From Hypericibacter adhaerens (GTDB taxonomy: Bacteria > Pseudomonadota > Alphaproteobacteria > Dongiales > Dongiaceae): a stretch of 64,000 nt of DNA. Each line of letters opens with the position of its first letter. Position 1 is the first letter of the stretch. Shown piece by piece: positions 1 through 64,000 of the stretch. The position numbers and the translations under genes are program-made. The stretch covers positions 3,437,001-3,501,000 of the forward strand of contig NZ_CP042582.1 of NCBI RefSeq assembly GCF_008728835.1, read 5' to 3'. The notes under the pieces are model-generated. The model had not been told where the DNA came from. It was given only the letters and a program-made list of their open reading frames with translations, and did not search any database.

Positions 1-1
1 G

Positions 2-886
2 GGCCAGCATATCGTCGAGCTGGGGCTGCTGGCCGAGAATGGGGCGCTCGGCTTCACCGACGGCACCAAGGCGGTCGCCAGCGCGCGCGTGCTGCGGCGC
101 GCGATGAGCTATGCCAGCACCTTCGATCTCCTGATCCTGCAGCATCCCGAGGAGCCGGATCTGGCCTCGGGCGGCGTCATGAATGGCGGCGAGCTCGCCA
201 CGCGGCTGGGATTGCCGGGCATCCCGCGCGACGCCGAGGTGATGATGATCGAGCGCGATCTCCATCTCGTGGCCATGACCGGCGCGCGCTACCACGTCGC
301 CCATGTCTCGACGGCCGATTCCGTGGCCGCGATCCGCGCCGCCAAGGCGCGCGGCCTGAAGGTCACCTGCGATACCGCCCCGCCCTATTTCATCCTGACC
401 GAGGCCGAGGTCGGCGATTACCGCACCTTCGCCAAGCTCTCGCCCCCCTTGCGCGGCGAAAGCGACCGCGCCGCCATCGCCCAAGCCGTCGCCGACGGCA
501 CGATCGATGCCATCGCCAGCGATCACGCACCGCACGACCAGGAATCGAAGCGCGTGCCCTTCGCTCATGCCGAGTTCGGCATCGTCGGGCTGGAGACGCT
601 GCTGCCCCTGTCGCTGGAGCTGGTGCATCAGGGCCGGCTGCCGATGATCGAGCTGATCCGCCGGCTCTCGACCCGGCCGGCCGACATCCTGCGTCTGCCG
701 CAGGGCCGCCTCGCCAAGGGCGCCCCCGCCGACCTCCTGCTGTTCGATCCCGAGGCGAAAGCCGTTATCGAGGTCGACCGCTTCCGCAGCAAATCGAAGA
801 ACTCGCCCTTTGACGGCCGCCCCGTGAAGGGCCATGTGCTGCGCACCCTGGTGGATGGCCGCACCGTCTACGAAGCGTACGCCTGA
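2..886 (+). CDS. pyrC: Dihydroorotase or dihydroorotase-like subunit, 3' part
   Basis: Cyclic amidohydrolase of the class I dihydroorotase family (pyrimidine synthesis, carbamoyl aspartate to dihydroorotate). The reading frame is open from base 2, so the N-terminus and the first metal ligands (the HxH motif) lie left of the window; 294 codons are visible. Family landmarks present are FTDGTKAV near the left edge, a His in LQHPEE, the HVSTADSV segment, and the catalytic-loop SDHAPHD. The histidine pair normally found in the TPHH/CPHH motif before the SDHAP loop is replaced by APPYF, so one usual metal ligand is missing. The protein could therefore be the non-catalytic PyrC'/PyrX partner of aspartate transcarbamoylase rather than an active enzyme. 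It ends 16 bp before plsY and is probably in one operon with it. Confidence 0.88.
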   Translation, partial: GQHIVELGLLAENGALGFTDGTKAVASARVLRRAMSYASTFDLLILQHPEEPDLASGGVMNGGELATRLGLPGIPRDAEVMMIERDLHLVAMTGARYHVAHVSTADSVAAIRAAKARGLKVTCDTAPPYFILTEAEVGDYRTFAKLSPPLRGESDRAAIAQAVADGTIDAIASDHAPHDQESKRVPFAHAEFGIVGLETLLPLSLELVHQGRLPMIELIRRLSTRPADILRLPQGRLAKGAPADLLLFDPEAKAVIEVDRFRSKSKNSPFDGRPVKGHVLRTLVDGRTVYEAYA

Positions 887-902
887 TGAAAGCCTGGGCC
901 TG

Positions 903-1532
903 ATGGCCGATCCCGCGGCCGGCTTCGACTTGACCTGGCTGCATCTGGCCGGGCTGGTGCTGGGCTATCTCCTGGGCTCGATCCCGTTCGGCCTGCTGCT
1001 CACGGGCGCGGCGGGCCTGGGCGACATCCGCAAGATCGGCTCCGGCAATATCGGCGCCACCAACGTCTTGCGCACCGGCAACAAGCCGCTGGCGCTGGCG
1101 ACCCTGCTGCTCGATGGCGGCAAGGGCGCGGCCGCGGTGCTGGTCGCGCGCTACGCCTTCCCCGAAGCCGGGCCGTTGCTGCCGCTCATCGCCGGCGGCG
1201 GCGCCATGCTGGGCCATCTCTACCCGGTCTGGCTCGGCTTCAAGGGCGGCAAGGGTGTCGCCACCAGCCTCGGCACGCTCCTGGCGCTCGACTGGCGCGT
1301 CGGCGCGCTCGCCTGCGCGACCTGGCTCCTGATCGCCCTCCTCTTTCGCTATTCCTCGCTCTCGGCCCTCCTGGCCTTGGCTCTGGCGCCGGTCTTCGCC
1401 TGGTTCCTCGCGGGTCCTGCGCTCGCGATCTTCGCGATCATCGTCGCGGCCCTCGTCTGGTGGCGCCACCGCGAGAACATTCGCCGCCTCCTCAAGGGCG
1501 AGGAGCCGAAGATCGGGCAGAAGAAGGGCTGA
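903..1532 (+). CDS. plsY: Glycerol-3-phosphate acyltransferase PlsY
   Basis: Membrane acyl-phosphate:glycerol-3-phosphate acyltransferase, first step of phospholipid synthesis. The 209-residue length is normal for PlsY. Several hydrophobic helices are visible, and the three conserved cytoplasmic motifs are present: SGNIGATN (47-54), DGGKG (71-75) and GHLYPVWLGFKGGKGVAT (104-121). I chose the ATG at 903 over the longer reading frame from 834 because the extra residues overlap pyrC and are not membrane-like, and the sequence right after 903 leads directly into the first helix. It sits 16 bp after pyrC, so co-transcription is likely. The next gene (1547) starts 14 bp later but looks foreign. Confidence 0.95.
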   Translation: MADPAAGFDLTWLHLAGLVLGYLLGSIPFGLLLTGAAGLGDIRKIGSGNIGATNVLRTGNKPLALATLLLDGGKGAAAVLVARYAFPEAGPLLPLIAGGGAMLGHLYPVWLGFKGGKGVATSLGTLLALDWRVGALACATWLLIALLFRYSSLSALLALALAPVFAWFLAGPALAIFAIIVAALVWWRHRENIRRLLKGEEPKIGQKKG

Positions 1533-1546
1533 CGCGAGGAGCCGGC

Positions 1547-2260
1547 ATGTTACGCGACCAAATTCTAAACGAGATACGCAGACTCGCAGTGGCGAACGGC
1601 GGTCAGCCACCAGGGTGGAATACTTTTTCTAAAGCCACGGGCATTCGCATCCACGAGTGGCGTGGCGTGTACTGGTCGAAATGGAGCGATGCCACGCGCG
1701 AAGCTGGATTTGAGCCGAATAGCCGTGTCACCGCGTACTCCAACGACTATTTTCTGAGGAAACTCGCAGAAGCTGCCCGACATTTTGCTGCCATTCCTAA
1801 TACGATTCAGATGGCGATGTACCGTCGCACTGACCCATCATTCCCCGCCCGGCAGACGTTCAACGCAAACTTTGCGTCGAGAGCAGAAATGCTCTCCCAA
1901 TTTCGCAAGTGGGTAGGTCTGCATTCGGAGTTTGCAGACGTTGCAGCGCTATTCCCTCTCGAAGTGGAGAAGGACGCCAAAGAAAAAGCCGTCCGAGCAA
2001 AAGATGGCTATGTGTATCTCATTCAATGGGGAGACGTTTACAAGATCGGGCGAGGGCAAGATCTGGAGAGGCGCGTGAAACAAGTTCGCACCGGCTTACC
2101 CGAGAGCGGCAGACTCATTCATGCAATCCGTACGGACGATCCTCCAGGCATTGAGCTGTATTGGCATCGTCGCTTTGCAGACAAGCGGACGGAAAACGGA
2201 GAATGGTTCCGGCTCTCAAAGGTTGACATCGCCGCGATGAAGCGGCGCAAGTCTCAATGA
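1547..2260 (+). CDS. GIY-YIG (MUG113/T5orf172-like) nuclease-domain protein
   Basis: A 237-residue protein with a C-terminal GIY-YIG-type fold of the MUG113/T5orf172 kind: YVY (155-157), YKIGRG (165-170), Arg175 in LERR, Glu203 in GIELYWHRRF and the ENGEWF end motif (216-221). The N-terminal half contains an ILNEIRRLAVANGG-type helical segment that resembles homing-endonuclease-associated DNA-binding repeats. The expected activity is DNA cleavage or nicking; the target is unknown. The gene is visibly AT-richer than its neighbours and uses many codons that are rare here (TTT, AAA, ATT), which points to horizontal acquisition. It splits the common plsY-dprA arrangement. I chose the ATG at 1547 because the longer frame from 1460 only reads through the plsY 3' end. 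Confidence 0.8.
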   Translation: MLRDQILNEIRRLAVANGGQPPGWNTFSKATGIRIHEWRGVYWSKWSDATREAGFEPNSRVTAYSNDYFLRKLAEAARHFAAIPNTIQMAMYRRTDPSFPARQTFNANFASRAEMLSQFRKWVGLHSEFADVAALFPLEVEKDAKEKAVRAKDGYVYLIQWGDVYKIGRGQDLERRVKQVRTGLPESGRLIHAIRTDDPPGIELYWHRRFADKRTENGEWFRLSKVDIAAMKRRKSQ

Positions 2261-2479
2261 ATACATAGCGCCCATGGCAGTCCATAAAAGGACGGATACG
2301 AGCACGAGGCAGGTAACTTCCGTCTGAATTGTTGCGAGCCTGGCCTGAACGCTCCCATCCGACGAATCAACGTAGAAAGTAGCGATTACATCGACCAAGC
2401 GACCGGCCGCGCCACACCCGCTCTTCCGCAAGGGTAGAGTTTTGTTCTGTCCGATTTCTCCATACGCTCGAAACGACAA
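2216..2479 (-). CDS. Possible small membrane protein (weak candidate)
   Basis: An 87-codon frame starting with TTG, antisense to the end of the GIY-YIG gene and running through the AT-rich gap. Residues about 53-73 form one clear hydrophobic segment (EVTCLVLVSVLLW...) followed by a basic tail, as in a single-pass membrane protein. I recognise no family. The start codon is weak, with only a short AGG upstream, and the frame overlaps 45 bp of the gene on the other strand. It may be an accidental frame within imported DNA. Confidence 0.2.
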   Translation of the reverse strand: MSFRAYGEIGQNKTLPLRKSGCGAAGRLVDVIATFYVDSSDGSVQARLATIQTEVTCLVLVSVLLWTAMGAMYSLRLAPLHRGDVNL

Positions 2480-2559
2480 TGACCTAAGAGCAGGCGATGC
2501 GACAACAATCTTGGGTTGTATATCTTGACGTTAAATCCCTCGTTGTCTAATCTCCCGTC
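2261..2559. other. AT-richer intergenic stretch between nuclease gene and dprA
   Basis: About 300 bp without a convincing gene. Its base composition matches the GIY-YIG gene rather than the surrounding core genes, so the imported segment probably extends from about 1547 to just before dprA. No terminator hairpin, inverted terminal repeat or direct repeat was found by eye. The only reading frame of note is the weak minus-strand one at 2216-2479. Confidence 0.5.
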
Positions 2560-3909
2560 ATGTCTCTCGCCCACGCCACGCCTCTCACCGATCCCGAGCG
2601 GGCCGACCGGCTGCGGCTGGCGCGGACCTTCAGTGTCGGGCCGGTCACCTTCCGGCGGCTGATCGACCGCTTCCACAGCGCGGCCGAGGCCTTGCGGGCC
2701 CTGCCCGATCTGGCGCGGCAGGCGGGCGCCGAAAGGCTGAACCCGCCCTCGCGCGCCGAGGCCGAAGACGAGATCGCGGCGCTCGCCCGCGCGGGCGGAC
2801 GGTTTCTGGCGCTGGGCGAGCCCCTCTATCCCGAGCCGCTGGCCGCGGTCGAGGATGCGCCGCCGCTGCTGGCCTTGCGCGGCGACCCGGCCCTGTTGTC
2901 GCGGGCCGCGGTCGGCGTGGTGGGATCGCGCAACGCCTCCGCCGGCGGGCGACGGCTCGCGGAGGAGCTATCGCGGGAGCTGGGCGCCGCGGGGCTCGTG
3001 GTGGTGTCGGGGCTCGCGCGCGGTATCGACGCCGCAGCCCATCGGGGCGCGCTCGCCAGCGGCACGGTCGCGGTCTTCGCCGGCGGGCTCGACCAGGTCT
3101 ATCCGCCCGAGCATGCGGATCTCGCCCAGGCGATCCTCGATCAGGGCGGTGCGCTCGTTTCTGAGATGCCGCTCGGCGCCGAGCCGCAGGCGCGGCATTT
3201 CCCGCGCCGCAACCGGCTGGTCTCCGGCCTGTCGCGGGGCGTGCTGGTGATCGAGGCCGCCCTCAAATCGGGGTCGCTGACCACCGCCCGTTTCGCGCTC
3301 GAGCAGGGGCGCGAGGTGATGGCGGTCCCGGGCTCACCGCTCGACCCGCGCTGCCGCGGCACCAACCAGCTGCTGCGCGAGGGCGCCGGGCTGGTCGAGA
3401 CGGCGGCGGACGCCCTGCTCCATCTGGGGCTCGATCCCGAGCTCGCCCTGCGCCCACACTCTATATCTGCATCCATGGCAGGACCGGGCGATGCGGCGGG
3501 CGACTCCGGCAGGCCTTCCCCGGCATCCGATATAGTCTCGATTCGGGACCAAATTCGTCCCGGAGAGACCCTTCCGAGCCCGTCGCCGGCCGCCCGGAGC
3601 ACCCCGGGCGATGCGCCGCAGGTTCCTGCCCTCGCCAGCCCACCGCCCCGGCAAGGCCTCGTTAAGGAAAATCAAGCCAGTCTCGGCACTTCAGACGGCC
3701 GGCGGCCGGCTGGAGACGAGGCGGCGACAGGCTCGGAATCGGCCCGCAAGCTCGCGGAATTGCTGGGTTCTGCGCCGGTATCGGTTGACGAACTGGTCCG
3801 CCGATGCCAAATGTCACCCCCCGTCGTGCGGGCGGCGCTGCTCGATCTTGAGCTCGCCGGCCGGCTGGAGCGCCATCCGGGCGACCGCGTTTCGCTCCTG
3901 CCGACCTAG
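2560..3909 (+). CDS. dprA: DNA processing protein DprA
   Basis: Loads RecA onto incoming single-stranded DNA during natural transformation. The 449 residues contain an N-terminal helical SAM-like region (about 12-75) and the Rossmann-like DprA core, with VGSRNAS (121-127), SGLARGIDAAAHRGAL (150-165) and GGLDQVYPPEH (175-185). A long Pro/Ser/Ala-rich linker (about 297-385) follows, then a C-terminal winged-helix domain (about 385-449). The linker is unusually long for the family and its codon use is less regular than the core, but the frame is intact. The gene stands upstream of topA in the usual alphaproteobacterial order. The short upstream gap is AT-rich and offers no obvious ribosome binding site. 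Confidence 0.95.
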   Translation: MSLAHATPLTDPERADRLRLARTFSVGPVTFRRLIDRFHSAAEALRALPDLARQAGAERLNPPSRAEAEDEIAALARAGGRFLALGEPLYPEPLAAVEDAPPLLALRGDPALLSRAAVGVVGSRNASAGGRRLAEELSRELGAAGLVVVSGLARGIDAAAHRGALASGTVAVFAGGLDQVYPPEHADLAQAILDQGGALVSEMPLGAEPQARHFPRRNRLVSGLSRGVLVIEAALKSGSLTTARFALEQGREVMAVPGSPLDPRCRGTNQLLREGAGLVETAADALLHLGLDPELALRPHSISASMAGPGDAAGDSGRPSPASDIVSIRDQIRPGETLPSPSPAARSTPGDAPQVPALASPPPRQGLVKENQASLGTSDGRRPAGDEAATGSESARKLAELLGSAPVSVDELVRRCQMSPPVVRAALLDLELAGRLERHPGDRVSLLPT

Positions 3910-4011
3910 TCCCGCCACCCTCGCCGACGTGCCGTCCGGTCACGGGCGAAGCGTCAGATGACCGGGTTTGCAGGCGGGATCTACGGAGCCGGAGCGGAAT
4001 TGACGGAGCCG

Positions 4012-6861
4012 ATGAACAGCATCGTCGTCGTGGAATCGCCTGCCAAGGCGAAGACCATCAATAAGTATCTTGGCAAGGGCTATCACGTGCTGGCCAGCTT
4101 CGGCCATGTGCGCGACCTGCCGCCGAAGGACGGCTCCGTGCGCCCGGACGAGGACTTCGCCATGAGCTGGCAGGTCGAAGGCCGCGGCGAGCAACGGCTC
4201 AAGGAGATCGCGAGCGCCGTCAAGGGTGCCGACCGGCTGATCCTGGCGACCGACCCCGACCGCGAGGGCGAGGCCATCTCCTGGCACCTGACGGAGGAGC
4301 TCAAGCGGCGCAAGGCGCTGGAAGGCGTCGAGGTCGAGCGCGTGGTCTTCAACGAGGTGACCAAGGCGGCCGTGCTCGACGCCATGCGCCATCCGCGCAA
4401 GCTCGATAAGGAGCTGGTCGAGGCCTATCTCGCGCGCCGCGCCCTCGACTATCTCGTGGGCTTCACCCTCTCGCCCGTGCTCTGGCGCAAGCTGCCCGGC
4501 AGCCGCTCGGCGGGGCGCGTACAGTCGGTGGCGCTGCGGCTGATCTGCGAGCGCGAGGCCGAGATCGAGGCCTTCAAGCCCCAGGAATACTGGACCGTCG
4601 AGGGCAGGTTCCGCACCGAGGCCGGGCAGGTCTTTCCGGCCCGCCTGATCGAGCTCGACGGCAAGAAACTCGAGAAGTTCGATCTGCCCAACGAGGCGGC
4701 CGCGCAGCGCGCGGTCGCCATCGTGAAAGGTGGCGAGCCCTTCGCCGTGCGCTCGGTCGAGCGCAAGACGGTGCGGCGCAACCCCTTCCCGCCTTTCACC
4801 ACCTCGACCCTGCAGCAGGAAGCCTCGCGCAAGCTGGGCTTGGGCGCGAGCCGCACCATGCGCATCGCCCAGCGGCTCTACGAGGGCGTCGATCTCGGCG
4901 GCGAGACGGTCGGCCTCATCACCTATATGCGCACCGACGGCGTGCAGCTCTCGCAGGAGGCGATCGCGGCGGCGCGCAAGCTGGTCCAGGCCGAGCACGG
5001 CAAGGAATACGTGCCGGACGAACCGCGCCAGTACAAATCGACCGCCAAGAACGCGCAGGAGGCCCACGAGGCCATCCGCCCCAGCGACATCAGCCGCAAG
5101 CCCGGCGACGTGGCGCGCTACCTCGAGGCCGACGAGGCGAAGCTCTATGAGCTGATCTGGAAGCGCACGGTCGCGAGCCAGATGGCGAGCGCGATCCTCG
5201 ACCAGGTGAGCGTCGATATCGCGTCGAAGGACGGCAAGGCCGTGCTGCGCGCGACCGGTTCGGTCGTCACCTTCGACGGCTTCCTCGCCCTCTATCAGGA
5301 GGACCGCGACGATCCGGCCGACGATGACGAGAATGGCGGCCGCCTGCCCGCGCTCAAGGAGCGCGAAGGCGTGGCCCTCAACGAGGTCACGCCCGAGCAG
5401 CATTTCACCCAGCCGCCGCCGCGCTATTCCGAGGCGAGCCTGGTGAAGCGGCTCGAGGAGCTCGGCATCGGCCGGCCCTCGACCTATGCCTCGATCATCC
5501 AGGTCCTGCAGGACCGCAATTATGTGAAGCTCGAGAAGAAGCGCTTCATCCCCGAGGATCGCGGCCGCGTGGTCACGGCCTTCCTCGAGAATTTCTTCGA
5601 CCGCTATGTCGAATACAATTTCACCGCCGATCTCGAGAACCAGCTCGACGACATCTCGGGCGGCCGGATCGACTGGAAGACGGTGCTGCGCGATTTCTGG
5701 CGCGACTTCTCCGCGGCCGTCGCCGGCACCAAGGATCTCTCGATCAGCCAGGTGATCGACGAGCTCGACCAGGAGCTGGGGCCGCATTTCTTCCCCGAGC
5801 GCGCCGACGGCAGCGATCCGCGGCTCTGCCCCGGCTGCCAGTCGGGCAGGCTCTCGCTCAAGCTCGGCAAGTTCGGCGCCTTCATCGGCTGCTCGAACTA
5901 TCCGGACTGCCGCTATACGCGCCGGCTCGGCGTCAGCAACGGCGAGGGCGACGGCTCCGATGTCGATATGGGCCCGAAGCTCCTGGGCGAGGATCCGGCG
6001 ACCAAGCTGCCGGTCTCGCTGCGCAAGGGACCCTACGGCACCTATATCCAGCTGGGCGAAGCCGTACCCGCGGCACCCAAGCCGAAGAAGAAAAAGAAGA
6101 AAGCCAAGGGCGAGAAGGACGAGACCAAGCCCAACGGGGCGGCGGAAGCCCAAGCCGCGCCAGCAGCCCCCGAGCCGCCCAAGCCCAAGCGCGTCTCGCT
6201 GCCGCGCGGGGTCGCGCCCAACGATGTGACGCTCGACCAGGCCCTCGCGCTGCTGTCGCTGCCGCGCCTGCTGGGCAACCATCCGGAAGACCAGCTGCCC
6301 GTGGTCGCCGGCATCGGCCGCTTCGGGCCCTATATCAAGCATGGCGACCGCTTCAAGTCGCTGGGCAAGGACGACGACGTCCTGACCATCGGCATGAACC
6401 GCGCCGTGGCGCTGCTGGCCGAGCCCTCGACCGGCCGCGGCGGGCGCGGCGGCCCGCCCGGCAAGAAGCTCGGCGAGCATCCGGCCGACAGCCAGCCCGT
6501 GACGCTCCATGCCGGCCGCTACGGCCATTACGTGAAGCATGGCAAGATCAACGCGACCTTGCCCAAGGGCGTCGAGCCCGAAAGCTTCACCCTCGAGCAG
6601 GCGATCCCGCTGCTCGAGGCCCGCGCCCAGGCCAAGGGCGTGAAACGCGGCGGCAAGGCCCCGAAGAAGAAGGCGAGCGCGAAGCCGGCGCCCGCCAACG
6701 ACGACGCGCCCGAGGGCGAGCCCAAGCCCGCCAAGGTCAAGGCCGCGGCCTCCGCGAAGGCGAAACCGCCCGCCAAGGTCAAAGCCAAGACGAAGGCCAA
6801 GAGCAAGGCGAAAGCCAAAGGCAAGACCGAGTCTGCGGCGCCGGAGACGGACGGGGAATAG
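4012..6861 (+). CDS. topA: DNA topoisomerase I
   Basis: Type IA topoisomerase that relaxes negative supercoils. From the ATG at 4012 (949 residues) the Toprim domain starts at once with VVVESPAKAKTINKYLG, and the acidic TDPDREGEA motif is at about 80-88. The active-site tyrosine is Tyr305 in ITYMRTDG. A single four-cysteine zinc ribbon (CPGC...C...C) lies at about residues 606-635. Three C-terminal TopA repeats follow (GPYGTYIQLG, GRFGPYIKHG, GRYGHYVKHG), and the protein ends in a roughly 80-residue Lys/Ala/Pro-rich tail. I prefer 4012 over the upstream in-frame start at 3958 because a GGAGC ribosome binding site lies just ahead and the family N-terminus is MxSIVVVESP. Confidence 0.97.
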   Translation: MNSIVVVESPAKAKTINKYLGKGYHVLASFGHVRDLPPKDGSVRPDEDFAMSWQVEGRGEQRLKEIASAVKGADRLILATDPDREGEAISWHLTEELKRRKALEGVEVERVVFNEVTKAAVLDAMRHPRKLDKELVEAYLARRALDYLVGFTLSPVLWRKLPGSRSAGRVQSVALRLICEREAEIEAFKPQEYWTVEGRFRTEAGQVFPARLIELDGKKLEKFDLPNEAAAQRAVAIVKGGEPFAVRSVERKTVRRNPFPPFTTSTLQQEASRKLGLGASRTMRIAQRLYEGVDLGGETVGLITYMRTDGVQLSQEAIAAARKLVQAEHGKEYVPDEPRQYKSTAKNAQEAHEAIRPSDISRKPGDVARYLEADEAKLYELIWKRTVASQMASAILDQVSVDIASKDGKAVLRATGSVVTFDGFLALYQEDRDDPADDDENGGRLPALKEREGVALNEVTPEQHFTQPPPRYSEASLVKRLEELGIGRPSTYASIIQVLQDRNYVKLEKKRFIPEDRGRVVTAFLENFFDRYVEYNFTADLENQLDDISGGRIDWKTVLRDFWRDFSAAVAGTKDLSISQVIDELDQELGPHFFPERADGSDPRLCPGCQSGRLSLKLGKFGAFIGCSNYPDCRYTRRLGVSNGEGDGSDVDMGPKLLGEDPATKLPVSLRKGPYGTYIQLGEAVPAAPKPKKKKKKAKGEKDETKPNGAAEAQAAPAAPEPPKPKRVSLPRGVAPNDVTLDQALALLSLPRLLGNHPEDQLPVVAGIGRFGPYIKHGDRFKSLGKDDDVLTIGMNRAVALLAEPSTGRGGRGGPPGKKLGEHPADSQPVTLHAGRYGHYVKHGKINATLPKGVEPESFTLEQAIPLLEARAQAKGVKRGGKAPKKKASAKPAPANDDAPEGEPKPAKVKAAASAKAKPPAKVKAKTKAKSKAKAKGKTESAAPETDGE

Positions 6862-6876
6862 GCGTCCGTTTGTTGT

Positions 6877-6967
6877 CCCCTCTCCCGCGTGCGGGAGAGG
6901 GTCAGGGAGAGGGCTGCACCGACCGAGCAGCCCCCTCCCTTGCCCTCCCCCGTTCCGGGGGAGGGGA
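6877..6967. repeat. Double-hairpin G/C-rich palindrome (copy R1)
   Basis: Two hairpins face each other: a 10-bp stem at 6879-6900 (CCTCTCCCGC/GCGGGAGAGG) and a second at about 6943-6965 (CCTCCCCC/GGGGGAGG). Between them is a central inverted repeat GCTGC-ACCGACCGA-GCAGC flanked by AGGGAGAGGG and CCCCCTCCCT. The whole unit is nearly palindromic. The copy at 31439 has the same centre with one base difference in 21. It lies between topA and the cupin gene. There is no U-tract, so it is not a classical terminator. Confidence 0.85.
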
Positions 6968-7056
6968 TCACACGTCACCTCTCGCGCCCTCCTCCTTCGC
7001 ATCGCCTCTGCTATGCTGGCCCTCTCGATGTTCCAGCATGAAGGACCAGACCCATC

Positions 7057-7353
7057 ATGGCCGAAGCTCCCAAGGCGCAGCCGACCCTGCAGGTCGACAA
7101 TGATCGCGTGCGGGTGATCCAGTGGCGCTTCGCGCCGGGCGCCGAGACCACCTGGCATCGCCACGAGTACGACTATGTCGTGGTGCCGCTTACCACGGGC
7201 AAGCTCAAGCTGTGGGACGGCAAGGAGGAGCGCTTCGCGGAGCTCCAGGCGGGCGGCTCCTATTTCCGCCCGCTCGGCGTCGAGCATAACGTGATCAACG
7301 CCAACGCCTACGAGTTCGCCTTCGTCGAAATCGAGTTCAAGACCAAACCCTGA
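7057..7353 (+). CDS. Small cupin-domain protein
   Basis: A 98-residue single-domain cupin. The first cupin motif is GAETTWHRHEYDYVVVPLTTG, with candidate metal ligands His34, His36 and Glu37 or nearby; the second is GGSYFRPLGVEHNV, with His77. Small cupins of this type bind a divalent metal or a small ligand, and the substrate cannot be inferred. It has no signal peptide. It is inserted between topA and rnr and follows repeat R1, so it probably has its own promoter; TATGCT at about 7012-7017 is a possible -10 element. The ATG at 7057 is followed directly by cupin sequence. Confidence 0.85.
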   Translation: MAEAPKAQPTLQVDNDRVRVIQWRFAPGAETTWHRHEYDYVVVPLTTGKLKLWDGKEERFAELQAGGSYFRPLGVEHNVINANAYEFAFVEIEFKTKP

Positions 7354-7414
7354 TCCTCCATCCCGACCACGACCTCGGCGCGCGCGCCCAGCGCCCGGGG
7401 CGGAGCCTCTAGCC

Positions 7415-9742
7415 ATGGCCCGCGGCAAGGCGCCGGCGCTGCCGACGCGCGAGCAGGTTCTCGAGTTCATCCGCAACAGCCCGACCCCGGTCGGCAAGCG
7501 CGAGATCGCGCGCGCCTTCCAGATCAAGGGCGCCGACAAGATCCCGCTGAAGGCGATGCTGAAGGAGCTCGCCGAGAGCGGCGAGATCGACCGCGGCCGC
7601 AAGCGGCGCATGGCGGCCCCCGGCACGCTGCCCGAGGTCGCGGTGCTGGCGATCGAGGGACCCGACCCCGACGGCGACCTGCTGGCGCGGCCGGTGAGCT
7701 GGACCAGTGAGGAGGCGCCGCCGCGCATCGAGGTGGCGCCGGAGCGCCGCGGCGCGCCGGCGCTGGCGGCCGGCGACCGCATCCTGGCCCGGCTCTCGCG
7801 CACGGGCGCCGACAGCTACAGCGCGCGCATCATCCGCCAGCTCGTCGGCCAGCCCTCGCGCATCATCGGCATCTTCGAGAAGCATCCCGAAGGCGGCGGC
7901 CGGCTCCGGCCGACCGACCGGCGCGTCAAGGCCGAATACCGCATCATGCCGCCCCACACCAACGGGGCCGAGCCCGGCGAGCTGGTGGCGCTCGAGGTGC
8001 TGCATACCCACCGCACCGGCAGGCTCCAGGGCCGCGTGGCGGAACGGCTCGGGCGCTTCGGCGAGCCGCGCACCATCAGCCTCATCGCCATCGCCGAGCA
8101 GGAGATCCCGACCCGCTTCACCGAGGAAGCGCTGTCCGAGGCGCGTCACGCCGGCCCCGTCACGCTGGGCCAGCGCACCGATTTCCGCGACCTGCCGCTC
8201 GTCACCATCGACGGCGAGGATGCGCGCGATTTCGACGACGCGGTCTGGGCGACGGAGGATGACGATCCGAAGAATCCGGGCGGCTGGCAGGTGGTGGTCG
8301 CCATCGCCGACGTGGCGCACTATGTCCGGCCCGGCTCGGCCCTCGACCGCGCGGCGCGCGAGCGGGGCAACTCGGTCTATTTCCCCGACCGCGTCGTGCC
8401 GATGCTGCCCGAGGAGCTCTCCAACGGCTGGTGCTCGCTCAAGCCCGCCGAGGATCGCGGCTGCCTCGCGGTGCGCATGGTCTTCAGCGCGCAGGGCGAG
8501 AAGCTCTCGCACCGCTTCTATCGCGGGCTGATGCGCTCGGCGGCACGGCTGACCTATACCCGCGTCCAGGCCGCGATCGACGGCAGGCCCGACGAGCTGA
8601 CGGCCCCCCTGCTCGATCCCGTGATCAGGCCGCTCTATGGCGCGTTCAAGGCGCTGCTCTCGGAACGCGAGCGGCGCGGCACGCTCGAGCTCGACATTCC
8701 CGAGCGCCGCGTGGTGCTGGACGAGCAGGGCCGCATCCTCAAGATCGCACCGCGCGAGCGTCTGGACAGTCATAAACTGATCGAAGAATTCATGATCGCG
8801 GCCAATGTCGCCGCGGCCGAGACGCTCGAGCTGCGCAATCGACCGGTGATGTATCGCGTTCATGACCAGCCCGACGCCGCCAAGGTCGATGCGCTGCGCG
8901 AAAGCCTCGGCGGCCTCGGCCTCAAGCTCGCCAAGGGGCAGGTGCTGCGGCCGAAGATGTTCACCGACCTGCTGGTGAAGGTGCAGGGCTCGACCTATGC
9001 AGCCATGGTGCATGACCTGGTGCTGCGCACCCAGGCCCAGGCACAATACAGCCCGCATAATCTCGGCCATTTCGGCCTGGCGCTCTCGCGCTACGCCCAT
9101 TTCACCTCGCCGATCCGCCGCTATGCCGACCTCCTGGTGCATCGCGCGCTGATCGACGCGCATCATTTCGGCGAGGACGGCCTGCCCAAGGATGCCGAGG
9201 CGAATTTCGAGAGCCTCGGCCAGCATATCTCCTCGACCGAGCGGCGGGCCGCCGCCGCCGAGCGCGACGCGATGGACCGCTACGCGGCGGCCTTCCTCGC
9301 CGACCGCGAGGGCCAGCTCTTCAAGGGCCGCATCAACGGCGTCACCCGCTTCGGCCTGTTCGTCACGCTCGAGGACAGCGGCGCCAGCGGCCTGGTGCCG
9401 ATGGGCAGCCTGCCCGACGACTGGTACGACCATGACGAGCGGGCCCATGCGCTGATCGGCAGGCGCTGGGGCCGCGAATACCGGCTGGGCGAGCCGGTCC
9501 ATCTGCGCCTCGTCGAGGCCGACCCCGCGACCGGCGGCCTGTTGCTCCATATCATCGAGGGCGAGGAGGCCGCCGCGGAGCCGGCGCCGCCGCCGCGCGG
9601 CGAGGGCCGGAGGGCCGGCGGCTTCGCTCCGCCCTCCCGCAAGCCCGGCGTCGCCAGGCACAAGGCGGCGAAGCGCAGCGCCGGCAAAGGCCCTCGTCAC
9701 AAAGGGGGCAAAGGGCCGAAGCGCGGGAAGAAGAAGCGGTAG
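7415..9742 (+). CDS. rnr: Ribonuclease R
   Basis: Processive 3'-5' exoribonuclease for structured RNA and mRNA or rRNA decay. The 775 residues show an N-terminal winged-helix/OB region (REQVLEFIRNSPTPVGKREIARAF), cold-shock-like domains, and the RNB catalytic domain with the acidic cluster DGEDARDFDDA at about 266-276. The HFTSPIRRYADLLVHR motif is present, followed by an S1 domain at about 640-725 (GRINGVTRFGLFVTLE). The gene ends in a Lys/Arg/Gly-rich tail of about 50 residues, typical of RNase R. The ATG at 7415 lies 61 bp after the cupin gene. The topA-rnr association is common in this class. Confidence 0.96.
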   Translation: MARGKAPALPTREQVLEFIRNSPTPVGKREIARAFQIKGADKIPLKAMLKELAESGEIDRGRKRRMAAPGTLPEVAVLAIEGPDPDGDLLARPVSWTSEEAPPRIEVAPERRGAPALAAGDRILARLSRTGADSYSARIIRQLVGQPSRIIGIFEKHPEGGGRLRPTDRRVKAEYRIMPPHTNGAEPGELVALEVLHTHRTGRLQGRVAERLGRFGEPRTISLIAIAEQEIPTRFTEEALSEARHAGPVTLGQRTDFRDLPLVTIDGEDARDFDDAVWATEDDDPKNPGGWQVVVAIADVAHYVRPGSALDRAARERGNSVYFPDRVVPMLPEELSNGWCSLKPAEDRGCLAVRMVFSAQGEKLSHRFYRGLMRSAARLTYTRVQAAIDGRPDELTAPLLDPVIRPLYGAFKALLSERERRGTLELDIPERRVVLDEQGRILKIAPRERLDSHKLIEEFMIAANVAAAETLELRNRPVMYRVHDQPDAAKVDALRESLGGLGLKLAKGQVLRPKMFTDLLVKVQGSTYAAMVHDLVLRTQAQAQYSPHNLGHFGLALSRYAHFTSPIRRYADLLVHRALIDAHHFGEDGLPKDAEANFESLGQHISSTERRAAAAERDAMDRYAAAFLADREGQLFKGRINGVTRFGLFVTLEDSGASGLVPMGSLPDDWYDHDERAHALIGRRWGREYRLGEPVHLRLVEADPATGGLLLHIIEGEEAAAEPAPPPRGEGRRAGGFAPPSRKPGVARHKAAKRSAGKGPRHKGGKGPKRGKKKR

Positions 9743-9848
9743 CGGGACGCCCCGCCCCACGAAGGCAGGGGAGACGAAAGTGGGACTTTCCCTCGGCGCG
9801 GATCAGGCTTAGTTCAAAGAGAGCCCTCTTTTCCCCGGTGCCCTCTCG

Positions 9849-11168
9849 ATGACCGCGATTCCCCAGGACGCGCCCCCCACGCACCGCCCGTGGTACTCGA
9901 TCCTCTACGTCCAGGTGCTCATCGCCATCGCGGTGGGTGCGACGCTCGGCTGGGCCTTCCCCGCGGTGGGCACGGCGATGAAGCCCTTGGGCGACGCCTT
10001 CATCGCCCTCATCCGCATGATGATCGCGCCGGTGATCTTCTGCACCGTGGTGCATGGCATCGGCTCGATGAGCGACATGAAGAAGGTCGGCCGGATCGGG
10101 ATCAAGACCCTGGTCTATTTCGAGCTGGTCTCGACCCTGGCGCTCGCGATCGGGCTCGTGGTCGCCAACCTGGTCAAGCCCGGCAGCGGCTTCAACATCG
10201 ATCCGGCGACGCTGGACCCGAAGCTCGTCTCCAGCTACGTCACCCGCGCGCATGAGGACAGCGTCGTCGGCCATCTCCTCGCCATCATCCCCAACAGCTT
10301 CTTCGACGCCTTCGCCAAGGGCGACCTGCTCCAGGTCCTGCTGGTCGCGATCCTCACCGGTTTCGCGATCCCGCGCCTGGGGGCGCTGGGCGAGCGCATC
10401 GCGGCCGTCATCGACGGCGCGGGCAAGCTGTTCTTCCGCATCATCGGCATGATCGTGCGGGTGGCGCCGATCGGCGCCTTCGGCGCCATGGCCTTCACGG
10501 TGGGCGCCTATGGCGTGGGGGCGCTCTGGAACCTGGTCGAGCTGATCCTGACCTTCTACGCGACCAGCATCCTGTTCGTGCTGCTGGTGCTGGGCACGAT
10601 CGCGCATTTCGCCGGCTTCTCGATCCTGCGCTTCATCGCCTATATCAAGGACGAGCTCCTGATCGTGCTCGGCACCAGCTCCTCGGAGACGGTGCTGCCG
10701 CACATGATCCAGAAGATGGAGCGGCTCGGCGCGTCCAAGGCCGTGGTCGGCCTCGTGATCCCGACCGGCTACAGCTTCAATCTCGACGGCACCAACATCT
10801 ACATGACGCTGGCGACGCTGTTCCTGGCCCAGGCCACCAACACGCCGCTGACACTGGGCCAGGAGCTCGGCATCCTCGCCATCGCCATGCTGACCTCGAA
10901 GGGCGCCTCGGGCGTCACGGGCGCCGGTTTCGTCACGCTCGCGGCCACGCTCGCCATCGTCCCCGACATCCCGATCCAGGCGCTGGCGATCCTGGTCGGC
11001 ATCGACAAGTTCATGAGCGAATGCCGCGCCCTCACCAACCTGGTCGGCAACTGCGTCGCCACCGTGGTGATCAGCCGGCTGGAGCATGAGCTCGACGAGG
11101 ACGAGCTGCACCAAGCCATGGCGCATCCCGTCGCCACCGGCGAGGCGCTGGAGCGGGAAGCGGTCTGA
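9849..11168 (+). CDS. dctA: C4-dicarboxylate/proton symporter DctA
   Basis: Inner-membrane symporter of the dicarboxylate/amino acid:cation (DAACS) family, for uptake of succinate, fumarate and malate. It has 439 residues with eight or so hydrophobic helices, the hallmark serine-rich GTSSSE loop, the [14 protein letters not shown] motif, the [13 protein letters not shown] segment and the conserved [11 protein letters not shown] end motif. DctA is more likely than a glutamate transporter from overall similarity, especially the N-terminal [21 protein letters not shown]. The upstream gap from 9743 has a short AAAGAG/CTCTTT hairpin but no clear regulator site. No dctB/dctD genes are adjacent. Confidence 0.92.
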
Positions 11169-11182
11169 GGGCCCTTAAATGA

Positions 11183-11283
11183 TCCCCTTCCCCTTGATGG
11201 GGGAGGATCAGGGTGTCCTCGATGTCCCCGAACACCTGTCCTCGATGCCCCCGGTCTGTACACCCTCACAAGGGGGAAGGACA
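11183..11283. repeat. G/C-rich palindrome, divergent copy (R2)
   Basis: This begins with CCTTCCCC-TTGAT-GGGGGAGG (one mismatch in the stem) and ends with AGGGGGAAGG, the inverse of its start. GGGTGT (11211) and ACACCC (11260) form an inner inverted pair. Inside is an imperfect direct repeat, TCCTCGATG followed by a C-run, at about 11217 and 11239. It has the same plan as the other palindromes but a different centre. It occupies the 348-bp gap between dctA and the S41 peptidase. The rest of the gap (11284-11516) holds only a weak GCC-TTTTC-GGC hairpin with a T-run near 11404-11420. Confidence 0.7.
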
Positions 11284-11516
11284 GGAAGAGTGGCCTCGGG
11301 GTCGCAAGTGACGGGGGTCGGCGCAGGTGCGGCACCCTGTCTCGGCCGCCCTACCATCATGAATTCACGACAAAAATAACGCCCCTCACCCCGGGATGTG
11401 TCGCCTTTTCGGCTTTTTTTGCTAATCTGCCAGCCAATCCGGCAGGATAGCCGGACGACCGGTTGAGATGGCCCCGGGTCCTGGCGCCCGCTTCGAGACG
11501 AATGAGGACACCCCTT

Positions 11517-13118
11517 ATGGGTGGCAAAGTGATCGATCCCGCGCCGCGGCTTCTGCCGCTGGCCGCGCTGTTGGTTGTGCTGACCCTGACCGGCTGCGGC
11601 AGCGCGGGCGAGGCGGGCGAGAGCGCCGCCGACCGCGACGAGACGCGCGACATGTTCGTGACCGGCCTCAACGACATCGATTCCGTCTATATCGACCGGA
11701 TGAATCTGGGCGATGTCGCGGTCGAGGGGCTGAAGCGCCTCGACGCCTTCGATCCCGGCGTCACGCTCCGGCGCAACAGCACCGAGGTCGAGCTCGATAT
11801 CGACGGCCGCCCGCCGGTGCGGTTCGATGCGCCCTCGGCCTATGACGCGACCGACTGGGGCGAGCTCGCGGCGCGCTATGTCGAGACCGCGAAGCTCGCC
11901 TCGCCCAAGCTGGCCCTGACCCCGCCCGAGCAGATCTACGAGACCGTGTTCGACGGCATGGTCTCGAAGCTCGACGGCTTCTCGCGCTATTCGAGCGCCG
12001 CGGATGCCGACGAGAACCGCGCCTCGCGCGAAGGCTTCGGCGGCATCGGCGTGCGCGTCGCCGTCGCCGACGGCAAGGTGCGCATCATCTCGGTGATGAA
12101 CTACACCCCGGCGCAGCGTGCGGGGCTCCAGCCCGACGACATCATCCTCGCCATCGACGGCCAGGACGTGGCGGGCATGGACCAGCGCCAGGTGGTGGAC
12201 AAGCTGCGCGGGCCGGTCGACAGCCGGGTCGAGCTCAAGCTCCTGCGCGCCGCCGCGACCCAGCCGAGCACGCTGCTGCTGTCGCGCGCCCATGTGGTGC
12301 CGGAGACGGTGGTCTATCATCCCGAGGGCAGCGTCGCCTATTTCCACATCTACGGCTTCAACTCGGATACCTCCGAGAGCCTGGAGCGCGAGATCGCCCA
12401 TGCCAAGTCGGAGATCGGCGCCGGCGCCATCACCGGCTATGTGCTCGACCTGCGCAGCAACCCGGGCGGCCTGCTCGACGAGGCGGTCGCCGTCGCCGAC
12501 ATCTTCATGGAGAAGGGCCGCATCGTCTCGACCCATGGCCGCCATCCCGACAGCCACCAGTATTTCGAGGCGACCGCCGGCGACCTGGCCGACGGCAAGC
12601 CGATCGTGGTGCTGGTGAACGGCAACTCGGCCTCGGCCTCGGAGATCGTGGCGGCGGCGCTGCAGGACAGCGGGCGCGCCGTGGTGGTCGGCAGCAACTC
12701 CTACGGCAAGGGCACGGTTCAGACGGTGCTGCGGCTGCCCAACAGCGGCGAGCTGACCCTCACCTGGGCGCGGTTCCACGCGCCTTCGGGCTACACCCTC
12801 AACAAGCTGGGCGTGCTGCCCTCGATCTGCACCAGCGGCCACAGCCCCGCGGAGCTGATGGCCGAACTCGAGCATAACCAGCTTCGGGCCGTGCCCGTGG
12901 CCGAGCGCAATGCGCTGAAGCCGAACGACACGGGCGAGATGGACAAGCTGCGCAAGACCTGCCCGCAGGTGAAGTCGGAGCCGGCGGGCGATGTCGAGAT
13001 GGCGCTGGACCTGATCCGCAAGCCGATGCTCTATAACCGCGCGGTGGCGCTCGGCGAATCGCCCTCGCCCGCCGATGCGACCGAGGCGGCGGCCGTGAGC
13101 CAGAGCCAGCAGCCCTGA
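11517..13118 (+). CDS. S41-family C-terminal processing peptidase, lipoprotein
   Basis: Periplasmic serine protease of the CtpA/Prc (S41) family. From the ATG at 11517 there is a short basic N-terminus, a hydrophobic stretch and the lipobox LTGC, so it is probably lipid-anchored. A PDZ domain lies at about residues 172-258 (GIGVRVAVADGKVRI, GLQPDDIILAIDG). The catalytic Ser is in GNSASASE (about 368-375) and the general-base Lys in SYGKGTVQ (about 394-401). The length of 533 residues is somewhat longer than CtpA. I prefer 11517 over 11463 (TTG) and 11502 because GAGG precedes it at good distance and the signal peptide becomes normal in length. Substrates are unknown; cell-wall or envelope protein processing is typical. 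Confidence 0.9.
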   Translation: MGGKVIDPAPRLLPLAALLVVLTLTGCGSAGEAGESAADRDETRDMFVTGLNDIDSVYIDRMNLGDVAVEGLKRLDAFDPGVTLRRNSTEVELDIDGRPPVRFDAPSAYDATDWGELAARYVETAKLASPKLALTPPEQIYETVFDGMVSKLDGFSRYSSAADADENRASREGFGGIGVRVAVADGKVRIISVMNYTPAQRAGLQPDDIILAIDGQDVAGMDQRQVVDKLRGPVDSRVELKLLRAAATQPSTLLLSRAHVVPETVVYHPEGSVAYFHIYGFNSDTSESLEREIAHAKSEIGAGAITGYVLDLRSNPGGLLDEAVAVADIFMEKGRIVSTHGRHPDSHQYFEATAGDLADGKPIVVLVNGNSASASEIVAAALQDSGRAVVVGSNSYGKGTVQTVLRLPNSGELTLTWARFHAPSGYTLNKLGVLPSICTSGHSPAELMAELEHNQLRAVPVAERNALKPNDTGEMDKLRKTCPQVKSEPAGDVEMALDLIRKPMLYNRAVALGESPSPADATEAAAVSQSQQP

Positions 13119-13126
13119 GCGGGGCG

Positions 13127-13891
13127 TTGGAAAAGCGGACGGACGACGCGTTGCAGAAACCAGCCAGCGAAACGGCCGAGAACCCGGCCCCTGCGACAGT
13201 GCCCCTGGTGCGGCCGGTCGATGCGGCGGGCCTCGTGCTGCTGCGCCAAGGTGCCCGAGGCGGCCCCGAGGTGCTGATGGGCCGCCGGCACGGCAAGGCC
13301 AAGTTCCTGCCCGACATCTATGTTTTTCCCGGCGGCCGGGTCGATCCGCAAGACCGGCTGCCGTCGGGCTTCGCCGAGCATCTGGCGCCGGGCGTCGAGA
13401 CGGCACTGCGGCGTGCGGCGCCGCGCAAGCGCCCCGCGTCCTACCTGCGCGCCGCCCTCCGCGAGACCTTCGAGGAGACGGGGCTGCTGCTGGGGGCGCC
13501 CGGCCCCAAGCCCGCGCATGAGCCCGCCGCCGAGATCTGGCGCCAGTTCGCGGCCCGCGGCCTGGCGCCGCGCTTCGAGGGATTCGACTATATCTGCCGG
13601 GCGATCACGCCCCGGGGCTCGCACCGGCGCTACAACACCCGCTTCTTCCTGGGCGACGGGGCCACGGCGGAAGGCTCGATCGCCGGCGACGGGGAACTCG
13701 AGGACCTGGCCTGGCGGCCGGTCGAGGCCATGGCCGGCCTGAACCTGGTCGACGTGACCGAATATGTGCTGGCGGAGGCCCTGCGGCGCTGGCGGCGGGG
13801 CCACCGGCCGGGCCTGGAATCCCCCACTTTATTCCGTTATATCAAAGATATAGCGAAACCCCGCCAGGCCGGCACCGCAGGCGCTGGCTAG
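13127..13891 (+). CDS. Nudix hydrolase, NUDT19/NUDT7-like
   Basis: A 254-residue Nudix protein that hydrolyses a nucleoside-diphosphate-linked compound; related long Nudix proteins act on acyl-CoA. The catalytic signature ends with RETFEETGLL (about 112-121), matching RExxEExGU, and starts with FPGGRVDP. The two halves are separated by an insertion of roughly 35 residues, a feature of the NUDT19-like group. The start is uncertain: TTG at 13127, preceded by a GAGCGGGG sequence, overlaps nothing and follows the S41 peptidase stop by 8 bp, which suggests co-transcription. A later TTG at 13151 is an alternative. Confidence 0.85.
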   Translation: MEKRTDDALQKPASETAENPAPATVPLVRPVDAAGLVLLRQGARGGPEVLMGRRHGKAKFLPDIYVFPGGRVDPQDRLPSGFAEHLAPGVETALRRAAPRKRPASYLRAALRETFEETGLLLGAPGPKPAHEPAAEIWRQFAARGLAPRFEGFDYICRAITPRGSHRRYNTRFFLGDGATAEGSIAGDGELEDLAWRPVEAMAGLNLVDVTEYVLAEALRRWRRGHRPGLESPTLFRYIKDIAKPRQAGTAGAG

Positions 13892-13926
13892 GGCCTTTCG
13901 CCGCCCCCGCCAAGGCCTTCGGAAAC

Positions 13927-13954
13927 TTGACTTAAACCCGGAAAGCCTTATCTT
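13927..13954 (+). promoter_or_regulatory. Probable sigma-70 promoter of rpmG
   Basis: A TTGACT -35 element (13927-13932), a 16-bp spacer and a TATCTT -10 element (13949-13954) lie 46 bp upstream of the rpmG start codon. Match and spacing are good for a housekeeping promoter. Confidence 0.6.
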
Positions 13955-13999
13955 CCGGCCCCTGTTTTCAAAGCCCTAGTTCCCATCAGGAGCGGCCCC

Positions 14000-14167
14000 A
14001 TGGCCAAGAGCGCCACCATCCTCGTCAAGCTGGTCAGCACGGCCGACACCGGCTTCTACTACGTGACCAAGAAGAACCCGCGCACCAAGACCGACAAGCT
14101 CGAGTTCAAGAAATACGATCCCGTGGCGCGCAAGCATGTCGCGTTCAAGGAACATAAGATCAAGTAA
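14000..14167 (+). CDS. rpmG: 50S ribosomal protein L33
   Basis: A 55-residue ribosomal protein, exactly the usual length for proteobacterial L33: it begins [18 protein letters not shown], includes [12 protein letters not shown] and ends KEHKIK. The two CxxC pairs of zinc-binding L33 are absent, so this is the zinc-independent form. An AGGAGC ribosome binding site (13990-13995) precedes the ATG. The gene is monocistronic: it has its own promoter at 13927 and a hairpin terminator at 14226. Confidence 0.95.
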
Positions 14168-14225
14168 GAACGCACCGCATGCGTTCCGGCGCCGGGCGAG
14201 CCCGGCGCTGTGAGGGATTTCCGAG

Positions 14226-14262
14226 GGCCGCGTCACCGCAAGGGACGCGGCCTTCGGCTTTT
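14226..14262 (+). terminator. Rho-independent terminator after rpmG
   Basis: A 9-bp perfect stem GGCCGCGTC / GACGCGGCC (14226-14234 and 14244-14252) is followed by TTCGGCTTTT. It lies 58 bp after the rpmG stop. Confidence 0.75.
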
Positions 14263-14301
14263 GAGCAATAGGTGGACGAACTCATTCAAGCCGAGCTCAG
14301 C

Positions 14302-14330
14302 TTGAAATTATGCCAAAACAGGCATATACT
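14302..14330 (+). promoter_or_regulatory. Promoter and operator of the HigBA-type module
   Basis: TTGAAA (14302-14307), a 17-bp spacer and TATACT (14325-14330) form a near-consensus sigma-70 promoter ending 13 bp before the toxin ATG. The spacer holds the perfect inverted repeat TATGCC-N6-GGCATA (14309-14326), which overlaps the -10 box. This is where an autorepressing antitoxin or toxin-antitoxin complex would be expected to bind. Confidence 0.7.
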
Positions 14331-14343
14331 GCTGGCTAGAAAC

Positions 14344-14745
14344 ATGAAAAAAGAAGCCGCCCGCGAAACTCGACCGAAACCGGTGCGCTGGGTCGGCAGC
14401 AGCAAGGTTGATGCCAGCGCCTTTCCCGCACCCGTCCGAGTGAAAATTGGCGGTGCATTGTGGGAAGCGCAGATCGGCAGCAAGGCTCCCTACGCGAAGC
14501 CGCTCAAAGGTTTCGGCGGTGCCAACGTCATCGAGATCGTGGAAGACTTTGACGGCGATACCTACCGCGCTGTTTACACCGTCCGATTTACAGATGTCGT
14601 CTACGTGCTGCATGCCTTTCAGAAGAAGGCCAAACGAGGAATTGCAACACCCAAGGCCGACCTTGACCTGATCGAGAAGAGATTGAGGCGGGCCAGAGAG
14701 GATTATGAGCAATGGTCAAGAGACGGAAAACCGGTATCCCGGTAA
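14344..14745 (+). CDS. HigB-like (RelE/ParE, Gp49-type) toxin
   Basis: A 133-residue protein of the phage-derived Gp49-like/HigB group, a RelE-fold ribosome-dependent mRNA interferase family. The diagnostic core is YRAVYTVRF...VYVLHAFQKKAKRGIATPKADLDLIEKRL (about 74-114): a beta hairpin followed by basic residues and the helix that normally carries the catalytic lysines and arginine. I chose the ATG at 14344, a few bases after the promoter, over the longer frame from 14272, which starts upstream of the promoter. The toxin gene comes first and overlaps the antitoxin by 34 bp, which is the usual HigBA order. Base composition is lower in GC than the flanking core genes. Confidence 0.85.
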   Translation: MKKEAARETRPKPVRWVGSSKVDASAFPAPVRVKIGGALWEAQIGSKAPYAKPLKGFGGANVIEIVEDFDGDTYRAVYTVRFTDVVYVLHAFQKKAKRGIATPKADLDLIEKRLRRAREDYEQWSRDGKPVSR

Positions 14746-15062
14746 CGGCAAGTAGCGGCAATGTCTTTGCCGATCTGGGGCTTGCCGAACCGGAAGAGGA
14801 ACTCACAAAAGCGCAGCTTGCGGGCCACATCAGACGGATCGTGAAGCAGCGCCAACTGACCCAGACCGCCGCGGCAGCGCTCATGGACATCGATCAGCCG
14901 AAGGTCTCGGCTCTGCTCAATGGTCGTCTTGAGAACTTCTCCAGCCAGCGGCTCATGCGCCTGCTGACGGCACTCGGGCAGGATGTGGAGATTACCGTGA
15001 AGGCCGCGTCACGAAACCGGGCCCAAGGGCGGATCAAGGTTGTCGGGGAGATTCGCGCCTGA
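14712..15062 (+). CDS. HigA-like XRE-family antitoxin
   Basis: A 116-residue antitoxin with a helix-turn-helix at about 35-90 (HIRRIVKQRQLTQTAAAALMDIDQPKVSALLNGRLENFS) that resembles Cro/C1 proteins found with Gp49-like toxins. It should neutralise the toxin encoded just upstream and repress the promoter at 14302-14330. The ATG at 14712 lies inside the toxin gene (34-bp overlap), so translation is probably coupled. It ends 21 bp from the convergent recQ stop. Confidence 0.85.
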   Translation: MVKRRKTGIPVTASSGNVFADLGLAEPEEELTKAQLAGHIRRIVKQRQLTQTAAAALMDIDQPKVSALLNGRLENFSSQRLMRLLTALGQDVEITVKAASRNRAQGRIKVVGEIRA

Positions 15063-15083
15063 CCTTGGACAACGCCGTAAAGA

Positions 15084-16931
15084 CTAAGACGCCGTTCGGC
15101 GGCTACTGATTTCTTGCAGGAACAGCTTCCCGAACTCGCGCCGCTTGGCCTCGCCGACGCCGAAGACCCCCGCGAATTCGGTCTCGTCGCGCGGGCGCTT
15201 GGCCGCCATGTCGGCAAGGCTGCGGTCGGAGAAGATCACATAGGCCGGCACATGGCGGGCCTTGGCGAGCGTCAGCCGCAGGGCCTTGAGCCGCTGCAGC
15301 AGCTCGGCACCGGCGGCGTCGAGATCCTCCGAGCCCTTGGTCGCCCTCGAGGCCGCGCGCTCCTTCCGAGAGGCCTTGCCCAGCCGGTCCGGACGGTAGC
15401 GGAAGCTGCCCCCGCCCTTGAGCAGGGCCAGACCCGGCGGCGTGGCGCGCAAGCCGCCATAGCCCTGGATGTCGATATCGAGCAGGCCGGCCGCCACCAT
15501 CTGGCGGATGATGCCCTGCCATTCGTTCTGGCCGCGCTCGGCGCCCGCGCCGAAGCCCGGCAGCGCCTCGTGACCGAAGCTCGCGGTCTTCTCGTTCTTC
15601 GCCCCGCGCAGGAGATTCACGATATGGGCGGCGCCGAACTTCTGGCCGGTGCGGCGGACCATCTCGAGCACGAGCCCCGCCTCGGCCGTGCCCTCGCGCG
15701 TCTCCACGGGATCGAGGCAGACATCGCAATTGCCGCAAGGGCCGCTCTCGTCGCCGAAATAGCGCAGCAGCATGCGCCGGCGGCATTCGGGCGCCTCGCA
15801 ATAGGCGATCAGGGCGTCGAGCCGCTTATGCTCGCGCCGCTTGCGCTCGGGCGCGCTCTCCTCCTGCTCGATGAAGAGCCGGCGCATGCGGATGTCGTCG
15901 AGGCCGTAGAGCATCATGGTGTCGGCCGGCTCGCCGTCGCGGCCCGCGCGGCCGATCTCCTGGTAATAGGCCTCGGGGCTCGCCGGCAGGTCGGTATGGA
16001 GCACATAGCGGATGTCGGGCTTGTCAATGCCCATGCCGAAGGCGATGGTCGCCACCATGACGATGCCGGGCTCGGTCATGAAGCGGTCCTGGATCTGCTC
16101 CTTGACGGCGCTCTCCATGCCGGCATGGAAGGCCAGCGCCTTGTGGCCCGCCTCCTGCAGCAGCGCCGCCACCTCCTCGGTCTTCTTGCGCGAGAGGCAA
16201 TAGACGATGCCGCTCTGCCCCGCCCGCGCCTTCACGAACTCGAGCACCTGCTTCTTCCAGCCGTCCTTGAGCGTGACGGCGAGCGACAGGTTCGGGCGGT
16301 CGAAGCCGGTGACCACGGAGACGACCTGCCCGGCGAAAACCTTGGCCGCGATGTCGGCCCGCGTCGCCGGGTCTGCGGTGGCGGTGAGCCCGACGATCGG
16401 CACGCCCGGAAACCGCTCGCGCAAGGAGGAGAGCGCCTCATATTCGGGTCGGAAGGCGGGGCCCCATTGCGAGATGCAATGGGCCTCGTCGATGGCGACG
16501 AGCTTGAGGTCGAGCTTCGCCAGGGCGCTCAGCATGGCCTCGGTCATGAGCCGCTCGGGCGAGAGATAGAGCAGCCGGACCTCGCCCGCCTGGACCCGCC
16601 GCCAGACGGCGATGTTGTCGTCGCGGCTCTGGTCGGAGTTGATGCTGGCAGCGGCGATGCCGTTGAGCCGCAGCGCCGCCACCTGGTCGCGCATGAGCGC
16701 CAGCAGCGGCGAAACCACCACCGTGAGCCCGCCCAGCACCAGGGCCGGCAGCTGGTAGCAGAGCGACTTGCCGGCCCCCGTCGGCATCACCGCCAGCACA
16801 TGGCGCCCGCCCAGCAGCGCCTCGATCGCCTGCGCCTGGCCCGGACGCAGCGCCGTGAAGCCGAACACCTCGGTCAGGTGCGAGGCCAGCGCGGCACGGT
16901 GGACCGGTGACAGGGTCGGGGCGGCAATCAT
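15084..16931 (-). CDS. recQ: ATP-dependent DNA helicase RecQ
   Basis: A 3'-5' superfamily 2 helicase for recombination and repair. The 615 residues show Walker A TGAGKS (51-56), DEAH (148-151), motif VI QEIGRAGRDGEP, the RecQ zinc-binding cysteines (CEAPECRRR...CGNCDVC, about 374-400), an RQC-like winged helix and a C-terminal HRDC domain (about 535-605). The aromatic-rich loop reads SQWGPAFRPEY instead of the common SQWGHDFRPEY. An ATG start lies at 16931. The gene is convergent with the toxin-antitoxin pair. A 164-bp gap separates it from the amidase stop; that gap has a T-rich patch near 17022-17040 and nothing else recognisable. Confidence 0.95.
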   Translation of the reverse strand: MIAAPTLSPVHRAALASHLTEVFGFTALRPGQAQAIEALLGGRHVLAVMPTGAGKSLCYQLPALVLGGLTVVVSPLLALMRDQVAALRLNGIAAASINSDQSRDDNIAVWRRVQAGEVRLLYLSPERLMTEAMLSALAKLDLKLVAIDEAHCISQWGPAFRPEYEALSSLRERFPGVPIVGLTATADPATRADIAAKVFAGQVVSVVTGFDRPNLSLAVTLKDGWKKQVLEFVKARAGQSGIVYCLSRKKTEEVAALLQEAGHKALAFHAGMESAVKEQIQDRFMTEPGIVMVATIAFGMGIDKPDIRYVLHTDLPASPEAYYQEIGRAGRDGEPADTMMLYGLDDIRMRRLFIEQEESAPERKRREHKRLDALIAYCEAPECRRRMLLRYFGDESGPCGNCDVCLDPVETREGTAEAGLVLEMVRRTGQKFGAAHIVNLLRGAKNEKTASFGHEALPGFGAGAERGQNEWQGIIRQMVAAGLLDIDIQGYGGLRATPPGLALLKGGGSFRYRPDRLGKASRKERAASRATKGSEDLDAAGAELLQRLKALRLTLAKARHVPAYVIFSDRSLADMAAKRPRDETEFAGVFGVGEAKRREFGKLFLQEISSRRTAS

Positions 16932-17095
16932 AGGGGCGTTCAGATCCTCGAGCGACTCCGCCTGTCTAGCCCACCGACTCGCGGGGCTCCAAGGTCGCCC
17001 GGCTGGCGTGGCCTCGTCACTATTTTTGGTTGTATTTCTATGGCGGCATACTCCAACCTAACGCCACCTTCCCGTCAAGACCGCAGCGGCCGGGG

Positions 17096-18520
17096 CTAGA
17101 GTGCCGGCCGTCGCCCGCGCCAGGGCGCCGCCTGCTCGAAGGCGGCGGCGAAGCGGAAGACGTTGGCGTCGTCGTAAGAGCGGCCGACGATCTGGATGCC
17201 GGTCGGCACGCCGTGGCTGCCGATGCCGGACGGGACGGTGATCACGGGCAGCTGGCCCAGCAGATTGAAGGGGCTGGTCATGAACCAGCCGCAATAGGGA
17301 TCGGCCGGCTTCCCCGCGATCTTGAAGTTCGGGTCGGTCTCCGAATGGGTGACCGGCATCGAGGGCACCGCCAGGGTCGGGCAGACCAGCACGTCGTACT
17401 TTTCGAGGAAGGGGACGATGCCCTGATACATGGCGCCGCGATGGAGCGTGGTCTCGTAGACCTCGACGCCGCTGCGCTTCAGGCCGCGCTCGACGATGCC
17501 GACCACGAAGGGATCGATGCGGTCGCGCCATTGCGGCATCATGTCCTTCATGAGCGCGGCATAGAGCGCCTCCCAATAGATCTTCCAGCAATCGAGATTG
17601 GCGGTGGTCCAGGGGACCTTCACCTCCTCCACCGTGCAGCCGAGCCCGCGGAAGACCTCGAGCGCCGCCTTGGTGTTGCGGGCGACGCTCTCCTCGACGC
17701 CGTAATAGCCGAGATCCGGCGAATAGGCGACGCGGCAGCCGGCGATCGACGGATATTTCTCCGGCAGCACGACCTTCTCGCGCAGCGAGAGAAGATCGTC
17801 GGTGTGGGGCCCGCTCACCACGTTCTGCATCAGCGCCGCGTCGGCGACGGTGCGGGTGATGGGGCCGGTGGTGATGAGCGGCTCGAGCGGCAGGCTCCGG
17901 TCGTTGGGATTGCGCCCCGCCGGCGCCTTGTAGCCGACGAGCCCGCAGGCCGAGGCCGGGATGCGGATCGAGCCGCCGCCGTCGGAGCCGTCCGAGATCA
18001 CGGTCATGCCGGCCGCGACCGCCGCGGCCGAGCCGCCCGAGGAGCCGCCCGGCGTGAAATCGAGGTTCCAGGGATTGCGCGAGATGCCGTAGCGCGGGCT
18101 GCGGGTGATGCCGGAGAAGCCCATCTCCGGCGCCGTGGTGCGCATATGGACGAGGGCGCCCGCCGCGATCAGCCGCCCGATCGTGGGCGAGGTATGGTCG
18201 CTGCGATAGGCCTCGTAGCTCCAGGAGCCCATCGAGACCGGTTCGCCCGCGATATGCGACATGTCCTTGGAGGCGAGCGGCAGGCCTTCGAGCGCGCGAG
18301 GGCCCTCGCCCTTCCCCATATAGCGGCGCTCCGCTTCCTTGGCGCCCGCGAGCGCCTGCTCGTAATAAGGCAGCGTGATGGCGTTGAGTTTCGGATTGAC
18401 CGCCTCGGCGCGCGCGATCATGGCCCGCATCAGCTCGACCGGCGACAGCTTGCGCGCCTTGAAGGCGGCCAGCGCCTCCGTGCCGGAGATGTAGAGAAGA
18501 TCGGAATCCGATGCCGACAT
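17096..18520 (-). CDS. Amidase signature family hydrolase
   Basis: A 474-residue amidase with the Ser-cisSer-Lys triad: Lys85 in ASKDMS, Ser161 in PGGSSGGSAAAVA and nucleophile Ser184 in DGGGSIRIPAS. Members hydrolyse carboxylic amides. GatA, 6-aminohexanoate hydrolase and other small-amide hydrolases share this fold, so the substrate is undetermined. It is not GatA by context, as there is no gatB or gatC beside it. The ATG at 18520 has an AGGGCAGG ribosome binding site; the longer frame to 18598 lacks one. There is no signal peptide. Confidence 0.88.
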   Translation of the reverse strand: MSASDSDLLYISGTEALAAFKARKLSPVELMRAMIARAEAVNPKLNAITLPYYEQALAGAKEAERRYMGKGEGPRALEGLPLASKDMSHIAGEPVSMGSWSYEAYRSDHTSPTIGRLIAAGALVHMRTTAPEMGFSGITRSPRYGISRNPWNLDFTPGGSSGGSAAAVAAGMTVISDGSDGGGSIRIPASACGLVGYKAPAGRNPNDRSLPLEPLITTGPITRTVADAALMQNVVSGPHTDDLLSLREKVVLPEKYPSIAGCRVAYSPDLGYYGVEESVARNTKAALEVFRGLGCTVEEVKVPWTTANLDCWKIYWEALYAALMKDMMPQWRDRIDPFVVGIVERGLKRSGVEVYETTLHRGAMYQGIVPFLEKYDVLVCPTLAVPSMPVTHSETDPNFKIAGKPADPYCGWFMTSPFNLLGQLPVITVPSGIGSHGVPTGIQIVGRSYDDANVFRFAAAFEQAAPWRGRRPAL

Positions 18521-18681
18521 AGCCTGCCCTTGTCTGCTGATGATGTCTCGGGGAACGTCGCAGCAGCGATAGTGGCGCGCGTGCCGATGGGCCGGCAAGG
18601 CGACAATTGTCGGATGACAATGAGAGGGGGTTTGCGCCAGAAAGCCTTGCCGAGGCCCAGAACGGAAACCGGTTCGGCCTC

Positions 18682-20088
18682 CTACTCGCCCGCGACGGCC
18701 TTCTTCGGCGGTTCCTGGCTTGGCGCCGGCAGGGCGTCGACACGGTTGCGGCCGGACTGCTTGGCCCGGTACATCGCCTGGTCGGCGCGCTTGAGGCCGG
18801 CTTCCATCGGCTCGTCGATGTCGGCGAGCGTCACGCCGAGGCTGATGGTGACGGGGATGGCGTCCTGGCCGGGAATCTGGATCGGCTTCTCGGCGACGGA
18901 TTTCCGCAGGCGGTCGCCGACCGAGAGGGCGGCCTCGTAGCCGACCTCGGGCATGGCCACGAAGAACTCCTCGCCGCCCAGCCGCACCACCATGTCGAAG
19001 CTGCGCAGATTGGCGGTCAGCCGCCGCGCCACCTCCTTGAGCACCTCGTCGCCCGCGGCATGGCCGTGGCGGTCGTTGACCTGCTTGAAATGGTCGATGT
19101 CGCCGACGAGGAGCGAGAGCGGCTTGCCCGACGCGTTGGTGCGGCGCATCAGCTCGGCCAGATGCTGCTCCATGTAGCGGCGGTTGTTGAGGCCGGTGAG
19201 GCTGTCGATGAGGGCCAGCGACAGGCCCTTCTCGTAATGGCGGCGCAGCAGGTCGTAATAGCGCGAGCGGCGCACCTGAGTGCGGGTGCGGGCCTGGAGC
19301 TCGCTGCCGTCGATGGGCTCGACCAGGTAATCCGTGGCGCCGATATCGAGCGCCTTGGCCAGCTCGGGCGCGTCGATCGAGCCGACGATCACCAGGATCG
19401 GCAGCTGGCGCGTGCCTTCATAGGCGCGCAGCTGCGAGCAGATGCGCAGGCCCTCCGAGGCCCCGATGGCGAAATCGACGATCACGAGATCGAAGGCCTC
19501 GCTGCGCGCCCGCTGGACCGCGTCGGGCCCCGCCGGCAGCAGCAGCGTGTCGTTCTTGTCTTGCGCCAGGGTTTGCGTCACCCGGTCGGCGGTGTCGCCC
19601 GGCTTGGCGATCAGCAGCACGCGGGCGCGGCCGTGATCGACCTCGTCGCTGGCCGGCGCGCCGTCCATGGCGAAGCGGTTCCAGACCGCCTCGCGCACGC
19701 GCCACTCGTCCATCATCAGCTTGAGGCGCAGGAGCGAACGCACCCGCGCGAAGAGGGCGAGGTCGTTGACCGGCTTGGTGAGGAAATCGTCGGCGCCGGC
19801 CTCGATGCCGCGCACGCGGTCCGAGACGTCGGAAAGCGCCGTGACCATCACCACCGGCAGATGGGCCGAGCGCGGATCGGCGCGGATGCGCCGGCAGACC
19901 TCGAACCCGTCCATCTCGGGCATCATCACGTCGAGCAGGACGATGTCCGGCGGCGATTGCTCGATCTTGGCCAGCGCGTCGGGGCCGTTCTCGGCGAGCG
20001 TGACGTCGAAATATTCGGCCGAGAGCTTGGCCTCCAGCAGCCGCCGGTTGGCGGCCACATCGTCGACGACAAGGACTCGTCCCGACAT
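18682..20088 (-). CDS. pleD: PleD-type diguanylate cyclase response regulator
   Basis: A 468-residue protein with REC-REC-GGDEF architecture, the PleD layout. The first receiver has Asp53 in [11 protein letters not shown]; the second is degenerate (about 155-275, [12 protein letters not shown]). The C-terminal diguanylate cyclase has GGEEF at about 369-373, preceded by an RSFD inhibitory site (RxxD), so product inhibition by c-di-GMP is likely. In Caulobacter PleD controls polar development. It lies 14 bp after divK in the same operon order as in Caulobacter. The C-terminus is a short Pro/Lys-rich tail. Confidence 0.93.
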
Positions 20089-20102
20089 CGATTAAATCCG
20101 AT

Positions 20103-20522
20103 CTACCGCAAGAACCGCTCGACGGTGCTGAGGAACTGCGCGACGGAGATGGGCTTGGCGATATAGGCCTCGCAACCGCCCTGGAGGATCTTCTCCTCGT
20201 CGCCCTTCATGGCGAAGGCCGTCACCGCGATCACCGGGATCGCCCGGAGATCGTCGTCCTCCTTGATCCATTTCGTGACCTCCAGCCCCGACACCTCGGG
20301 CAGCTGGATGTCCATCAGGATCAGGTCCGGACGGTGCTGACGCGCGAGCTTCAGCGCTTCCATGCCGTCGCGGGTTTGCAGGATGTTGTAGCCGTGCGCT
20401 TCCATGAGATCATGGAAGAGCTTCATGTTGAGCTCGTTGTCCTCGACGATGAGCACGGTCTTGCCGTCGCCGCTGCGGCGCGAGCCATCCGTCGTCGGAA
20501 ATTCACGTATCGTGTCGTTCAT
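20103..20522 (-). CDS. divK: Single-domain response regulator DivK
   Basis: A 139-residue receiver-only protein with [20 protein letters not shown] (about 26-45), phospho-acceptor Asp71 in [13 protein letters not shown], and [17 protein letters not shown]...[10 protein letters not shown], very close to DivK/CpdR-type cell-cycle regulators. It carries an N-terminal extension of about 20 residues. The ATG is at 20522. It is the first gene of the divK-pleD operon; a CtrA-like motif lies about 120 bp upstream at 20641-20655. In Caulobacter DivK acts through PleC, DivJ and DivL on the CtrA pathway; that role is inferred here. Confidence 0.92.
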
Positions 20523-20640
20523 GCCGCCCCCGGACGCCCACGGAGTCAGTACTCAAACCGAGGCCCATCCCTGACGTGGACCCCGCGACCGACGTTCCCA
20601 TGAAGGCTAGGACATCTATTAACGCATAACCCCGGCATCG

Positions 20641-20655
20641 TTAATATTTTGTTGA
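20641..20655. promoter_or_regulatory. CtrA-like binding site between divK and the ROK kinase gene
   Basis: TTAA-N7-TTGA matches the alphaproteobacterial CtrA consensus TTAA-N7-TTAA in seven of eight defined bases with the exact spacing. A further TTAA lies at 20619-20622. The region is an AT-rich island in an otherwise GC-rich gap. Confidence 0.45.
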
Positions 20656-20720
20656 TCGGCGATGCTTTCAACCGCGACGAAGTCTCCGAAAAACCGTGGA
20701 AATTCCGGCTCAGGCCAAGG

Positions 20721-21782
20721 ATGCAGACCCATTTTGGCCACATGTCCGGGGAAACCGGCCCGCCCGGGCCCCCGGAATCGGCCCCGTCACGGCCGTACGC
20801 AGCGAGGCATGAGGTGAAAGGCGCAGCGCCGCCGGCCGGACGGGCCCGTATCGGGGTCGATCTGGGCGGCACCAAGATCGAGGCTATCCTCCTCGGCGCC
20901 AAAGGCGAGGTGCTGACGCGCCGGCGTGTGGCCAGCCCGCGCGGCGAATACGAAGCGACGCTCGCGGCCGTGGGGCGGCTGGTGAACGAGCTCGAGACCT
21001 CGTTGCCGGGAGAGACGACCGGCGATCCCGCGCGGGCGAGCGTCGGCGTGGGGATTCCGGGCGCGATCTCGCCCGCGACCGGCCTGGTCAAGAACGCGAA
21101 CTCGACCTGGCTCATCGGCAAGCCGCTCGACCGCGATCTGGAGCGGCTGCTGGCGCGGCCGGTGCGGGTGGCGAACGATGCGAACTGCTTCGCCGTATCG
21201 GAAGCGGTCGACGGCGCCGGGGCCGGCGCCCATCTGGTGTTCGGCGTAATCCTCGGCACCGGCGTCGGCGGCGGCATCGCGATCCACGGCAGGCCGCTCC
21301 TCGGTGCGAATGCGATCGCCGGCGAATGGGGCCACAATCCCCTGCCCTGGCCGATGGCGGGCGAGCTCGAGGGGCGTCCCTGCTATTGCGGACGCGAGGG
21401 CTGCATCGAGACCTTCCTCTCCGGCCCCGCACTGGAAGCGGAGTATCGCGGCAAGGCCGGCCGGCCTCTCGCCGCCGCCGCGATCGCGCAAGCGGCGGCC
21501 GGCGGCGAGGCCATCGCCCAGGCGGTGATGGCACGCTACGAGGAGCGGCTGGCGCGCGGCCTCGCCCATGTCGTCAACCTGCTCGATCCCGAGGTGATCG
21601 TGCTGGGTGGCGGCCTCTCCAATATCGGGCGTCTCTACGAGACCGTGCCGCGGCTCTGGGGCCGCTTCGTCTTCTCCGATCGCGTCGACACCCGGCTGCG
21701 GCCGCCGGTTCACGGCGATTCCTCGGGCGTGCGCGGCGCCGCCTGGCTCTGGCCGCCGGAGCCGGATGAAGGCGCGCCGTGA
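20721..21782 (+). CDS. ROK-family sugar kinase (fructokinase or N-acetylhexosamine kinase type)
   Basis: An ATP-dependent hexose kinase of the ROK family: DLGGTKIE phosphate loop (47-54), GVGIPGAISP, NDANCFAVSEA with the catalytic Asp, ILGTGVGGG, and the ROK zinc motif CYCGREGCIETF (about 221-232) preceded by GHNPLP. The substrate is probably fructose, glucose or N-acetylglucosamine; the sequence does not decide. Start choice is uncertain: ATG 20721 (353 residues, AAGG upstream) leaves a 45-residue leader before the fold, and GTG 20814 would give a more compact protein. It is divergent from divK. No sugar transport genes are adjacent. Confidence 0.88.
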   Translation: MQTHFGHMSGETGPPGPPESAPSRPYAARHEVKGAAPPAGRARIGVDLGGTKIEAILLGAKGEVLTRRRVASPRGEYEATLAAVGRLVNELETSLPGETTGDPARASVGVGIPGAISPATGLVKNANSTWLIGKPLDRDLERLLARPVRVANDANCFAVSEAVDGAGAGAHLVFGVILGTGVGGGIAIHGRPLLGANAIAGEWGHNPLPWPMAGELEGRPCYCGREGCIETFLSGPALEAEYRGKAGRPLAAAAIAQAAAGGEAIAQAVMARYEERLARGLAHVVNLLDPEVIVLGGGLSNIGRLYETVPRLWGRFVFSDRVDTRLRPPVHGDSSGVRGAAWLWPPEPDEGAP

Positions 21783-21813
21783 AATCGTGTCGCCACACAA
21801 GGAATAACGTCAC

Positions 21814-22060
21814 GCCCCCTCCCCTTGCGGGAGGGGGTAGGGGGAGGGGTGCGGCGCACGCTCTTCAACGGGAAGAACCCATCCTTCGCAGTCTTGTCGG
21901 AGAACTGGAGCGAGCAGGAACTGAAGGAAATGTCTGCAACAAGCGTGGTCCTTCGCCAACAGCACGCCTGCGTCCTCCCTCCCCCTACCCCCTCCCGCCC
22001 CGCGCGCTGTGCGCGCTTTCTTTGGGTTCGCCGGCGAAGCCGGCATGGGAGGGGGCTGGA
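21814..22060. repeat. Composite inverted repeat between ROK gene and dinB (R3)
   Basis: A 20-bp exact inverted repeat, GGGAGGGGGTAGGGGGAGGG at 21829-21848 and its complement at 21977-21996, encloses about 128 bp of ordinary-looking sequence. Outside the left arm is a hairpin (CCCCTCC...GGAGGGG) like those of the other palindromes. On the right, CGCGCGC-TGT-GCGCGCG-type and GCCGGCGAAGCCGGC hairpins and a final GGGAGGGGGCTGG are stacked up to the dinB start. No gene with family similarity lies inside. Confidence 0.75.
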
Positions 22061-22071
22061 AATATCTCGCC

Positions 22072-23358
22072 ATGACGGCGCCCGACCGCCTCTGCCGCGA
22101 CTGCCTCGGCGACCCGGGGCCGGCGGGCCATCGCTGCGCGATCTGCGGCTCACCGCGGCTGCTGCGCCATGCGGAGCTGGCCCGGCTCGCCATCGCCCAT
22201 ATCGATTGCGACGCCTTCTATGCGGCGATCGAGAAGCGCGACAATCCCGCCTTGCGCGACGAACCGGTCATCGTCGGCGGCGGCAAGCGCGGCGTGGTCT
22301 CGACCTGCTGCTATGTGGCGCGGCTCTATGGCGTGCGCTCGGCCATGCCGATGTTCAAGGCGCTCGAGCTCTGCCCCAAGGCCGTGGTGATCCATCCCGA
22401 CATGGCGAAATACGCCGCCGTCGGCCACGAGGTGCGCGAGCTCATGCTCGAGACCACGCCCCTGGTCGAGCCGCTCTCGATCGACGAGGCCTTCCTCGAT
22501 CTCTCCGGCACCGAGGCGCTGCATCATGGAAGCCCGGCCAAGACGCTGGCACGGCTCGCGGCCCGGATCGAGCAGCATCTCTCGATCACGGTCTCGATCG
22601 GGCTCAGCTACAACAAGTTCCTCGCCAAGGTCGCCTCCGACCTCGACAAGCCGCGCGGCTTCGCGATCATCGGCCGCGCCGAGGCGCCCTCGTTCCTGGC
22701 CGGCAAGCCGGTCGGCCTCATCTGGGGCGTGGGCAAGGCGCTCCAGCAGCAATTGGCGAAGGACGGCATCACCCATATCGGCCAGTTGCAGACCCGCGAG
22801 GAGAACGACCTGCTGCTGCGCTATGGCAGCATCGGCCGGCGGCTGGCGCGGTTCGCGCGCGGGATCGATGACCGCGAGGTCGACCCGGACGGGCCCGCCA
22901 AGAGCATCTCGGCCGAGACCACCTTCAACGAGGACATTGCCGATTTCGCACGGCTCGACCGGATCCTCTGGCCGCTCTGCGAGAAGGTCTCCTACCGGCT
23001 CAAGCGCGCGGAGCTCGCCGGCGGCACGGTCACGCTCAAGCTGAAGACCGACGGGTTCCAGATCCTCACGCGCAACCGCAAGCTCGCCGATCCGACCCAG
23101 CTCGCCGAGGCGATCTACCGCGCGGCCAAGCCCCTGCTGCAGCGCGAGGCGAACGGGCGCTATTTCCGCCTCATCGGCGTCGGCACCGGCGACCTGGTGG
23201 ACGAAGCCGTGGCCGACCCGCCCGACCTCGCCGACCCCGACGCCCAGCGGCGCAAGGCCGTCGAGCAGACCATCGACAAGCTGCGCGACAAGCTCGGCCG
23301 CGGCGCGATCCGCAAGGGCCGCGGCTGGGTGCCGCCGAAGGATGGGGGGAAGGAGTGA
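22072..23358 (+). CDS. dinB: DNA polymerase IV
   Basis: Y-family translesion polymerase, 428 residues. It has an N-terminal four-cysteine zinc knuckle (Cys8, Cys11, Cys22, Cys25) that is absent from E. coli DinB but common in alphaproteobacterial paralogues. The catalytic core has [12 protein letters not shown] (Asp45, Asp47) and SIDEAFLD (about 136-143), the [24 protein letters not shown] motif, the helix-hairpin-helix thumb and the little-finger domain. The ATG at 22072 directly precedes the zinc motif. No LexA-type GTTC-N7-GTTC box was seen upstream; the upstream DNA is repeat R3. The gene ends 7 bp before the left inverted repeat of the DUF559 element. Confidence 0.95.
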
Positions 23359-23365
23359 GCTCCGA

Positions 23366-23426
23366 GTTACCCTCGCCCCGCACTTGCGGGGAGAGGGAGG
23401 GACCCGCAAAGCGGGAGGGTGAGGGG
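23366..23426. repeat. Left 61-bp terminal inverted repeat of the DUF559 element
   Basis: This 61-bp sequence matches the complement of 23795-23855 in 58 of 61 positions. It contains two hairpins, CCCCGC-ACTT-GCGGGG and CCCGC-AAA-GCGGG. All three mismatches to the right copy lie in hairpin loops, so every stem is intact on both sides. Confidence 0.9.
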
Positions 23427-23461
23427 CTTGCAGCGTCGCGCAGTCATATCATAACGGTGTA

Positions 23462-23794
23462 ATGGATAGAAGTTTCTCCAAAAAGTTGCGCCAAAACCCG
23501 ACCGAAGCCGAGGACAGACTTTGGCAGGCCTTGCGGTCACGCCGGTTCGAGAACACGAAGTTCCGACGGCAAGTCCCGATTGGGCCTTATGTCGTCGATT
23601 TCGTTTGCCCGGCGGCGAAGCTCGTCATCGAAATCGACGGAAGCCAGCACGCCGATAATGTCGAGTACGATACGCGCCGCTCGGAATTTCTCGCCGGCAA
23701 GGGCTATCGCGTCATCCGGTTCTGGAATAACGACGTTCTCCAAAGCCTCGATGGCGTCTATCAAGCCATCGAGATCGCGTTTCGCGGCGACTGA
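23462..23794 (+). CDS. DUF559 (Vsr-like/PD-(D/E)XK) endonuclease-fold protein
   Basis: A 110-residue protein of the DUF559 family, which has a very-short-patch-repair-like nuclease fold. Visible marks are MDRSFSKKLRQNPTEAEDRLWQALR with Glu15, FRRQVPIGPYVVDFVCP with Asp46, LVIEIDGSQH with Glu57 and Asp59, and the GYRVIRFWNNDV end motif. The arrangement E...D-X10-E-x-D is compatible with metal-dependent DNA cleavage. Biological function is unproven for this family. The ATG at 23462 lies 35 bp after the left inverted repeat; TATCAT at 23447-23452 could be a -10 element. It is less GC-rich than its neighbours. Confidence 0.88.
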   Translation: MDRSFSKKLRQNPTEAEDRLWQALRSRRFENTKFRRQVPIGPYVVDFVCPAAKLVIEIDGSQHADNVEYDTRRSEFLAGKGYRVIRFWNNDVLQSLDGVYQAIEIAFRGD

Positions 23795-23855
23795 CCCCTC
23801 ACCCTCCCGCTGCGCGGGTCCCTCCCTCTCCCCGCAAGAGCGGGGCGAGGGTAAC
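23795..23855. repeat. Right 61-bp terminal inverted repeat of the DUF559 element
   Basis: It starts immediately after the DUF559 stop codon, with hairpins CCCGC-TGC-GCGGG and CCCCGC-AAGA-GCGGGG. It is the inverted partner of 23366-23426. The outer ends are GTTAC (left copy, start) and GTAAC (right copy, end), exactly complementary. Confidence 0.9.
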
Positions 23856-23875
23856 GAAATGGGGATGTGGAATTT

Positions 23876-24715
23876 TCAGCAGCTCGGCTTGGGCAGGGTC
23901 TCGATCTTGGAGAGAGTGCCGAGGATCGAGAACTCGCCGTAATCGAGCACGAGGCGGTCGACCACGCCGTTGGCATAGAGGCGCAGGCTCTGCTCATGCT
24001 CGGGCTCGGCCGTCTCGCCCTTGGGGGCGTAGAAGGCGAGCGACACGTTCCAGCCGGGCACGCCCTTGAGCTCGCGGCGCTGGTCGGCCTCCTTGCGCGC
24101 GGCCTCGGGCAGAGGCGTGATCGCGGCGCTAACGGCGAAGAGCCCGTCCTGGTCCGAGCCGTCGAACACCTCCGCCCAGAGCATGGGCGTGCCCTTCATC
24201 GCCTGCTCGATCAGCACCAGGCTGTGCTGGGTGGGGAACAGGCTGCCGGCGGGCAGCGCCGTGTCATGGGCCTGCGGCTTGTTGTAATGCGCCTTGCCGC
24301 CGCTCTTGGAGAGGTCGGCATCGCCCCGGTACTCCGCGGTCACTTCCCCATTGGTCAGCTCGCGCGAGACGAAGCGGTAGTGGGTCCCGTCCTTCGATTC
24401 CCAGGAGGTCAGGCTCCAGCCCACCCGGGCGGCATCGCCGCTGGTATAGAGGAAGTCCATCTGCGAGCGCTGGGTGACGCTCCAGCCGTCGCAGGAATCC
24501 TGCCACTCGAAGGCCATTTCCCCTTCGACATCCGCGATATCACCGCCGCTCTTGAGGATTTGCATGTGGTAAAGCGCGCGGTGCGGCAGCGGGTCGACCA
24601 TGGCGGCCCGAACCGCCCCGGAACCGAACGCCGCACCCAGGCAAATGAAGGCCGCCCCGAGCCAAAGGGACCGGGCGAGGCCATGCCAAAGAGGGCGGGA
24701 AACGAGCGCTGACAT
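23876..24715 (-). CDS. eipB: EipB (DUF1849) periplasmic cell-envelope integrity protein
   Basis: A 279-residue secreted protein with a signal peptide at about 1-37 (hydrophobic GAAFICLGAAFG, then AVRA). The mature part matches the DUF1849/EipB family: HRALYHMQILKSGGDIADVEGEMAFEWQDSCDGWSV, YTSGDAARVGWSLTSWES, and LYANGVVDRLVLDYGEFSILG. EipB of Brucella is an eight-strand beta-spiral with a conserved disulfide between a Cys in the DSCDGW region and a Cys at the C-terminus. Here Cys75 and the terminal Cys279 fit that pair. Its role is maintenance of the outer envelope. The ATG is at 24715. It is convergent with dinB and the DUF559 element. Confidence 0.9.
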   Translation of the reverse strand: MSALVSRPLWHGLARSLWLGAAFICLGAAFGSGAVRAAMVDPLPHRALYHMQILKSGGDIADVEGEMAFEWQDSCDGWSVTQRSQMDFLYTSGDAARVGWSLTSWESKDGTHYRFVSRELTNGEVTAEYRGDADLSKSGGKAHYNKPQAHDTALPAGSLFPTQHSLVLIEQAMKGTPMLWAEVFDGSDQDGLFAVSAAITPLPEAARKEADQRRELKGVPGWNVSLAFYAPKGETAEPEHEQSLRLYANGVVDRLVLDYGEFSILGTLSKIETLPKPSC

Positions 24716-24822
24716 CCGTTGACCCGACGATTATGTCATGCTCCAAGCTAAAACGATAGCGCTCTGAAAACTCGACATTTCCTCCCCTTCATCTTCCTCC
24801 CTGCCCGCACCGGAGCATCGCC

Positions 24823-25788
24823 ATGCCGCCAAAGCCCACCGTGCTCGTGACCCGCAAGCTGCCGGACGCCGTCGAGGCGCGCCTGGCACGCGACTACGAC
24901 GCGCGTTTAAACGCGAGCGACAAGCTCCTGAGCGCGGAGGAGATCGTGGCCGGCGCCCAGAGCGCCGACGCGCTCCTGCCCTGCCCGACCTGCAAGGTTA
25001 CGGCCGACATGATCCGCCGCTTCCCGAGCCGGCTGAAGGCGATCGCGACCTTCTCGGTCGGCTACGAGCATATCGACGTCAAGGCCGCCAAGGAGCGCGG
25101 CATCGCGGTGGGCAACACACCCGACGTGCTGACCGATGCCACGGCCGATATCGCGCTCCTGCTCATGCTGGGCGCCGCGCGCGGCGCCTCCGAGGGCGAA
25201 CGCGCCGTGCGCGAGGCGACCTGGGGCGCCTGGGCGCCCACGGGCATGCTGGGCGTCCATATGACCGGCAAGCGCCTCGGCATCTACGGCATGGGCCGCA
25301 TCGGCCAGGCCGTCGCCAAGCGCGCCCGGGCCTTCGACATGAAGATCCATTACCACAACCGCTCGCGGCTTCCGCGCGACCTGGAACAGGGCGCCGTGTT
25401 CCATGAGCGCGCCGAGGACATGCTGCCGCATTGCGATTTCCTGTCGCTCAACGCGCCGGCCACGCCCGAGACCACGGGCTTCCTCAACGCCCAGCGCATC
25501 AAGCTGCTGCCGGACGGCGCCATCGTGGTGAACACGGCCAGAGGACCGCTCGTCGACGACGAGGCGCTGATCGCGGCGCTCAAATCGGGCAAGCTCTTCG
25601 CCGCCGGCCTCGACGTCTATACCGGCGAGCCCGCGATCAATCCCGCCTACCGTACGGTGCGCAACGCGTTCCTGCTGCCGCATCTGGGCAGCGCCACGAC
25701 CGAGACCCGCATCGCGATGGGCATGAAGGCCGTCGACAATCTCGACGCCTTCTTCGCCGGCAAGCCGATGCCGGCGAAGGTGGTGTGA
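24823..25788 (+). CDS. D-2-hydroxyacid dehydrogenase (glyoxylate/hydroxypyruvate reductase type)
   Basis: A 321-residue NAD(P)-dependent dehydrogenase. The Rossmann motif is GMGRIG (about 156-161). The catalytic Arg is in VNTARGPLVD, the Glu in EPAIN and the His in LLPHLGSAT, giving the complete R-E-H triad. The N-terminal VLVTRKLPDAVEARL and the cofactor-region HYHNRSRL (Asn-Arg-Ser after strand 2, favouring NADP) fit glyoxylate reductases of the GyaR/GhrB group. Exact substrate is not decided by sequence. A GGAGC ribosome binding site precedes the ATG. It is divergent from eipB. Confidence 0.9.
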   Translation: MPPKPTVLVTRKLPDAVEARLARDYDARLNASDKLLSAEEIVAGAQSADALLPCPTCKVTADMIRRFPSRLKAIATFSVGYEHIDVKAAKERGIAVGNTPDVLTDATADIALLLMLGAARGASEGERAVREATWGAWAPTGMLGVHMTGKRLGIYGMGRIGQAVAKRARAFDMKIHYHNRSRLPRDLEQGAVFHERAEDMLPHCDFLSLNAPATPETTGFLNAQRIKLLPDGAIVVNTARGPLVDDEALIAALKSGKLFAAGLDVYTGEPAINPAYRTVRNAFLLPHLGSATTETRIAMGMKAVDNLDAFFAGKPMPAKVV

Positions 25789-25803
25789 TTCGGGAATTCT
25801 GAT

Positions 25804-25902
25804 CTCCTCCCCCGTTCCGGGGGAGGATCAAGGAGGAGGCTGCTCGCCATCAGAAACCGAGCAGCCCTCTCCCTGACCTTCTCCCGCAGCACGGGAGAGG
25901 GG
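25804..25902. repeat. Double-hairpin G/C-rich palindrome (R5)
   Basis: The first hairpin is CCTCCCCC-GTTCC-GGGGGAGG (25806-25826); the last is CTCCCG-CAGCA-CGGGAG (25881-25897). The centre is CTGCTCG...CGAGCAG with AGGAGGAGG on one side and CCTCTCCCT on the other. It is the reverse orientation of R1 with a longer centre. It lies between two convergent genes. Confidence 0.85.
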
Positions 25903-25932
25903 ACAATATCTCGCTACTTTTCGTTGTTCCGC

Positions 25933-26961
25933 CTACCCCGCCGGCAATCCTGCCGGCTGCGGCAGGGTCATGGGGCGGAAGCCGCCGCCGCCATAGACGA
26001 TATCGCTGGCGAGGAGCTGCACCGGCTGGCGGTCGGGAAAGAGCTTGGCGATGGCGGCGAAGGCGCGATCGTCCTGCGGAGCCTCGAAGGCCGGGATGAT
26101 CACGCCGTTGTTCGCGAGATAGAGGCTGGTATAAGCCAGCGGCAGACGCTTGCCCTCGTCCGACTGGCGCGGCCGCGGCTGCTCGATCTCGATCAGCTGC
26201 AGCGAACGGCCCTTGGCGTCGCGGGCCGCCTTCAGCCGCTCGGCCGTGTCAGCATAGGCCGCGGCGTTGGCGTCGCTCTTGTCGGAGGTGGTCTGGACCA
26301 GCACCACGCCCGGCTTGACGAAGCAGAGCATCGTGTCGAGGCGACCGCCGGCCGGATCGCCCTCGATGGCGGCGGCCAGCCAGATCACGCTCTCGACGCC
26401 CAGATAGGTCTTGAGAATGGCCTCGACCTGATCCCGGTCATGGCCCGGATTGCGCTTGGGATCGAGCAGGATGCGCTCATTGGCGATGAGCGTGCCCTCG
26501 CCATCGGTCATGACGGCGCTGCCCTCGAGAACGAGCGGCGCCTGATAGCGGCGCATGCTGAGCTGCTCCAGGAGCTTTTCGGGAATCTGGATGTCGCCGT
26601 CGATCTCCGTGAAGCGCCCGCCCCAAGCATTCCAGCGCCAATTCACGCCGGCCACGTGGCCGGTGCCCGACAGGACGAAGCTCGGCCCGAAATCGCGCAG
26701 CCAGCTATCGTCCTGCGGCAGGGAAAAGCTCGCCACGCCCGAGGAGGTCAGCAGCGACACTTCGGCGACCTTGGTCGGCTTGGCGATCATGGTCACGGGC
26801 TCGAACCGCGCGATGGCCGTGGCCACCTCGGAGACGGCCTCGCGCGCCGGCCCCATATGCTCGCCCCACGCCTCGGAACGAACCGGCCACGCCATCCAGC
26901 AACGGCTGTGCGGCGCCCAGTCCGGCGGCAATCTGAACCCATCGTCGGCGGGGTGAGTCAT
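25933..26961 (-). CDS. Agmatine deiminase-like protein lacking catalytic residues
   Basis: A 342-residue protein of the agmatine deiminase/peptidyl-arginine deiminase (PPAD) family by overall similarity: PPDWAPHSRCWMAWPVR, DDSWLRDFGPSFV, WNAWGG, TDGEGTLIANERILLDPKRNP, LPLAYTSLYLANNGVIIPAF and SDIVYGGGG. The usual active site is not conserved. The Cys-containing GGGNIHCITQQ end motif reads GGGGFRPMTLPQP (Pro330 at the Cys position). The DGHVD histidine is Arg in AGGRLD, and the EGGSIHVDGEG histidine is Met in EGSAVMTDGEG. It is therefore probably not an active amidino-hydrolase of the known mechanism. The frame is open and codon use is normal, so it is not a decaying pseudogene. The ATG is at 26961; repeat R5 follows its stop. 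Confidence 0.82.
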   Translation of the reverse strand: MTHPADDGFRLPPDWAPHSRCWMAWPVRSEAWGEHMGPAREAVSEVATAIARFEPVTMIAKPTKVAEVSLLTSSGVASFSLPQDDSWLRDFGPSFVLSGTGHVAGVNWRWNAWGGRFTEIDGDIQIPEKLLEQLSMRRYQAPLVLEGSAVMTDGEGTLIANERILLDPKRNPGHDRDQVEAILKTYLGVESVIWLAAAIEGDPAGGRLDTMLCFVKPGVVLVQTTSDKSDANAAAYADTAERLKAARDAKGRSLQLIEIEQPRPRQSDEGKRLPLAYTSLYLANNGVIIPAFEAPQDDRAFAAIAKLFPDRQPVQLLASDIVYGGGGFRPMTLPQPAGLPAG

Positions 26962-27108
26962 GGGCGGCTCCCTCGTCGCGGCTTTTTGGCCGGCGGCGAC
27001 TTTAACAGGGCGGCCGGCCCTGTCCAACCGGACCTTCGCGTCTCCGTCAATCCGGCGGTTTCGGCGATCCGGGCGGCGGCCCGGCAAATGTCCGATTCCC
27101 CGGCAGCC

Positions 27109-28887
27109 CTATTTCTTGAGCGGCAGGGCGAGCCGGATATGCAGCTCCTTGAGCCGCGCCTCCGGCACCTCGGCCGGCGCCTGCATCAGGAGATCCTCCG
27201 CCTTCTGGTTCAAGGGGAAGGCGATGATCTCGCGGATGTTCCGCTCGTCGGCGAGCAGCATAACGATGCGGTCGATGCCGGGCGCCGAGCCGCCATGGGG
27301 CGGGGCCCCGAACTTGAGGGCGTTCAGCATGCCGCCGAACCGCCGCTCGACCTCGTCGGCGCCGTAGCCGGCGATCGAGAAGGCCTTGTACATGATGTCC
27401 GGCAGATGGTTGCGGATCGCGCCCGAGCTGAGCTCGACGCCGTTGCAGACGATGTCGTACTGGAACGCCTTGATCTCGAGCGGATCCTTCGTGGTCAGCG
27501 CCTCGAGCCCGCCCTGCGGCATCGAGAAGGGGTTGTGGCTGAACTCGATCTGCCCCGTCTCCTCGTTGCGCTCGTACATCGGGAAATCGACGATCCAGCA
27601 GAACTCGAAGCGGTTCTTGTCGATGAGGCCCAGCTCGTCGCCGAGCTTGGTGCGCACCGTGCCGGCAAACTTCTCCGCGACCGCCTTCTTGTCGCAGGCG
27701 AAGAAGACCGCATCGCCGTCCTTGGCCCCCGTCGCGGCCTTGATGCTGGCCACGCGCGCCTCGTCCAGGTTCTTGGCGATCGGACCTTTGGCGCCGTCCT
27801 TGGCGTAGACGATATAGCCCAGGCCGCCGGCGCCCTGCTCGCGCGCCCATTCATTGAGCCTGTCGAAGAAGCTGCGCGGCTTGTCGGCGGCGCCCGGCGC
27901 GGGGATCGCGCGCACGATCGAGCCGGCCGCCACGCCCTTGGCGAAGATGCCGAAGCCGGAATCGCGGAAGGCCTCGGTCACGTCGGCGATGACGATCGGG
28001 TTGCGCAGGTCCGGCTTGTCGGAGCCGTATTTCAGCATCGCATCGTCGAAGGCGATGCGCGGGAACGGCCGGCCGCTGACCTGGCGGCCATCGGCGAACT
28101 CCTCGAACACGCCATGGAGCACCGGTTCGATCGCGGCGAACACGTCCTCCTGGGTCACGAAGGACATCTCGAAATCGAGCTGGTAGAACTCGCCCGGGCT
28201 GCGATCGGCGCGGCTGTCCTCGTCGCGGAAACAGGGCGCGATCTGGAAGTAGCGGTCGAAGCCCGCGATCATCAGCAACTGCTTGAACTGCTGCGGCGCC
28301 TGCGGCAGGGCGTAGAACTTGCCCGGATGCATCCGGCTCGGCACCAGGAAGTCGCGGGCGCCCTCGGGGCTGGAGGAGGTCAGGATCGGGGTCTGGAACT
28401 CGGTGAAGCCCTGATCGATCATGCGCCGGCGGATGGACGCGATGACGCGCGAGCGCAGCAGGATGTTCTGATGCACGCGCTCGCGGCGCAGATCGAGGAA
28501 GCGGTAGCGCAGGCGGATCTCCTCGCCCGCATCCTCGTCGCTGTTGACCTGGAGCGGCAGCATCTCGGCGGTCGAGAGCAGCTCGAAGGCCTTGACCTGG
28601 ACCTCGATCTCGCCGGTCGGCAGCTTGGCATTGACGGTCTCGGGGCTGCGCTTCACCACCTTGCCGTCGACCCGGACCACGAACTCGTTCCGGGCGCCCT
28701 CGATCGCCTTGAAGATCGGGCTCGAGGTGTCGACCACGCACTGGGTCAGGCCGTAATGGTCCCGCAGGTCCAGGAACAGCAGGTTGCCATGGTCTCGTTT
28801 GCGGTGCACCCAGCCGGAAAGCCTGACATCCCGGCCGGCATCGGCCAGGCGGAGCGCGCCGCAAGTGTGGGTCCGGTAGGCATGCAT
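27109..28887 (-). CDS. aspS: Aspartyl-tRNA synthetase
   Basis: A class II synthetase of 592 residues, the bacterial size, with an N-terminal OB anticodon-binding domain ([19 protein letters not shown]). Motif 2 is [22 protein letters not shown], the bacterial GAD insert follows, and motif 3 is [14 protein letters not shown]. It charges tRNA-Asp, and in organisms without AsnRS also tRNA-Asn; which applies is not visible here. The ATG is at 28887. It is divergent from rnd across a 232-bp gap. Confidence 0.97.
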
Positions 28888-29119
28888 GGCAGGTTCGGGG
28901 CTCCCCTGGAGGGCTCGAGACGGGCGGTCGAAGCGGGCGCAAAAGGCACGGAAGCTGCCGGATTGTCAAGCACCGGGCCCCCGACCGGCGCTCCTGGCCG
29001 GGTCCGGGGCCGGCGCCTTCGGGAATGGCCCGGAAACCGGCCGATTCTCTGGCTTTTCCAGAGCTTGGGGGGCGCCCCGGCTTTCTCGCCGGGCAGAATC
29101 CGTGTATAGCACGGCTTCA

Positions 29120-30283
29120 ATGCAGCTCATTGCCGACACCGCCGCCCTCGCCGACTTTACCGAACGCCAGCATGGCGCCGGCTACATCACGGTCGACACC
29201 GAGTTCATGCGCGACCGGACCTATTGGCCGGTGCTCTGCCTGGTGCAGATCGCCGGGCCGGAAGATGCGGCCGTGATCGACGCGCTCGCGCCCGGCATCG
29301 ACCTCGCGCCATTGTTCACGCTCCTGGAGGATCCCAAGGTCCTCAAGGTGTTCCATGCCGCCCGGCAGGATGTGGAAATCTTCTTCCACCTGACCGGCAA
29401 GATTCCCGCCCCCATCGTCGACACCCAGGTGGCCGCCATGGTCTGCGGCTTCGGCGACGCCGTTTCCTACGAGAACCTGGCGGGCAAGCTGGCCGGGGCC
29501 CGGATCGACAAATCCTCGCGCTTCACCGACTGGTCGCACCGGCCCCTGACCGAGCGCCAGCTTCACTACGCGCTGAGCGACGTGACCCATCTGCGCCCCG
29601 CCTATGAAAAGCTGGCGCGCCGCATGGAGAAGACGGGCCGCACCGACTGGGTCTCCGAGGAGATGGCGATCCTGACCGACCCCGCCACCTATCGGCTGGA
29701 CCCGCGCGAGGCCTGGCATCGCCTGAAGCCGCGCAGCGACAAGCCGCGTTTCCTGGCCCTGCTGCGCGAGGTCGCGGCCTGGCGCGAGGAAGAGGCCCAG
29801 CGCCGCGACCAGCCGCGCAGCCGGATCGCGAAGGACGAGACCCTGACCGAGATCGCGGCCCATGCGCCGATCACGCCCGAGGAACTGGGCCGCTGCCGCG
29901 GGCTGTCCAAGGGTTTCGCCGAGAGCCGGCAGGGACAGGCCCTGATGGCGGCCGTCAAGCGCGCGCTCGAGCTGCCGGAGGACGATCTGCCGGCCCCGCC
30001 GCCGCGCGTTGAGACGCCGCCCGGCGTCGGGCCGCTGGTCGATCTCTTGCGGGTGTTGCTCAAGATGCGGTGCGAAACGCACCAGGTCGCGCAGAAGCTG
30101 GTGGCCTCGGCCAGCGAGCTGGAGCGGATCGCCGCGGACGACGATGCGCCGGTGCCGGCGCTCGCGGGCTGGCGGCGCGAGCTCTTCGGCGCCGATGCCC
30201 TGGCGCTCAAGCATGGCAGGCTGGCGCTGACCGCTTCGGGCAAGGAGGTCAAGATCGTGTCGCTGTCCCAGGCAGCACAATGA
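29120..30283 (+). CDS. rnd: Ribonuclease D
   Basis: A 387-residue DEDD-family 3'-5' exoribonuclease for tRNA 3' maturation. Exo I is VDTEFMRDRTYWP (Asp26, Glu28), Exo II is VFHAARQDVEIF, and Exo III is YALSDVTHL with Tyr and Asp. One HRDC domain is recognisable at about 210-290. The frame is open far upstream, but MQLIADTAAL is the family N-terminus, so ATG 29120 is the start. There is no ribosome binding site. A TATAGC hexamer at 29105-29110 would put transcription within a few bases of the ATG, so the mRNA may be leaderless. Confidence 0.94.
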   Translation: MQLIADTAALADFTERQHGAGYITVDTEFMRDRTYWPVLCLVQIAGPEDAAVIDALAPGIDLAPLFTLLEDPKVLKVFHAARQDVEIFFHLTGKIPAPIVDTQVAAMVCGFGDAVSYENLAGKLAGARIDKSSRFTDWSHRPLTERQLHYALSDVTHLRPAYEKLARRMEKTGRTDWVSEEMAILTDPATYRLDPREAWHRLKPRSDKPRFLALLREVAAWREEEAQRRDQPRSRIAKDETLTEIAAHAPITPEELGRCRGLSKGFAESRQGQALMAAVKRALELPEDDLPAPPPRVETPPGVGPLVDLLRVLLKMRCETHQVAQKLVASASELERIAADDDAPVPALAGWRRELFGADALALKHGRLALTASGKEVKIVSLSQAAQ

Positions 30284-30366
30284 CAGCGGCGCAATGAACG
30301 GCGCCCCATAGCCGAAGCGGAGTCCCGCCCCTAGATCATCCCATCGCCACCCTCGGAAGGCCCCCG

Positions 30367-31425
30367 ATGCGCGACGTCCGCTCCGCCCTGCCCCGCTCAT
30401 TCTTCCTGCTGCCGCTTGCGCTGGCCGCGGGCGCGCTCCTGATCCTCGCGGCCGTGCCGGCCCGGGCCAATCCGCCCGACGGCGCCCCCAGCCTCGCCTT
30501 TCCGGTCGATTGCCACATCAACCTCGACTGCTCGGTCCAGAAGTATTTCGACCATGATCCGGGACCGGGCGCGAAGGACTATATGTGCGGCGATCTGGTG
30601 AACGACAAACACACCGGCATCGACATCCGCATCCCGAGCTATGTGGATATGCGCCGCGGCGTGAAGGTGCTGGCCGCGGCCCCCGGCACCGTCTGGCGCA
30701 CCCGCGACGGGATCGAGGACATCAATGTCCGGGAGATCGGCGCCGAGGTGGTGGACGAGTACGGCCTGGGCAATGTCGTGGTGATCGACCACGGCAATGG
30801 CTGGCGCAGCTTCTACGGCCATATGCGCAAAGGCAGCCTGACGGTGAAGGAAGGCGACCATGTCGAGGCCGGCCAGCAGGTCGGGCTGATCGGGCTCTCG
30901 GGCCTGACCGAGTTCCCGCATGTGCATTTCATGATCATGCACAACAAGGAAGCGATCGATCCCTTCACCGGCACGTCGGTCAACGATCCGCTCGCCTGCG
31001 GCGACACCGGGCACGCCCTGTGGAATCCGACGACGCTGGCGGCGATGGCCTATACGCCGACCGGCCCCCTCATCGCCGGATTCTCGACCGACAAGCCTGA
31101 CAAGGAATCCGCAAACAACGGCGTCTATGACAAGGCGCAGTATCCGGCATCGGCGCCGACGCTGTTCTTCTGGGCGACCTACTTCGGCATGAAGGCAGGC
31201 GACCGGCAGGTGATGCGCATCGTGGCCCCCGACGGCAAGGTCATCGTGAACTTCGACAAGATCATGGAGAAGGGGAGAATCCTGGGCTTCAACTTTATCG
31301 GCCTCAAAGCGCCGGAGGGCGGCTTCGCGCGGGGCACCTACCGCGCCGAGTTCCAGCTGCTGCGCGGCGACAGCGGCAACGACAAGATCGTCGCGGCGAT
31401 GGCGAGAACGGTGGAGCTGCAGTAG
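30367..31425 (+). CDS. Secreted M23-family peptidase
   Basis: A 352-residue protein with an N-terminal signal peptide (about 1-35, LPLALAAGALLILAAVPARA) and a LytM/M23 metallopeptidase domain. Zinc ligands are the His and Asp of KHTGIDI (about 81-87) and the final His of FPHVHF (about 182-187). GNVVVIDHGNGWRSFYGHM is a typical core strand. It probably cuts peptidoglycan cross-links or regulates amidases. The C-terminal 130 residues form a separate beta-rich region without a recognised family. The ATG start is at 30367, 83 bp after rnd. Confidence 0.88.
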   Translation: MRDVRSALPRSFFLLPLALAAGALLILAAVPARANPPDGAPSLAFPVDCHINLDCSVQKYFDHDPGPGAKDYMCGDLVNDKHTGIDIRIPSYVDMRRGVKVLAAAPGTVWRTRDGIEDINVREIGAEVVDEYGLGNVVVIDHGNGWRSFYGHMRKGSLTVKEGDHVEAGQQVGLIGLSGLTEFPHVHFMIMHNKEAIDPFTGTSVNDPLACGDTGHALWNPTTLAAMAYTPTGPLIAGFSTDKPDKESANNGVYDKAQYPASAPTLFFWATYFGMKAGDRQVMRIVAPDGKVIVNFDKIMEKGRILGFNFIGLKAPEGGFARGTYRAEFQLLRGDSGNDKIVAAMARTVELQ

Positions 31426-31438
31426 ACGGCGCCCTTGT

Positions 31439-31529
31439 CCCCTCCCCCATCTTTTGGGGGAGGGTTAGGGAGGGGGCTGCTCGGTTGGTGCAGCCCCCTC
31501 CTCAATCCTCCCCCGCAAGCGGGGGAGGC
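31439..31529. repeat. Double-hairpin G/C-rich palindrome (R6)
   Basis: The first hairpin is CCCTCCCCC-ATCTTTT-GGGGGAGGG (31440-31464); the second is the perfect 10-bp stem CCTCCCCCGC-AA-GCGGGGGAGG (31507-31528). The centre is GGCTGCTCGGTTGGTGCAGCC, whose complement differs from the R1 centre by one base in 21. It lies between two convergent genes, the M23 peptidase and ppx. Confidence 0.88.
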
Positions 31530-31547
31530 GATTTCTACTCTTGCTCG

Positions 31548-33077
31548 CTACCCCGCCCGCCGGCTGGTCAGCGTCGCGGTGCCGATGGGCAGGTCGAGGG
31601 CGCGGCCGAGTGCTTCGAGGCGGCGCTGCACCGCCTCGCCGAACATCGCCTCTTCGCCCTTCGGCAGGTTGAGCGTCAGGCGCGAGCCCGAGCGCGCGAG
31701 AGCCGTCCGGTCGAGCAGCGCCGGTGCCGCCGCCAGCGAGTAGGCCAGCCGCAGGCCCAGCCCCAGGATCTCGGCGTCGCGGCGCGCCTGGTCGCTCAGG
31801 AGCCGCAGCATCGAATCCATCCCCGGCAGCTCGTTCTCGAAGCCGTAGCGCTGGGCGATGGCGACGGCGGCAAAGACCCGCTCGTGATGGTCGAGGCCGC
31901 CGATCGGCAGGCGCAGGATGCGCATGAAGGCCTGCTCGGCGCGGTAATCCGGATGCTCGCGCCAGGCGATGTCGGAGAGCTCGCAGACCGCGAGCCGGAG
32001 CCGCGCCTCGGAAGCGGTCTCCTTGCCGTCGAAGATCGGCGTCAGCCAGGCCTTGAGCCGCGCGCCTTGCGAGCCGAAGCGGCCCTCGAGCAGCGCCAGG
32101 TCGCGCGCCGCCTCGTAGAGCGGGTCCTTGCGCTGCTCGGCGGGCGAGAGCCGGTCGAAGATCAGGCCCTCGCGCAGGCCATAGGCGGAGAAGTTGACGC
32201 TGTCGGGCCGCGCCAGCCGCAGCACGCGCTCGAGCACCAGGGCCGCCAGCGGCAGGCTGTCGAGGCGCCGTCGCGGCACGCCGCGGATGCTGGCCAGCGA
32301 CCGGCGCCCGAGGCGGCTGATGACGCGCGCCATCTCCTCGGCGGCGCGCCGGCTGATGGTATAGGCATGGATCACATGGAGCGGATAGCGCACCTGCTCC
32401 ATATGGATGCGGGCCAGCGTCCGCCAGGCGCCGCCCACCGGGAAGAACTCGCCGCCCTTGGCTTCCGCGAGCCAGTCCAGCTTCTCGAGATGCTGGTCGA
32501 CGGCCTTGCGCGCCTTGTCGCGATCGCCGTCGGCGATGTCCATGAGGCGCAAGGGACCGATCGGCAGGGTCACATGGCGCCCGGGCTCGCCCCGCGTCAG
32601 CCGCACCAGCTCCAGGCTGCCGCCGCCGAGATCGCCCATGATGCCGGAGGTATCGGGCATGCCCGACGCGACACCCAGCGCCGACAGGCGCGCCTCCTCC
32701 TCGCCCGAGATGATGCGGATCTTGCGCTGGCAGCGGCGCTCGGCCTCGGCCACGAACTCGGCGCCGTTGGCGGCATCGCGCACGGCCGCCGTCGCGACCA
32801 TGTCGAGATGGCCCACATCCATGCCGTCGGCCAGGCGGACGAACCGCTCCAGATTCCCGATCGCCATGGCGACGCCGTTCTTGTTGAGCTCGCCCGAGGC
32901 CTCGAGACCGCGGCCCAGGCCGCATAGCACTTTTTCGTTGAAGATCGGCCAGGGCGCGCGACTCAGCCGGTCGAAGACCACCAGACGGATGGAGTTGGAG
33001 CCGATATCGACCACCCCGATACGGGGAGAACGCGTTTTGCCAGCTCCGCTTTCTGCCATGCCGCGTCCGATTGTCAC
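31548..33077 (-). CDS. ppx: Exopolyphosphatase/pppGpp phosphatase
   Basis: A 509-residue Ppx/GppA family enzyme that releases phosphate from polyphosphate chain ends or converts pppGpp. The ASKHA-type motifs are [17 protein letters not shown] and [14 protein letters not shown], and ISGEEEARL is present. The C-terminal half is the HD-like helical domain of long Ppx proteins. It overlaps the ppk stop by 4 bp (GTGA, with GTG 33077 as start), giving translational coupling. An ATG at 33059 is an alternative start. Together with ppk it forms a polyphosphate synthesis and degradation operon. Confidence 0.92.
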
Positions 33078-35215
33078 GCTTTCTTGAGTTCGAGCGCCGG
33101 GGCTTTCCGTTTCATAGCGCTGCCACGACCCGAGAGACTCGGATTTGTCATGAAGTAGGTATGAGCGCTGAAGGCGTCAGGTCCAGCCGGCACCCGACTA
33201 TAACGTCCGTCGGACCCGAGAATCCAGCTTTGCGCCTCGTCCTTCAGATTGGCGACCATGATCTGATCGAGCACCTGCTGATGGACCGTCGGATTCTCGA
33301 TCGGCACCAGCGCCTCCAGGCGCCAATCCAGGTTGCGCGGCATCCAGTCGGCCGAGGAGAGGAACACCTTGGCGGTGCGCGAGGGCAGCCGCACGCCGTT
33401 GCCGAAGCACATGATGCGCGAATGCTCGAGGAAGCGGCCGATGATGCTCTTGACCTGGATGTTCTCCGAAAGGCCGGCCACGCCGGGCCGCAGGCAGCAG
33501 ATGCCGCGGACCACGAGGCGGATCTGCACACCCGCCTGCGAGGCGCGATAGAGCGTGTCGATCATGGCCGGGTCGACGAGCGCGTTCATCTTGGCCCAGA
33601 TGCTGCCGGGCCGTCCGGCGCGGACATGCTCGATCTCGTCCTCGATCAGCCGCACCAGGGTCGAGCGCAGCGTGATCGGCGCGATCGCGATCTTCTCCAG
33701 CTTCTCCGGCTTGGCGTAGCCGGTCATGTAGTTGAAGGTGCGCGCGGCGTCGTGGCAGAGCGCGGGATCGCAGGTGAAGAAGCTGAGGTCGGTATAGACC
33801 TTGGCCGTCACCGGGTGATAGTTGCCGGTGCCGAAATGCACATAGCCGCGCAGGCTGGTGCCCTCTCGGCGGATCACCATCGAGATCTTGGCGTGGGTCT
33901 TGAGCTGGATGAAGCCGAACACGACCTGGACGCCGGCCCGCTCCAGGTCGCGGGCCCAGCGGATATTGGCCTCCTCGTCGAAGCGCGCCTTGAGCTCGAC
34001 CAGCGCCGTCACCGACTTGCCGGCCTCGGCCGCCTCAATCAGCGCCTTGACGATCGGCGAATCCTCGGAGGTGCGATAGAGCGTCTGCTTGATCGCGACC
34101 ACGTTGGGATCGCGCGCGGCCTGGCGCAGGAACTGCACCACCACGTCGAAGCTCTCGAACGGATGGTGGACGACGATGTCCTTCTGCCGGATCGCGGCGA
34201 AGCAGTCGCCGCCCATGTCGCGGATGCGCTCGGGGAAGCGCGCGTGATAGGGCGGGAACTTCAGGTCGGGCCGGTCGTCGACGATGAGCTTCGAGCTCTG
34301 CGCCAGCCCCAGGATACCGTCCAGCACGAACACGTCGCTGGGCGAGACGCCGAGCTCGTCGATCACGAAGGCGCGCAGGTCCTCCGGCATCGCGGCGTTG
34401 ACCTTGAGGCGGATCACGTTGCCGCGGCGCCGGCGCTTCAGCGCCGTCTCGAACAGCCGCACCAGATCCTCGGCCTCCTCCTCGATTTCCATCTCGCTGT
34501 CGCGGATCATCCGGAAATAACCGAGGCCCGCGACCCGGAAGCCGGGGAACAGCCGGTCGAGATAGAGCCCCACCAGCTCTTCCAGCGGGATGAACCGGAT
34601 GCCGCTTCCCGGCAGCCGCACGAAGCGCGGCAGCTGGGAGGGCAGCGGCAGGAGGGCCCGCAGCGAGCTGCCGGCCGGTGCCGCGCCCTCCAGGTCCAGC
34701 ACGATCGCGAAGCCCAGATTGGGGATGAAGGGGAACGGATGCGCCGGGTCGATCGCCATCGGCGTCAGCACCGGGAAGATCTGATCGAGGAAATAGGCGT
34801 CGAGCCACTGCTTCTCGTCGGCCGTCAGTTCGGCGGCGTCGATCACGGCGAGGCCGGCCTGGCGCATCTCCTGGCGCAGGCTGCGCCAGCAGGCCTGCTG
34901 GTTGTGCATCAGCTCGCTCGAGCGCTGGTTGATGGCCACCAGCTGCTGGGCCGGCGTCAGCCCGTCCTGGCTCGGCGTCGCCACGCCCGCCGCGACCTGG
35001 CCTTTGAGGCCGGCGACGCGGACCATGTAGAATTCGTCGAGGTTGTTGGCCGAGATCGACAGGAACCGCAGCCGCTCCAGCAGCGGATGGTGCAGGTTCT
35101 GCGCTTCCTCGAGAACCCGCTCATTGAAGGCGAGCCAGGAAAGCTCGCGATTGATGAAGCGGTTCTCGCCCATCGCGAAGGGAACGGCACGGTCGGCGAG
35201 CTGAGAATCGTCCAC
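33074..35215 (-). CDS. ppk: Polyphosphate kinase 1
   Basis: A 713-residue PPK1 that polymerises ATP gamma-phosphate into polyphosphate. It shows the N-terminal [33 protein letters not shown] and [14 protein letters not shown], with [13 protein letters not shown] and the catalytic histidines in KTHAKISMV and [14 protein letters not shown] at 35215 is the likely start; ATG 35173 is possible but has no ribosome binding site. The upstream divergent gap (35216-35387) holds a PHO-box-like motif. The protein acts at the inner membrane or in granules. Confidence 0.96.
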
Positions 35216-35310
35216 GGCGATAGGCCCTGCCTGCGAAAAAGGGCGACCGGGACCACGGCTCCGCCTGCCCCGGCGGGACCGATCCGGCAGCCAGTTGCGA
35301 TCTTATCCGG

Positions 35311-35328
35311 CCTTCATGAAATTGTCAT
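35311..35328. promoter_or_regulatory. PHO-box-like site between ppk and sixA
   Basis: CCTTCAT-GAAA-TTGTCAT fits the PhoB direct-repeat format CTGTCAT-N4-CTGTCAT with 11 of 14 defined bases and the exact 4-bp A/T-rich spacer. It overlaps a 12-bp palindrome, TTGTCATGACAA (35322-35333). Either divergent gene could be controlled from here. Confidence 0.4.
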
Positions 35329-35387
35329 GACAACGAGGCATCTTGTCAGGCGCCAAAGAGTGCCTAAATTCAAGGAGATAGACGGCG

Positions 35388-35939
35388 ATGCCCAAGCCTG
35401 CACCGCGCTCCCGCCAAGGCACGATGAAACGGCTCTATCTCCTCCGACATACCAAATCCAGTTGGAAAGAGGACGATCTCTCGGACCATGAGCGCCCCTT
35501 GGCGCCTCGAGGCCGCCGGGCTGCGCCGCCGATCGGAGTCTATCTGCGCGATCATGCCATTCTTCCGGATCTGGTGCTGGCCTCCTCGGCGCGCCGGACG
35601 CGCGAAACCTGGGAGCTGGTCAGCCTCATGCTCCCGAAGCCGCCGGATGTTCTCTACGAGGACAAGCTCTATCTGGCCGATGCCGCCGAGATCATGGCGC
35701 GGTTGCGCAAGGTGGATCACGACGTGGATTCGGTGCTGATCGTCGGCCACAATCCCGGCCTGCAGGAGCTGGCCGAGCGCCTCTTCGGCGACGGCGATGC
35801 CGGCGCACTCGCGAAGCTCACCGCCAAGTTCCCGACCGGCGGCCTGGCGCTCTATCAGTTCGACATCGAGCGCTGGGACGAGCTGGTACCGGGGATCGGC
35901 AAGCTGACCGACTTCGTGGTGCCGCGCGATCTGGTGTGA
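35388..35939 (+). CDS. SixA-like phosphohistidine phosphatase
   Basis: A 183-residue histidine phosphatase superfamily protein of the SixA type. The phospho-accepting His21 is in LLRHTKSSW (RHT variant of RHG). The second conserved Arg and His are in SSARRTRETWE and VGHNPGLQEL (about 119-128). SixA proteins dephosphorylate phosphohistidine on signalling or PTS proteins. A strong AAGGAG ribosome binding site (35372-35377) supports ATG 35388, although the fold begins at MKRLYLLRH, 12 residues later. It is divergent from ppk and shares the candidate PHO-box gap. Confidence 0.88.
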   Translation: MPKPAPRSRQGTMKRLYLLRHTKSSWKEDDLSDHERPLAPRGRRAAPPIGVYLRDHAILPDLVLASSARRTRETWELVSLMLPKPPDVLYEDKLYLADAAEIMARLRKVDHDVDSVLIVGHNPGLQELAERLFGDGDAGALAKLTAKFPTGGLALYQFDIERWDELVPGIGKLTDFVVPRDLV

Positions 35940-35985
35940 AGGGCGGCGGGACTCCGGCGGCTGGCCGCCGGTCGCTGGGCCGGCC

Positions 35986-36600
35986 TCAGCCGCAGAAGCG
36001 GCGCAGCAGCCCGATCGCGAGCCCGTCCCGGCCGACCAGCGCCTTGGCGATCGTCTCGTCGCGACGGATGTCGACGGCCCCCGCCGCCGCGAGCTCGGCC
36101 GGCCGGCAATGCCGGAATCCCAGCGACCAGTCGGCGAAATCGCGCGCCTGCACCTTGCGATCGACGATGCGCTGGACATGCCAGTGGCGCCTATCGGCAC
36201 GGATGCGGTGGATCAGCGGCGCGATGATCGAGGGCGGCCCCTCGAGCGCCTGAACGAAATTGCCGCCGACGTAGAGCAACATGCCGCTGACGCCGTGCGC
36301 GCCGTTGTGGATGCGGGCCCGCGTCACCAGCCGGCCCAGCTCGGCCTCGCTCCAGTTGGCGCGCGAGCTGCTCACATAGACGATCTGATGAAGCGGCTCG
36401 AGCTCGATCGCCGGTGCGCCGCCGATCCGCCGGCCCGCCGGGGGCGAGAGCAGGTCGTTCGCGGCCTCGTCGTTGGCCGCTTCGAACCGGAAGAACGAGT
36501 CGACGGTGGGTGGCACGATCGGCATGGCCGGCTTTCCCGGAAAGGCTGCTCGGGAACCGCCCCTTCGCCTCGCGGGCTCCGGGAGGACCGCATTCCCCAT
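35986..36600 (-). CDS. BLUF-domain blue-light sensor protein
   Basis: A 204-residue protein with one BLUF (FAD-binding) domain at about 71-163: LHQIVYVSSSRANWSEAEL with flavin-contact Tyr75, HNGAHGVSGMLLY with Asn99, NFVQALEGP with Gln117, and DWSLGF with Trp158. These are the residues of the BLUF photocycle, so it should be photoactive. About 70 residues precede the domain and 40 follow it, with no recognisable output domain, so it probably signals by protein contact. Starts at 36600 and 36525 are both preceded by GGGAA sequences. It lies 48 bp downstream of the CYTH-CHAD gene on the same strand, suggesting an operon. Confidence 0.88.
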   Translation of the reverse strand: MGNAVLPEPARRRGGSRAAFPGKPAMPIVPPTVDSFFRFEAANDEAANDLLSPPAGRRIGGAPAIELEPLHQIVYVSSSRANWSEAELGRLVTRARIHNGAHGVSGMLLYVGGNFVQALEGPPSIIAPLIHRIRADRRHWHVQRIVDRKVQARDFADWSLGFRHCRPAELAAAGAVDIRRDETIAKALVGRDGLAIGLLRRFCG

Positions 36601-36648
36601 CCCAGCTTCCCGAAAGATGGTGAAGGAAGCGTTCAAGCCGTCGTCCCG

Positions 36649-38223
36649 TCATTCGGCGCCGGCGGGCTTGGCGGGCTCCCTCGGCTTGCCCCAGAACGGC
36701 TTCGCGGCCGAGAAATCCTTCCACACCTGGGCAAAGCCGATCAGGTCCTGGTCGATCTTGGCCGCCTGCCATCCGCGCACCAGGCCGATCGCATGCGCGG
36801 CCTCGGCGCTGTCGGGCATGCGCGGCTCGAGCTTCTGCAGCAGGCCATGGGTCACGACGGCATCGTTGATCGAGCCCAGCCGGTCCTGCAGCTCCGCGAT
36901 CGCGGCATAAAAGCGGCGCACCGGCTTCTGCGCGTAGAGCGAGCGGAAGAAATCGGCGCTGTAGCGCAGCTTCTTCGCCAGCAGGCGCAGGCGATGCAGC
37001 TCCGATTCGCTCAGGCTCTCGCGCTTCTTGGCGAATTTCTTCAGGCGGCGCTGGCGAAAGGCGAGCAGCCGATCGGCGAAGCGCTTGATGGGCTCATCGA
37101 GTGTCGCCGCCTCGCTCGTGCCGGCCGGCGCCTTCCAATCGCCCGCCTCGATCAGCCGGCCCACCTTGAGCAGCAGCAGGGTGTAGCGCGGCGAGGCGAA
37201 GAGCGCGCGGACCGTGTCGTAGGCCGCTCGGCGCACGGCCTCCGCCTCGCCCTGCAGATGCTGCAGCGCCAGATCCTCCGGCAGCCGCCTGAGGATCGGC
37301 GGCAAGGTGTAGCCGACGAACACGTCCCAGTCGCGCGCCGGGCTCAGCTCCTGCTGCAGCCAGCGCAGTTCCTGCGAGAGCCAGCCATGCACATCGTTCG
37401 CCATGTAATGGCGATAGGCGGCGACGAGCGCCCGCATCCGGCGCAGGGCCACCCGCGCCTGGTGCACGCCTTCCGGATCCTCGCCGCGCTCGACCACGGC
37501 CTCGTTGGCGCCGAACTGCGCAAGACAGGCCCGCGCGATATCGCCGAAGGCCGACTGGGCCGTGGCGCCGCGCTCGATCGCGATCGGGCTGCCGCGTCGC
37601 GCCTCCTGCTCGGCGCCGAGGAAGAGCCGGTAGCCGCGCGCGGCCTTGGTCTGCCATTCGATGCGGAAGGGCCAGCGCTGGGCCAGATCGATCGCCAGGT
37701 CGTAGACCGCTTCGGTCGCGCCCAGCTTCAGCTCCAGCTCGAGCTCGGTGATGGCCAGGCGCTGTCCGCCGCTCTGGATCTCGCCTTCGTCGAGCGCCAC
37801 CTCGATCTCGGCGCCGCCGACGCCGAGGAGCCAGACGCGCCGCTTGATCTCGGTGCTGAAGACCGGCACCAGCCGGTGCGCGATCTTCTTCTTGGCCAGG
37901 AACCGCTTGAGCGCGGGCTCCGCGATCGACGCCAGATCCGGGCGCTCCGAGGCCAGGGGCTGCTCGTGTTCCGCGTATTGGTGCAAGCCGCCGCCGGCGG
38001 CGCCCGCGACCTTCAGGGTCTGGACGAAGCGTTGGCCCACCCGGCGCACGCGCAGCGCCATGCCGGCCTGGGAAAGCTCCAGCTCTGGCGTGTCGTAATA
38101 GACGCTGAAGAGCCGCCGGGTGACAGGGCGCTTGAGGGCCTGCGCCTTGAGCGTCGGATCCCGGCGCAACGCCCCGACCAGCTCGGGTGCGAGCGCCAGT
38201 TTCAGTTCTATCTCCTCCGCCAT
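36649..38223 (-). CDS. CYTH-CHAD protein (inorganic triphosphatase-like)
   Basis: A 524-residue two-domain protein. The N-terminal CYTH tunnel domain (about 1-205) starts with the ExExK motif EIELK (residues 4-8) and contains further acidic and basic strands (YYDTPELELSQAGMALRVRR, VALDEGEI). The C-terminal CHAD domain (about 220-505) is helical and rich in conserved basic residues, with HQARVALRRMRA and LHRLRLLAKKLRYSADFF. CYTH domains hydrolyse inorganic triphosphate, and CHAD domains bind polyphosphate. Its position next to ppk and ppx supports a role in polyphosphate metabolism or granule binding. The ATG at 38223 has no close upstream gene. Confidence 0.92.
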   Translation of the reverse strand: MAEEIELKLALAPELVGALRRDPTLKAQALKRPVTRRLFSVYYDTPELELSQAGMALRVRRVGQRFVQTLKVAGAAGGGLHQYAEHEQPLASERPDLASIAEPALKRFLAKKKIAHRLVPVFSTEIKRRVWLLGVGGAEIEVALDEGEIQSGGQRLAITELELELKLGATEAVYDLAIDLAQRWPFRIEWQTKAARGYRLFLGAEQEARRGSPIAIERGATAQSAFGDIARACLAQFGANEAVVERGEDPEGVHQARVALRRMRALVAAYRHYMANDVHGWLSQELRWLQQELSPARDWDVFVGYTLPPILRRLPEDLALQHLQGEAEAVRRAAYDTVRALFASPRYTLLLLKVGRLIEAGDWKAPAGTSEAATLDEPIKRFADRLLAFRQRRLKKFAKKRESLSESELHRLRLLAKKLRYSADFFRSLYAQKPVRRFYAAIAELQDRLGSINDAVVTHGLLQKLEPRMPDSAEAAHAIGLVRGWQAAKIDQDLIGFAQVWKDFSAAKPFWGKPREPAKPAGAE

Positions 38224-38365
38224 AAGCCCCCGGTTGGGTCGATTTTTGTTGGCTGAACCGGCACTGACTTACCCGGGCGGACGCCCGACAGAAAAGTTAC
38301 TCTTTCGAGTCATTTTAGAGTCAGTTTTATTTCACCCACAAAATTCAGCTTTTCTGCCCGTATCT

Positions 38366-39058
38366 TCAGGGAGGAGCGGAGGAACGGCCCAATTCCTCGA
38401 GGACGGCCCGCGCCACGGACGAAGTGACGCCCCGCCCCGCCGCCAGGGTCGCCCGGTCGAGGGCGGCCGCCACGGCGCCGGCCGCCGCGAAGGAGCGCTC
38501 GATTCGCGCCAGAACGTAGCGGCGCAGCTCGGGTGCCACCGCCAACTGACGATCAGCGAAAAGCTTGGCCAGGACCGCATCCAGCAGCGCATCGTCGGGC
38601 GCCCCGATCGCGATGGCCGGGGCCGCCGCCAGCCGGGAACGGAGATCGGCCAGCCCCAGCGGCCAGCGCGCGGGCGGCTGGGTCGCCAGCAGCAGGAGAT
38701 GGCCGCGCTTTTCCGCCATCAGGTTGTAGAGATGGAGAAGCCCGCGTTCGCGCGCGCTGTCGAGCCCCTGGTCCAGGTCGTCGACCAGGAGCGCTCTCCG
38801 GCCTTCCGCCAGGTCCGCGATGCGGTCGATCCTGCCGAGCTCGGACGCCGCGACGGGGCGCGCCTGCGCGCGCTCGGCCCAAACCCGGCCGAGATGCGTC
38901 TTGCCCGATCCGCTGGGCCCGTGAATCGTCAGGGCCGGCGCCGGCCAGTCGGGCCAGCGCGCCACCCAGGCCGCGGCCGCCTCGTTGCAGGCCGCGACGA
39001 CGAAATCGGCCGCCGCCAGCGACGGCGTGTGCTGGAAATCGAAGGGGATCTGCGACAA
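38366..39058 (-). CDS. hdaA: HdaA, DnaA-related replication regulator
   Basis: A 230-residue AAA+ protein of the Hda group, which with the DNA clamp stimulates hydrolysis of DnaA-bound ATP. The extreme N-terminus carries a clamp-binding motif, SQIPFDF (2-8). Walker A is GPSGSGKT (47-54) and Walker B LLVDDLDQ (about 90-97). The DnaA-like domain III architecture is present, but there is no domain IV DNA-binding helix-turn-helix. No ATG or GTG exists in the right place. TTG at 39058, directly before the clamp motif, is the only reasonable start. It lies 26 bp after the PerM-like gene in an operon. Confidence 0.88.
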   Translation of the reverse strand: MSQIPFDFQHTPSLAAADFVVAACNEAAAAWVARWPDWPAPALTIHGPSGSGKTHLGRVWAERAQARPVAASELGRIDRIADLAEGRRALLVDDLDQGLDSARERGLLHLYNLMAEKRGHLLLLATQPPARWPLGLADLRSRLAAAPAIAIGAPDDALLDAVLAKLFADRQLAVAPELRRYVLARIERSFAAAGAVAAALDRATLAAGRGVTSSVARAVLEELGRSSAPP

Positions 39059-39084
39059 GGAGGGGGACCTGGCGGCCGACGGCG

Positions 39085-40161
39085 TCAGTTGCCGCCGTCG
39101 GCGGGCGGATTGAGGCCGCGATAGATATCGCTGCCGAGATAGCGCCCGAGACCGTAGCGCGCCAGCACGCCGCCGACAGCCGCCACCGGCACCGCCAGCA
39201 GTAGACCGACGAATCCGAAGAGCGCGCCGCCGGCCAGCAGGGCGAAGATCACCCAGACCGGATGCAAGCGCACGCGGTCGCCCACCAGCTTGGGCGTAAG
39301 GAAGTTCCCTTCGATCACCTGCCCCACCGCACAGAGCCCGACCACCATGGCCACGCCCTGCCAGTTCCCGAACTGCGCGAGCGCCAGGGCAATCGAGCCG
39401 AAGAGCGCCGTCAAGCTGCCGACGAACGGGATGAAGGAGAGCACGCCCGCGATCAGCCCCAGCACGAGACCGAAATCGAGCCCGATCAGGCTGAGGCCCA
39501 CCCCGTAGTAGAAGGCCAGGCAGAGACAGACCGTCGCCTGGCCGCGCGCGAAGCCGGCGAGCGTGCGGTCGATCTCGCGCAACTGTCCGCGGATCTCCTC
39601 GGCATGGTCGCGCGGCAGCCACAGATCAATCTTCATCGTGATCTTGTCCCAGTCGCGCAACAGATAGAACGTCACGATCGGCGTGATGAAGATGAGCGAG
39701 ATCAGGTTGGCGAGCGCGAAGCCGCCGCTGAGGACGCTGCCCAGCGTATCGGCGCCCCAGCCCGCGATCCGGCCGATATAGGAGGTCACGTCGCTGATGC
39801 TGGGCGCCGCCGAGGCGGGGAGATGCGAGCGCAGCGCCTTCACCAGCGGCCCGAGCTTCGCGTTGACGGCCTGGATGTAGCTCGGCAGCTGGCCGAAGAA
39901 ATCCACGATCTGCGCTTCGAGCGGCGGCAGCAGCACCGCTGCCAGCGCGATCACCGCCAGCAGGAAGAGCGCGGTCACGATCGTCGTGGCCCAGGTCCGA
40001 GAGCAGCCCATCTTCTCGATCCGGTCGCAAAGCGGATCGAGGAAATAGGCGATGGCCATGCCGGCGACGAAGGGCAGGAGTACGCTGCGCAGGAAATACA
40101 GGGCGATGATCAGCAGCACAAAGCCGATCAGCCAGAAGCGCACCTGCCGCTCGATCTTCAT
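39085..40161 (-). CDS. PerM/AI-2E-family permease
   Basis: A 358-residue membrane protein of the AI-2E transporter/PerM family. Two N-terminal helices (FWLIGFVLLIIALYFLR and a second) lead to the conserved IAYFLDPLCDRIEKMG, a central amphipathic region (LPSYIQAVNAKLGPL), then four or five C-terminal helices including GLDFGLVLGLIAGVLSFIPFVGS and LHPVWVIFALLAGGALFGFVGLLLAVP. Substrates in this family are largely unknown. ATG 40161 overlaps the stop of the preceding phosphatidyltransferase gene by 4 bp (ATGA). The permease next to hdaA is a recurring alphaproteobacterial arrangement. Confidence 0.9.
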   Translation of the reverse strand: MKIERQVRFWLIGFVLLIIALYFLRSVLLPFVAGMAIAYFLDPLCDRIEKMGCSRTWATTIVTALFLLAVIALAAVLLPPLEAQIVDFFGQLPSYIQAVNAKLGPLVKALRSHLPASAAPSISDVTSYIGRIAGWGADTLGSVLSGGFALANLISLIFITPIVTFYLLRDWDKITMKIDLWLPRDHAEEIRGQLREIDRTLAGFARGQATVCLCLAFYYGVGLSLIGLDFGLVLGLIAGVLSFIPFVGSLTALFGSIALALAQFGNWQGVAMVVGLCAVGQVIEGNFLTPKLVGDRVRLHPVWVIFALLAGGALFGFVGLLLAVPVAAVGGVLARYGLGRYLGSDIYRGLNPPADGGN

Positions 40162-40721
40162 CGGCGGTCTCCCCTGCCGTCCCGGGGGCCCAGCACGCGC
40201 CGGCCCCAGATCGCGACATAGGCGCCGCCCGAGGCCAGCGTGCTGGCCGCCACCGCGTAGCCCAGCCACTGCACCAGATCGCTGCCGCCGATCCCGAGCC
40301 CCAGCTTCGCCAGCACGACGCCGATCAGCGCGATCTGCAGGACGGTGTTGAGCTTGCTGATGAACAGCGGCTGCATCGTCAGGGAATGCGTCAGGGTCTG
40401 GTACAGAAGGGCGCCGCCGATGATGAGCAGATCGCGGAACACCACCAGGATCACGAGCCAGCTGTCGAGATGTCCCTGATGGCCGAGGGTCACGTAGGAA
40501 CTGACCAGCAGGCATTTGTCGGCCAGGGGATCGAGATAGGCGCCGATCTCGCTCTGCGCCTTGAGGCGGCGCGCGAGAAAGCCGTCGATCGCGTCGGAGA
40601 CCCCGGCGGTGATGAACAGCCAGAAGGCCGCCGTATAGCGATCGGTCAGCATGAGCCAGACGGCCAGAGGCACCGCCAGCAGGCGTCCGAGCGTGATCAG
40701 ATTGGGGAGGAGCGCGGACAA
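40158..40721 (-). CDS. CDP-alcohol phosphatidyltransferase family protein
   Basis: A 187-residue integral membrane enzyme with the complete CDP-alcohol motif DxxDGxxAR-x8-GxxxDxxxD: Asp43, Asp46-Gly47, Ala50-Arg51, Gly60, Asp64 and Asp68. It transfers a phosphatidyl group from CDP-diacylglycerol to an alcohol; phosphatidylglycerophosphate synthase (PgsA) is the commonest role, but another alcohol acceptor cannot be excluded. About five hydrophobic helices are visible. The start appears to be TTG 40721, giving LSALLPNLITLGR, the usual N-terminus. It follows the DUF2066 gene by 13 bp. Confidence 0.88.
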   Translation of the reverse strand: MSALLPNLITLGRLLAVPLAVWLMLTDRYTAAFWLFITAGVSDAIDGFLARRLKAQSEIGAYLDPLADKCLLVSSYVTLGHQGHLDSWLVILVVFRDLLIIGGALLYQTLTHSLTMQPLFISKLNTVLQIALIGVVLAKLGLGIGGSDLVQWLGYAVAASTLASGGAYVAIWGRRVLGPRDGRGDRR

Positions 40722-40734
40722 CCCGGCGGCGCCT

Positions 40735-41967
40735 TCAGGGCGTCGTCGAGCTGCCGGCGCCGGACGTGGACCCGGCCCCCGAGCCTGTACCAGAACCCGC
40801 CGACGTCGAGACCAGCAGGCGCTGATCGCCGTTGCTGGCGAGCGTCAGGCGGCGCTCGCCCAGGGCCGTCTGGAGCTGCGTCTCGTCGCCGACATAGACC
40901 AGGTCGAGTGCCGCCGACTTCGTCGTCAGGTTGCGGATCTCCGCGCGCTTGAGGATGGGCACGCCGGCGAGGCGCTTGCGAATGTCGATCCAGGCGGCAT
41001 AGCTGTCGATCGGAACGGTCACGGAAAGGCGCTGCTCCACGCCCGACACGACCAGGTTCTCCTGGCGCAGCGCATCCTGCAGCAGCGTCTCCGCCTTCTC
41101 GACGCCGGCCGCATAGAGCTGATCGAGCGCCGAGCCCGTCACGCTCACCTGGTCGGTGAAGCTGCCCACCAGGCCCGACAGGCCATAGCGCGATCCCGTG
41201 ATATCGAGGCGGCGGGTGTCGGTCGCGGCATCTGCCGAGAGTTTCGCGACCACCACCAGCGACTGGCTGGCGCCATGGCGCTGTGCAAGCGTGCCGAGCT
41301 TCGCCGTGTCGCCGGCTTCGGCGGCGGCCGCATCGATCATCCCCGCATCGAGCTCGTCGCCGGAGGGGATCTTCAGCGGCACCAGGGTGTTGCTGCCGCC
41401 ATCGGCCGCCCAGGCGCTGAGCCAGGCGTTCTGCGGATCCCAGAGCAGGGTCTGCCCGTCCGCCTCGAGCACGGGCACGACCAGGATCGGCGAGGTCGGC
41501 ATCACCGCATAGCGCACGCCGTTCTGCTCGAGCAGCGCCCGGACCGAATCGCCCCGGAACCGATAGCTCAGCTTGCCGATATAGCGGACGGACGAGGCGC
41601 GCTCGGATTCGACCTCGAAATCGCTGACGAGATCGGAGAGCTGGGCGTCGCTCAGCCGCGGCACCGATCCCGCCGACTGCGGATCGACCAGCAGCGCGAT
41701 CAGCTTGTCGAAGGCGATCCGCTGGCCCAGCACGATCGCCGCGTCGCGCGCCGCGGCGGCGCTGTCGGCCGTGACATCGACATCGACGCCGCCCACCGTG
41801 TAGGAGCTGGGGCCCACGCCCTGGGCCCAGGCCAGGCCGGGAATGCCCAGGAGGAAGACGAGCGCCACCAGGACCCTCGCACCGCCGCGCTTCGCCGCCC
41901 TGGCCGCACGGGCTGCCGCCCCGCAATCCCGCCTGTTTCGCGCCTCGGCCCCCTGGCCTTGCGCCAT
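40735..41967 (-). CDS. DUF2066 domain periplasmic protein
   Basis: A 410-residue protein with an N-terminal signal peptide (basic region, then [18 protein letters not shown]) and a mature part matching DUF2066: [36 protein letters not shown], and repeated beta-alpha segments around [20 protein letters not shown]. The C-terminus is a Gly/Ser/Thr-rich tail. Function unknown; it is commonly next to hdaA, perM-like and purM genes. ATG 41967 was chosen over GTG 41988. It is the first gene of the leftward operon ending in hdaA. Confidence 0.8.
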
Positions 41968-41989
41968 TGCAAACCTGTGGCTATTCACT

Positions 41990-43159
41990 ATGGTTCCCGC
42001 GCCGTTCGTTCCCGTGCCGTTCTGGAAACGGCGACCGGTTTATAGCTTAGTCGATGCGGAGGACGCCATAAACAGCCCGAATCAGCCCGAGAACGGCCCG
42101 GCCACGACCTATCGCGATGCGGGTGTGGATATCGATGCCGGCAACGCCCTGGTCGACGCGATCAAGCCGCTGGCCAAATCGACCGCGCGCGCCGGCAGCG
42201 ATGCGGGCCTCGGCGGCTTCGGCGCCTTCTTCGATCTGCGGGCGGCCGGCTTCAAGGACCCGATCCTGGTCGCCACCACCGACGGCGTCGGCACCAAGCT
42301 CAAGATCGCCATCGCGACCGGCCGGCATGAGCGCATCGGCATCGACCTCGTGGCCATGTGCGTCAACGACCTGGTCGTGCAGGGTGCCGAGCCGCTGCTG
42401 TTCCTCGACTACTACGCGATGGGCAAGCTCGAGGTTGCCGCCGGGCGCAGCATCATCGCCGGCATCGCCGAAGGCTGCCGCATCGCCGGCTGCGCGCTGG
42501 TCGGCGGAGAGACGGCCGAGATGCCGGGCATGTATGCCCATGGCGACTACGATCTCGCGGGCTTCGCGGTCGGCGCCGTGGAGCGCGGCCAGCAGCTGAC
42601 GGGCGACAATGTCGCGGCCGGGGACGTGGTGCTCGGGCTCGCTTCGAGCGGCGTCCATTCGAACGGCTATTCGCTGGTGCGCCGCATCGTCGAGCGCAGC
42701 GGCCTGCGCTACGACGAGAAGGCGCCGTTCGCGCCGGACCGCGACCTCGCCACGGCGCTGCTCGAGCCAACCCGCATCTATGTGAAGAGCAGCCTGCCGG
42801 CGATCCGCGCCGGTCATATCAAGGCGCTCGCCCATATCACCGGCGGCGGGCTGATCGAGAATCCCCCGCGCGTCGTGCCCGGCTCTCTCGCCGTCGAGAT
42901 CGATGCCGCGCGCTGGCCGCTGCCGCCGGTCTTCGGCTGGCTGATGCGCCAGGGCAATGTCGCGGCCGAGGAGATGGCGCGGACCTTCAATTGCGGCATC
43001 GGCATGGTCGTGGTCGCGGATCCGGCGCGGGCCGACGCGGCGGCGGCGGCGCTCACGGCCGCCGGCGAGACGGTTCACCGCATCGGACGGATCGTCGAGC
43101 GCCGTGCCGGCGAGCCGGGCGCCCGCGTCCTCAACATGGACCGCGCATGGCGCCGCTGA
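41990..43159 (+). CDS. purM: Phosphoribosylformylglycinamidine cyclo-ligase
   Basis: AIR synthetase, step 5 of purine synthesis. It has [28 protein letters not shown], the ATP-binding [39 protein letters not shown] and [11 protein letters not shown]. The only in-frame ATG is 41990 (389 residues), but it lies 22 bp from the divergent DUF2066 start and adds about 26 residues unlike PurM. A GGAGGA ribosome binding site at 42058-42063 sits 4 bp before an in-frame ATA codon (42068) that would start a normal-length protein ([10 protein letters not shown]...TYRDAGVD). The true start may therefore be ATA 42068. It overlaps purN by 13 bp. Confidence 0.94.
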
Positions 43160-43800
43160 AGGTCGGCGTCCTCATCTCCGGACGCGGCAGCAACCTGCAG
43201 GCGCTGATCGAGGCCTGCCGCGATCCCGCCACCAACGCCCGCATCGTGCTGGTGCTGTCGAACAAGGCCGATGCCGGCGGGCTCAAGCGCGCGGCGGAGG
43301 CCGGCATTCCCACCGCCGTCGTCGACCACAAGGCCTATGGCGACCGCGCCGGCTTCGATGCGGAGCTCGATCGCCGGCTCAAGGGCGCCGGCGTCGGGCT
43401 GGTCTGTCTCGCCGGCTTCATGCGGATCCTGACGGACGGCTTCATCGCCGCCTGGCGCGACCGCATGATCAACATCCATCCCTCGCTGCTGCCGGCCTAT
43501 CGCGGCCTCGACACCCATGCCCGGGCTTTGGCCGACGGCGTGAAGCTCGCCGGCTGCACGGTGCATTATGTGCGCCCGGAGCTCGATACCGGTCCCATCA
43601 TCGTCCAGGCCGCCGTTCCGGTCGCCGCCGGCGACACGCCCGACAGCCTGGCCGCGCGCGTGCTCGCGGCCGAGCACCGTGCCTATCCGTTGGCGCTGCG
43701 CCTGATCGCCACCGGCAGGGCGCGGGTCAAGGGCGAGACGGTGAGGCTCCAGGGCGAGATCCTTCCTGAAACCTTCATCATGAATCCCCAGGCTGGATGA
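43147..43800 (+). CDS. purN: Phosphoribosylglycinamide formyltransferase
   Basis: GAR transformylase, the 10-formyl-THF-dependent step 3 of purine synthesis, 217 residues. It has the N-terminal [14 protein letters not shown] phosphate-binding segment. The catalytic triad is Asn109 and His111 ([14 protein letters not shown]) and Asp147 ([10 protein letters not shown]). ATG 43147 overlaps the end of purM by 13 bp, so the two are translationally coupled, as is usual. Confidence 0.96.
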
Positions 43801-43911
43801 CATCCCGTCGCGGTTGCCGAGCCCGGGGAGCATGGTCTAAATAAAGGCGCCCGTTGCCGGCTTCCTGGCGGAACGGCATTCGATAGACATAGACAGAGGA
43901 TCTCGCGCGCG

Positions 43912-44037
43912 ATGGCTCAAGACGATCAGCTGCTCCTGGATCACCAGCAAGCCTATAAGGGCTTCGTCAAGTTCGCGACCGTCGGCAGCGTGCTGATCGC
44001 GCTGCTGCTGGCCGTCATGGGGCTGACGCTGCTCTAG
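43912..44037 (+). CDS. aa3-type cytochrome c oxidase subunit IV
   Basis: A 41-residue single-pass membrane protein: a soluble head MAQDDQLLLDHQQAYKGFVK, then one helix (VGSVLIALLLAVMGLTLL) to the C-terminus. The DHxxAYKGFVK motif is that of the bacterial aa3 oxidase subunit IV (COX4_pro_2), which packs against subunit I. An AGAGGA ribosome binding site lies at 43895-43900. It is an orphan here, far from other oxidase genes, between purN and ndk, and is followed by the hairpin at 44064-44100. Confidence 0.88.
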   Translation: MAQDDQLLLDHQQAYKGFVKFATVGSVLIALLLAVMGLTLL

Positions 44038-44063
44038 GCCGGCATCACAGGCCCGAAACGACA

Positions 44064-44100
44064 AAGGGCGGCGGCCTCGGTCATCGAGGCCGCCGCCCTT
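44064..44100. terminator. Bidirectional terminator between subunit IV gene and ndk
   Basis: A 16-bp perfect stem (AAGGGCGGCGGCCTCG and its complement, loop GTCAT) lies between convergent genes, with A-rich sequence on the left and TCTCGTTTC on the right. The dyad can serve transcripts from both sides. Confidence 0.75.
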
Positions 44101-44132
44101 CTCGTTTCAACGGTCAGCCTGGCCGGCAGGCC

Positions 44133-44555
44133 TCAGCCGACGATCTCGATCCCGCTGAAGAAATAGGCGATCTCTTCCCGCGCCGTCTCGGGCGCGTCGG
44201 AGCCATGGACCGAGTTGGCCTCGATCGATTCCGCGAACTCCTTGCGGATCGTGCCGGGCGCGGCATTGGCCGGGTTGGTGGCGCCCATGATCTCGCGGTT
44301 GCGCGCGATCGCGTTCTCGCCTTCCAGCACCTGGACCACCACCGGGCCGCTCGTCATGAAGCTGCAGAGATCGTTGAAGAAGGGCCGGCTCTTGTGGACC
44401 GCGTAGAACCCCTCGGCCTGGGCGCGCGACAGGCGGATGCGCTTCTGCGCGACGATGCGCAGGCCCGCCTCCTCGAACTTGGCGTTGATCTTGCCCGTCA
44501 GGTTGCGGCGCGTGGCGTCCGGCTTGATGATCGAGAAGGTGCGTTCGGTGGCCAT
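44133..44555 (-). CDS. ndk: Nucleoside diphosphate kinase
   Basis: A 140-residue enzyme, the standard length, that balances NTP and dNTP pools. The phospho-accepting His117 is in [11 protein letters not shown], and the N-terminal [15 protein letters not shown] plus [17 protein letters not shown] are family hallmarks. The ATG is at 44555. It is convergent with the aa3 subunit IV gene and shares its terminator. The 253-bp gap to the divergent ABC-F gene is GC-rich with several small hairpins but no recognised operator. Confidence 0.97.
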
Positions 44556-44808
44556 GATTCGGGGTCTCCTGCAACGATGAGGCGGTCCGCGGGAGACCAG
44601 GCCCCGGCGGCCGCCGGCGGCCGGTTGGCCGCCGAAAAGGGTGGCAGGCTTATAAAGGCTCGAAGCCCGGCCCGCAACCCGGGCCGCCCGAACCGGTTTC
44701 CGCGGCGGGAGACCGGGAAATCCCGCGGCCGTTGCCCCCGGGACGGAGCGGCATCTTGTCAGGCCCGGAGGGTTTCGGAGCCTCCGCCGCTATGCTATCA
44801 GGCCCGCC

Positions 44809-46704
44809 ATGCTGCAGATCCGCGACCTCACCTATCGGATTGCCGGGCGTCCGCTGCTCGAAGGCGCCAGCCTCTCCCTGCCCGCCGGGCACCGGGCCGG
44901 GCTGGTGGGCCCCAATGGCTGCGGCAAATCCACGCTGCTGAAGCTGATCACGGGCGATCTCCATTCGGACGCGGGCGACATCTCGCTCCCTTCCGCCTGG
45001 CGCATCGGCCGGCTGGCGCAGGAGGCGCCCGACGGGCCGGAAAGCCTGCTGGAGACGGTGCTGGCCGCCGACCAGGAACGGGCGAGCCTGCTGGCGGAGG
45101 CCGAGCATGCCAGCGATCCGCATCGGATCGCCGAAATCCATGAACGCCTGGCGATGATCGAGGCGCATTCGGCGCCGGCGCGCGCGGCCTCGATCCTGGC
45201 GGGCCTGGGGTTCGACAACGACGCCCAGGCGCGGCCCTGCACCGATTTCTCGGGCGGCTGGCGCATGCGCGTGGCGCTGGCGGCCCTGCTCTTCTCCGAG
45301 CCCGACCTGCTGCTGCTCGACGAACCCACCAACCATCTCGACCTCGAGGCCAGCCTGTGGCTGGAGCAGTATCTGGCCGACTATCCGCGCACGATCCTGA
45401 TCGTCAGCCACGACCGCGACCTCCTGAACAAGGCGGTCGACCACATCGTCCATCTCGAGAACCGCAAGCTCGTGCTCTACAGCGGCGGCTACGACCGCTT
45501 CGAGCACACCCGCGCGGAACGGCTCGATCATCAGGCGGCGATGCGCAACAAGCAGCTGGCGCAGCGCAAGCATATGCAGGCCTTCATCGACCGCTTCCGC
45601 TACAAGGCGAGCAAGGCGCGCCAGGCGCAGTCGCGCCTCAAGGCCTTGGAGCGGATGGAGCCGATCGCCGCCGTCACCGAGGCCCATACCGAGGTCTTCG
45701 AGTTCCCGGCGCCCGAGGCGCTGCCCTCGCCGCTGGTCTCGCTCGACGGCGTGGAAGCCGGCTACGAGCCCGGCCGGCCGGTCCTCAAGCGCCTCGACCT
45801 GCGCATCGATCAGGACGACCGCGTGGCGCTGCTCGGCGCCAACGGCAACGGCAAATCGACCTTCGCCAAGCTGATCGCGGGACGCCTGAAGCCGATGGCC
45901 GGCGAGATCCGCCGCTCGGCCAAGCTCAAGATCGGCTATTTCGCGCAGCACCAGACCGAGGAGCTGGCGGTCGAGGCGACGCCGCTGCAGCTCATGGAAC
46001 AGATGGCGCCGCAGCTCAACGAGCCCAAGCGCCGCTCGCACCTGGCGCGCTTCGGCCTCGGCCAGCAGCGCGTGACGACGCCCGTGGGTTCGCTCTCAGG
46101 CGGCGAGAAGGCGCGCCTGCTCTTCGCGCTGGTCACCCGCGAGGCGCCGCATATCCTGATCCTCGACGAGCCCACCAACCATCTCGACGTCGATGCGCGC
46201 CAGGCGCTGGTCCAGGCGCTCAACGATTACGAGGGCGCCGTGCTGCTGATCAGCCACGACCCGCATCTGATCGAGCTGGTGGCCGATCGGCTCTGGCTGG
46301 TGGCCAACGGCCGCTGCAAGCCTTTCGACGGCTCGCTCGACGACTACCGGCAGCATCTGCTGGCCGAACGCCGGTCGCGCAAGCGGGACATGGCCGGGTC
46401 GGTGGACCGCAACGATTCGGAAGCGCGGGCCCAGCGCCGGCGCGACGGTGCCGTGGCGCGCGTGGCCAAGGGACCGCTGCGCAAGGCCGCCGACACGGCG
46501 GAGAAGAGGATGGCGGAGCTCGCCCGGCACAAATCGAAGCTGGAACAGGTGTTGGCGAATCCGAAGCTCTACCAGCAGGACCGGCCCCGCGCCCTCGAGC
46601 TGCAGCGCGAGCTGGGCGAGCTCAACAAGGATATCGCCGCCGCCGAGGAAGCCTGGCTCGAAGCCAGCAGCGCGCTCGAGGCCGCGGAGAGCGCGGACGA
46701 TTGA
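44809..46704 (+). CDS. ABC-F family ATPase (Uup/YheS-like)
   Basis: A 631-residue soluble tandem ABC ATPase that acts on ribosomes rather than in transport. NBD1 has GPNGCGKS (34-41), a degenerate signature SGGWRMR and LLLLDEPTNHLDLEA. NBD2 has GANGNGKS (about 345-352), LSGGEKAR and LILDEPTNHLDVDA. The interdomain P-site tRNA linker is at about 235-300 (Arg/Lys/Gln-rich). A C-terminal coiled coil (about 540-630) with a basic stretch is present, as in Uup and YheS. There are no transmembrane segments. Which ABC-F subgroup is not certain. Confidence 0.92.
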   Translation: MLQIRDLTYRIAGRPLLEGASLSLPAGHRAGLVGPNGCGKSTLLKLITGDLHSDAGDISLPSAWRIGRLAQEAPDGPESLLETVLAADQERASLLAEAEHASDPHRIAEIHERLAMIEAHSAPARAASILAGLGFDNDAQARPCTDFSGGWRMRVALAALLFSEPDLLLLDEPTNHLDLEASLWLEQYLADYPRTILIVSHDRDLLNKAVDHIVHLENRKLVLYSGGYDRFEHTRAERLDHQAAMRNKQLAQRKHMQAFIDRFRYKASKARQAQSRLKALERMEPIAAVTEAHTEVFEFPAPEALPSPLVSLDGVEAGYEPGRPVLKRLDLRIDQDDRVALLGANGNGKSTFAKLIAGRLKPMAGEIRRSAKLKIGYFAQHQTEELAVEATPLQLMEQMAPQLNEPKRRSHLARFGLGQQRVTTPVGSLSGGEKARLLFALVTREAPHILILDEPTNHLDVDARQALVQALNDYEGAVLLISHDPHLIELVADRLWLVANGRCKPFDGSLDDYRQHLLAERRSRKRDMAGSVDRNDSEARAQRRRDGAVARVAKGPLRKAADTAEKRMAELARHKSKLEQVLANPKLYQQDRPRALELQRELGELNKDIAAAEEAWLEASSALEAAESADD

Positions 46705-46721
46705 GTCGCATTCCCTTCTTT

Positions 46722-46749
46722 CCTCTCCCCCAACAGCGCGCGGGAGAGG
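46722..46749. repeat. Single-hairpin remnant of the G/C-rich palindrome family (R8)
   Basis: CCTCTCCC (46722-46729) pairs with GGGAGAGG (46742-46749) across a 12-base loop, between the convergent ABC-F and FkbM genes. The arms match the first R1 hairpin but the partner half is missing. It could also act as a terminator for either gene, although T-runs are poor. Confidence 0.5.
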
Positions 46750-46759
46750 CAAAGAGATA

Positions 46760-47614
46760 TCAGCGCACGACAGGCGCGACCCAGTCTTCCGGATGCCGGA
46801 TCTCCTTGAGGTCGACCTTGACGGTGACCTCCTGCGGCACGCAGAGCATGTTGTAGGCGGCGACACCCGGATAGAGATTCTCCTCGTCGCCGGCCTTGTT
46901 GGACGGATTGAACAGCGGCGGAAGATGGCCCCAGAGCCGGTAGCCGTAGTTCTGGATCTGGCGGATGAGGGCGGCCGACGCCTCCCGGTGCTCGTTCTCG
47001 ACATAGAGGATCGGGCGGCAGCGCTTGATCGTCGCCTCGGCCCCGGCCAGGACATCCGCCTCCATCCCCTGGACGTCCGCCTTGATCATGCGGCAGCTCG
47101 CCAGCGAGAAACCGTCGATGGTCTCGATCGGCACCGGCTCGCCCTTGTCGCTGCCGACCAGGGACAGGCTGCCGAAATTCTGCACCGCCCGCGGATCCAG
47201 GAGCGGCACCGCGACCTGCCCCGGCGCCCGCCCGGCGGCCGCGTGGCGCGTGTAGACGTTCCACAGGCCGTTCAGCGCGACATTGGCGCAGAGGATCTGG
47301 TAGGTCAGGCGCTGCGGCTCGAAAGCCAGGAGCGCGCCGTTCGGCTGCACGGCCCGGGCGAGAGGAACCGTGTGGCTGCCGATATTGGCGCCCGCCTCGA
47401 TGACGGTGTCGCCCGGCCGGACGAGCTGCAGCAGCACCTGGAGCTCGATCTCCGCATATTCGCCGTAGCGATGCAGCGCCTCGCCGACGAAGCGGTCGTT
47501 GATGTTGTAGAGCATGGTGCCGTGCCGGCACTGCTTGAGGCGGTAGGGGTTGTCGGGCGCGCCCGGCCTCAGCGCCGGGCCGTCGGGCAGCTCCATGGCC
47601 TCGTCCATGCTCAT
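46760..47614 (-). CDS. FkbM-family methyltransferase
   Basis: A 284-residue S-adenosylmethionine-dependent methyltransferase. Motif I is DTVIEAGANIGSHTVPLAR (about 69-87), the FkbM form, followed by AFEPQRLTYQILCAN (acidic residue after strand 2) and FSLASCRMIKADVQGMEADVLAGAE, the FkbM motif IV region. FkbM enzymes methylate hydroxyls of polyketides, sugars or glycans; the substrate is unknown here. ATG 47614 overlaps the holC stop by 4 bp (ATGA), so it is the third gene of a pepA-holC-fkbM operon. Confidence 0.85.
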   Translation of the reverse strand: MSMDEAMELPDGPALRPGAPDNPYRLKQCRHGTMLYNINDRFVGEALHRYGEYAEIELQVLLQLVRPGDTVIEAGANIGSHTVPLARAVQPNGALLAFEPQRLTYQILCANVALNGLWNVYTRHAAAGRAPGQVAVPLLDPRAVQNFGSLSLVGSDKGEPVPIETIDGFSLASCRMIKADVQGMEADVLAGAEATIKRCRPILYVENEHREASAALIRQIQNYGYRLWGHLPPLFNPSNKAGDEENLYPGVAAYNMLCVPQEVTVKVDLKEIRHPEDWVAPVVR

Positions 47615-48066
47615 CCCCTCGCCTTCTCCTGCCAGCGGCCGTTCTCGTCCTGCTGATAATAGACGAGGCTGTGCCCCGCCTCCTTGTAGGCGGCCCAGCG
47701 CTGCCGGCCGGCCGCGACCGCGGCCTCGTCCTGCCCATCCAGCATCTCGACGCAGAGCTCGAAACCCGACATCGCGCCCGACTGCGCCCCGTCGGTCAGG
47801 AACAGCACCGCGGCGGCATTGGGGTTCTCGTCCTGGTCCGTCAGCCAGACGGGCTGCCGGTCGGGATGGCCGTCCCGCTTGCTGCCATGAGGCAGGAAGC
47901 TGTTGGCATCATAGGTCCAGAGATGCGCCGTCAGCGCCTCGACCCGCTCGCTCGAGCCGGCCATCACCACCGCGCGCTGCCCGCGCGCCAGCGTGCGCTC
48001 GAGCAGCTTGGGCAAGGCCGCCTCGAGGCTGGTACGCTGCAGGTGATAGAACCGAACCTCGGTCAA
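47611..48066 (-). CDS. holC: DNA polymerase III chi subunit
   Basis: A 151-residue chi protein that links the clamp loader to SSB. It has VRFYHLQRTSLEAALPKLLERTLARGQRAVV, the DANSFLPHG motif and QPVWLTDQDENPNAAAVLFLTDG, all characteristic. There is no ATG near the N-terminus; TTG 48066 is the best start. It lies between pepA and the FkbM gene. The pepA-holC order, divergent from lptF, is the same as in E. coli, so the neighbourhood is ancient. Confidence 0.9.
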   Translation of the reverse strand: MTEVRFYHLQRTSLEAALPKLLERTLARGQRAVVMAGSSERVEALTAHLWTYDANSFLPHGSKRDGHPDRQPVWLTDQDENPNAAAVLFLTDGAQSGAMSGFELCVEMLDGQDEAAVAAGRQRWAAYKEAGHSLVYYQQDENGRWQEKARG

Positions 48067-48134
48067 TGGCCCGCCCCCTCGTCGATCCGCCTCGAGGCGC
48101 CCCGGCGCGGGGTCCTTCGCGCCGGGGCCGAGGC

Positions 48135-49634
48135 TCAACGCTCCTCGTAATGGTCCGCGACGAACCGCTCCAGCAGGCGCACGCCGTAGCCCGTCGCCCC
48201 CTTCGGCACGGTCGGCGCGTCCTTGTCGGACCAGGCCATGCCGGCGATGTCGAGATGCGCCCAGGGCACGCCGTTGACGAAGCGCTGGATGAACTGCGCC
48301 GCAGTGATCGAGCCGCCATAGCGGTTGCCGACATTCTTCATGTCGGCGATGTCCGAATTGATGATCTTGTCGTAGCCCTCGCCCAGCGGCATGCGCCACA
48401 GGGGCTCGCCGCTGGCCCGGCCCGCCGCCAGCAGCCGTTCGGCCAGCTGATCGTTGTTCGAGAACAGCCCGGCATGGATCTGCCCGAGCGCGATCATGAT
48501 GGCGCCGGTCAGCGTCGCCAGGTTGACGACGAACTGCGGCTTGAAGCGATCTTGCGTGTACCAGATCGCGTCGGCCAGGACGAGCCGGCCCTCGGCGTCG
48601 GTGTTGATCACCTCGATGGTCTGGCCGGACATCGACTTGACCACGTCGCCGGGACGCTGCGCGGTGCCCGAGGGCATGTTCTCGACGAGGCCGACCACGC
48701 CCACGGCATTGACCTTGGCCTTGCGTCCCGCCAGCGCCTTCATCAGGCCGATCACCGCCCCGGCGCCGGCCATGTCCCATTTCATCTCCTCCATGCCGGC
48801 GGCCGGCTTGATCGAGATGCCGCCGGTATCGAAGGTGACGCCCTTGCCGACGAAGGCGACCGGTGGCTTCTTGCGGCTGTCCGGCAGCCCCTTCCACTGC
48901 ATCACCACGAGCTGCGACTCGCGGGCGCTGCCCTGCCCGACGCCCAGCAGGGCACCCATGCCGAGCTTCTTCATCTCCTTCTCGCCCAGGATCTCGACCT
49001 TCACGCCCAGATCCTCGAGCGTCTTGGTCTGCTCGGCCAGGCTTTCGGGATAGATGATGTTGGCGGGCTCGGACACCAGATCGCGGGTGAAGGCGACGCC
49101 CTCCGCCAGGCGCTCGAGCGGCTCGAACAGCTTCTTGGCGGCACCCGGGTCCTCGACCAGCAGCGTAAGCTTCTTCAGGCTCGGCTTCTGCTCGGGCTTC
49201 TCCTTGGTCCGGTATTTGTCGAACCGGTAGCTCCTGAGCCGGGCGCCGAAGGCGATCTGCGCCGCCATCTCGGCCGGCGAAAGCGGCGCCCCGGGGATCG
49301 CGTCGACCGCGATCGCCAGCGCGCTGTCGCCGGTGGCGTTGACATGGGCGATCAGCCGGCCGCCGATCGCCTGGGCCGCCAGCACATCGACCATGTTGGG
49401 CTGACCGAGGCCGAACAGCAGCACGCGCGACAGCGCCAGCTCGCCCGGCGCCAGCACCTGGAGCAGATCGTCGGCGCGACCCTTGAAACGGCTCACGGCG
49501 AGCGCCCGGCCCAGCGCGCCCTTGGCCGCCTTGTCGACGGCGGTGGCGCTCGCCTGGAGCTTGCGCTCGTCGAGGGCGCCGACGGCGAGAGCGCCGGAAT
49601 CCGGCAACTCGAACTTGGCAAAGTGAATCTTCAT
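48135..49634 (-). CDS. pepA: Leucyl aminopeptidase
   Basis: M17 cytosolic aminopeptidase, 499 residues. Two-metal ligands are Lys264 and Asp269 (FVGKGVTFDTGG), Asp287 (MKWDMAGAG), and Asp346 and Glu348 in the NTDAEGRLVLADA signature; catalytic Lys276 and Arg350 are also present. The ATG at 49634 (MKIHFAKFEL) is the natural start; the longer frame to 49763 runs into the divergent promoter region. E. coli PepA also binds DNA as a recombination and transcription factor; nothing here tests that. It is first in the pepA-holC-fkbM operon. Confidence 0.96.
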   Translation of the reverse strand: MKIHFAKFELPDSGALAVGALDERKLQASATAVDKAAKGALGRALAVSRFKGRADDLLQVLAPGELALSRVLLFGLGQPNMVDVLAAQAIGGRLIAHVNATGDSALAIAVDAIPGAPLSPAEMAAQIAFGARLRSYRFDKYRTKEKPEQKPSLKKLTLLVEDPGAAKKLFEPLERLAEGVAFTRDLVSEPANIIYPESLAEQTKTLEDLGVKVEILGEKEMKKLGMGALLGVGQGSARESQLVVMQWKGLPDSRKKPPVAFVGKGVTFDTGGISIKPAAGMEEMKWDMAGAGAVIGLMKALAGRKAKVNAVGVVGLVENMPSGTAQRPGDVVKSMSGQTIEVINTDAEGRLVLADAIWYTQDRFKPQFVVNLATLTGAIMIALGQIHAGLFSNNDQLAERLLAAGRASGEPLWRMPLGEGYDKIINSDIADMKNVGNRYGGSITAAQFIQRFVNGVPWAHLDIAGMAWSDKDAPTVPKGATGYGVRLLERFVADHYEER

Positions 49635-49868
49635 GAAGGCTCTTCTCCGGACGATACGGCCATGGCGCGGGGAGCGGCAAAGACCGGGGCCGCGAACGGG
49701 CCCGTGAAGGACGAGGCAGCATAACGCCACCGGCGGACTTCCTGTATCACAGCGCCGTAACACGATAAAGCGGGGGCCCGCCCGCGGGGCCGGCGGCGGG
49801 GGCCTCCTCGAAATGCCTCATCCGGTTGGCGAATCTGGACTAGGACGGCCGGCGCGGGCCTGCCTATC

Positions 49869-51044
49869 ATGCGAGGCATGGCTCGGATCAGGACCATGAC
49901 GGGTGTCAGCATCTATATCGGCAGGCAGATCGCGCTGCTCCTGACCGTGATCACCCTCGGCCTGACCTTCGTGATCTGGCTGACCCAGACGGTGCGGTTC
50001 CTCGACCTGATCATCAATCGGGGCCTGCCGCTGACGACCGCGGTCTATCTGCTGAGCCTGCTCGTGCCGGAGCTGCTGATCATTCTCCTGCCGGCCGCAC
50101 TCTTCATCGCGACCTTATTCGTCTATTGGCGGCTGGGCGTGGACAGCGAGCTCGTGGTGCTTCGCAGCGCCGGCATGAGCCCCTGGCAGATCGCGCGGCC
50201 GGCCCTCGCGGCGGCCCTGCTCGTGATGCTGATGGGCTATTGGCTGTGCCTGTCGCTGGCGCCGCATGCGAACCGGGCGTTCGGCGCCCTGACGACCGAG
50301 CTGCGCAACGATCTTTCCCAGATCCTGATCCAGGCCGGCGTCTTCACCGAAGCCACGCCGGGCCTTACCGTTTATACACGTGCGCGCACCGCGGACGGGG
50401 AGCTCGCCGGCGTCGTCGTCTTCGACCAGCGCCCCGGCCAGCCGCCGACGATCTACACGGCCGCCCGGGGCGTCGTGACCGGCGGGCAGGAGGGGCCCAT
50501 GATCCTCCTGGAAGACGGCACCCTGCAGCAGCGCGCCTCGCAGAAGGAGGCGCCCTCGATCCTCTCGTTCGAGAGCACGCTCGTGCAGCTCAGCACGGGC
50601 AATGGCGGCGGGTATGTGGCCCAGCCCCGGATGAAATGGCTGACGATCGGCGAACTGCTGAACCCCGCCGACAATCTCGACGAGGCCACGCGGGCGCGCT
50701 TCCGGACCGAGGCGAACTGGCGCCTTTCGCAGCCGCTCTTCGCCCTCGCCTTCGTCACGGTGGCGCTCGTTTCGCTCCTGATCGGCGGGGTCGGCCGGCG
50801 CGCCCAGCTCTGGCGGGGCGTTCTCGCCGTCATCGCCGTCTGCGCCATGCAGATCGCCGCCTATATCATCCTCGGCTTTGCGATCCGGATGCCGCGGCTC
50901 TGGCCCCTCTTCTACGCGGTGCCGATGGCCATGATCCTGCCGGCGCTCGTGTCGCTGCGGATGCCCGGCCTATGGTCGCCCCGGGCCGTCAGAAGCGGCA
51001 TGATCCGGCTGCGGCCGATCCTGCCCCGATCGGTGCGGCCATGA
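49869..51044 (+). CDS. lptF: LPS export permease LptF
   Basis: Inner-membrane subunit of the LptB2FG transporter that extracts LPS from the inner membrane. It has 391 residues with three N-terminal helices (YIGRQIALLLTVITLGLTFVIW, LLSLLVPELLIILLPAALFIATLFVYW), ELVVLRSAGMSPWQIARPAL as the LptB-coupling segment, a periplasmic beta-jellyroll domain at about 130-270, and three C-terminal helices. Start codons 49869, 49878 and 49896 are all possible. It is divergent from pepA and overlaps lptG by 4 bp (ATGA). Confidence 0.95.
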   Translation: MRGMARIRTMTGVSIYIGRQIALLLTVITLGLTFVIWLTQTVRFLDLIINRGLPLTTAVYLLSLLVPELLIILLPAALFIATLFVYWRLGVDSELVVLRSAGMSPWQIARPALAAALLVMLMGYWLCLSLAPHANRAFGALTTELRNDLSQILIQAGVFTEATPGLTVYTRARTADGELAGVVVFDQRPGQPPTIYTAARGVVTGGQEGPMILLEDGTLQQRASQKEAPSILSFESTLVQLSTGNGGGYVAQPRMKWLTIGELLNPADNLDEATRARFRTEANWRLSQPLFALAFVTVALVSLLIGGVGRRAQLWRGVLAVIAVCAMQIAAYIILGFAIRMPRLWPLFYAVPMAMILPALVSLRMPGLWSPRAVRSGMIRLRPILPRSVRP

Positions 51045-52141
51045 AGCTCCTGCCGCGCACCCTGTCGCTCTATCTGCTGCGGCATTTCCTGTTCTGGTGC
51101 CTGTCCGTGGCCTTCGGCGTCTGCGCCATCATCTTCGCGGCCGACATGATCCAGCTCTTGTCCGACGACCTGACGCAGCCCGGCGTCGGAACCTTCGATC
51201 TGATGGGCCTGGCCTTGCTGCGGTTGCCGCAGACCTTCCAGCAGGTCCTGCCGTTCGTGATCCTGATCGCGGGCCTGGGCACCTATCACCAGCTCACCCG
51301 CACCAGCGAGCTCGTCGTCGCCAGGGCCGCGGGCGTGTCGGTCTGGCAGTTCCTGGCGCCGCCGCTGCTGGCGGCGCTGGCGATCGGCATCTTCAGGATC
51401 ACGATGCTCGATCCCGTCGCGACGACGCTCCAGAGCAAGTTCGACCTGCTGCACGATGAATGGTTCGGCAACGGCGACGGCAATCTGGTCGCCACCGCGG
51501 GCAGCGGCGTCTGGCTGCGCGAGCAGGGGCTGGACGGTACCGCCATCGTCCATGCGAACCATGTCAGCCTCGCGAACCGCAGCCTGGGCGGGATCGTGCT
51601 ACTGACCTTCGATCCGGACGACCGCTTTCACGAGCGCGTCGACGCCCAGTTCGGCCGAATCGAGAACGGACGCTGGCAGCTCAGCGGCGTCGAGCGCGTC
51701 GTGGCCGGCCACGCGGTGGAGCGGATGGACAAGCTGTCCGTCCCGACACGAATCAGCTATAGCGAAATCCTCGATCGTTTCGCACAGACCAGCGTGATCT
51801 CCTTCTGGGCCCTGCCGCGCCATATTTCGCTACTCGAATCGACCGGCTTCTCGGCACGGCCCCATCGTCTGCTGTGGCATCGCCTGCTGGCCATGCCGCT
51901 TCTCTACATGGCGCTGCTCGTCATCGCCGCGTCCTTCGCCCTCAGATTCCACCGGAAGGGTGACGCGGCGCTGCTCGCCGGGGCTGGCGCCTTCACAGGT
52001 TTCCTGCTCTATTTCCTGTCCGACTTGGTTTACGCGTTGGGGATCAACTCGAGCATTCCACTGCAGTTGGCCGCCTGGGCGCCGGCGGGCGTGACAGCTC
52101 TGCTGGGCATCACAATGCTTTTACATTTCGAGGACGGCTAA
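51041..52141 (+). CDS. lptG: LPS export permease LptG
   Basis: The 366-residue partner of LptF, with the same plan: three helices, a jellyroll and three helices. It shows LSLYLLRHFLFWCLSVAFGVCAIIFAADMIQLL, the coupling segment ELVVARAAGVSVWQFLAPPLLAALAIG, and a periplasmic part with MLDPVATTLQSKFD. The ATG at 51041 overlaps the lptF stop, indicating coupled translation and 1:1 stoichiometry. It lies 8 bp before lptD. Confidence 0.95.
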   Translation: MKLLPRTLSLYLLRHFLFWCLSVAFGVCAIIFAADMIQLLSDDLTQPGVGTFDLMGLALLRLPQTFQQVLPFVILIAGLGTYHQLTRTSELVVARAAGVSVWQFLAPPLLAALAIGIFRITMLDPVATTLQSKFDLLHDEWFGNGDGNLVATAGSGVWLREQGLDGTAIVHANHVSLANRSLGGIVLLTFDPDDRFHERVDAQFGRIENGRWQLSGVERVVAGHAVERMDKLSVPTRISYSEILDRFAQTSVISFWALPRHISLLESTGFSARPHRLLWHRLLAMPLLYMALLVIAASFALRFHRKGDAALLAGAGAFTGFLLYFLSDLVYALGINSSIPLQLAAWAPAGVTALLGITMLLHFEDG

Positions 52142-52149
52142 GGGGCACG

Positions 52150-54363
52150 ATGAAGGGGGGATGGGCCGCGCTGTTGGGGGTGGCGCTGGCGATGGTCGTG
52201 GCATCCACCGCGGCTTGGTCGGCCTCCACGGCTCAAGACGAGCAGAATCCGCTCGAAAAACTGAAATCCAACGCCCCGGTGCTGCTGACCGCGGACGAGG
52301 TGACCTACGACCAGGAGAACGGCCTGGTGGTGGCGACGGGTCATGTCGAGATCTCGCAGAACGACAAGGTGCTGCTGGCGGACCGCGTCACCTATTCGGA
52401 GCGCACGCAGGTCGTCACCGCCGACGGCAATGTCAGCATCATGGACGAGGAGGGCAATGTCGTCTTCGCGGACCACATGGAGCTCGAGCACGACCTGAAG
52501 GAAGGCGCCATCTCCGACATGAAGATGCTGCTCTCCGACCGGTCGCGGGTCGCGGCGGCCTCGGGGCAGCGCTATGCGGGCAACTACACGGTCATGAACC
52601 GGGCGGTCTATTCGCCCTGCGAGCTCTGCGCCAGCGACCCGACGCGGGCGCCGCTCTGGCAGATCAAGGCCGTCAAGGTCATCCACGACCAGGAGGCCAA
52701 GCGGATCGAGTATGAAGACGCCTGGATGGAGATCTACGGCGTCCCGGTCTTCTATACGCCCTATTTCTCGCACCCCGATCCGACGGTGAAGCGCCAGAGC
52801 GGGTTCCTGTCGCCCAGCTTCGGCTACAACAACAATCTCGGTTTCCAGACCAAGATCCCCTATTTCTGGGTGCTGGGTCCCGACCAGGACATGACGATTT
52901 CGCCGCTGATCACCACCCAGCAGAGCGTCCTGCCGCAGATCGAATATCGCTATCGCCTCCCGGACGGCTATCTGCAGCTGGCGGGCAGCGCCACCATCGC
53001 CGACCGGGAGCGAACCCATAACGGCCAGAGCCAGACCCTGGAGAACCAGTTCCGCGGCAACATCGACAGCTACGGGCGCTTCGACCTCAACGACGACTGG
53101 CGTTGGGGCTTCGATGCGCGGCGCGAGACCGACAAGACCTTCATGCGCCTCTACCACCTCGGCGACGACCGGACCCTGACCAGCCGCCTGTTCGCCGAGA
53201 ACTTCGACGCCCGCAACTACTTCTCGGTCAACAACTACGCCTTCCAGGGAACGCTCCAGGAGGACAACAACGACGAGGCGCCGCTCGTCACGCCGGTGAT
53301 CGATTACAATTTCGTCAGCGAGCCGACCGACTACGGCGGCTACTACAAGGCCGACTTCAACACCATGGTGCTCGACCGCATCGACGGCCGCGACAGCCGG
53401 CGCGTGTCGCTGAATGTCGGCTGGAGCCTGCCCTATACCGCGCCCGCGGGCGATATCTACAAGCTCGACCTGACGCTGCGCGGCGACGGCTACTGGGTCG
53501 ACGATGTCAGCCTCGATTCCAACGATCCGAACCCCACGGGTCAGACCTTCAGCGGCCTGGCCGGCCGCATCTTTCCCCAGTTCGCCTTCGAATGGCACTA
53601 CCCCTTCGCCAGCGACTACGGCTCGTTCCACCAGGTGCTGGAGCCGATCGTCGGGGTCTATGCCTCGACCGACGCCGGCAATACCGACAAGATCCCGAAC
53701 GAGGACAGCATCGGCACCGAGATCGACGACACCAACCTGTTCAACGCGGACAGGTTCACCGGCCTCGATCGCGTCGACAACGGCCAGCGCGTCGATTACG
53801 GCGTGCGCTGGAGCGGCTACGGCGACCGCGGCGGCTCGACCACCATCCTCCTCGGTCAGAGCTTCCGGCTGGGCGGCGACGAAGGGGTGTTCGGCGACGG
53901 CTCGGGCCTGCAGCAGGACCTGTCGGATATCGTCGGCCGGGTCGACGTCCAACCGGCCAACTGGCTGGACCTGCTCTATCGGTTCCGGTTCGATGCCAAC
54001 ACATTCCATCCGCGGCACAACGAGGTGGGGGTGCGGGTCGGCGTGCCCGAGCTCAATCTGAGCGTGAGCTATGCTCAGATCGACAACATCGAAAGCAGCG
54101 ATCTCGGCAAGCGCGAGGAGGTCTACGGCACCGTATCGGCCAAGGTCGCCGACTACTGGTCGCTCTACTTCAGGGCCCGCAACGACATCGAGAACGGGGT
54201 GATGCGCTATGTCGGCGGCGGCATCACCTATGAGGACGAATGCATCCTGCTGAAGGCGGCGGTCACCCACAGCAACGTCGACGACGAGGAAGTGAATTCC
54301 GGCACCAGCTTCCTCTTCACGGTCGGTTTCAAGAATCTGGGGGCCGTCGAGGTGCCCTTCTGA
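52150..54363 (+). CDS. lptD: LPS-assembly outer-membrane protein LptD
   Basis: A 737-residue outer-membrane barrel that inserts LPS. A signal peptide (about 1-24) is followed by an LptA-like jellyroll (about 45-160, LLTADEVTYDQENGLVVATGHVEISQ), then a large beta-barrel rich in aromatic strands ending in FKNLGAVEVPF. Cys residues in SPCELCASDP and EDECILL could provide the interdomain disulfides known to be required in E. coli. The terminal Phe is typical of barrel proteins. It follows lptG by 8 bp, so permease and outer-membrane acceptor are co-expressed. Confidence 0.95.
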   Translation: MKGGWAALLGVALAMVVASTAAWSASTAQDEQNPLEKLKSNAPVLLTADEVTYDQENGLVVATGHVEISQNDKVLLADRVTYSERTQVVTADGNVSIMDEEGNVVFADHMELEHDLKEGAISDMKMLLSDRSRVAAASGQRYAGNYTVMNRAVYSPCELCASDPTRAPLWQIKAVKVIHDQEAKRIEYEDAWMEIYGVPVFYTPYFSHPDPTVKRQSGFLSPSFGYNNNLGFQTKIPYFWVLGPDQDMTISPLITTQQSVLPQIEYRYRLPDGYLQLAGSATIADRERTHNGQSQTLENQFRGNIDSYGRFDLNDDWRWGFDARRETDKTFMRLYHLGDDRTLTSRLFAENFDARNYFSVNNYAFQGTLQEDNNDEAPLVTPVIDYNFVSEPTDYGGYYKADFNTMVLDRIDGRDSRRVSLNVGWSLPYTAPAGDIYKLDLTLRGDGYWVDDVSLDSNDPNPTGQTFSGLAGRIFPQFAFEWHYPFASDYGSFHQVLEPIVGVYASTDAGNTDKIPNEDSIGTEIDDTNLFNADRFTGLDRVDNGQRVDYGVRWSGYGDRGGSTTILLGQSFRLGGDEGVFGDGSGLQQDLSDIVGRVDVQPANWLDLLYRFRFDANTFHPRHNEVGVRVGVPELNLSVSYAQIDNIESSDLGKREEVYGTVSAKVADYWSLYFRARNDIENGVMRYVGGGITYEDECILLKAAVTHSNVDDEEVNSGTSFLFTVGFKNLGAVEVPF

Positions 54364-54443
54364 GCGCCCCGGAGCCCCGCAAACCGGCAAAAGGCCGCGA
54401 TTCGGCCCCTCCCCTCCCCCTCGGCGGCGATAATTTTGGCGAA

Positions 54444-54473
54444 TTGTCCGCCCCGCCGGGCTTCGCTTATAGT
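54444..54473 (+). promoter_or_regulatory. Probable promoter for surA-rsmA
   Basis: TTGTCC (54444-54449), an 18-bp spacer and TATAGT (54468-54473) lie in the 265-bp gap after lptD. Transcription from here would start near 54480 and give a leader of about 150 nt that includes the hairpin at 54494-54540. Confidence 0.5.
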
Positions 54474-54493
54474 GGCGCCGATTTTCGCCCCCG

Positions 54494-54540
54494 GAGACTG
54501 ACCGCCTCGAGCCGCCCGCCGGTTCGAGGCGGTCAGTCTC
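54494..54540 (+). other. 17-bp perfect hairpin in the surA leader
   Basis: GAGACTGACCGCCTCGA (54494-54510) and its exact complement (54524-54540) surround a 13-base loop. There is no T-tract after it, so it does not look like a simple terminator. It lies between the candidate promoter and the surA start and would form early in the nascent RNA. Confidence 0.8.
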
Positions 54541-54628
54541 TGGATTGTTGAAGCAAGGCGAGAGCCGGCCCAGGGCTCACCCTGGCGTCCGTCGGGTCTC
54601 GCACCGGACCGGAAAGGCATTACCGATA

Positions 54629-55564
54629 GTGAGGCGCTGGTTCGCGTTTGCGCTCTGTCTCCTGTTCGTCTCGATGACGGCCCACCCGGCCGCGAGCCAG
54701 GATCTCAAGATCGCCGCCGTCGTCAATGACGACATCATCACCGTGATCGACCTGCTGGTTCGCACCCGAGTCGCGATGGTGGCGTCGCATGTCCCGGATA
54801 CGGTCGAGAACCGTCAGCGGCTGTCGGGCCTGGTCCTGCGCAGCCTGATCGACGAGCATCTCAAAACCCAGGCGGCGAAATCCCAGGGCGTCACCGTCGA
54901 GGAGGCCGATGTCACGGCCCGGCTGAATGCGCTGGCACAGCAGAACAACATCACGCTGGAGGAATTCAAGAAACGGCTCGCCGCCAGCGGCATCCTGATC
55001 GATTCGCTGGCCGACCAGTTCCGTGCCGACATCGCCTGGCAGGTGGTGGTGCGCAAGCGGTTCCGGAACGCCGCGACCGTCAGCCGGAAGGATATCGACG
55101 ACGAGCTGGCGCAGATCAAGGAAAACGAGGGCAAGCCGGAATATCTGGTGGGCGAGATCTTCCTGCCGGTCTATGCGCCCAGCGACTCCGCGGCGGTGGA
55201 GGCGACCGGCAAGGACCTGATGAGCCAGCTCGAGCAGGGTGCCAACTTCAACGACCTGGCCCAGCAATTCTCGCAATCGCCGACGGCGAGCACCGGCGGG
55301 ATCCTCGGCTGGCTGCGCGCCGACCAGCTCGATGCCGGCATGCGCAACGCCGTGACCGCCATGACCAAGGGCCAGATCACCGGCCCGATCCAGACCTCGG
55401 GCGGCTATTCGATCCTGACCCTGCTCGATCAGCGCATCGCGGCCAGCGATCAGGTCGACGAGAAGGCCGTCGCGGACCGCCTGACCACGCAGCGCCTCGA
55501 CACGCTCGCACGCGGCTATCTCAGCGACCTGCGCACGCAGGCCTTCGTCGACATCCGGCAGTGA
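54629..55564 (+). CDS. surA: SurA-like periplasmic chaperone/peptidyl-prolyl isomerase
   Basis: A 311-residue periplasmic folding factor for outer-membrane proteins. A signal peptide from GTG 54629 ([24 protein letters not shown]) leads into the SurA N-terminal domain (about 25-150, [20 protein letters not shown]) and one parvulin-type rotamase domain (about 165-275, [23 protein letters not shown]). E. coli SurA has two rotamase domains; the single one here is usual for alphaproteobacteria. GGAAAGG (54611-54617) supports GTG 54629 over the upstream TTG 54545. The context with lptD, a SurA client, fits. Confidence 0.9.
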
Positions 55565-55649
55565 CCGGCAAGGCGCCGCGGCGGTTCCCGCCGGGCGCGA
55601 CGGCCGGAACCCGGCCCGCCGCCTCGCCGGCCCCGGAAGCTTCCGCGCC

Positions 55650-56504
55650 ATGAGCGACGGCGATCCCCCGATCCTGCCGCCGCTGCGCGACGTGATCGCC
55701 CGCCACGGGCTCGCCGCAAGGCGTGCCCTGGGCCAGCATTTCCTGCTCGATCTCAATCTCACCGGCCGCATCGCGCGCGCCGCCGGCGATCTGGGGGCGG
55801 GAACCACGATCGAGATCGGCCCCGGCCCCGGCGGCCTGACCCGCGCCCTCCTCGCCCATGGCGCGCGCCGGGTGATCGCGATCGAGCTCGATCCGCGCTG
55901 CGTGGAGGCGCTGCAGGAGCTGGCGGCCGCCTATCCCGGCCGGCTCGAGATCATCGCCGGCGACGCCATGGCGATCGACCCGGCGAAGCTCGGCGACGCG
56001 CCGCGGCGCATCGTGGCGAACCTGCCCTACAACGTTTCGACGGCGCTCCTGGCGCAATGGCTGCCGTCGCTCTCGCGGCTGGAGCGGCTGGTGCTGATGT
56101 TCCAGAAGGAAGTGGCCGAGCGGCTGGCCGCGAAGCCGGGTTCGCGGGACTATGGCCGGCTCTCGGTCGCGCTGCAGTGGCGCGCGGAGGTCAAGCGCCT
56201 GTTCGACCTGCCGCCCCGCGCTTTCACGCCGCCGCCCAAGGTCACGTCGAGCGTGGTCGAGATCCGCCCGCTGCCGCAGCCTCGCTTCGCGGCCGATGCC
56301 GAGCTGCTCGAGCGCCTCACCGCCGCCGCCTTCAACCAGCGGCGCAAGATGCTGCGCCAGAGCCTGCGCTCGGCGGTTCCCGATGCGGCGGCGCTGCTCG
56401 AGGCCGCCGGCATCGACGGCACCCAGCGGGCGGAGGATCTCTCGGTGGAGCAGTTCTGCGCGCTGGCGCTGGCGCTGGCGAAGAGCCGGGGACGGATGGG
56501 GTGA
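55650..56504 (+). CDS. rsmA: 16S rRNA dimethyladenosine transferase
   Basis: KsgA/RsmA, which dimethylates two adjacent adenosines near the 16S rRNA 3' end. The 284 residues have the N-terminal [14 protein letters not shown] motif [11 protein letters not shown] (55-64), [13 protein letters not shown], the NLPYNVS catalytic motif (124-130) and [12 protein letters not shown]. The ATG is at 55650. It is 85 bp after surA; pdxA, which commonly separates surA and rsmA, is absent. The intervening 85 bp contains nothing recognisable. Confidence 0.96.
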
Positions 56505-56545
56505 GACGAATAGCAGCGGCGTCCCCTCTCCCGCCATTACCTAAT

Positions 56546-56644
56546 CCCCTCCCCCTTGATGGGGGAGGGTAAGGGAGGGGGTGGGGCCGCAAACGAGATC
56601 CATGATCGCCCCCCGCCCTAACCCTCCCCTCAAGGGGGGAGGGG
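56546..56644. repeat. Double-hairpin G/C-rich palindrome (R7)
   Basis: The first hairpin is CCTCCCCC-TTGAT-GGGGGAGG (about 56548-56568); the second is CCCTCCCCT-CAAG-GGGGGAGGG (about 56623-56643, one mismatch). GGGAGGGGGTGGGG and its approximate inverse CCCCCCGCCC flank a centre unlike R1. Before it, GTCCCCTCTCCCGCC (56521) may be a fragment of another copy. It lies between convergent rsmA and gmk. Confidence 0.82.
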
Positions 56645-56678
56645 ATAGGAAAAACAAGCGGCGGGGAAAGCTCGTTTG

Positions 56679-57377
56679 CTACTGCCCCTCCCGCAGCGCC
56701 TTCACGAACTCGTGCAATCCCAGCTGGCGCTCGCGGCGCAGGCGCTCGGCCTGGAGGATCGCCTCCACCTGCGGGATGGTCTTCTCCAGCTCGTGATTGA
56801 CCAGCACATAGTGATATTCGGGCCAGTGGCTGAGCTCGTCGGCGGCCTTGGCCATGCGCTTCGCCACCTCTTCGTGGCTGTCCTGCGCCCGGCTGTGGAG
56901 CCGGCGCTCGAGCTCACGGGTCGAGGGCGGCAGGATGAAGACGGTGACGAGATCCTTCGGCGCGCTGGCCTCGAGCTGCTGCGTGCCCTGCCAGTCGATG
57001 TCGAACAGGACGTCCCGCCCGCCGCTGAGCGCGGCTTCGACAGGCCCGCGCGGCGTGCCGTAATAATTCCCGAACACCTTGGCGTATTCGAGGAACTCGC
57101 CCCGGTTCACCATCAGGTTGAACTCGTCGGGGCTGACGAAATGATAGTCGACCCCGGGAACCTCGCCCGGCCGCTTCGGCCGGGTGGTGGCCGAGACCGA
57201 CATCTGCAGCAGGGGATCGCGAGCAAGGAGAGCCCGCGAGATCGAGGTCTTGCCGGCGCCCGAGGGCGAGGACAGCACCAGCATCAGGCCGCGCCGGTGG
57301 ATCTCGACGAAGGCGCTGCCCGCCGCCTCGGGCGCGGACGCGCCGTGCTTCTTCTTGTGCGGGGAGGCGGCGCTCAT
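56679..57377 (-). CDS. gmk: Guanylate kinase
   Basis: Converts GMP to GDP. The 232 residues contain SSPSGAGKTS (36-45), the GMP-binding SATTRPKRPGEVPGVDYHFV, YAKVFGNYYGTP and VLFDIDWQGTQQL. It has an N-terminal extension of about 28 polar residues (MSAASPHKKKHG...). ATG 57377 overlaps the yicC stop by 4 bp (ATGA), so the two are co-translated. The yicC-gmk pairing is common in alphaproteobacteria. Confidence 0.96.
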   Translation of the reverse strand: MSAASPHKKKHGASAPEAAGSAFVEIHRRGLMLVLSSPSGAGKTSISRALLARDPLLQMSVSATTRPKRPGEVPGVDYHFVSPDEFNLMVNRGEFLEYAKVFGNYYGTPRGPVEAALSGGRDVLFDIDWQGTQQLEASAPKDLVTVFILPPSTRELERRLHSRAQDSHEEVAKRMAKAADELSHWPEYHYVLVNHELEKTIPQVEAILQAERLRRERQLGLHEFVKALREGQ

Positions 57378-58279
57378 TCGATGTTCTGCACCTGCTCACG
57401 GAACTGCTCCACCACCGCCTTCATGTCGAGCCCGACAGCGGTGAGCTCCAGATCGGCGGACTTGCTGCAGATGGTATTGGCCTCGCGGTTGAGCTCCTGG
57501 CAGAGGAAGTCGAGCTTGCGCCCGATGGCCCCGCCGGCATTCACCAGCGCGCGCGACGCCTCGATATGGGCCGTCAGCCGGTCCAGCTCCTCCCGCACGT
57601 CGCTCTTGGCGATCAGCAGCGCGAATTCCTGGGCCAGCCGGTCCTCGGACAGGGCCGGCACCTGGGCCAGAAGCTCGCCGACCTGCTGGCGGAAGCGCGC
57701 CCGCTGCGCCTCGGGCTGCGCGGCGGCAAGGCTTCGGGCGCGCCCGACCAACCGCTCGATCTCCTGCAGCTGATCGAGCGCGATGCGGGCGAGACGCGCG
57801 CCTTCCTCGGCCCGCATCCGCACCAGCCCGTCGAGCGCCTCGCCGAACCCCTTGAGCAGCAGCGCCAGGCGCGCGTCGCGCGCCTCCTCGCTCTCCTCCT
57901 CGTCGATCCGCTCGACCACGCCCGGCAGCGCCAGGAGCCCATCGAGCCGCGGTCGCTCGGCATCGACCAGCATTCCCAGGTCCTTCGCCGCCTGGATCAC
58001 CTGATCGAGCGCGGCGCGATTGATGCGGTAGCGCGTCTGCGGCTGGCCCTGGCGCGCCGCTTCGAGCTGGACGCTGATATTGCCGCGCCGACACCGCTCG
58101 GGGACCGCCTGGCGCAGCTGCGGCTCCAGCGCCTCGCAACCGGCGGGCAGGCGCAGGCGCAGATCGAGATTGCGGCCATTGACGCTGCGAATCTCCCAGC
58201 TCCAGCGCCGCTCGCCCTCGCCGATCTCGGCCCGGGAAAAGCCTGTCATGCTGGCCACGGTGTTCGCCGATTTCGTCAC
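57374..58279 (-). CDS. YicC-family endoribonuclease
   Basis: A 301-residue YicC-like protein; members are RNA endonucleases linked to stationary phase and sRNA decay. It begins with the signature SMTGFSRAEIGEG, has EIRSVNGRNLDLRLRLP and ends with the conserved AHIEASRALVNAGGAIGRKLDFLCQELNREANTICSKS...MKAVVEQFREQVQNIE. Start options are GTG 58279, with GGGGA 5 bp upstream, and GTG 58255 or ATG 58249, which begin at the family motif. It is coupled to gmk by a 4-bp overlap and divergent from the SDR gene. Confidence 0.9.
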   Translation of the reverse strand: MTKSANTVASMTGFSRAEIGEGERRWSWEIRSVNGRNLDLRLRLPAGCEALEPQLRQAVPERCRRGNISVQLEAARQGQPQTRYRINRAALDQVIQAAKDLGMLVDAERPRLDGLLALPGVVERIDEEESEEARDARLALLLKGFGEALDGLVRMRAEEGARLARIALDQLQEIERLVGRARSLAAAQPEAQRARFRQQVGELLAQVPALSEDRLAQEFALLIAKSDVREELDRLTAHIEASRALVNAGGAIGRKLDFLCQELNREANTICSKSADLELTAVGLDMKAVVEQFREQVQNIE

Positions 58280-58386
58280 AAATTCCCCGACATGTTGTGT
58301 ATTCCGTCCGGTTCGCGACTATATACTGCGGTCCCAACGGCAACAAGCGAGGCGGCCGATCAGCGGCTGCCACGGAGCATCCGGTC

Positions 58387-59175
58387 ATGCCGCCCTTGGC
58401 CGCGTCCGTTCGAACGGACCGACCGCAGCGCATCCTCATCACGGGCGCCTCGAGCGGGATCGGCGCGGCGCTGGCCCTCGCCTATGCCGAACGCGGCATC
58501 GGCCTCGTGCTGGGCGGCCGCGATCTCCCGCGGCTCGCGGCGACCGAAGGCGCCTGCCGCGCCCGCGGCGCCGAGGTCGAGGCCGCGACGGTCGACGTCA
58601 CCGACGCCGGTGCCATGCGGCGCTGGATCGAGGCGGCCGACGATCGCGCCCCGCTCGATCTGGTCATCGCCAATGCCGGCATCTCGGCGGGCACCGGCAC
58701 CGACGGCGAAAGCGAGGCGCAGGCGCGCGCGATCTTCGCGACCAACATCGACGGCGTGGTCAATACGGTCTGGCCGGCCCTGCAGCGGATGGAGCGGCGC
58801 GGCCGCGGCCAGGTTGCGCTGATGAGCTCGCTGGCCGCCTTCCGCGGCTTCCCGGGTGCGCCGGCCTATTGCGGCAGCAAGGCGGCCGTGCGCGTCTGGG
58901 GCGAGGGCTTGCGCGGCGAATATGCCGGCAAGGGCGTCGCCGTCTCGGTGATCTGCCCGGGCTATGTCGAGAGCCCGATGACGGCGGTCAACGATTTTCC
59001 GATGCCGCTGCTGATGAGCGCCGAGCGGGCCGCCGGGATCGTCAAGCGCGGGCTCGCGCGCAACCGCGCCCGCATCGCCTTCCCGTTTCCGATGTATGTC
59101 GCGGCCTGGCTCCTGGGTGCGCTGCCGCCGGGCCTGACCGATCCCCTGCTCCGCCGCCTGCCCAAGAAAGCGTGA
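58387..59175 (+). CDS. Short-chain dehydrogenase/reductase
   Basis: A 262-residue classical SDR with the cofactor motif TGASSGIG (19-26), NAG at about 96-98, catalytic Ser147/148, Tyr161 and Lys165 (MSSLAAFRGFPGAPAYCGSKAA), and a C-terminal hydrophobic stretch (FPFPMYVAAWLLGALPPG) suggesting membrane association. Glycine-rich GGRD after strand 2 favours NADP. The substrate is unknown. ATG 58387 is preferred over GTG 58297, whose extra residues are not SDR-like. It sits on the opposite strand between mltG and yicC, and its stop is 4 bp from the mltG stop. Confidence 0.88.
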   Translation: MPPLAASVRTDRPQRILITGASSGIGAALALAYAERGIGLVLGGRDLPRLAATEGACRARGAEVEAATVDVTDAGAMRRWIEAADDRAPLDLVIANAGISAGTGTDGESEAQARAIFATNIDGVVNTVWPALQRMERRGRGQVALMSSLAAFRGFPGAPAYCGSKAAVRVWGEGLRGEYAGKGVAVSVICPGYVESPMTAVNDFPMPLLMSAERAAGIVKRGLARNRARIAFPFPMYVAAWLLGALPPGLTDPLLRRLPKKA

Positions 59176-59179
59176 GAGA

Positions 59180-60196
59180 TCAGTCCGCCTGGGTGGTGAC
59201 GCGCTTCTGCGCCTGGATCTTGCGCCAGGCGGCGACGTTCTTGTTGTGCTCGGCCAGCGTCCGGGCGAACACATGGCCGCCGCTGCCGTCGGCGACGAAA
59301 TAGAGATCGTCGCTCGCCGCCGGATGCAGCACCGCCTCGATCGCCGCGCGCCCCGGATTGGCGATCGGTGCCGGCGGCAGCCCGGCCACGGCATAGGTGT
59401 TGAAAGGGCTGTCGAGCGCCAGGTCCTTGGTGGTGAGCGCGCGATCGAGCTTCGAGCGTCCCTCGGTGAGGGCATAGATCACCGTCGGATCCGACTGCAG
59501 CGCCATGCCCTTGGCGAGGCGGTTCAGGAACACGGCGGCGACATGCGGGCGTTCCTCGGGCAGGCCCGTCTCCTTCTCCACGATCGAGGCCAGGATCAGC
59601 ACCTCCTGCGGGGTCTTGAAGGGCAGGCCGTCGGCGCGTCCGGGCCACAGCTCGGCCAGCACCTGCTCCATCGAGCCCTTCATGCGGGCGACCAGATCGG
59701 CCCGGCTGTCGCCGCGCACGAAGAAATAGGTTTCCGGGAGCAGCGCGCCCTCGGGGCCCAGGCTCGCGAGGTCGGGCGTGTCGCCGCCGAGATCGGGAGC
59801 GGCCGCCACCAGCTCCAGCACCTCGCGGTTGGTGAGCCCCTCGGCGATGGTGAGGCGATGCTGGATCTGGCGCCCCTCGATCATCTGCTGCATCGCGCCC
59901 TGCGGGCTGATGCCGGCGGCGAAGAGATACTCGCCCGCCTTGAGGTGCTTCTTGTCGGCGAGGAGACGCACGCCCAGCCGGAAGACGAGGCGGTCCTCGA
60001 TGACGCCGGCATCCGCCAGCAGCCCGGCGATGGCCGAGACGCTGCTGCCGCGCGGGACGACCAGCGTGACGTCCGCGGTCGAGGGACCGGGTGCCGTGAA
60101 CTGCTTGTAGCCCCACCAGGCGGCCGCTGCGGCGGCGCCAGCGACCAGGACGGCAACCAGCAGCAGGGTCAGCAGCAGCCGGCGCAGCCCCGCCAT
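59180..60196 (-). CDS. mltG: Endolytic murein transglycosylase MltG
   Basis: A 338-residue inner-membrane enzyme that cuts nascent glycan strands and sets their length. It has one N-terminal helix (LLLTLLLVAVLVAGAAAAAAWWGY), a LysM-like/YceG N-domain (VPRGSSVSAIAGLLADAGVI), and the catalytic Glu in ILASIVEKETGL (about 201-212). SDPTVIYAL and SPFNTYAVAGLPPAPIANPGRAAI are the family signatures. It lies 7 bp after fabF at the distal end of the fatty-acid operon. Confidence 0.94.
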   Translation of the reverse strand: MAGLRRLLLTLLLVAVLVAGAAAAAAWWGYKQFTAPGPSTADVTLVVPRGSSVSAIAGLLADAGVIEDRLVFRLGVRLLADKKHLKAGEYLFAAGISPQGAMQQMIEGRQIQHRLTIAEGLTNREVLELVAAAPDLGGDTPDLASLGPEGALLPETYFFVRGDSRADLVARMKGSMEQVLAELWPGRADGLPFKTPQEVLILASIVEKETGLPEERPHVAAVFLNRLAKGMALQSDPTVIYALTEGRSKLDRALTTKDLALDSPFNTYAVAGLPPAPIANPGRAAIEAVLHPAASDDLYFVADGSGGHVFARTLAEHNKNVAAWRKIQAQKRVTTQAD

Positions 60197-60203
60197 GGCG
60201 GGA

Positions 60204-61466
60204 TCAGGCGAAGCCTTGGAAGATCAGGCTGGCGTTGGTGCCGCCGAAGCCGAAGGAATTCGACAAGGCGCGGCGGATCGGGCGCTCCTTGGCCTCTTTC
60301 GGCACGAGGTCGATGTCGCAGCCCGGCGACGGGTTCTCGAGATTGAGCGTGGGCGGCGCCACCTGGTCGCGGATCGCCAGGATCGAGAAGACGGCCTCGA
60401 CCGCGCCGGCGGCGCCCAGCAGATGGCCGATCGCCGACTTGGTGGAGGACATGGAGATCTTGTAGGCGGCATCCCCGAAGAGCCGCTTCACCGCGCCGAG
60501 CTCGATCTCGTCGCCGAGCGGCGTCGAGGTGCCGTGCGCGTTCACATAGTCGATGTCCTCCGGATTGAGCTTGGCGCGCTTCATGGCCGCCTTCATGGCG
60601 TTGAAGGCGCCTTCGCCGGTCTCCGAGGGGGCGGTGATGTGATAGGCGTCGCCCGACATGCCATAGCCGATGACCTCGGCATAGATCTTGGCGCCGCGCT
60701 TCCTCGCATGCTCGAGCTCCTCGAGCACCAGCACGCCCGCCCCTTCGCCCATCACGAAGCCGTCGCGATCCTTGTCCCAGGGGCGCGAGGCGCGCTGCGG
60801 CTCGTCGTTGAAGCCGGTCGAGAGCGCGCGGGCCGCGGCGAAGCCCGCCACGCCGATGCGGCAGATCGAAGCCTCGGTGCCGCCCGCCACCATCACATCG
60901 GCATCGTCGAGCTGGATCAGCCGCGCCGCATCGCCGATGGCATGCGCGCCGGTCGAGCAGGCCGTCACCACCGCGTGGTTGGGCCCCTTGAAGCCGAACT
61001 GGATCGAGACATTGCCCGAGGCCAGGTTGATCAGGGCCGCCGGGATGAAGAAGGGGCTGATGCGGCGAGGCCCACGCTCGTGAAGCGTGATCGCCGCATC
61101 GTAGATGCCTTCGAGGCCGCCGATGCCCGAACCGATCAGGACGCCGGTGCGCTCGCGCTCATGCTCGTCGACCGGCTGCCAGCCCGCATCCAGCACGGCC
61201 TCGGTGGCCGCGCCCATCGCGAAATGGATGAAACGGCCCATCTTGCGCTGGTCCTTGGGCGTGACGTAGTCGTCGGAATTGAAGTTGCCCGACGCCTTGT
61301 CGCCCAGCGGCACCTGGCCCGCGATCCGGCAGGGCAGATCGCTGACGTCGAACGCCTGGATGCCGGAGATGCCGGACTCGCCGTTGAGAAGGCGCTTCCA
61401 GACACGCTCGCTACCCACGCCAAGCGGCGTGACCAAGCCGATGCCAGTGACTACGACGCGTCGCAT
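60204..61466 (-). CDS. fabF: 3-oxoacyl-ACP synthase II
   Basis: KAS II condensing enzyme of fatty-acid elongation, 420 residues. The catalytic triad is Cys170 (VVTACSTGAHAIGDA), His311 (VNAHGTSTPLGD) and His348 (KSAIGHLLGAAG). The N-terminal RRVVVTGIGLVTPLG and C-terminal NSFGFGGTNASLIF are typical. The ATG is at 61466. It follows acpP by 79 bp and precedes mltG by 7 bp. Confidence 0.97.
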   Translation of the reverse strand: MRRVVVTGIGLVTPLGVGSERVWKRLLNGESGISGIQAFDVSDLPCRIAGQVPLGDKASGNFNSDDYVTPKDQRKMGRFIHFAMGAATEAVLDAGWQPVDEHERERTGVLIGSGIGGLEGIYDAAITLHERGPRRISPFFIPAALINLASGNVSIQFGFKGPNHAVVTACSTGAHAIGDAARLIQLDDADVMVAGGTEASICRIGVAGFAAARALSTGFNDEPQRASRPWDKDRDGFVMGEGAGVLVLEELEHARKRGAKIYAEVIGYGMSGDAYHITAPSETGEGAFNAMKAAMKRAKLNPEDIDYVNAHGTSTPLGDEIELGAVKRLFGDAAYKISMSSTKSAIGHLLGAAGAVEAVFSILAIRDQVAPPTLNLENPSPGCDIDLVPKEAKERPIRRALSNSFGFGGTNASLIFQGFA

Positions 61467-61545
61467 GTCGCCTCTCGCAGATGGAAGGGGATCGACGAGA
61501 CTGTCGCGGTGCCGCGAAGCCGACGCAAAGCCAGCGCGCTCAGGC

Positions 61546-61779
61546 TCAGCTGTGCTGCTCGATGAAGGTGATCGCGTCCTTCACCGTCAACACCTTCTCC
61601 GCGGCGTCGTCGGGGATTTCGCAACCGAACTCTTCCTCGAACGCCATCACCAGCTCGACGATGTCGAGACTGTCGGCGCCAAGATCGTCGATGAAGTGCG
61701 CACCTTCTGTGACTTTCGACTCATCGACGCCGAGGTGCTCGACGACGATCTTCTTCACGCGCTCGGCGATATCGCTCAT
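61546..61779 (-). CDS. acpP: Acyl carrier protein
   Basis: A 77-residue ACP carrying the phosphopantetheine arm at Ser37 in [19 protein letters not shown]. The highly acidic composition and length are standard. ATG 61779 ([17 protein letters not shown]) is the family start; the longer frame to 61887 reads upstream DNA. The 176-bp gap to fabG is unusually wide for this operon and probably holds an acpP promoter. No element there was convincing by eye. Confidence 0.98.
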
Positions 61780-61955
61780 CTGGTTCGCCCCTTCACTCAC
61801 ACCCGCTGGTTTTCGCTTATCGGGGCCGCCGTCCGGCGGGGTCCCGTCCCCCGAACTCACCTGCCACCCGAGGAGGGGGCGGCTCAAGGGCGCGTGCCCT
61901 TAACATATCCGTTACGCGTTAGCCAGAGCCTCGGAAAAACCCTGCGCCAACAGCC

Positions 61956-62699
61956 TCATATCATGGCCATTCCGCCGTTTACATGCAAGGTCTGGCCGGT
62001 GACATAAGCGGCCTCGTTCGCCGCCAGATAGACGACGGCGGCAGCGATGTCCTCAGCAGCGCCGAGTCGCCCCATCGGCACGCGCGACAGAAGCTCGGTC
62101 TTCTGCTTCTCGTTGAGCGCATCCGTCATGGCGGTGGCGATGAAGCCGGGCGCCACGCAGTTCACGGTGATGTGACGCGACGCGACCTCGGCCGCGAGCG
62201 CCTTGGACATGCCGATCATGCCGGCCTTGGAGGCGGCATAGTTCGCCTGGCCCGGATTGCCGGTCACGCCCACGATCGAGGTGATGCCGATGATGCGGCC
62301 CCAGCGCCGGCGCATCATGGGCATCAGGAGCGCCCGGCAGAGCCGGAAGGCGGCACCCAGATTGACGTCGAGGACGGCGTTCCAGTCCTCGTCGCGCATC
62401 CGCACCGCAAGGCCGTCGCGCGTCAGCCCGGCATTGTTGACCAGGATGTCCACTTGTCCGAGGGCCGCCTCGGCGCTCTTGGCCAGGCTCTCGGCACCAC
62501 CCGCCTCGCCGAGATTGGCCGGCAGGACCTTCGCCCGCTCGCCCAGCTCGCCCGCCAGCGCCTCAAGCGCCGCGACCTTCGTGCCGGAAAGCCCCACCTC
62601 GGCACCCTGCGCGTGAAGCGCCTTCGCGATGGCACCGCCAATGCCGCCCGAAGCCCCCGTCACCAGGGCCTTCTTGCCCGTCAGATCGAACATGGCCAT
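61956..62699 (-). CDS. fabG: 3-oxoacyl-ACP reductase
   Basis: NADPH-dependent SDR of fatty-acid synthesis, 247 residues. It has TGASGGIGGAIA (14-25), NNAG (88-91), catalytic Ser141, Tyr154 and Lys158 (ITSIVGVTGNPGQANYAASKAG), and the FabG end motif VTGQTLHVNGGMAMI. The start is ATG 62699, or 62693 with MFDLTGKK. It lies 63 bp after fabD and is second in the operon. Confidence 0.97.
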   Translation of the reverse strand: MAMFDLTGKKALVTGASGGIGGAIAKALHAQGAEVGLSGTKVAALEALAGELGERAKVLPANLGEAGGAESLAKSAEAALGQVDILVNNAGLTRDGLAVRMRDEDWNAVLDVNLGAAFRLCRALLMPMMRRRWGRIIGITSIVGVTGNPGQANYAASKAGMIGMSKALAAEVASRHITVNCVAPGFIATAMTDALNEKQKTELLSRVPMGRLGAAEDIAAAVVYLAANEAAYVTGQTLHVNGGMAMI

Positions 62700-62762
62700 C
62701 TCAACCTCGCTTCCTTGAATTGCTCGCTTGTGTTGCCGCTGTCGGGGCGGCGGGGCCGGCGC

Positions 62763-63716
62763 TCACAGGGTCTTGAGCACGGCTTCGATCTCTTCGGGGG
62801 TTCCCGCCGCCTGGCCCTTCAGCTCGCGGTCGATGCGCTTGGTCAGGCCCGTCAGCACCTTGCCGGCGCCGAGCTCGATCAGCTCCTCGACGCCCTGGGC
62901 CTTCATCGCCAGGACGCCCTCGCGCCAGCGCACCAGCCCGGTGACCTGCTCCACCAGCAGCCGGCGGATCGTTTCGGGATCGCTGACCGGCTTCGCCGTG
63001 ACATTGGCCACGATCGGCACCACCGGCATCGCGATCGCGGTCCCCGCCAGCGCTTCGCGCATCTCGTCGGCCGCGGGCTGCATCAGGGCGCAATGGAAGG
63101 GGGCGCTCACCGGCAGCATCACGCTGCGCTTGGTGCCGCGCTCGGCGGCGATGGCGACCGCGCGCTCGACCGCGGCCTTGTGCCCGCTCAAGACCACTTG
63201 GCCCGGCGCATTGTCGTTGGCGACGCTCACCACCTCGGACTTGGGACCGGCCTCGCGCGCCGCCGCCGCGATCGCTTCCGCCGCCTCGAGATCGAGGCCC
63301 AGGAGCGCCGCCATGGCGCCCTCGCCCACCGGCACCGCGCGCTGCATGGCGCGTCCGCGCCGCTTCAGAAGCCGCGCCGCATCGGAGAGCGTCAGCGCGC
63401 CCGCCGCCGCCAGGGCCGAATATTCGCCCAGCGAATGGCCCGCGACGCAGGTCGCCTTGTCGGCCAGGGAGAAGCCACCCTCCGAGCTCAGCACCCGCAG
63501 GGCCGCCATGCTGACGGCCATCAGCGCCGGCTGGGCGTTCTCGGTCAGGGTCAGTTCGGCCTCGGGTCCCTCGGCCATGAGCCGGCTCAGCGTCTGGCCC
63601 AGCGCGTCGTCCACCTCCTCGAACACCAGCCGGGCCGCGGGGAAGGCCTCGGCCAGGGCGCGGCCCATGCCGACCGCCTGGGAACCCTGCCCCGGAAACA
63701 CGAAAGCGCGAGCCAT
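62763..63716 (-). CDS. fabD: Malonyl-CoA:ACP transacylase
   Basis: Loads malonyl groups onto ACP. The 317 residues have VFPGQGSQAVGMG, nucleophile Ser95 in GHSLGEY, and the catalytic His region VSAPFHCALM. The ATG is at 63716. It is the first gene of the leftward fabD-fabG-acpP-fabF-mltG operon, divergent from the gene just beyond the right edge. Confidence 0.97.
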   Translation of the reverse strand: MARAFVFPGQGSQAVGMGRALAEAFPAARLVFEEVDDALGQTLSRLMAEGPEAELTLTENAQPALMAVSMAALRVLSSEGGFSLADKATCVAGHSLGEYSALAAAGALTLSDAARLLKRRGRAMQRAVPVGEGAMAALLGLDLEAAEAIAAAAREAGPKSEVVSVANDNAPGQVVLSGHKAAVERAVAIAAERGTKRSVMLPVSAPFHCALMQPAADEMREALAGTAIAMPVVPIVANVTAKPVSDPETIRRLLVEQVTGLVRWREGVLAMKAQGVEELIELGAGKVLTGLTKRIDRELKGQAAGTPEEIEAVLKTL

Positions 63717-63836
63717 CTCTATGAAATTCCTGTCTTTTCTGTTCTTGTCCGGAAACGGCGGCCATTGATAGCGGCGCCTCCCCGGCCTGTCCAGTGCCTG
63801 CGGCGATCAGGGCCTGCCCCCGGCCGGCCGAAAAGC

Positions 63837-63864
63837 TTGCGGCGCCAAGGGCAATGTGTATAGT
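63837..63864 (+). promoter_or_regulatory. Rightward promoter at the right edge, probably for rpsF
   Basis: TTGCGG (63837-63842), a 16-bp spacer and TATAGT (63859-63864) form a good sigma-70 promoter. An AAGGAG ribosome binding site lies at 63985-63990 with no ATG before base 64000, so the start codon is at or just past the edge. The gene divergent from fabD in alphaproteobacteria is normally rpsF (S6). The leader is about 130 nt and could fold, but no known motif was proven. Confidence 0.6.
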
Positions 63865-64000
63865 GCGCCGCTCTTCGAAAACTCCTTGCCGGCCAATGAC
63901 CTTGAGGTCGCGTGCCGGCTAGGTCCGGGCGGCTGATGCGAAGGCGATTTCGTCCTTCCCAGCGCCGGGCCATTCAACAGCCATAAGGAGCTGCGAACCG

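Follow-up and report, generated by a model that had tools for sequence, protein, structure and literature searches.

The window analysed here, a stretch of 64,000 nucleotides of Hypericibacter adhaerens DNA, contains a gap of 517 bp between dinB (end 23358, + strand) and the next gene, eipB (23876-24715, - strand), both of which carry putative names assigned by an earlier reader. The gap holds a unit of 490 bp, in which a single DUF559 gene lies between two inverted copies of a 61-bp repeat (Table 1). The earlier note on this DNA had described copies identical at 58 of 61 positions with differences confined to loops, and recomputation gave exactly this result; its account of the 110-residue gene, of the right repeat that begins directly behind the stop codon and of the length of the gap agreed with ours. 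The mismatches, at repeat positions 17, 43 and 44, all fall in the loops of two hairpins, CCCCGC-ACTT/TCTT-GCGGGG and CCCGC-AAA/GCA-GCGGG, where the slash separates the two copies. When folded as single-strand DNA, the left repeat formed both hairpins (-19.3 kcal/mol, z -3.94), and none of 200 shuffles was as stable. The inverted-repeat score of the unit was 52, compared with a maximum of 13 among 1,890 random places of similar spacing in the window. The GC content and GC3 of the DUF559 gene (56.8% and 71%) are lower than those of dinB (69.6% and 92%) and eipB (67.4% and 88%), as expected for an incomer. Further copies of the triplex motif (TM) that makes up most of each repeat occur elsewhere in the window, including three gene-less inverted pairs of 89-97 bp with inward third arms that by eye resemble the TMs flanking another DUF559 gene of this genome (L012).

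Table 1. Positions in the window of the 490-bp unit, its parts and other TMs
Feature	Position	Strand	Remarks
Gene-less inverted TM pair, dispersed, satellite-like	6878..6966	.	Another TM family
Single TM upstream of dinB	21815..21848	+	Arms match those of the TMs around L016, the frameshifted DUF559 gene
Left terminal repeat, 61 bp	23366..23426	+	GTTA plus class II triplex motif; gene-ward order Y, loop, R, second hairpin, H
Y (pyrimidine) arm CCCTCGCCCC, left repeat	23370..23379	+	
R (purine) arm GGGGAGAGGG, left repeat	23388..23397	+	Single G/A mismatch with Y, shared with the TM beside E. coli K-12 ycjD
Second hairpin CCCGC-AAA-GCGGG	23403..23415	+	Inside the R-H loop
H (reverse-Hoogsteen) arm GGGTGAGGGG	23417..23426	+	R arm mirrored, one A replaced by T
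DUF559 PD-(D/E)XK nuclease gene, 110 aa	23462..23794	+	E57-x-D59-G-x-x-H63 intact
Right terminal repeat, 61 bp	23795..23855	-	Left repeat inverted; TM 23795-23851 plus 4 terminal bases
Gene-less inverted TM pair, dispersed	25805..25901	.	
Gene-less inverted TM pair, dispersed	31440..31528	.	
TM hits overlapping on both strands	56524..56581	.	

Read towards the gene, each repeat consists of a Y arm (CCCTCGCCCC), a loop, an R arm (GGGGAGAGGG), a small hairpin and an H arm (GGGTGAGGGG). The final ten bases of each repeat mirror the purine arm in a triplex code, a feature that the earlier note had overlooked together with the four further DUF559 genes of the genome. In a class II purine-motif intrastrand triplex, G is placed on G.C and either A or T on A.T (PMC4666352), and the repeat has both the Y-R-H order of this class and an H arm that mirrors R under the G.GC, A/T.AT code. 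Its loops of 8 and 19 nt are longer than the 1-6 nt used in the ITxF search for triplex motifs (PMC4666352), and we therefore regard it as a variant of the BoxC/PIT/TM motif. Single strands carrying the E. coli form of this motif are reported to fold into a triplex in vitro, and Holder et al. saw none in vivo (PMC4666352).

The triplex code was then examined in 309 purine-arm hairpins, which were gathered without regard to the code in the sequences flanking 186 distinct DUF559 domains and compared with the next 50 bases. With A/T exchange allowed, the tail contained a perfect mirror of the purine arm in 131 of the 309, a direct copy in 54, a reverse complement in 15 and a complement in 7, and shuffled tails gave 0 to 2. 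Without A/T exchange, perfect mirrors and direct copies numbered 23 and 13, respectively. Among the 276 asymmetric arms, the mirror was the better match in 133 and the direct copy in 29, with 114 ties. In 165 elements that had all G matched at one offset and were aligned on G alone, the third-arm base opposite A was A in 206 cases, T in 139, G in 26 and C in 15, while A+T made up only 37% of whole tails. A purine-motif third strand requires mirror symmetry with A/T exchange, which simple duplication does not predict. A competing hairpin, in which the tail pairs with the pyrimidine arm, was rejected as the general rule because it needs the direct copy of the R arm, which was outnumbered by the mirror, although some elements fit both.

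DUF559 is a widespread nuclease family whose function is little settled. The window gene matched it (PF04480) with an E value of 2e-40 and 137.5 bits, the Pfam gathering score being 20.6, and the only Pfam domains in the protein were DUF559 and MTES_1575, with no HUH/Y1 domain. Fourteen residues were invariant in 48 aligned sequences including YcjD, among them E17, Q37, D46, E57, D59 and H63, which we presume to include the likely catalytic ones. The predicted structure of the protein (AF2, pLDDT 85.1) had as its top match 3hrl, NGO0050 of Neisseria gonorrhoeae (Foldseek E 3.8e-7), which was also matched by the sequence profile of these proteins. The second match was the catalytic domain of the homing endonuclease I-Bth0305I (3r3p; Foldseek E 3.1e-5), for which there was also a weak sequence match (E 2e-4), and the third and weaker one was Vsr (1vsr; Foldseek E 7e-3). 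In sequence, the protein scored 23.4 bits against the Vsr family, below the cut-off of 97.85. The model thus has the fold of a PD-(D/E)XK nuclease, with the candidate catalytic residues intact; the likely active site is kept, and known relatives cut DNA. N. gonorrhoeae is counted among the TM-rich species by Holder et al. (PMC4666352).

The H. adhaerens genome has five DUF559 genes in all, the window gene and four more, which are associated with five different TM families. One of them is frameshifted: at G000:C1:1510905-1511212 (L016, L017), the gene is split over two frames between TM pairs, and an open copy (L246) occupies the same site in the sister species. Phage or plasmid carriage was considered as a vehicle and rejected, since relatives of the window protein (E 1e-5) were found in only 45 of 72,556 plasmid records and 3 of 50,697 phage records, indicating that they are mainly chromosomal. 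On three cyanobacterial plasmids (L258, L259, L260), DUF559 genes adjoin genes annotated as DUF499, DUF1156 or PglX, which we take to be of defence type. TMs were not found in two of these loci (L258, L259), and some DUF559 proteins may thus have another role.

The same motif lies beside a DUF559 gene in E. coli. In K-12, ycjD is annotated as DUF559, and the MG1655 sequence next to it reads CCCTCGCCCC TCT GGGGAGAGGG TTA GGGTGAGGGG, so that all three arms and the mismatched Y-R position are those of the window repeat. This motif is known as BoxC, PIT or TM-ECO, and MG1655 has 23 TM-ECO, ten of which form five inverted pairs (PMC4666352). Holder et al. write that activities providing mobility were never found around TM-ECO sites, and they report no functional class for the flanking genes; the words 'nuclease' and 'Vsr' are absent from the main text of their paper (PMC4666352). 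In the three E. coli strains examined, the ycjD TMs were on the 3′ side only, and the 5′ side has an AT-rich palindrome in place of a TM. The fabI-sapF interval (L098, L247-L252) holds ycjD or an efflux operon, depending on the strain. The ycjD-less strains were tried as empty sites and set aside: four of them have regulator and RND efflux genes there, the eefRABCD operon (PMC12817139), and the presence/absence comparison is therefore not clean.

The earlier note had proposed to look for inverted repeats around DUF559 genes in other genomes, and in two samples the association went far beyond chance. The first consisted of the 80 best relatives that the window protein has among GTDB species genomes, plus the DUF559 genes of H. 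adhaerens itself. Inverted repeats scoring at least 18 flanked DUF559 in 71 of 84 loci (including L052, where the repeat is a run of N; one of the 85 loci could not be scored) versus 1 of 422 shifted controls. A TM lay within 250 bp of DUF559 in 78 of 85 loci and an inward-facing pair in 59, and the remaining 411 kb contained 40 TMs. Inward pairs were present in loci titled Dehalococcoidia (L051), Nitrospinota or Nitrospinae (L058, L052), Legionellaceae (L034) and Gammaproteobacteria (L074). Our finder detected no TM near the genes of L029 (Anaerolineales), L092 (Chloroflexi), L050 and L086 (both Gastranaerophilales), the last of which still has a strong inverted repeat.

The second sample came from a Pfam search of 199 genomes of the same phylum as the window, and its selection was independent of likeness to the window. 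It comprised 89 loci among the matches listed, namely the 29 best matches and 60 from listed places; one further DUF559 domain was left out as too close to the locus end. A TM was found within 250 bp of 84 of 93 DUF559 domains, leaving nine without a detected TM; only 46 had both TMs facing inward, and 10 had an outward pair. None of 306 control genes in these loci had an inward pair. Any TM was present near 15 of 190 distant control genes versus 67 of 116 genes that lie no more than 600 bp from DUF559 and border on the gap it occupies, and an outward pair was present in 5 of the latter. Elsewhere in these loci there were 74 TMs in 526 kb. When loci of equal size were compared, TMs occurred in 27 of 28 DUF559 loci, 0 of 29 Vsr loci and 0 of 12 Y1_Tnp loci, after one of 29, one of 30 and five of 17, respectively, had been dropped by length. 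The Y1 transposase profile (PF01797) had no match in the H. adhaerens genome.

In the 112 loci with both TMs, the two R arms of the same gene were 0.94 identical, compared with 0.78 for random combinations. Likeness between repeats followed likeness between proteins modestly (Mantel r 0.25, with 0 of 2,000 permutations as high), and 85% of 79 pairs with protein identity of at least 70% shared the R arm. This co-variation is weaker than the other evidence, because some of the pairs are orthologues at one site.

TM hairpins are also dispersed in genomes, and their copy number was linked to the presence of the gene. Among the 199 genomes, 62 have a strong DUF559 hit (E<=1e-10), and the 137 others include 18 with weaker hits. 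At least two copies of the hairpin CCCTCTCCC-N2-9-GGGAGAGGG were found in 43 of the 62 and in 10 of the 137. The DUF559-bearing genomes of genus label g14 had 0 or 1 copy, which led to the prediction that they carry another DUF559-adjacent hairpin, with R arm GGGGGAGA, and this was borne out: the hairpin TCTCCCCC-N2-8-GGGGGAGA, which resembles that of a Sinorhizobium locus (L257), numbered 90, 187, 88, 128, 143, 5 and 18 copies in G051, G055, G071, G117, G143, G155 and G157, that is, 88-187 copies in five of these seven genomes. At least two copies of it occurred in 15 genomes, 14 of which have strong DUF559 hits, and a third TM hairpin reached two copies in 8 genomes, all with strong DUF559 hits. 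Taken together, at least two copies of any of the three hairpins were present in 52 of 62 genomes with and 10 of 137 without strong DUF559 (Fisher p 2e-27), a count that does not represent independent events because the genomes are related.

All three hairpins were lacking in 10 of the 62 strong-DUF559 genomes. Conversely, the 10 of 137 genomes that carry hairpins without a strong DUF559 hit have up to 57 copies (G054), and in four of them (G054, G158, G049 and G018) there are 12-57; gene loss or another mobiliser may account for such cases. In H. adhaerens, the TM family of the window unit also forms an alternating tandem array resembling a BIME (L003, at about 1846684-1847136 of G000:C1).

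The dinB-eipB junction was compared in 29 eipB loci of relatives. In 20 of these dinB adjoined eipB, and DUF559 was present in none, so a dinB-DUF559-eipB order kept vertically without repeats, which the earlier note had named as evidence against its proposal, was not encountered. In L196 and L197, the stop codons of dinB and eipB lie within about 10 bp of each other. Among units with these arms, the nearest (L238 of genome G200, whose protein is 59% identical) is located at a different site, and the dinB-eipB locus of G200 (L190) has neither DUF559 nor TM. Homology between the window unit and L238 covered 453 bp at 66% identity, started exactly at an outer TM edge in both and stopped 35 and 16 bp short of the TM edge at the other end; the flanks were unrelated. 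Two units in the sister species G199 (L237 and L244; protein 87% identical) aligned over 442 bp, with ends 2-14 bp past the TM edges and unrelated flanks, and in three other unit pairs the alignment ended within 11 bp of the TM edges. In most of the 1,518 unit pairs without flank homology, divergence kept the alignment from reaching the TMs; both flanks were shared by 153 pairs and one flank by 7. Up to 10 DUF559 matches were found per genome, and the sampled paralogues were mostly <60% identical, with pairs at 84-90% in G117, G157 and G199.

Neither a target-site duplication nor a clean empty site at strain level turned up among the units and loci compared. Dispersed TM pairs in 204 kb of H. 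adhaerens and 240 kb of the sister species were searched for target duplications, but the gaps were too diverged and the edges undefinable. Azospirillum chromids were likewise tried as strain-level empty sites and set aside, as the seven records holding at least 80% of the query held 99-100% of it, unit included.

The explanation that we consider probable is that DUF559 is the cognate nuclease of a minimal, slowly mobile element with TM ends, of which the 490-bp unit is one copy and the dispersed TM pairs are satellites. It draws on the pairing in several phyla, the mirror-coded ends, the edges at TMs in the closest copies, the lack of the unit at the orthologous site in relatives, the different junctions that units occupy in the hpa operon of Deinococcus (described below), the invariant residues and the copy number. 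The nuclease would recognise its own TM on a G-rich strand that has become single-stranded and has folded into a hairpin plus third strand, and would cut at the base of the folded TM. Repair or rejoining of the break would then copy or insert TM pairs often, as satellites, and the whole unit rarely; copies no longer mobile would stay where they are, possibly including ycjD of E. coli. Points against this explanation are the lack of target-site duplications and clean empty sites, the outward arms and one-sided TMs in Deinococcus, the one-sided ycjD, the TM-less domains, the domains without an inward pair, the outward pairs of five neighbouring control genes, the exceptions to the copy-number link, the triplex not seen in vivo and the modest co-variation. 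Our search of the literature, which took in few subscription papers and no preprints, found no publication linking DUF559 to BoxC/PIT/TM repeats. The broader proposal, on which we find the balance even, is that DUF559 nucleases mobilise BoxC/PIT/TM repeats independently of RAYTs by recognising three-stranded folded ends, spreading up to hundreds of satellites per genome.

A homing-type selfish gene is an unlikely alternative source of the same arrangement. DUF559 would cut intergenic DNA that lacks the unit, perhaps at existing TM sites, and recombination between TMs would copy the gene in, the TMs being passive homology arms rather than folded substrates. The structural match to the I-Bth0305I catalytic domain suits this model, as does the dinB-eipB gap of G199, the only relative with a TM pair there; that pair is gene-less but belongs to a different TM family, and the mirror symmetry of the tail plays no part in the model. 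The hpa operon of Deinococcus also argues against it. In strain NW-56, a unit lies antisense between an oxidoreductase gene and hpaE, a junction at which the genes overlap by 4 bp in D. deserti, D. ficus and D. radiophilus, leaving no room for a prior TM. In D. proteolyticus and D. wulumuqiensis, a unit lies instead between hpaB and the oxidoreductase gene, and the DUF559 gene of D. wulumuqiensis is annotated as a shorter one of 162 bp. The third arms of the Deinococcus units point outward, and our finder placed TMs on either side of the unit in D. proteolyticus but on a single side in NW-56 and D. wulumuqiensis. Outside the TMs of L261, L265 and L268 there are additional inverted repeats or small hairpins that vary by locus, such as GGCCAGCGTTGCTG in D. 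proteolyticus, and these outer repeats are possibly derived from the target.

A still less probable reading is that DUF559 is a Vsr-like or structure-resolving repair nuclease kept for the host, with the adjacent TMs as regulatory sites or targets. In Caulobacter, VsrA, which has a DUF559 domain, is linked in function to a cytosine methyltransferase and, in cells, to a DNA damage response (PMC12907096). Two of the five DUF559 loci of H. adhaerens, moreover, are at the same sites in the sister species (L012/L242 and L016/L246), which indicates that any movement is slow. The absence of TMs from all 29 Vsr loci speaks against host repair, and the patchy presence, differing sites, atypical GC3 and edges at TMs suit mobility better. 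Coincidence, in which TMs spread otherwise and gather in loose gaps that also house DUF559 genes, would agree with the TMs elsewhere in the same loci and with the ten genomes that have hairpins without strong DUF559, but it is highly improbable and largely contradicted by the controls: these lack inward pairs, TMs of the same gene match each other, TM copy number is linked to DUF559 presence, and H. adhaerens has no Y1 transposase match.

Under the explanation that we prefer, a TM-ended element with DUF559 as its nuclease, joining DUF559 and TM repeats gives each a candidate partner, and both can be tested in E. coli K-12. Our results suggest that the DUF559 family is the missing partner that spreads TM repeats; if true, DUF559 as a TM mobiliser would account for the orphan triplex repeats found in E. 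coli. They also suggest at least two separate origins of REP-like genome repeats, from enzymes unrelated to each other. Should DUF559 read DNA folded into a triplex, it would provide a natural example of a structure-specific nuclease for sequences resembling H-DNA.

Compared with known systems, the window repeat is closest in its DNA to BoxC/PIT/TM-ECO, which it resembles in the class II Y-R-H order, the arms, the mismatch, the intergenic site and the inverted pairs. The second loop of the E. coli motif is 3 nt, whereas that of the window repeat is 19 nt and contains a hairpin, and the window repeats enclose a nuclease gene. Vsr mismatch endonuclease shares the fold of the window protein but differs far in sequence, and the Vsr loci examined are without TMs. 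The fold is likewise shared with I-Bth0305I, whose 3r3p family we take to be EDxHD; its chain has E-V-N-G in place of the E-x-D-G of DUF559, and the following H is missing. Homing endonucleases sit in an intron, an intein or an interrupted gene, whereas the window unit is intergenic, between dinB and eipB, and its protein is a catalytic domain only, with its own inverted repeats at the unit ends. IS200/IS605 elements combine a HUH transposase with subterminal hairpins, and the window unit is without a HUH domain.

The RAYT/TnpA-REP system (REP, BIME, REPIN) shares with the unit a gene edged by inverted palindromes, dispersed satellites and an alternating tandem array, and shares with DUF559 and TMs generally a repeat abundance tied to gene presence (52/62 vs 10/137). 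The RAYT enzyme, however, is a HUH/Y1 tyrosine enzyme and that of the window unit a PD-(D/E)XK nuclease. REP is a GTAG-tagged hairpin, whereas the window repeat is a triplex motif that begins GTTACCCTCG and has no GTAG-type tag. RAYT enzymes cleave the folded single-stranded repeat; their genes are mostly single copy and show no evidence of mobility, whereas a DUF559 genome can have several unrelated units and some diverged duplicates, and the window unit has a counterpart at a different site in G200. In E. coli, a stem bulge is an identity mark for REP and its enzyme (PMC8266576), and the extra hairpin and conserved mismatch of the window repeat may serve as such marks. The earlier suggestion of a nuclease-palindrome pair, mobile or domesticated, that parallels RAYT/REP is supported by the association and the relatives, with two corrections: the repeat is of BoxC/PIT/TM rather than GTAG-tagged REP type, and the enzyme is not a RAYT. 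With both the HUH/Y1 enzyme and the GTAG tag absent, the system is not RAYT, though it works like REP/RAYT. We know of no repeat-mobilising system with a DUF559-type enzyme or with TM-type DNA ends, and because enzyme and ends are both unlike those of any known system of this sort, the DUF559-TM partnership would be new in kind.
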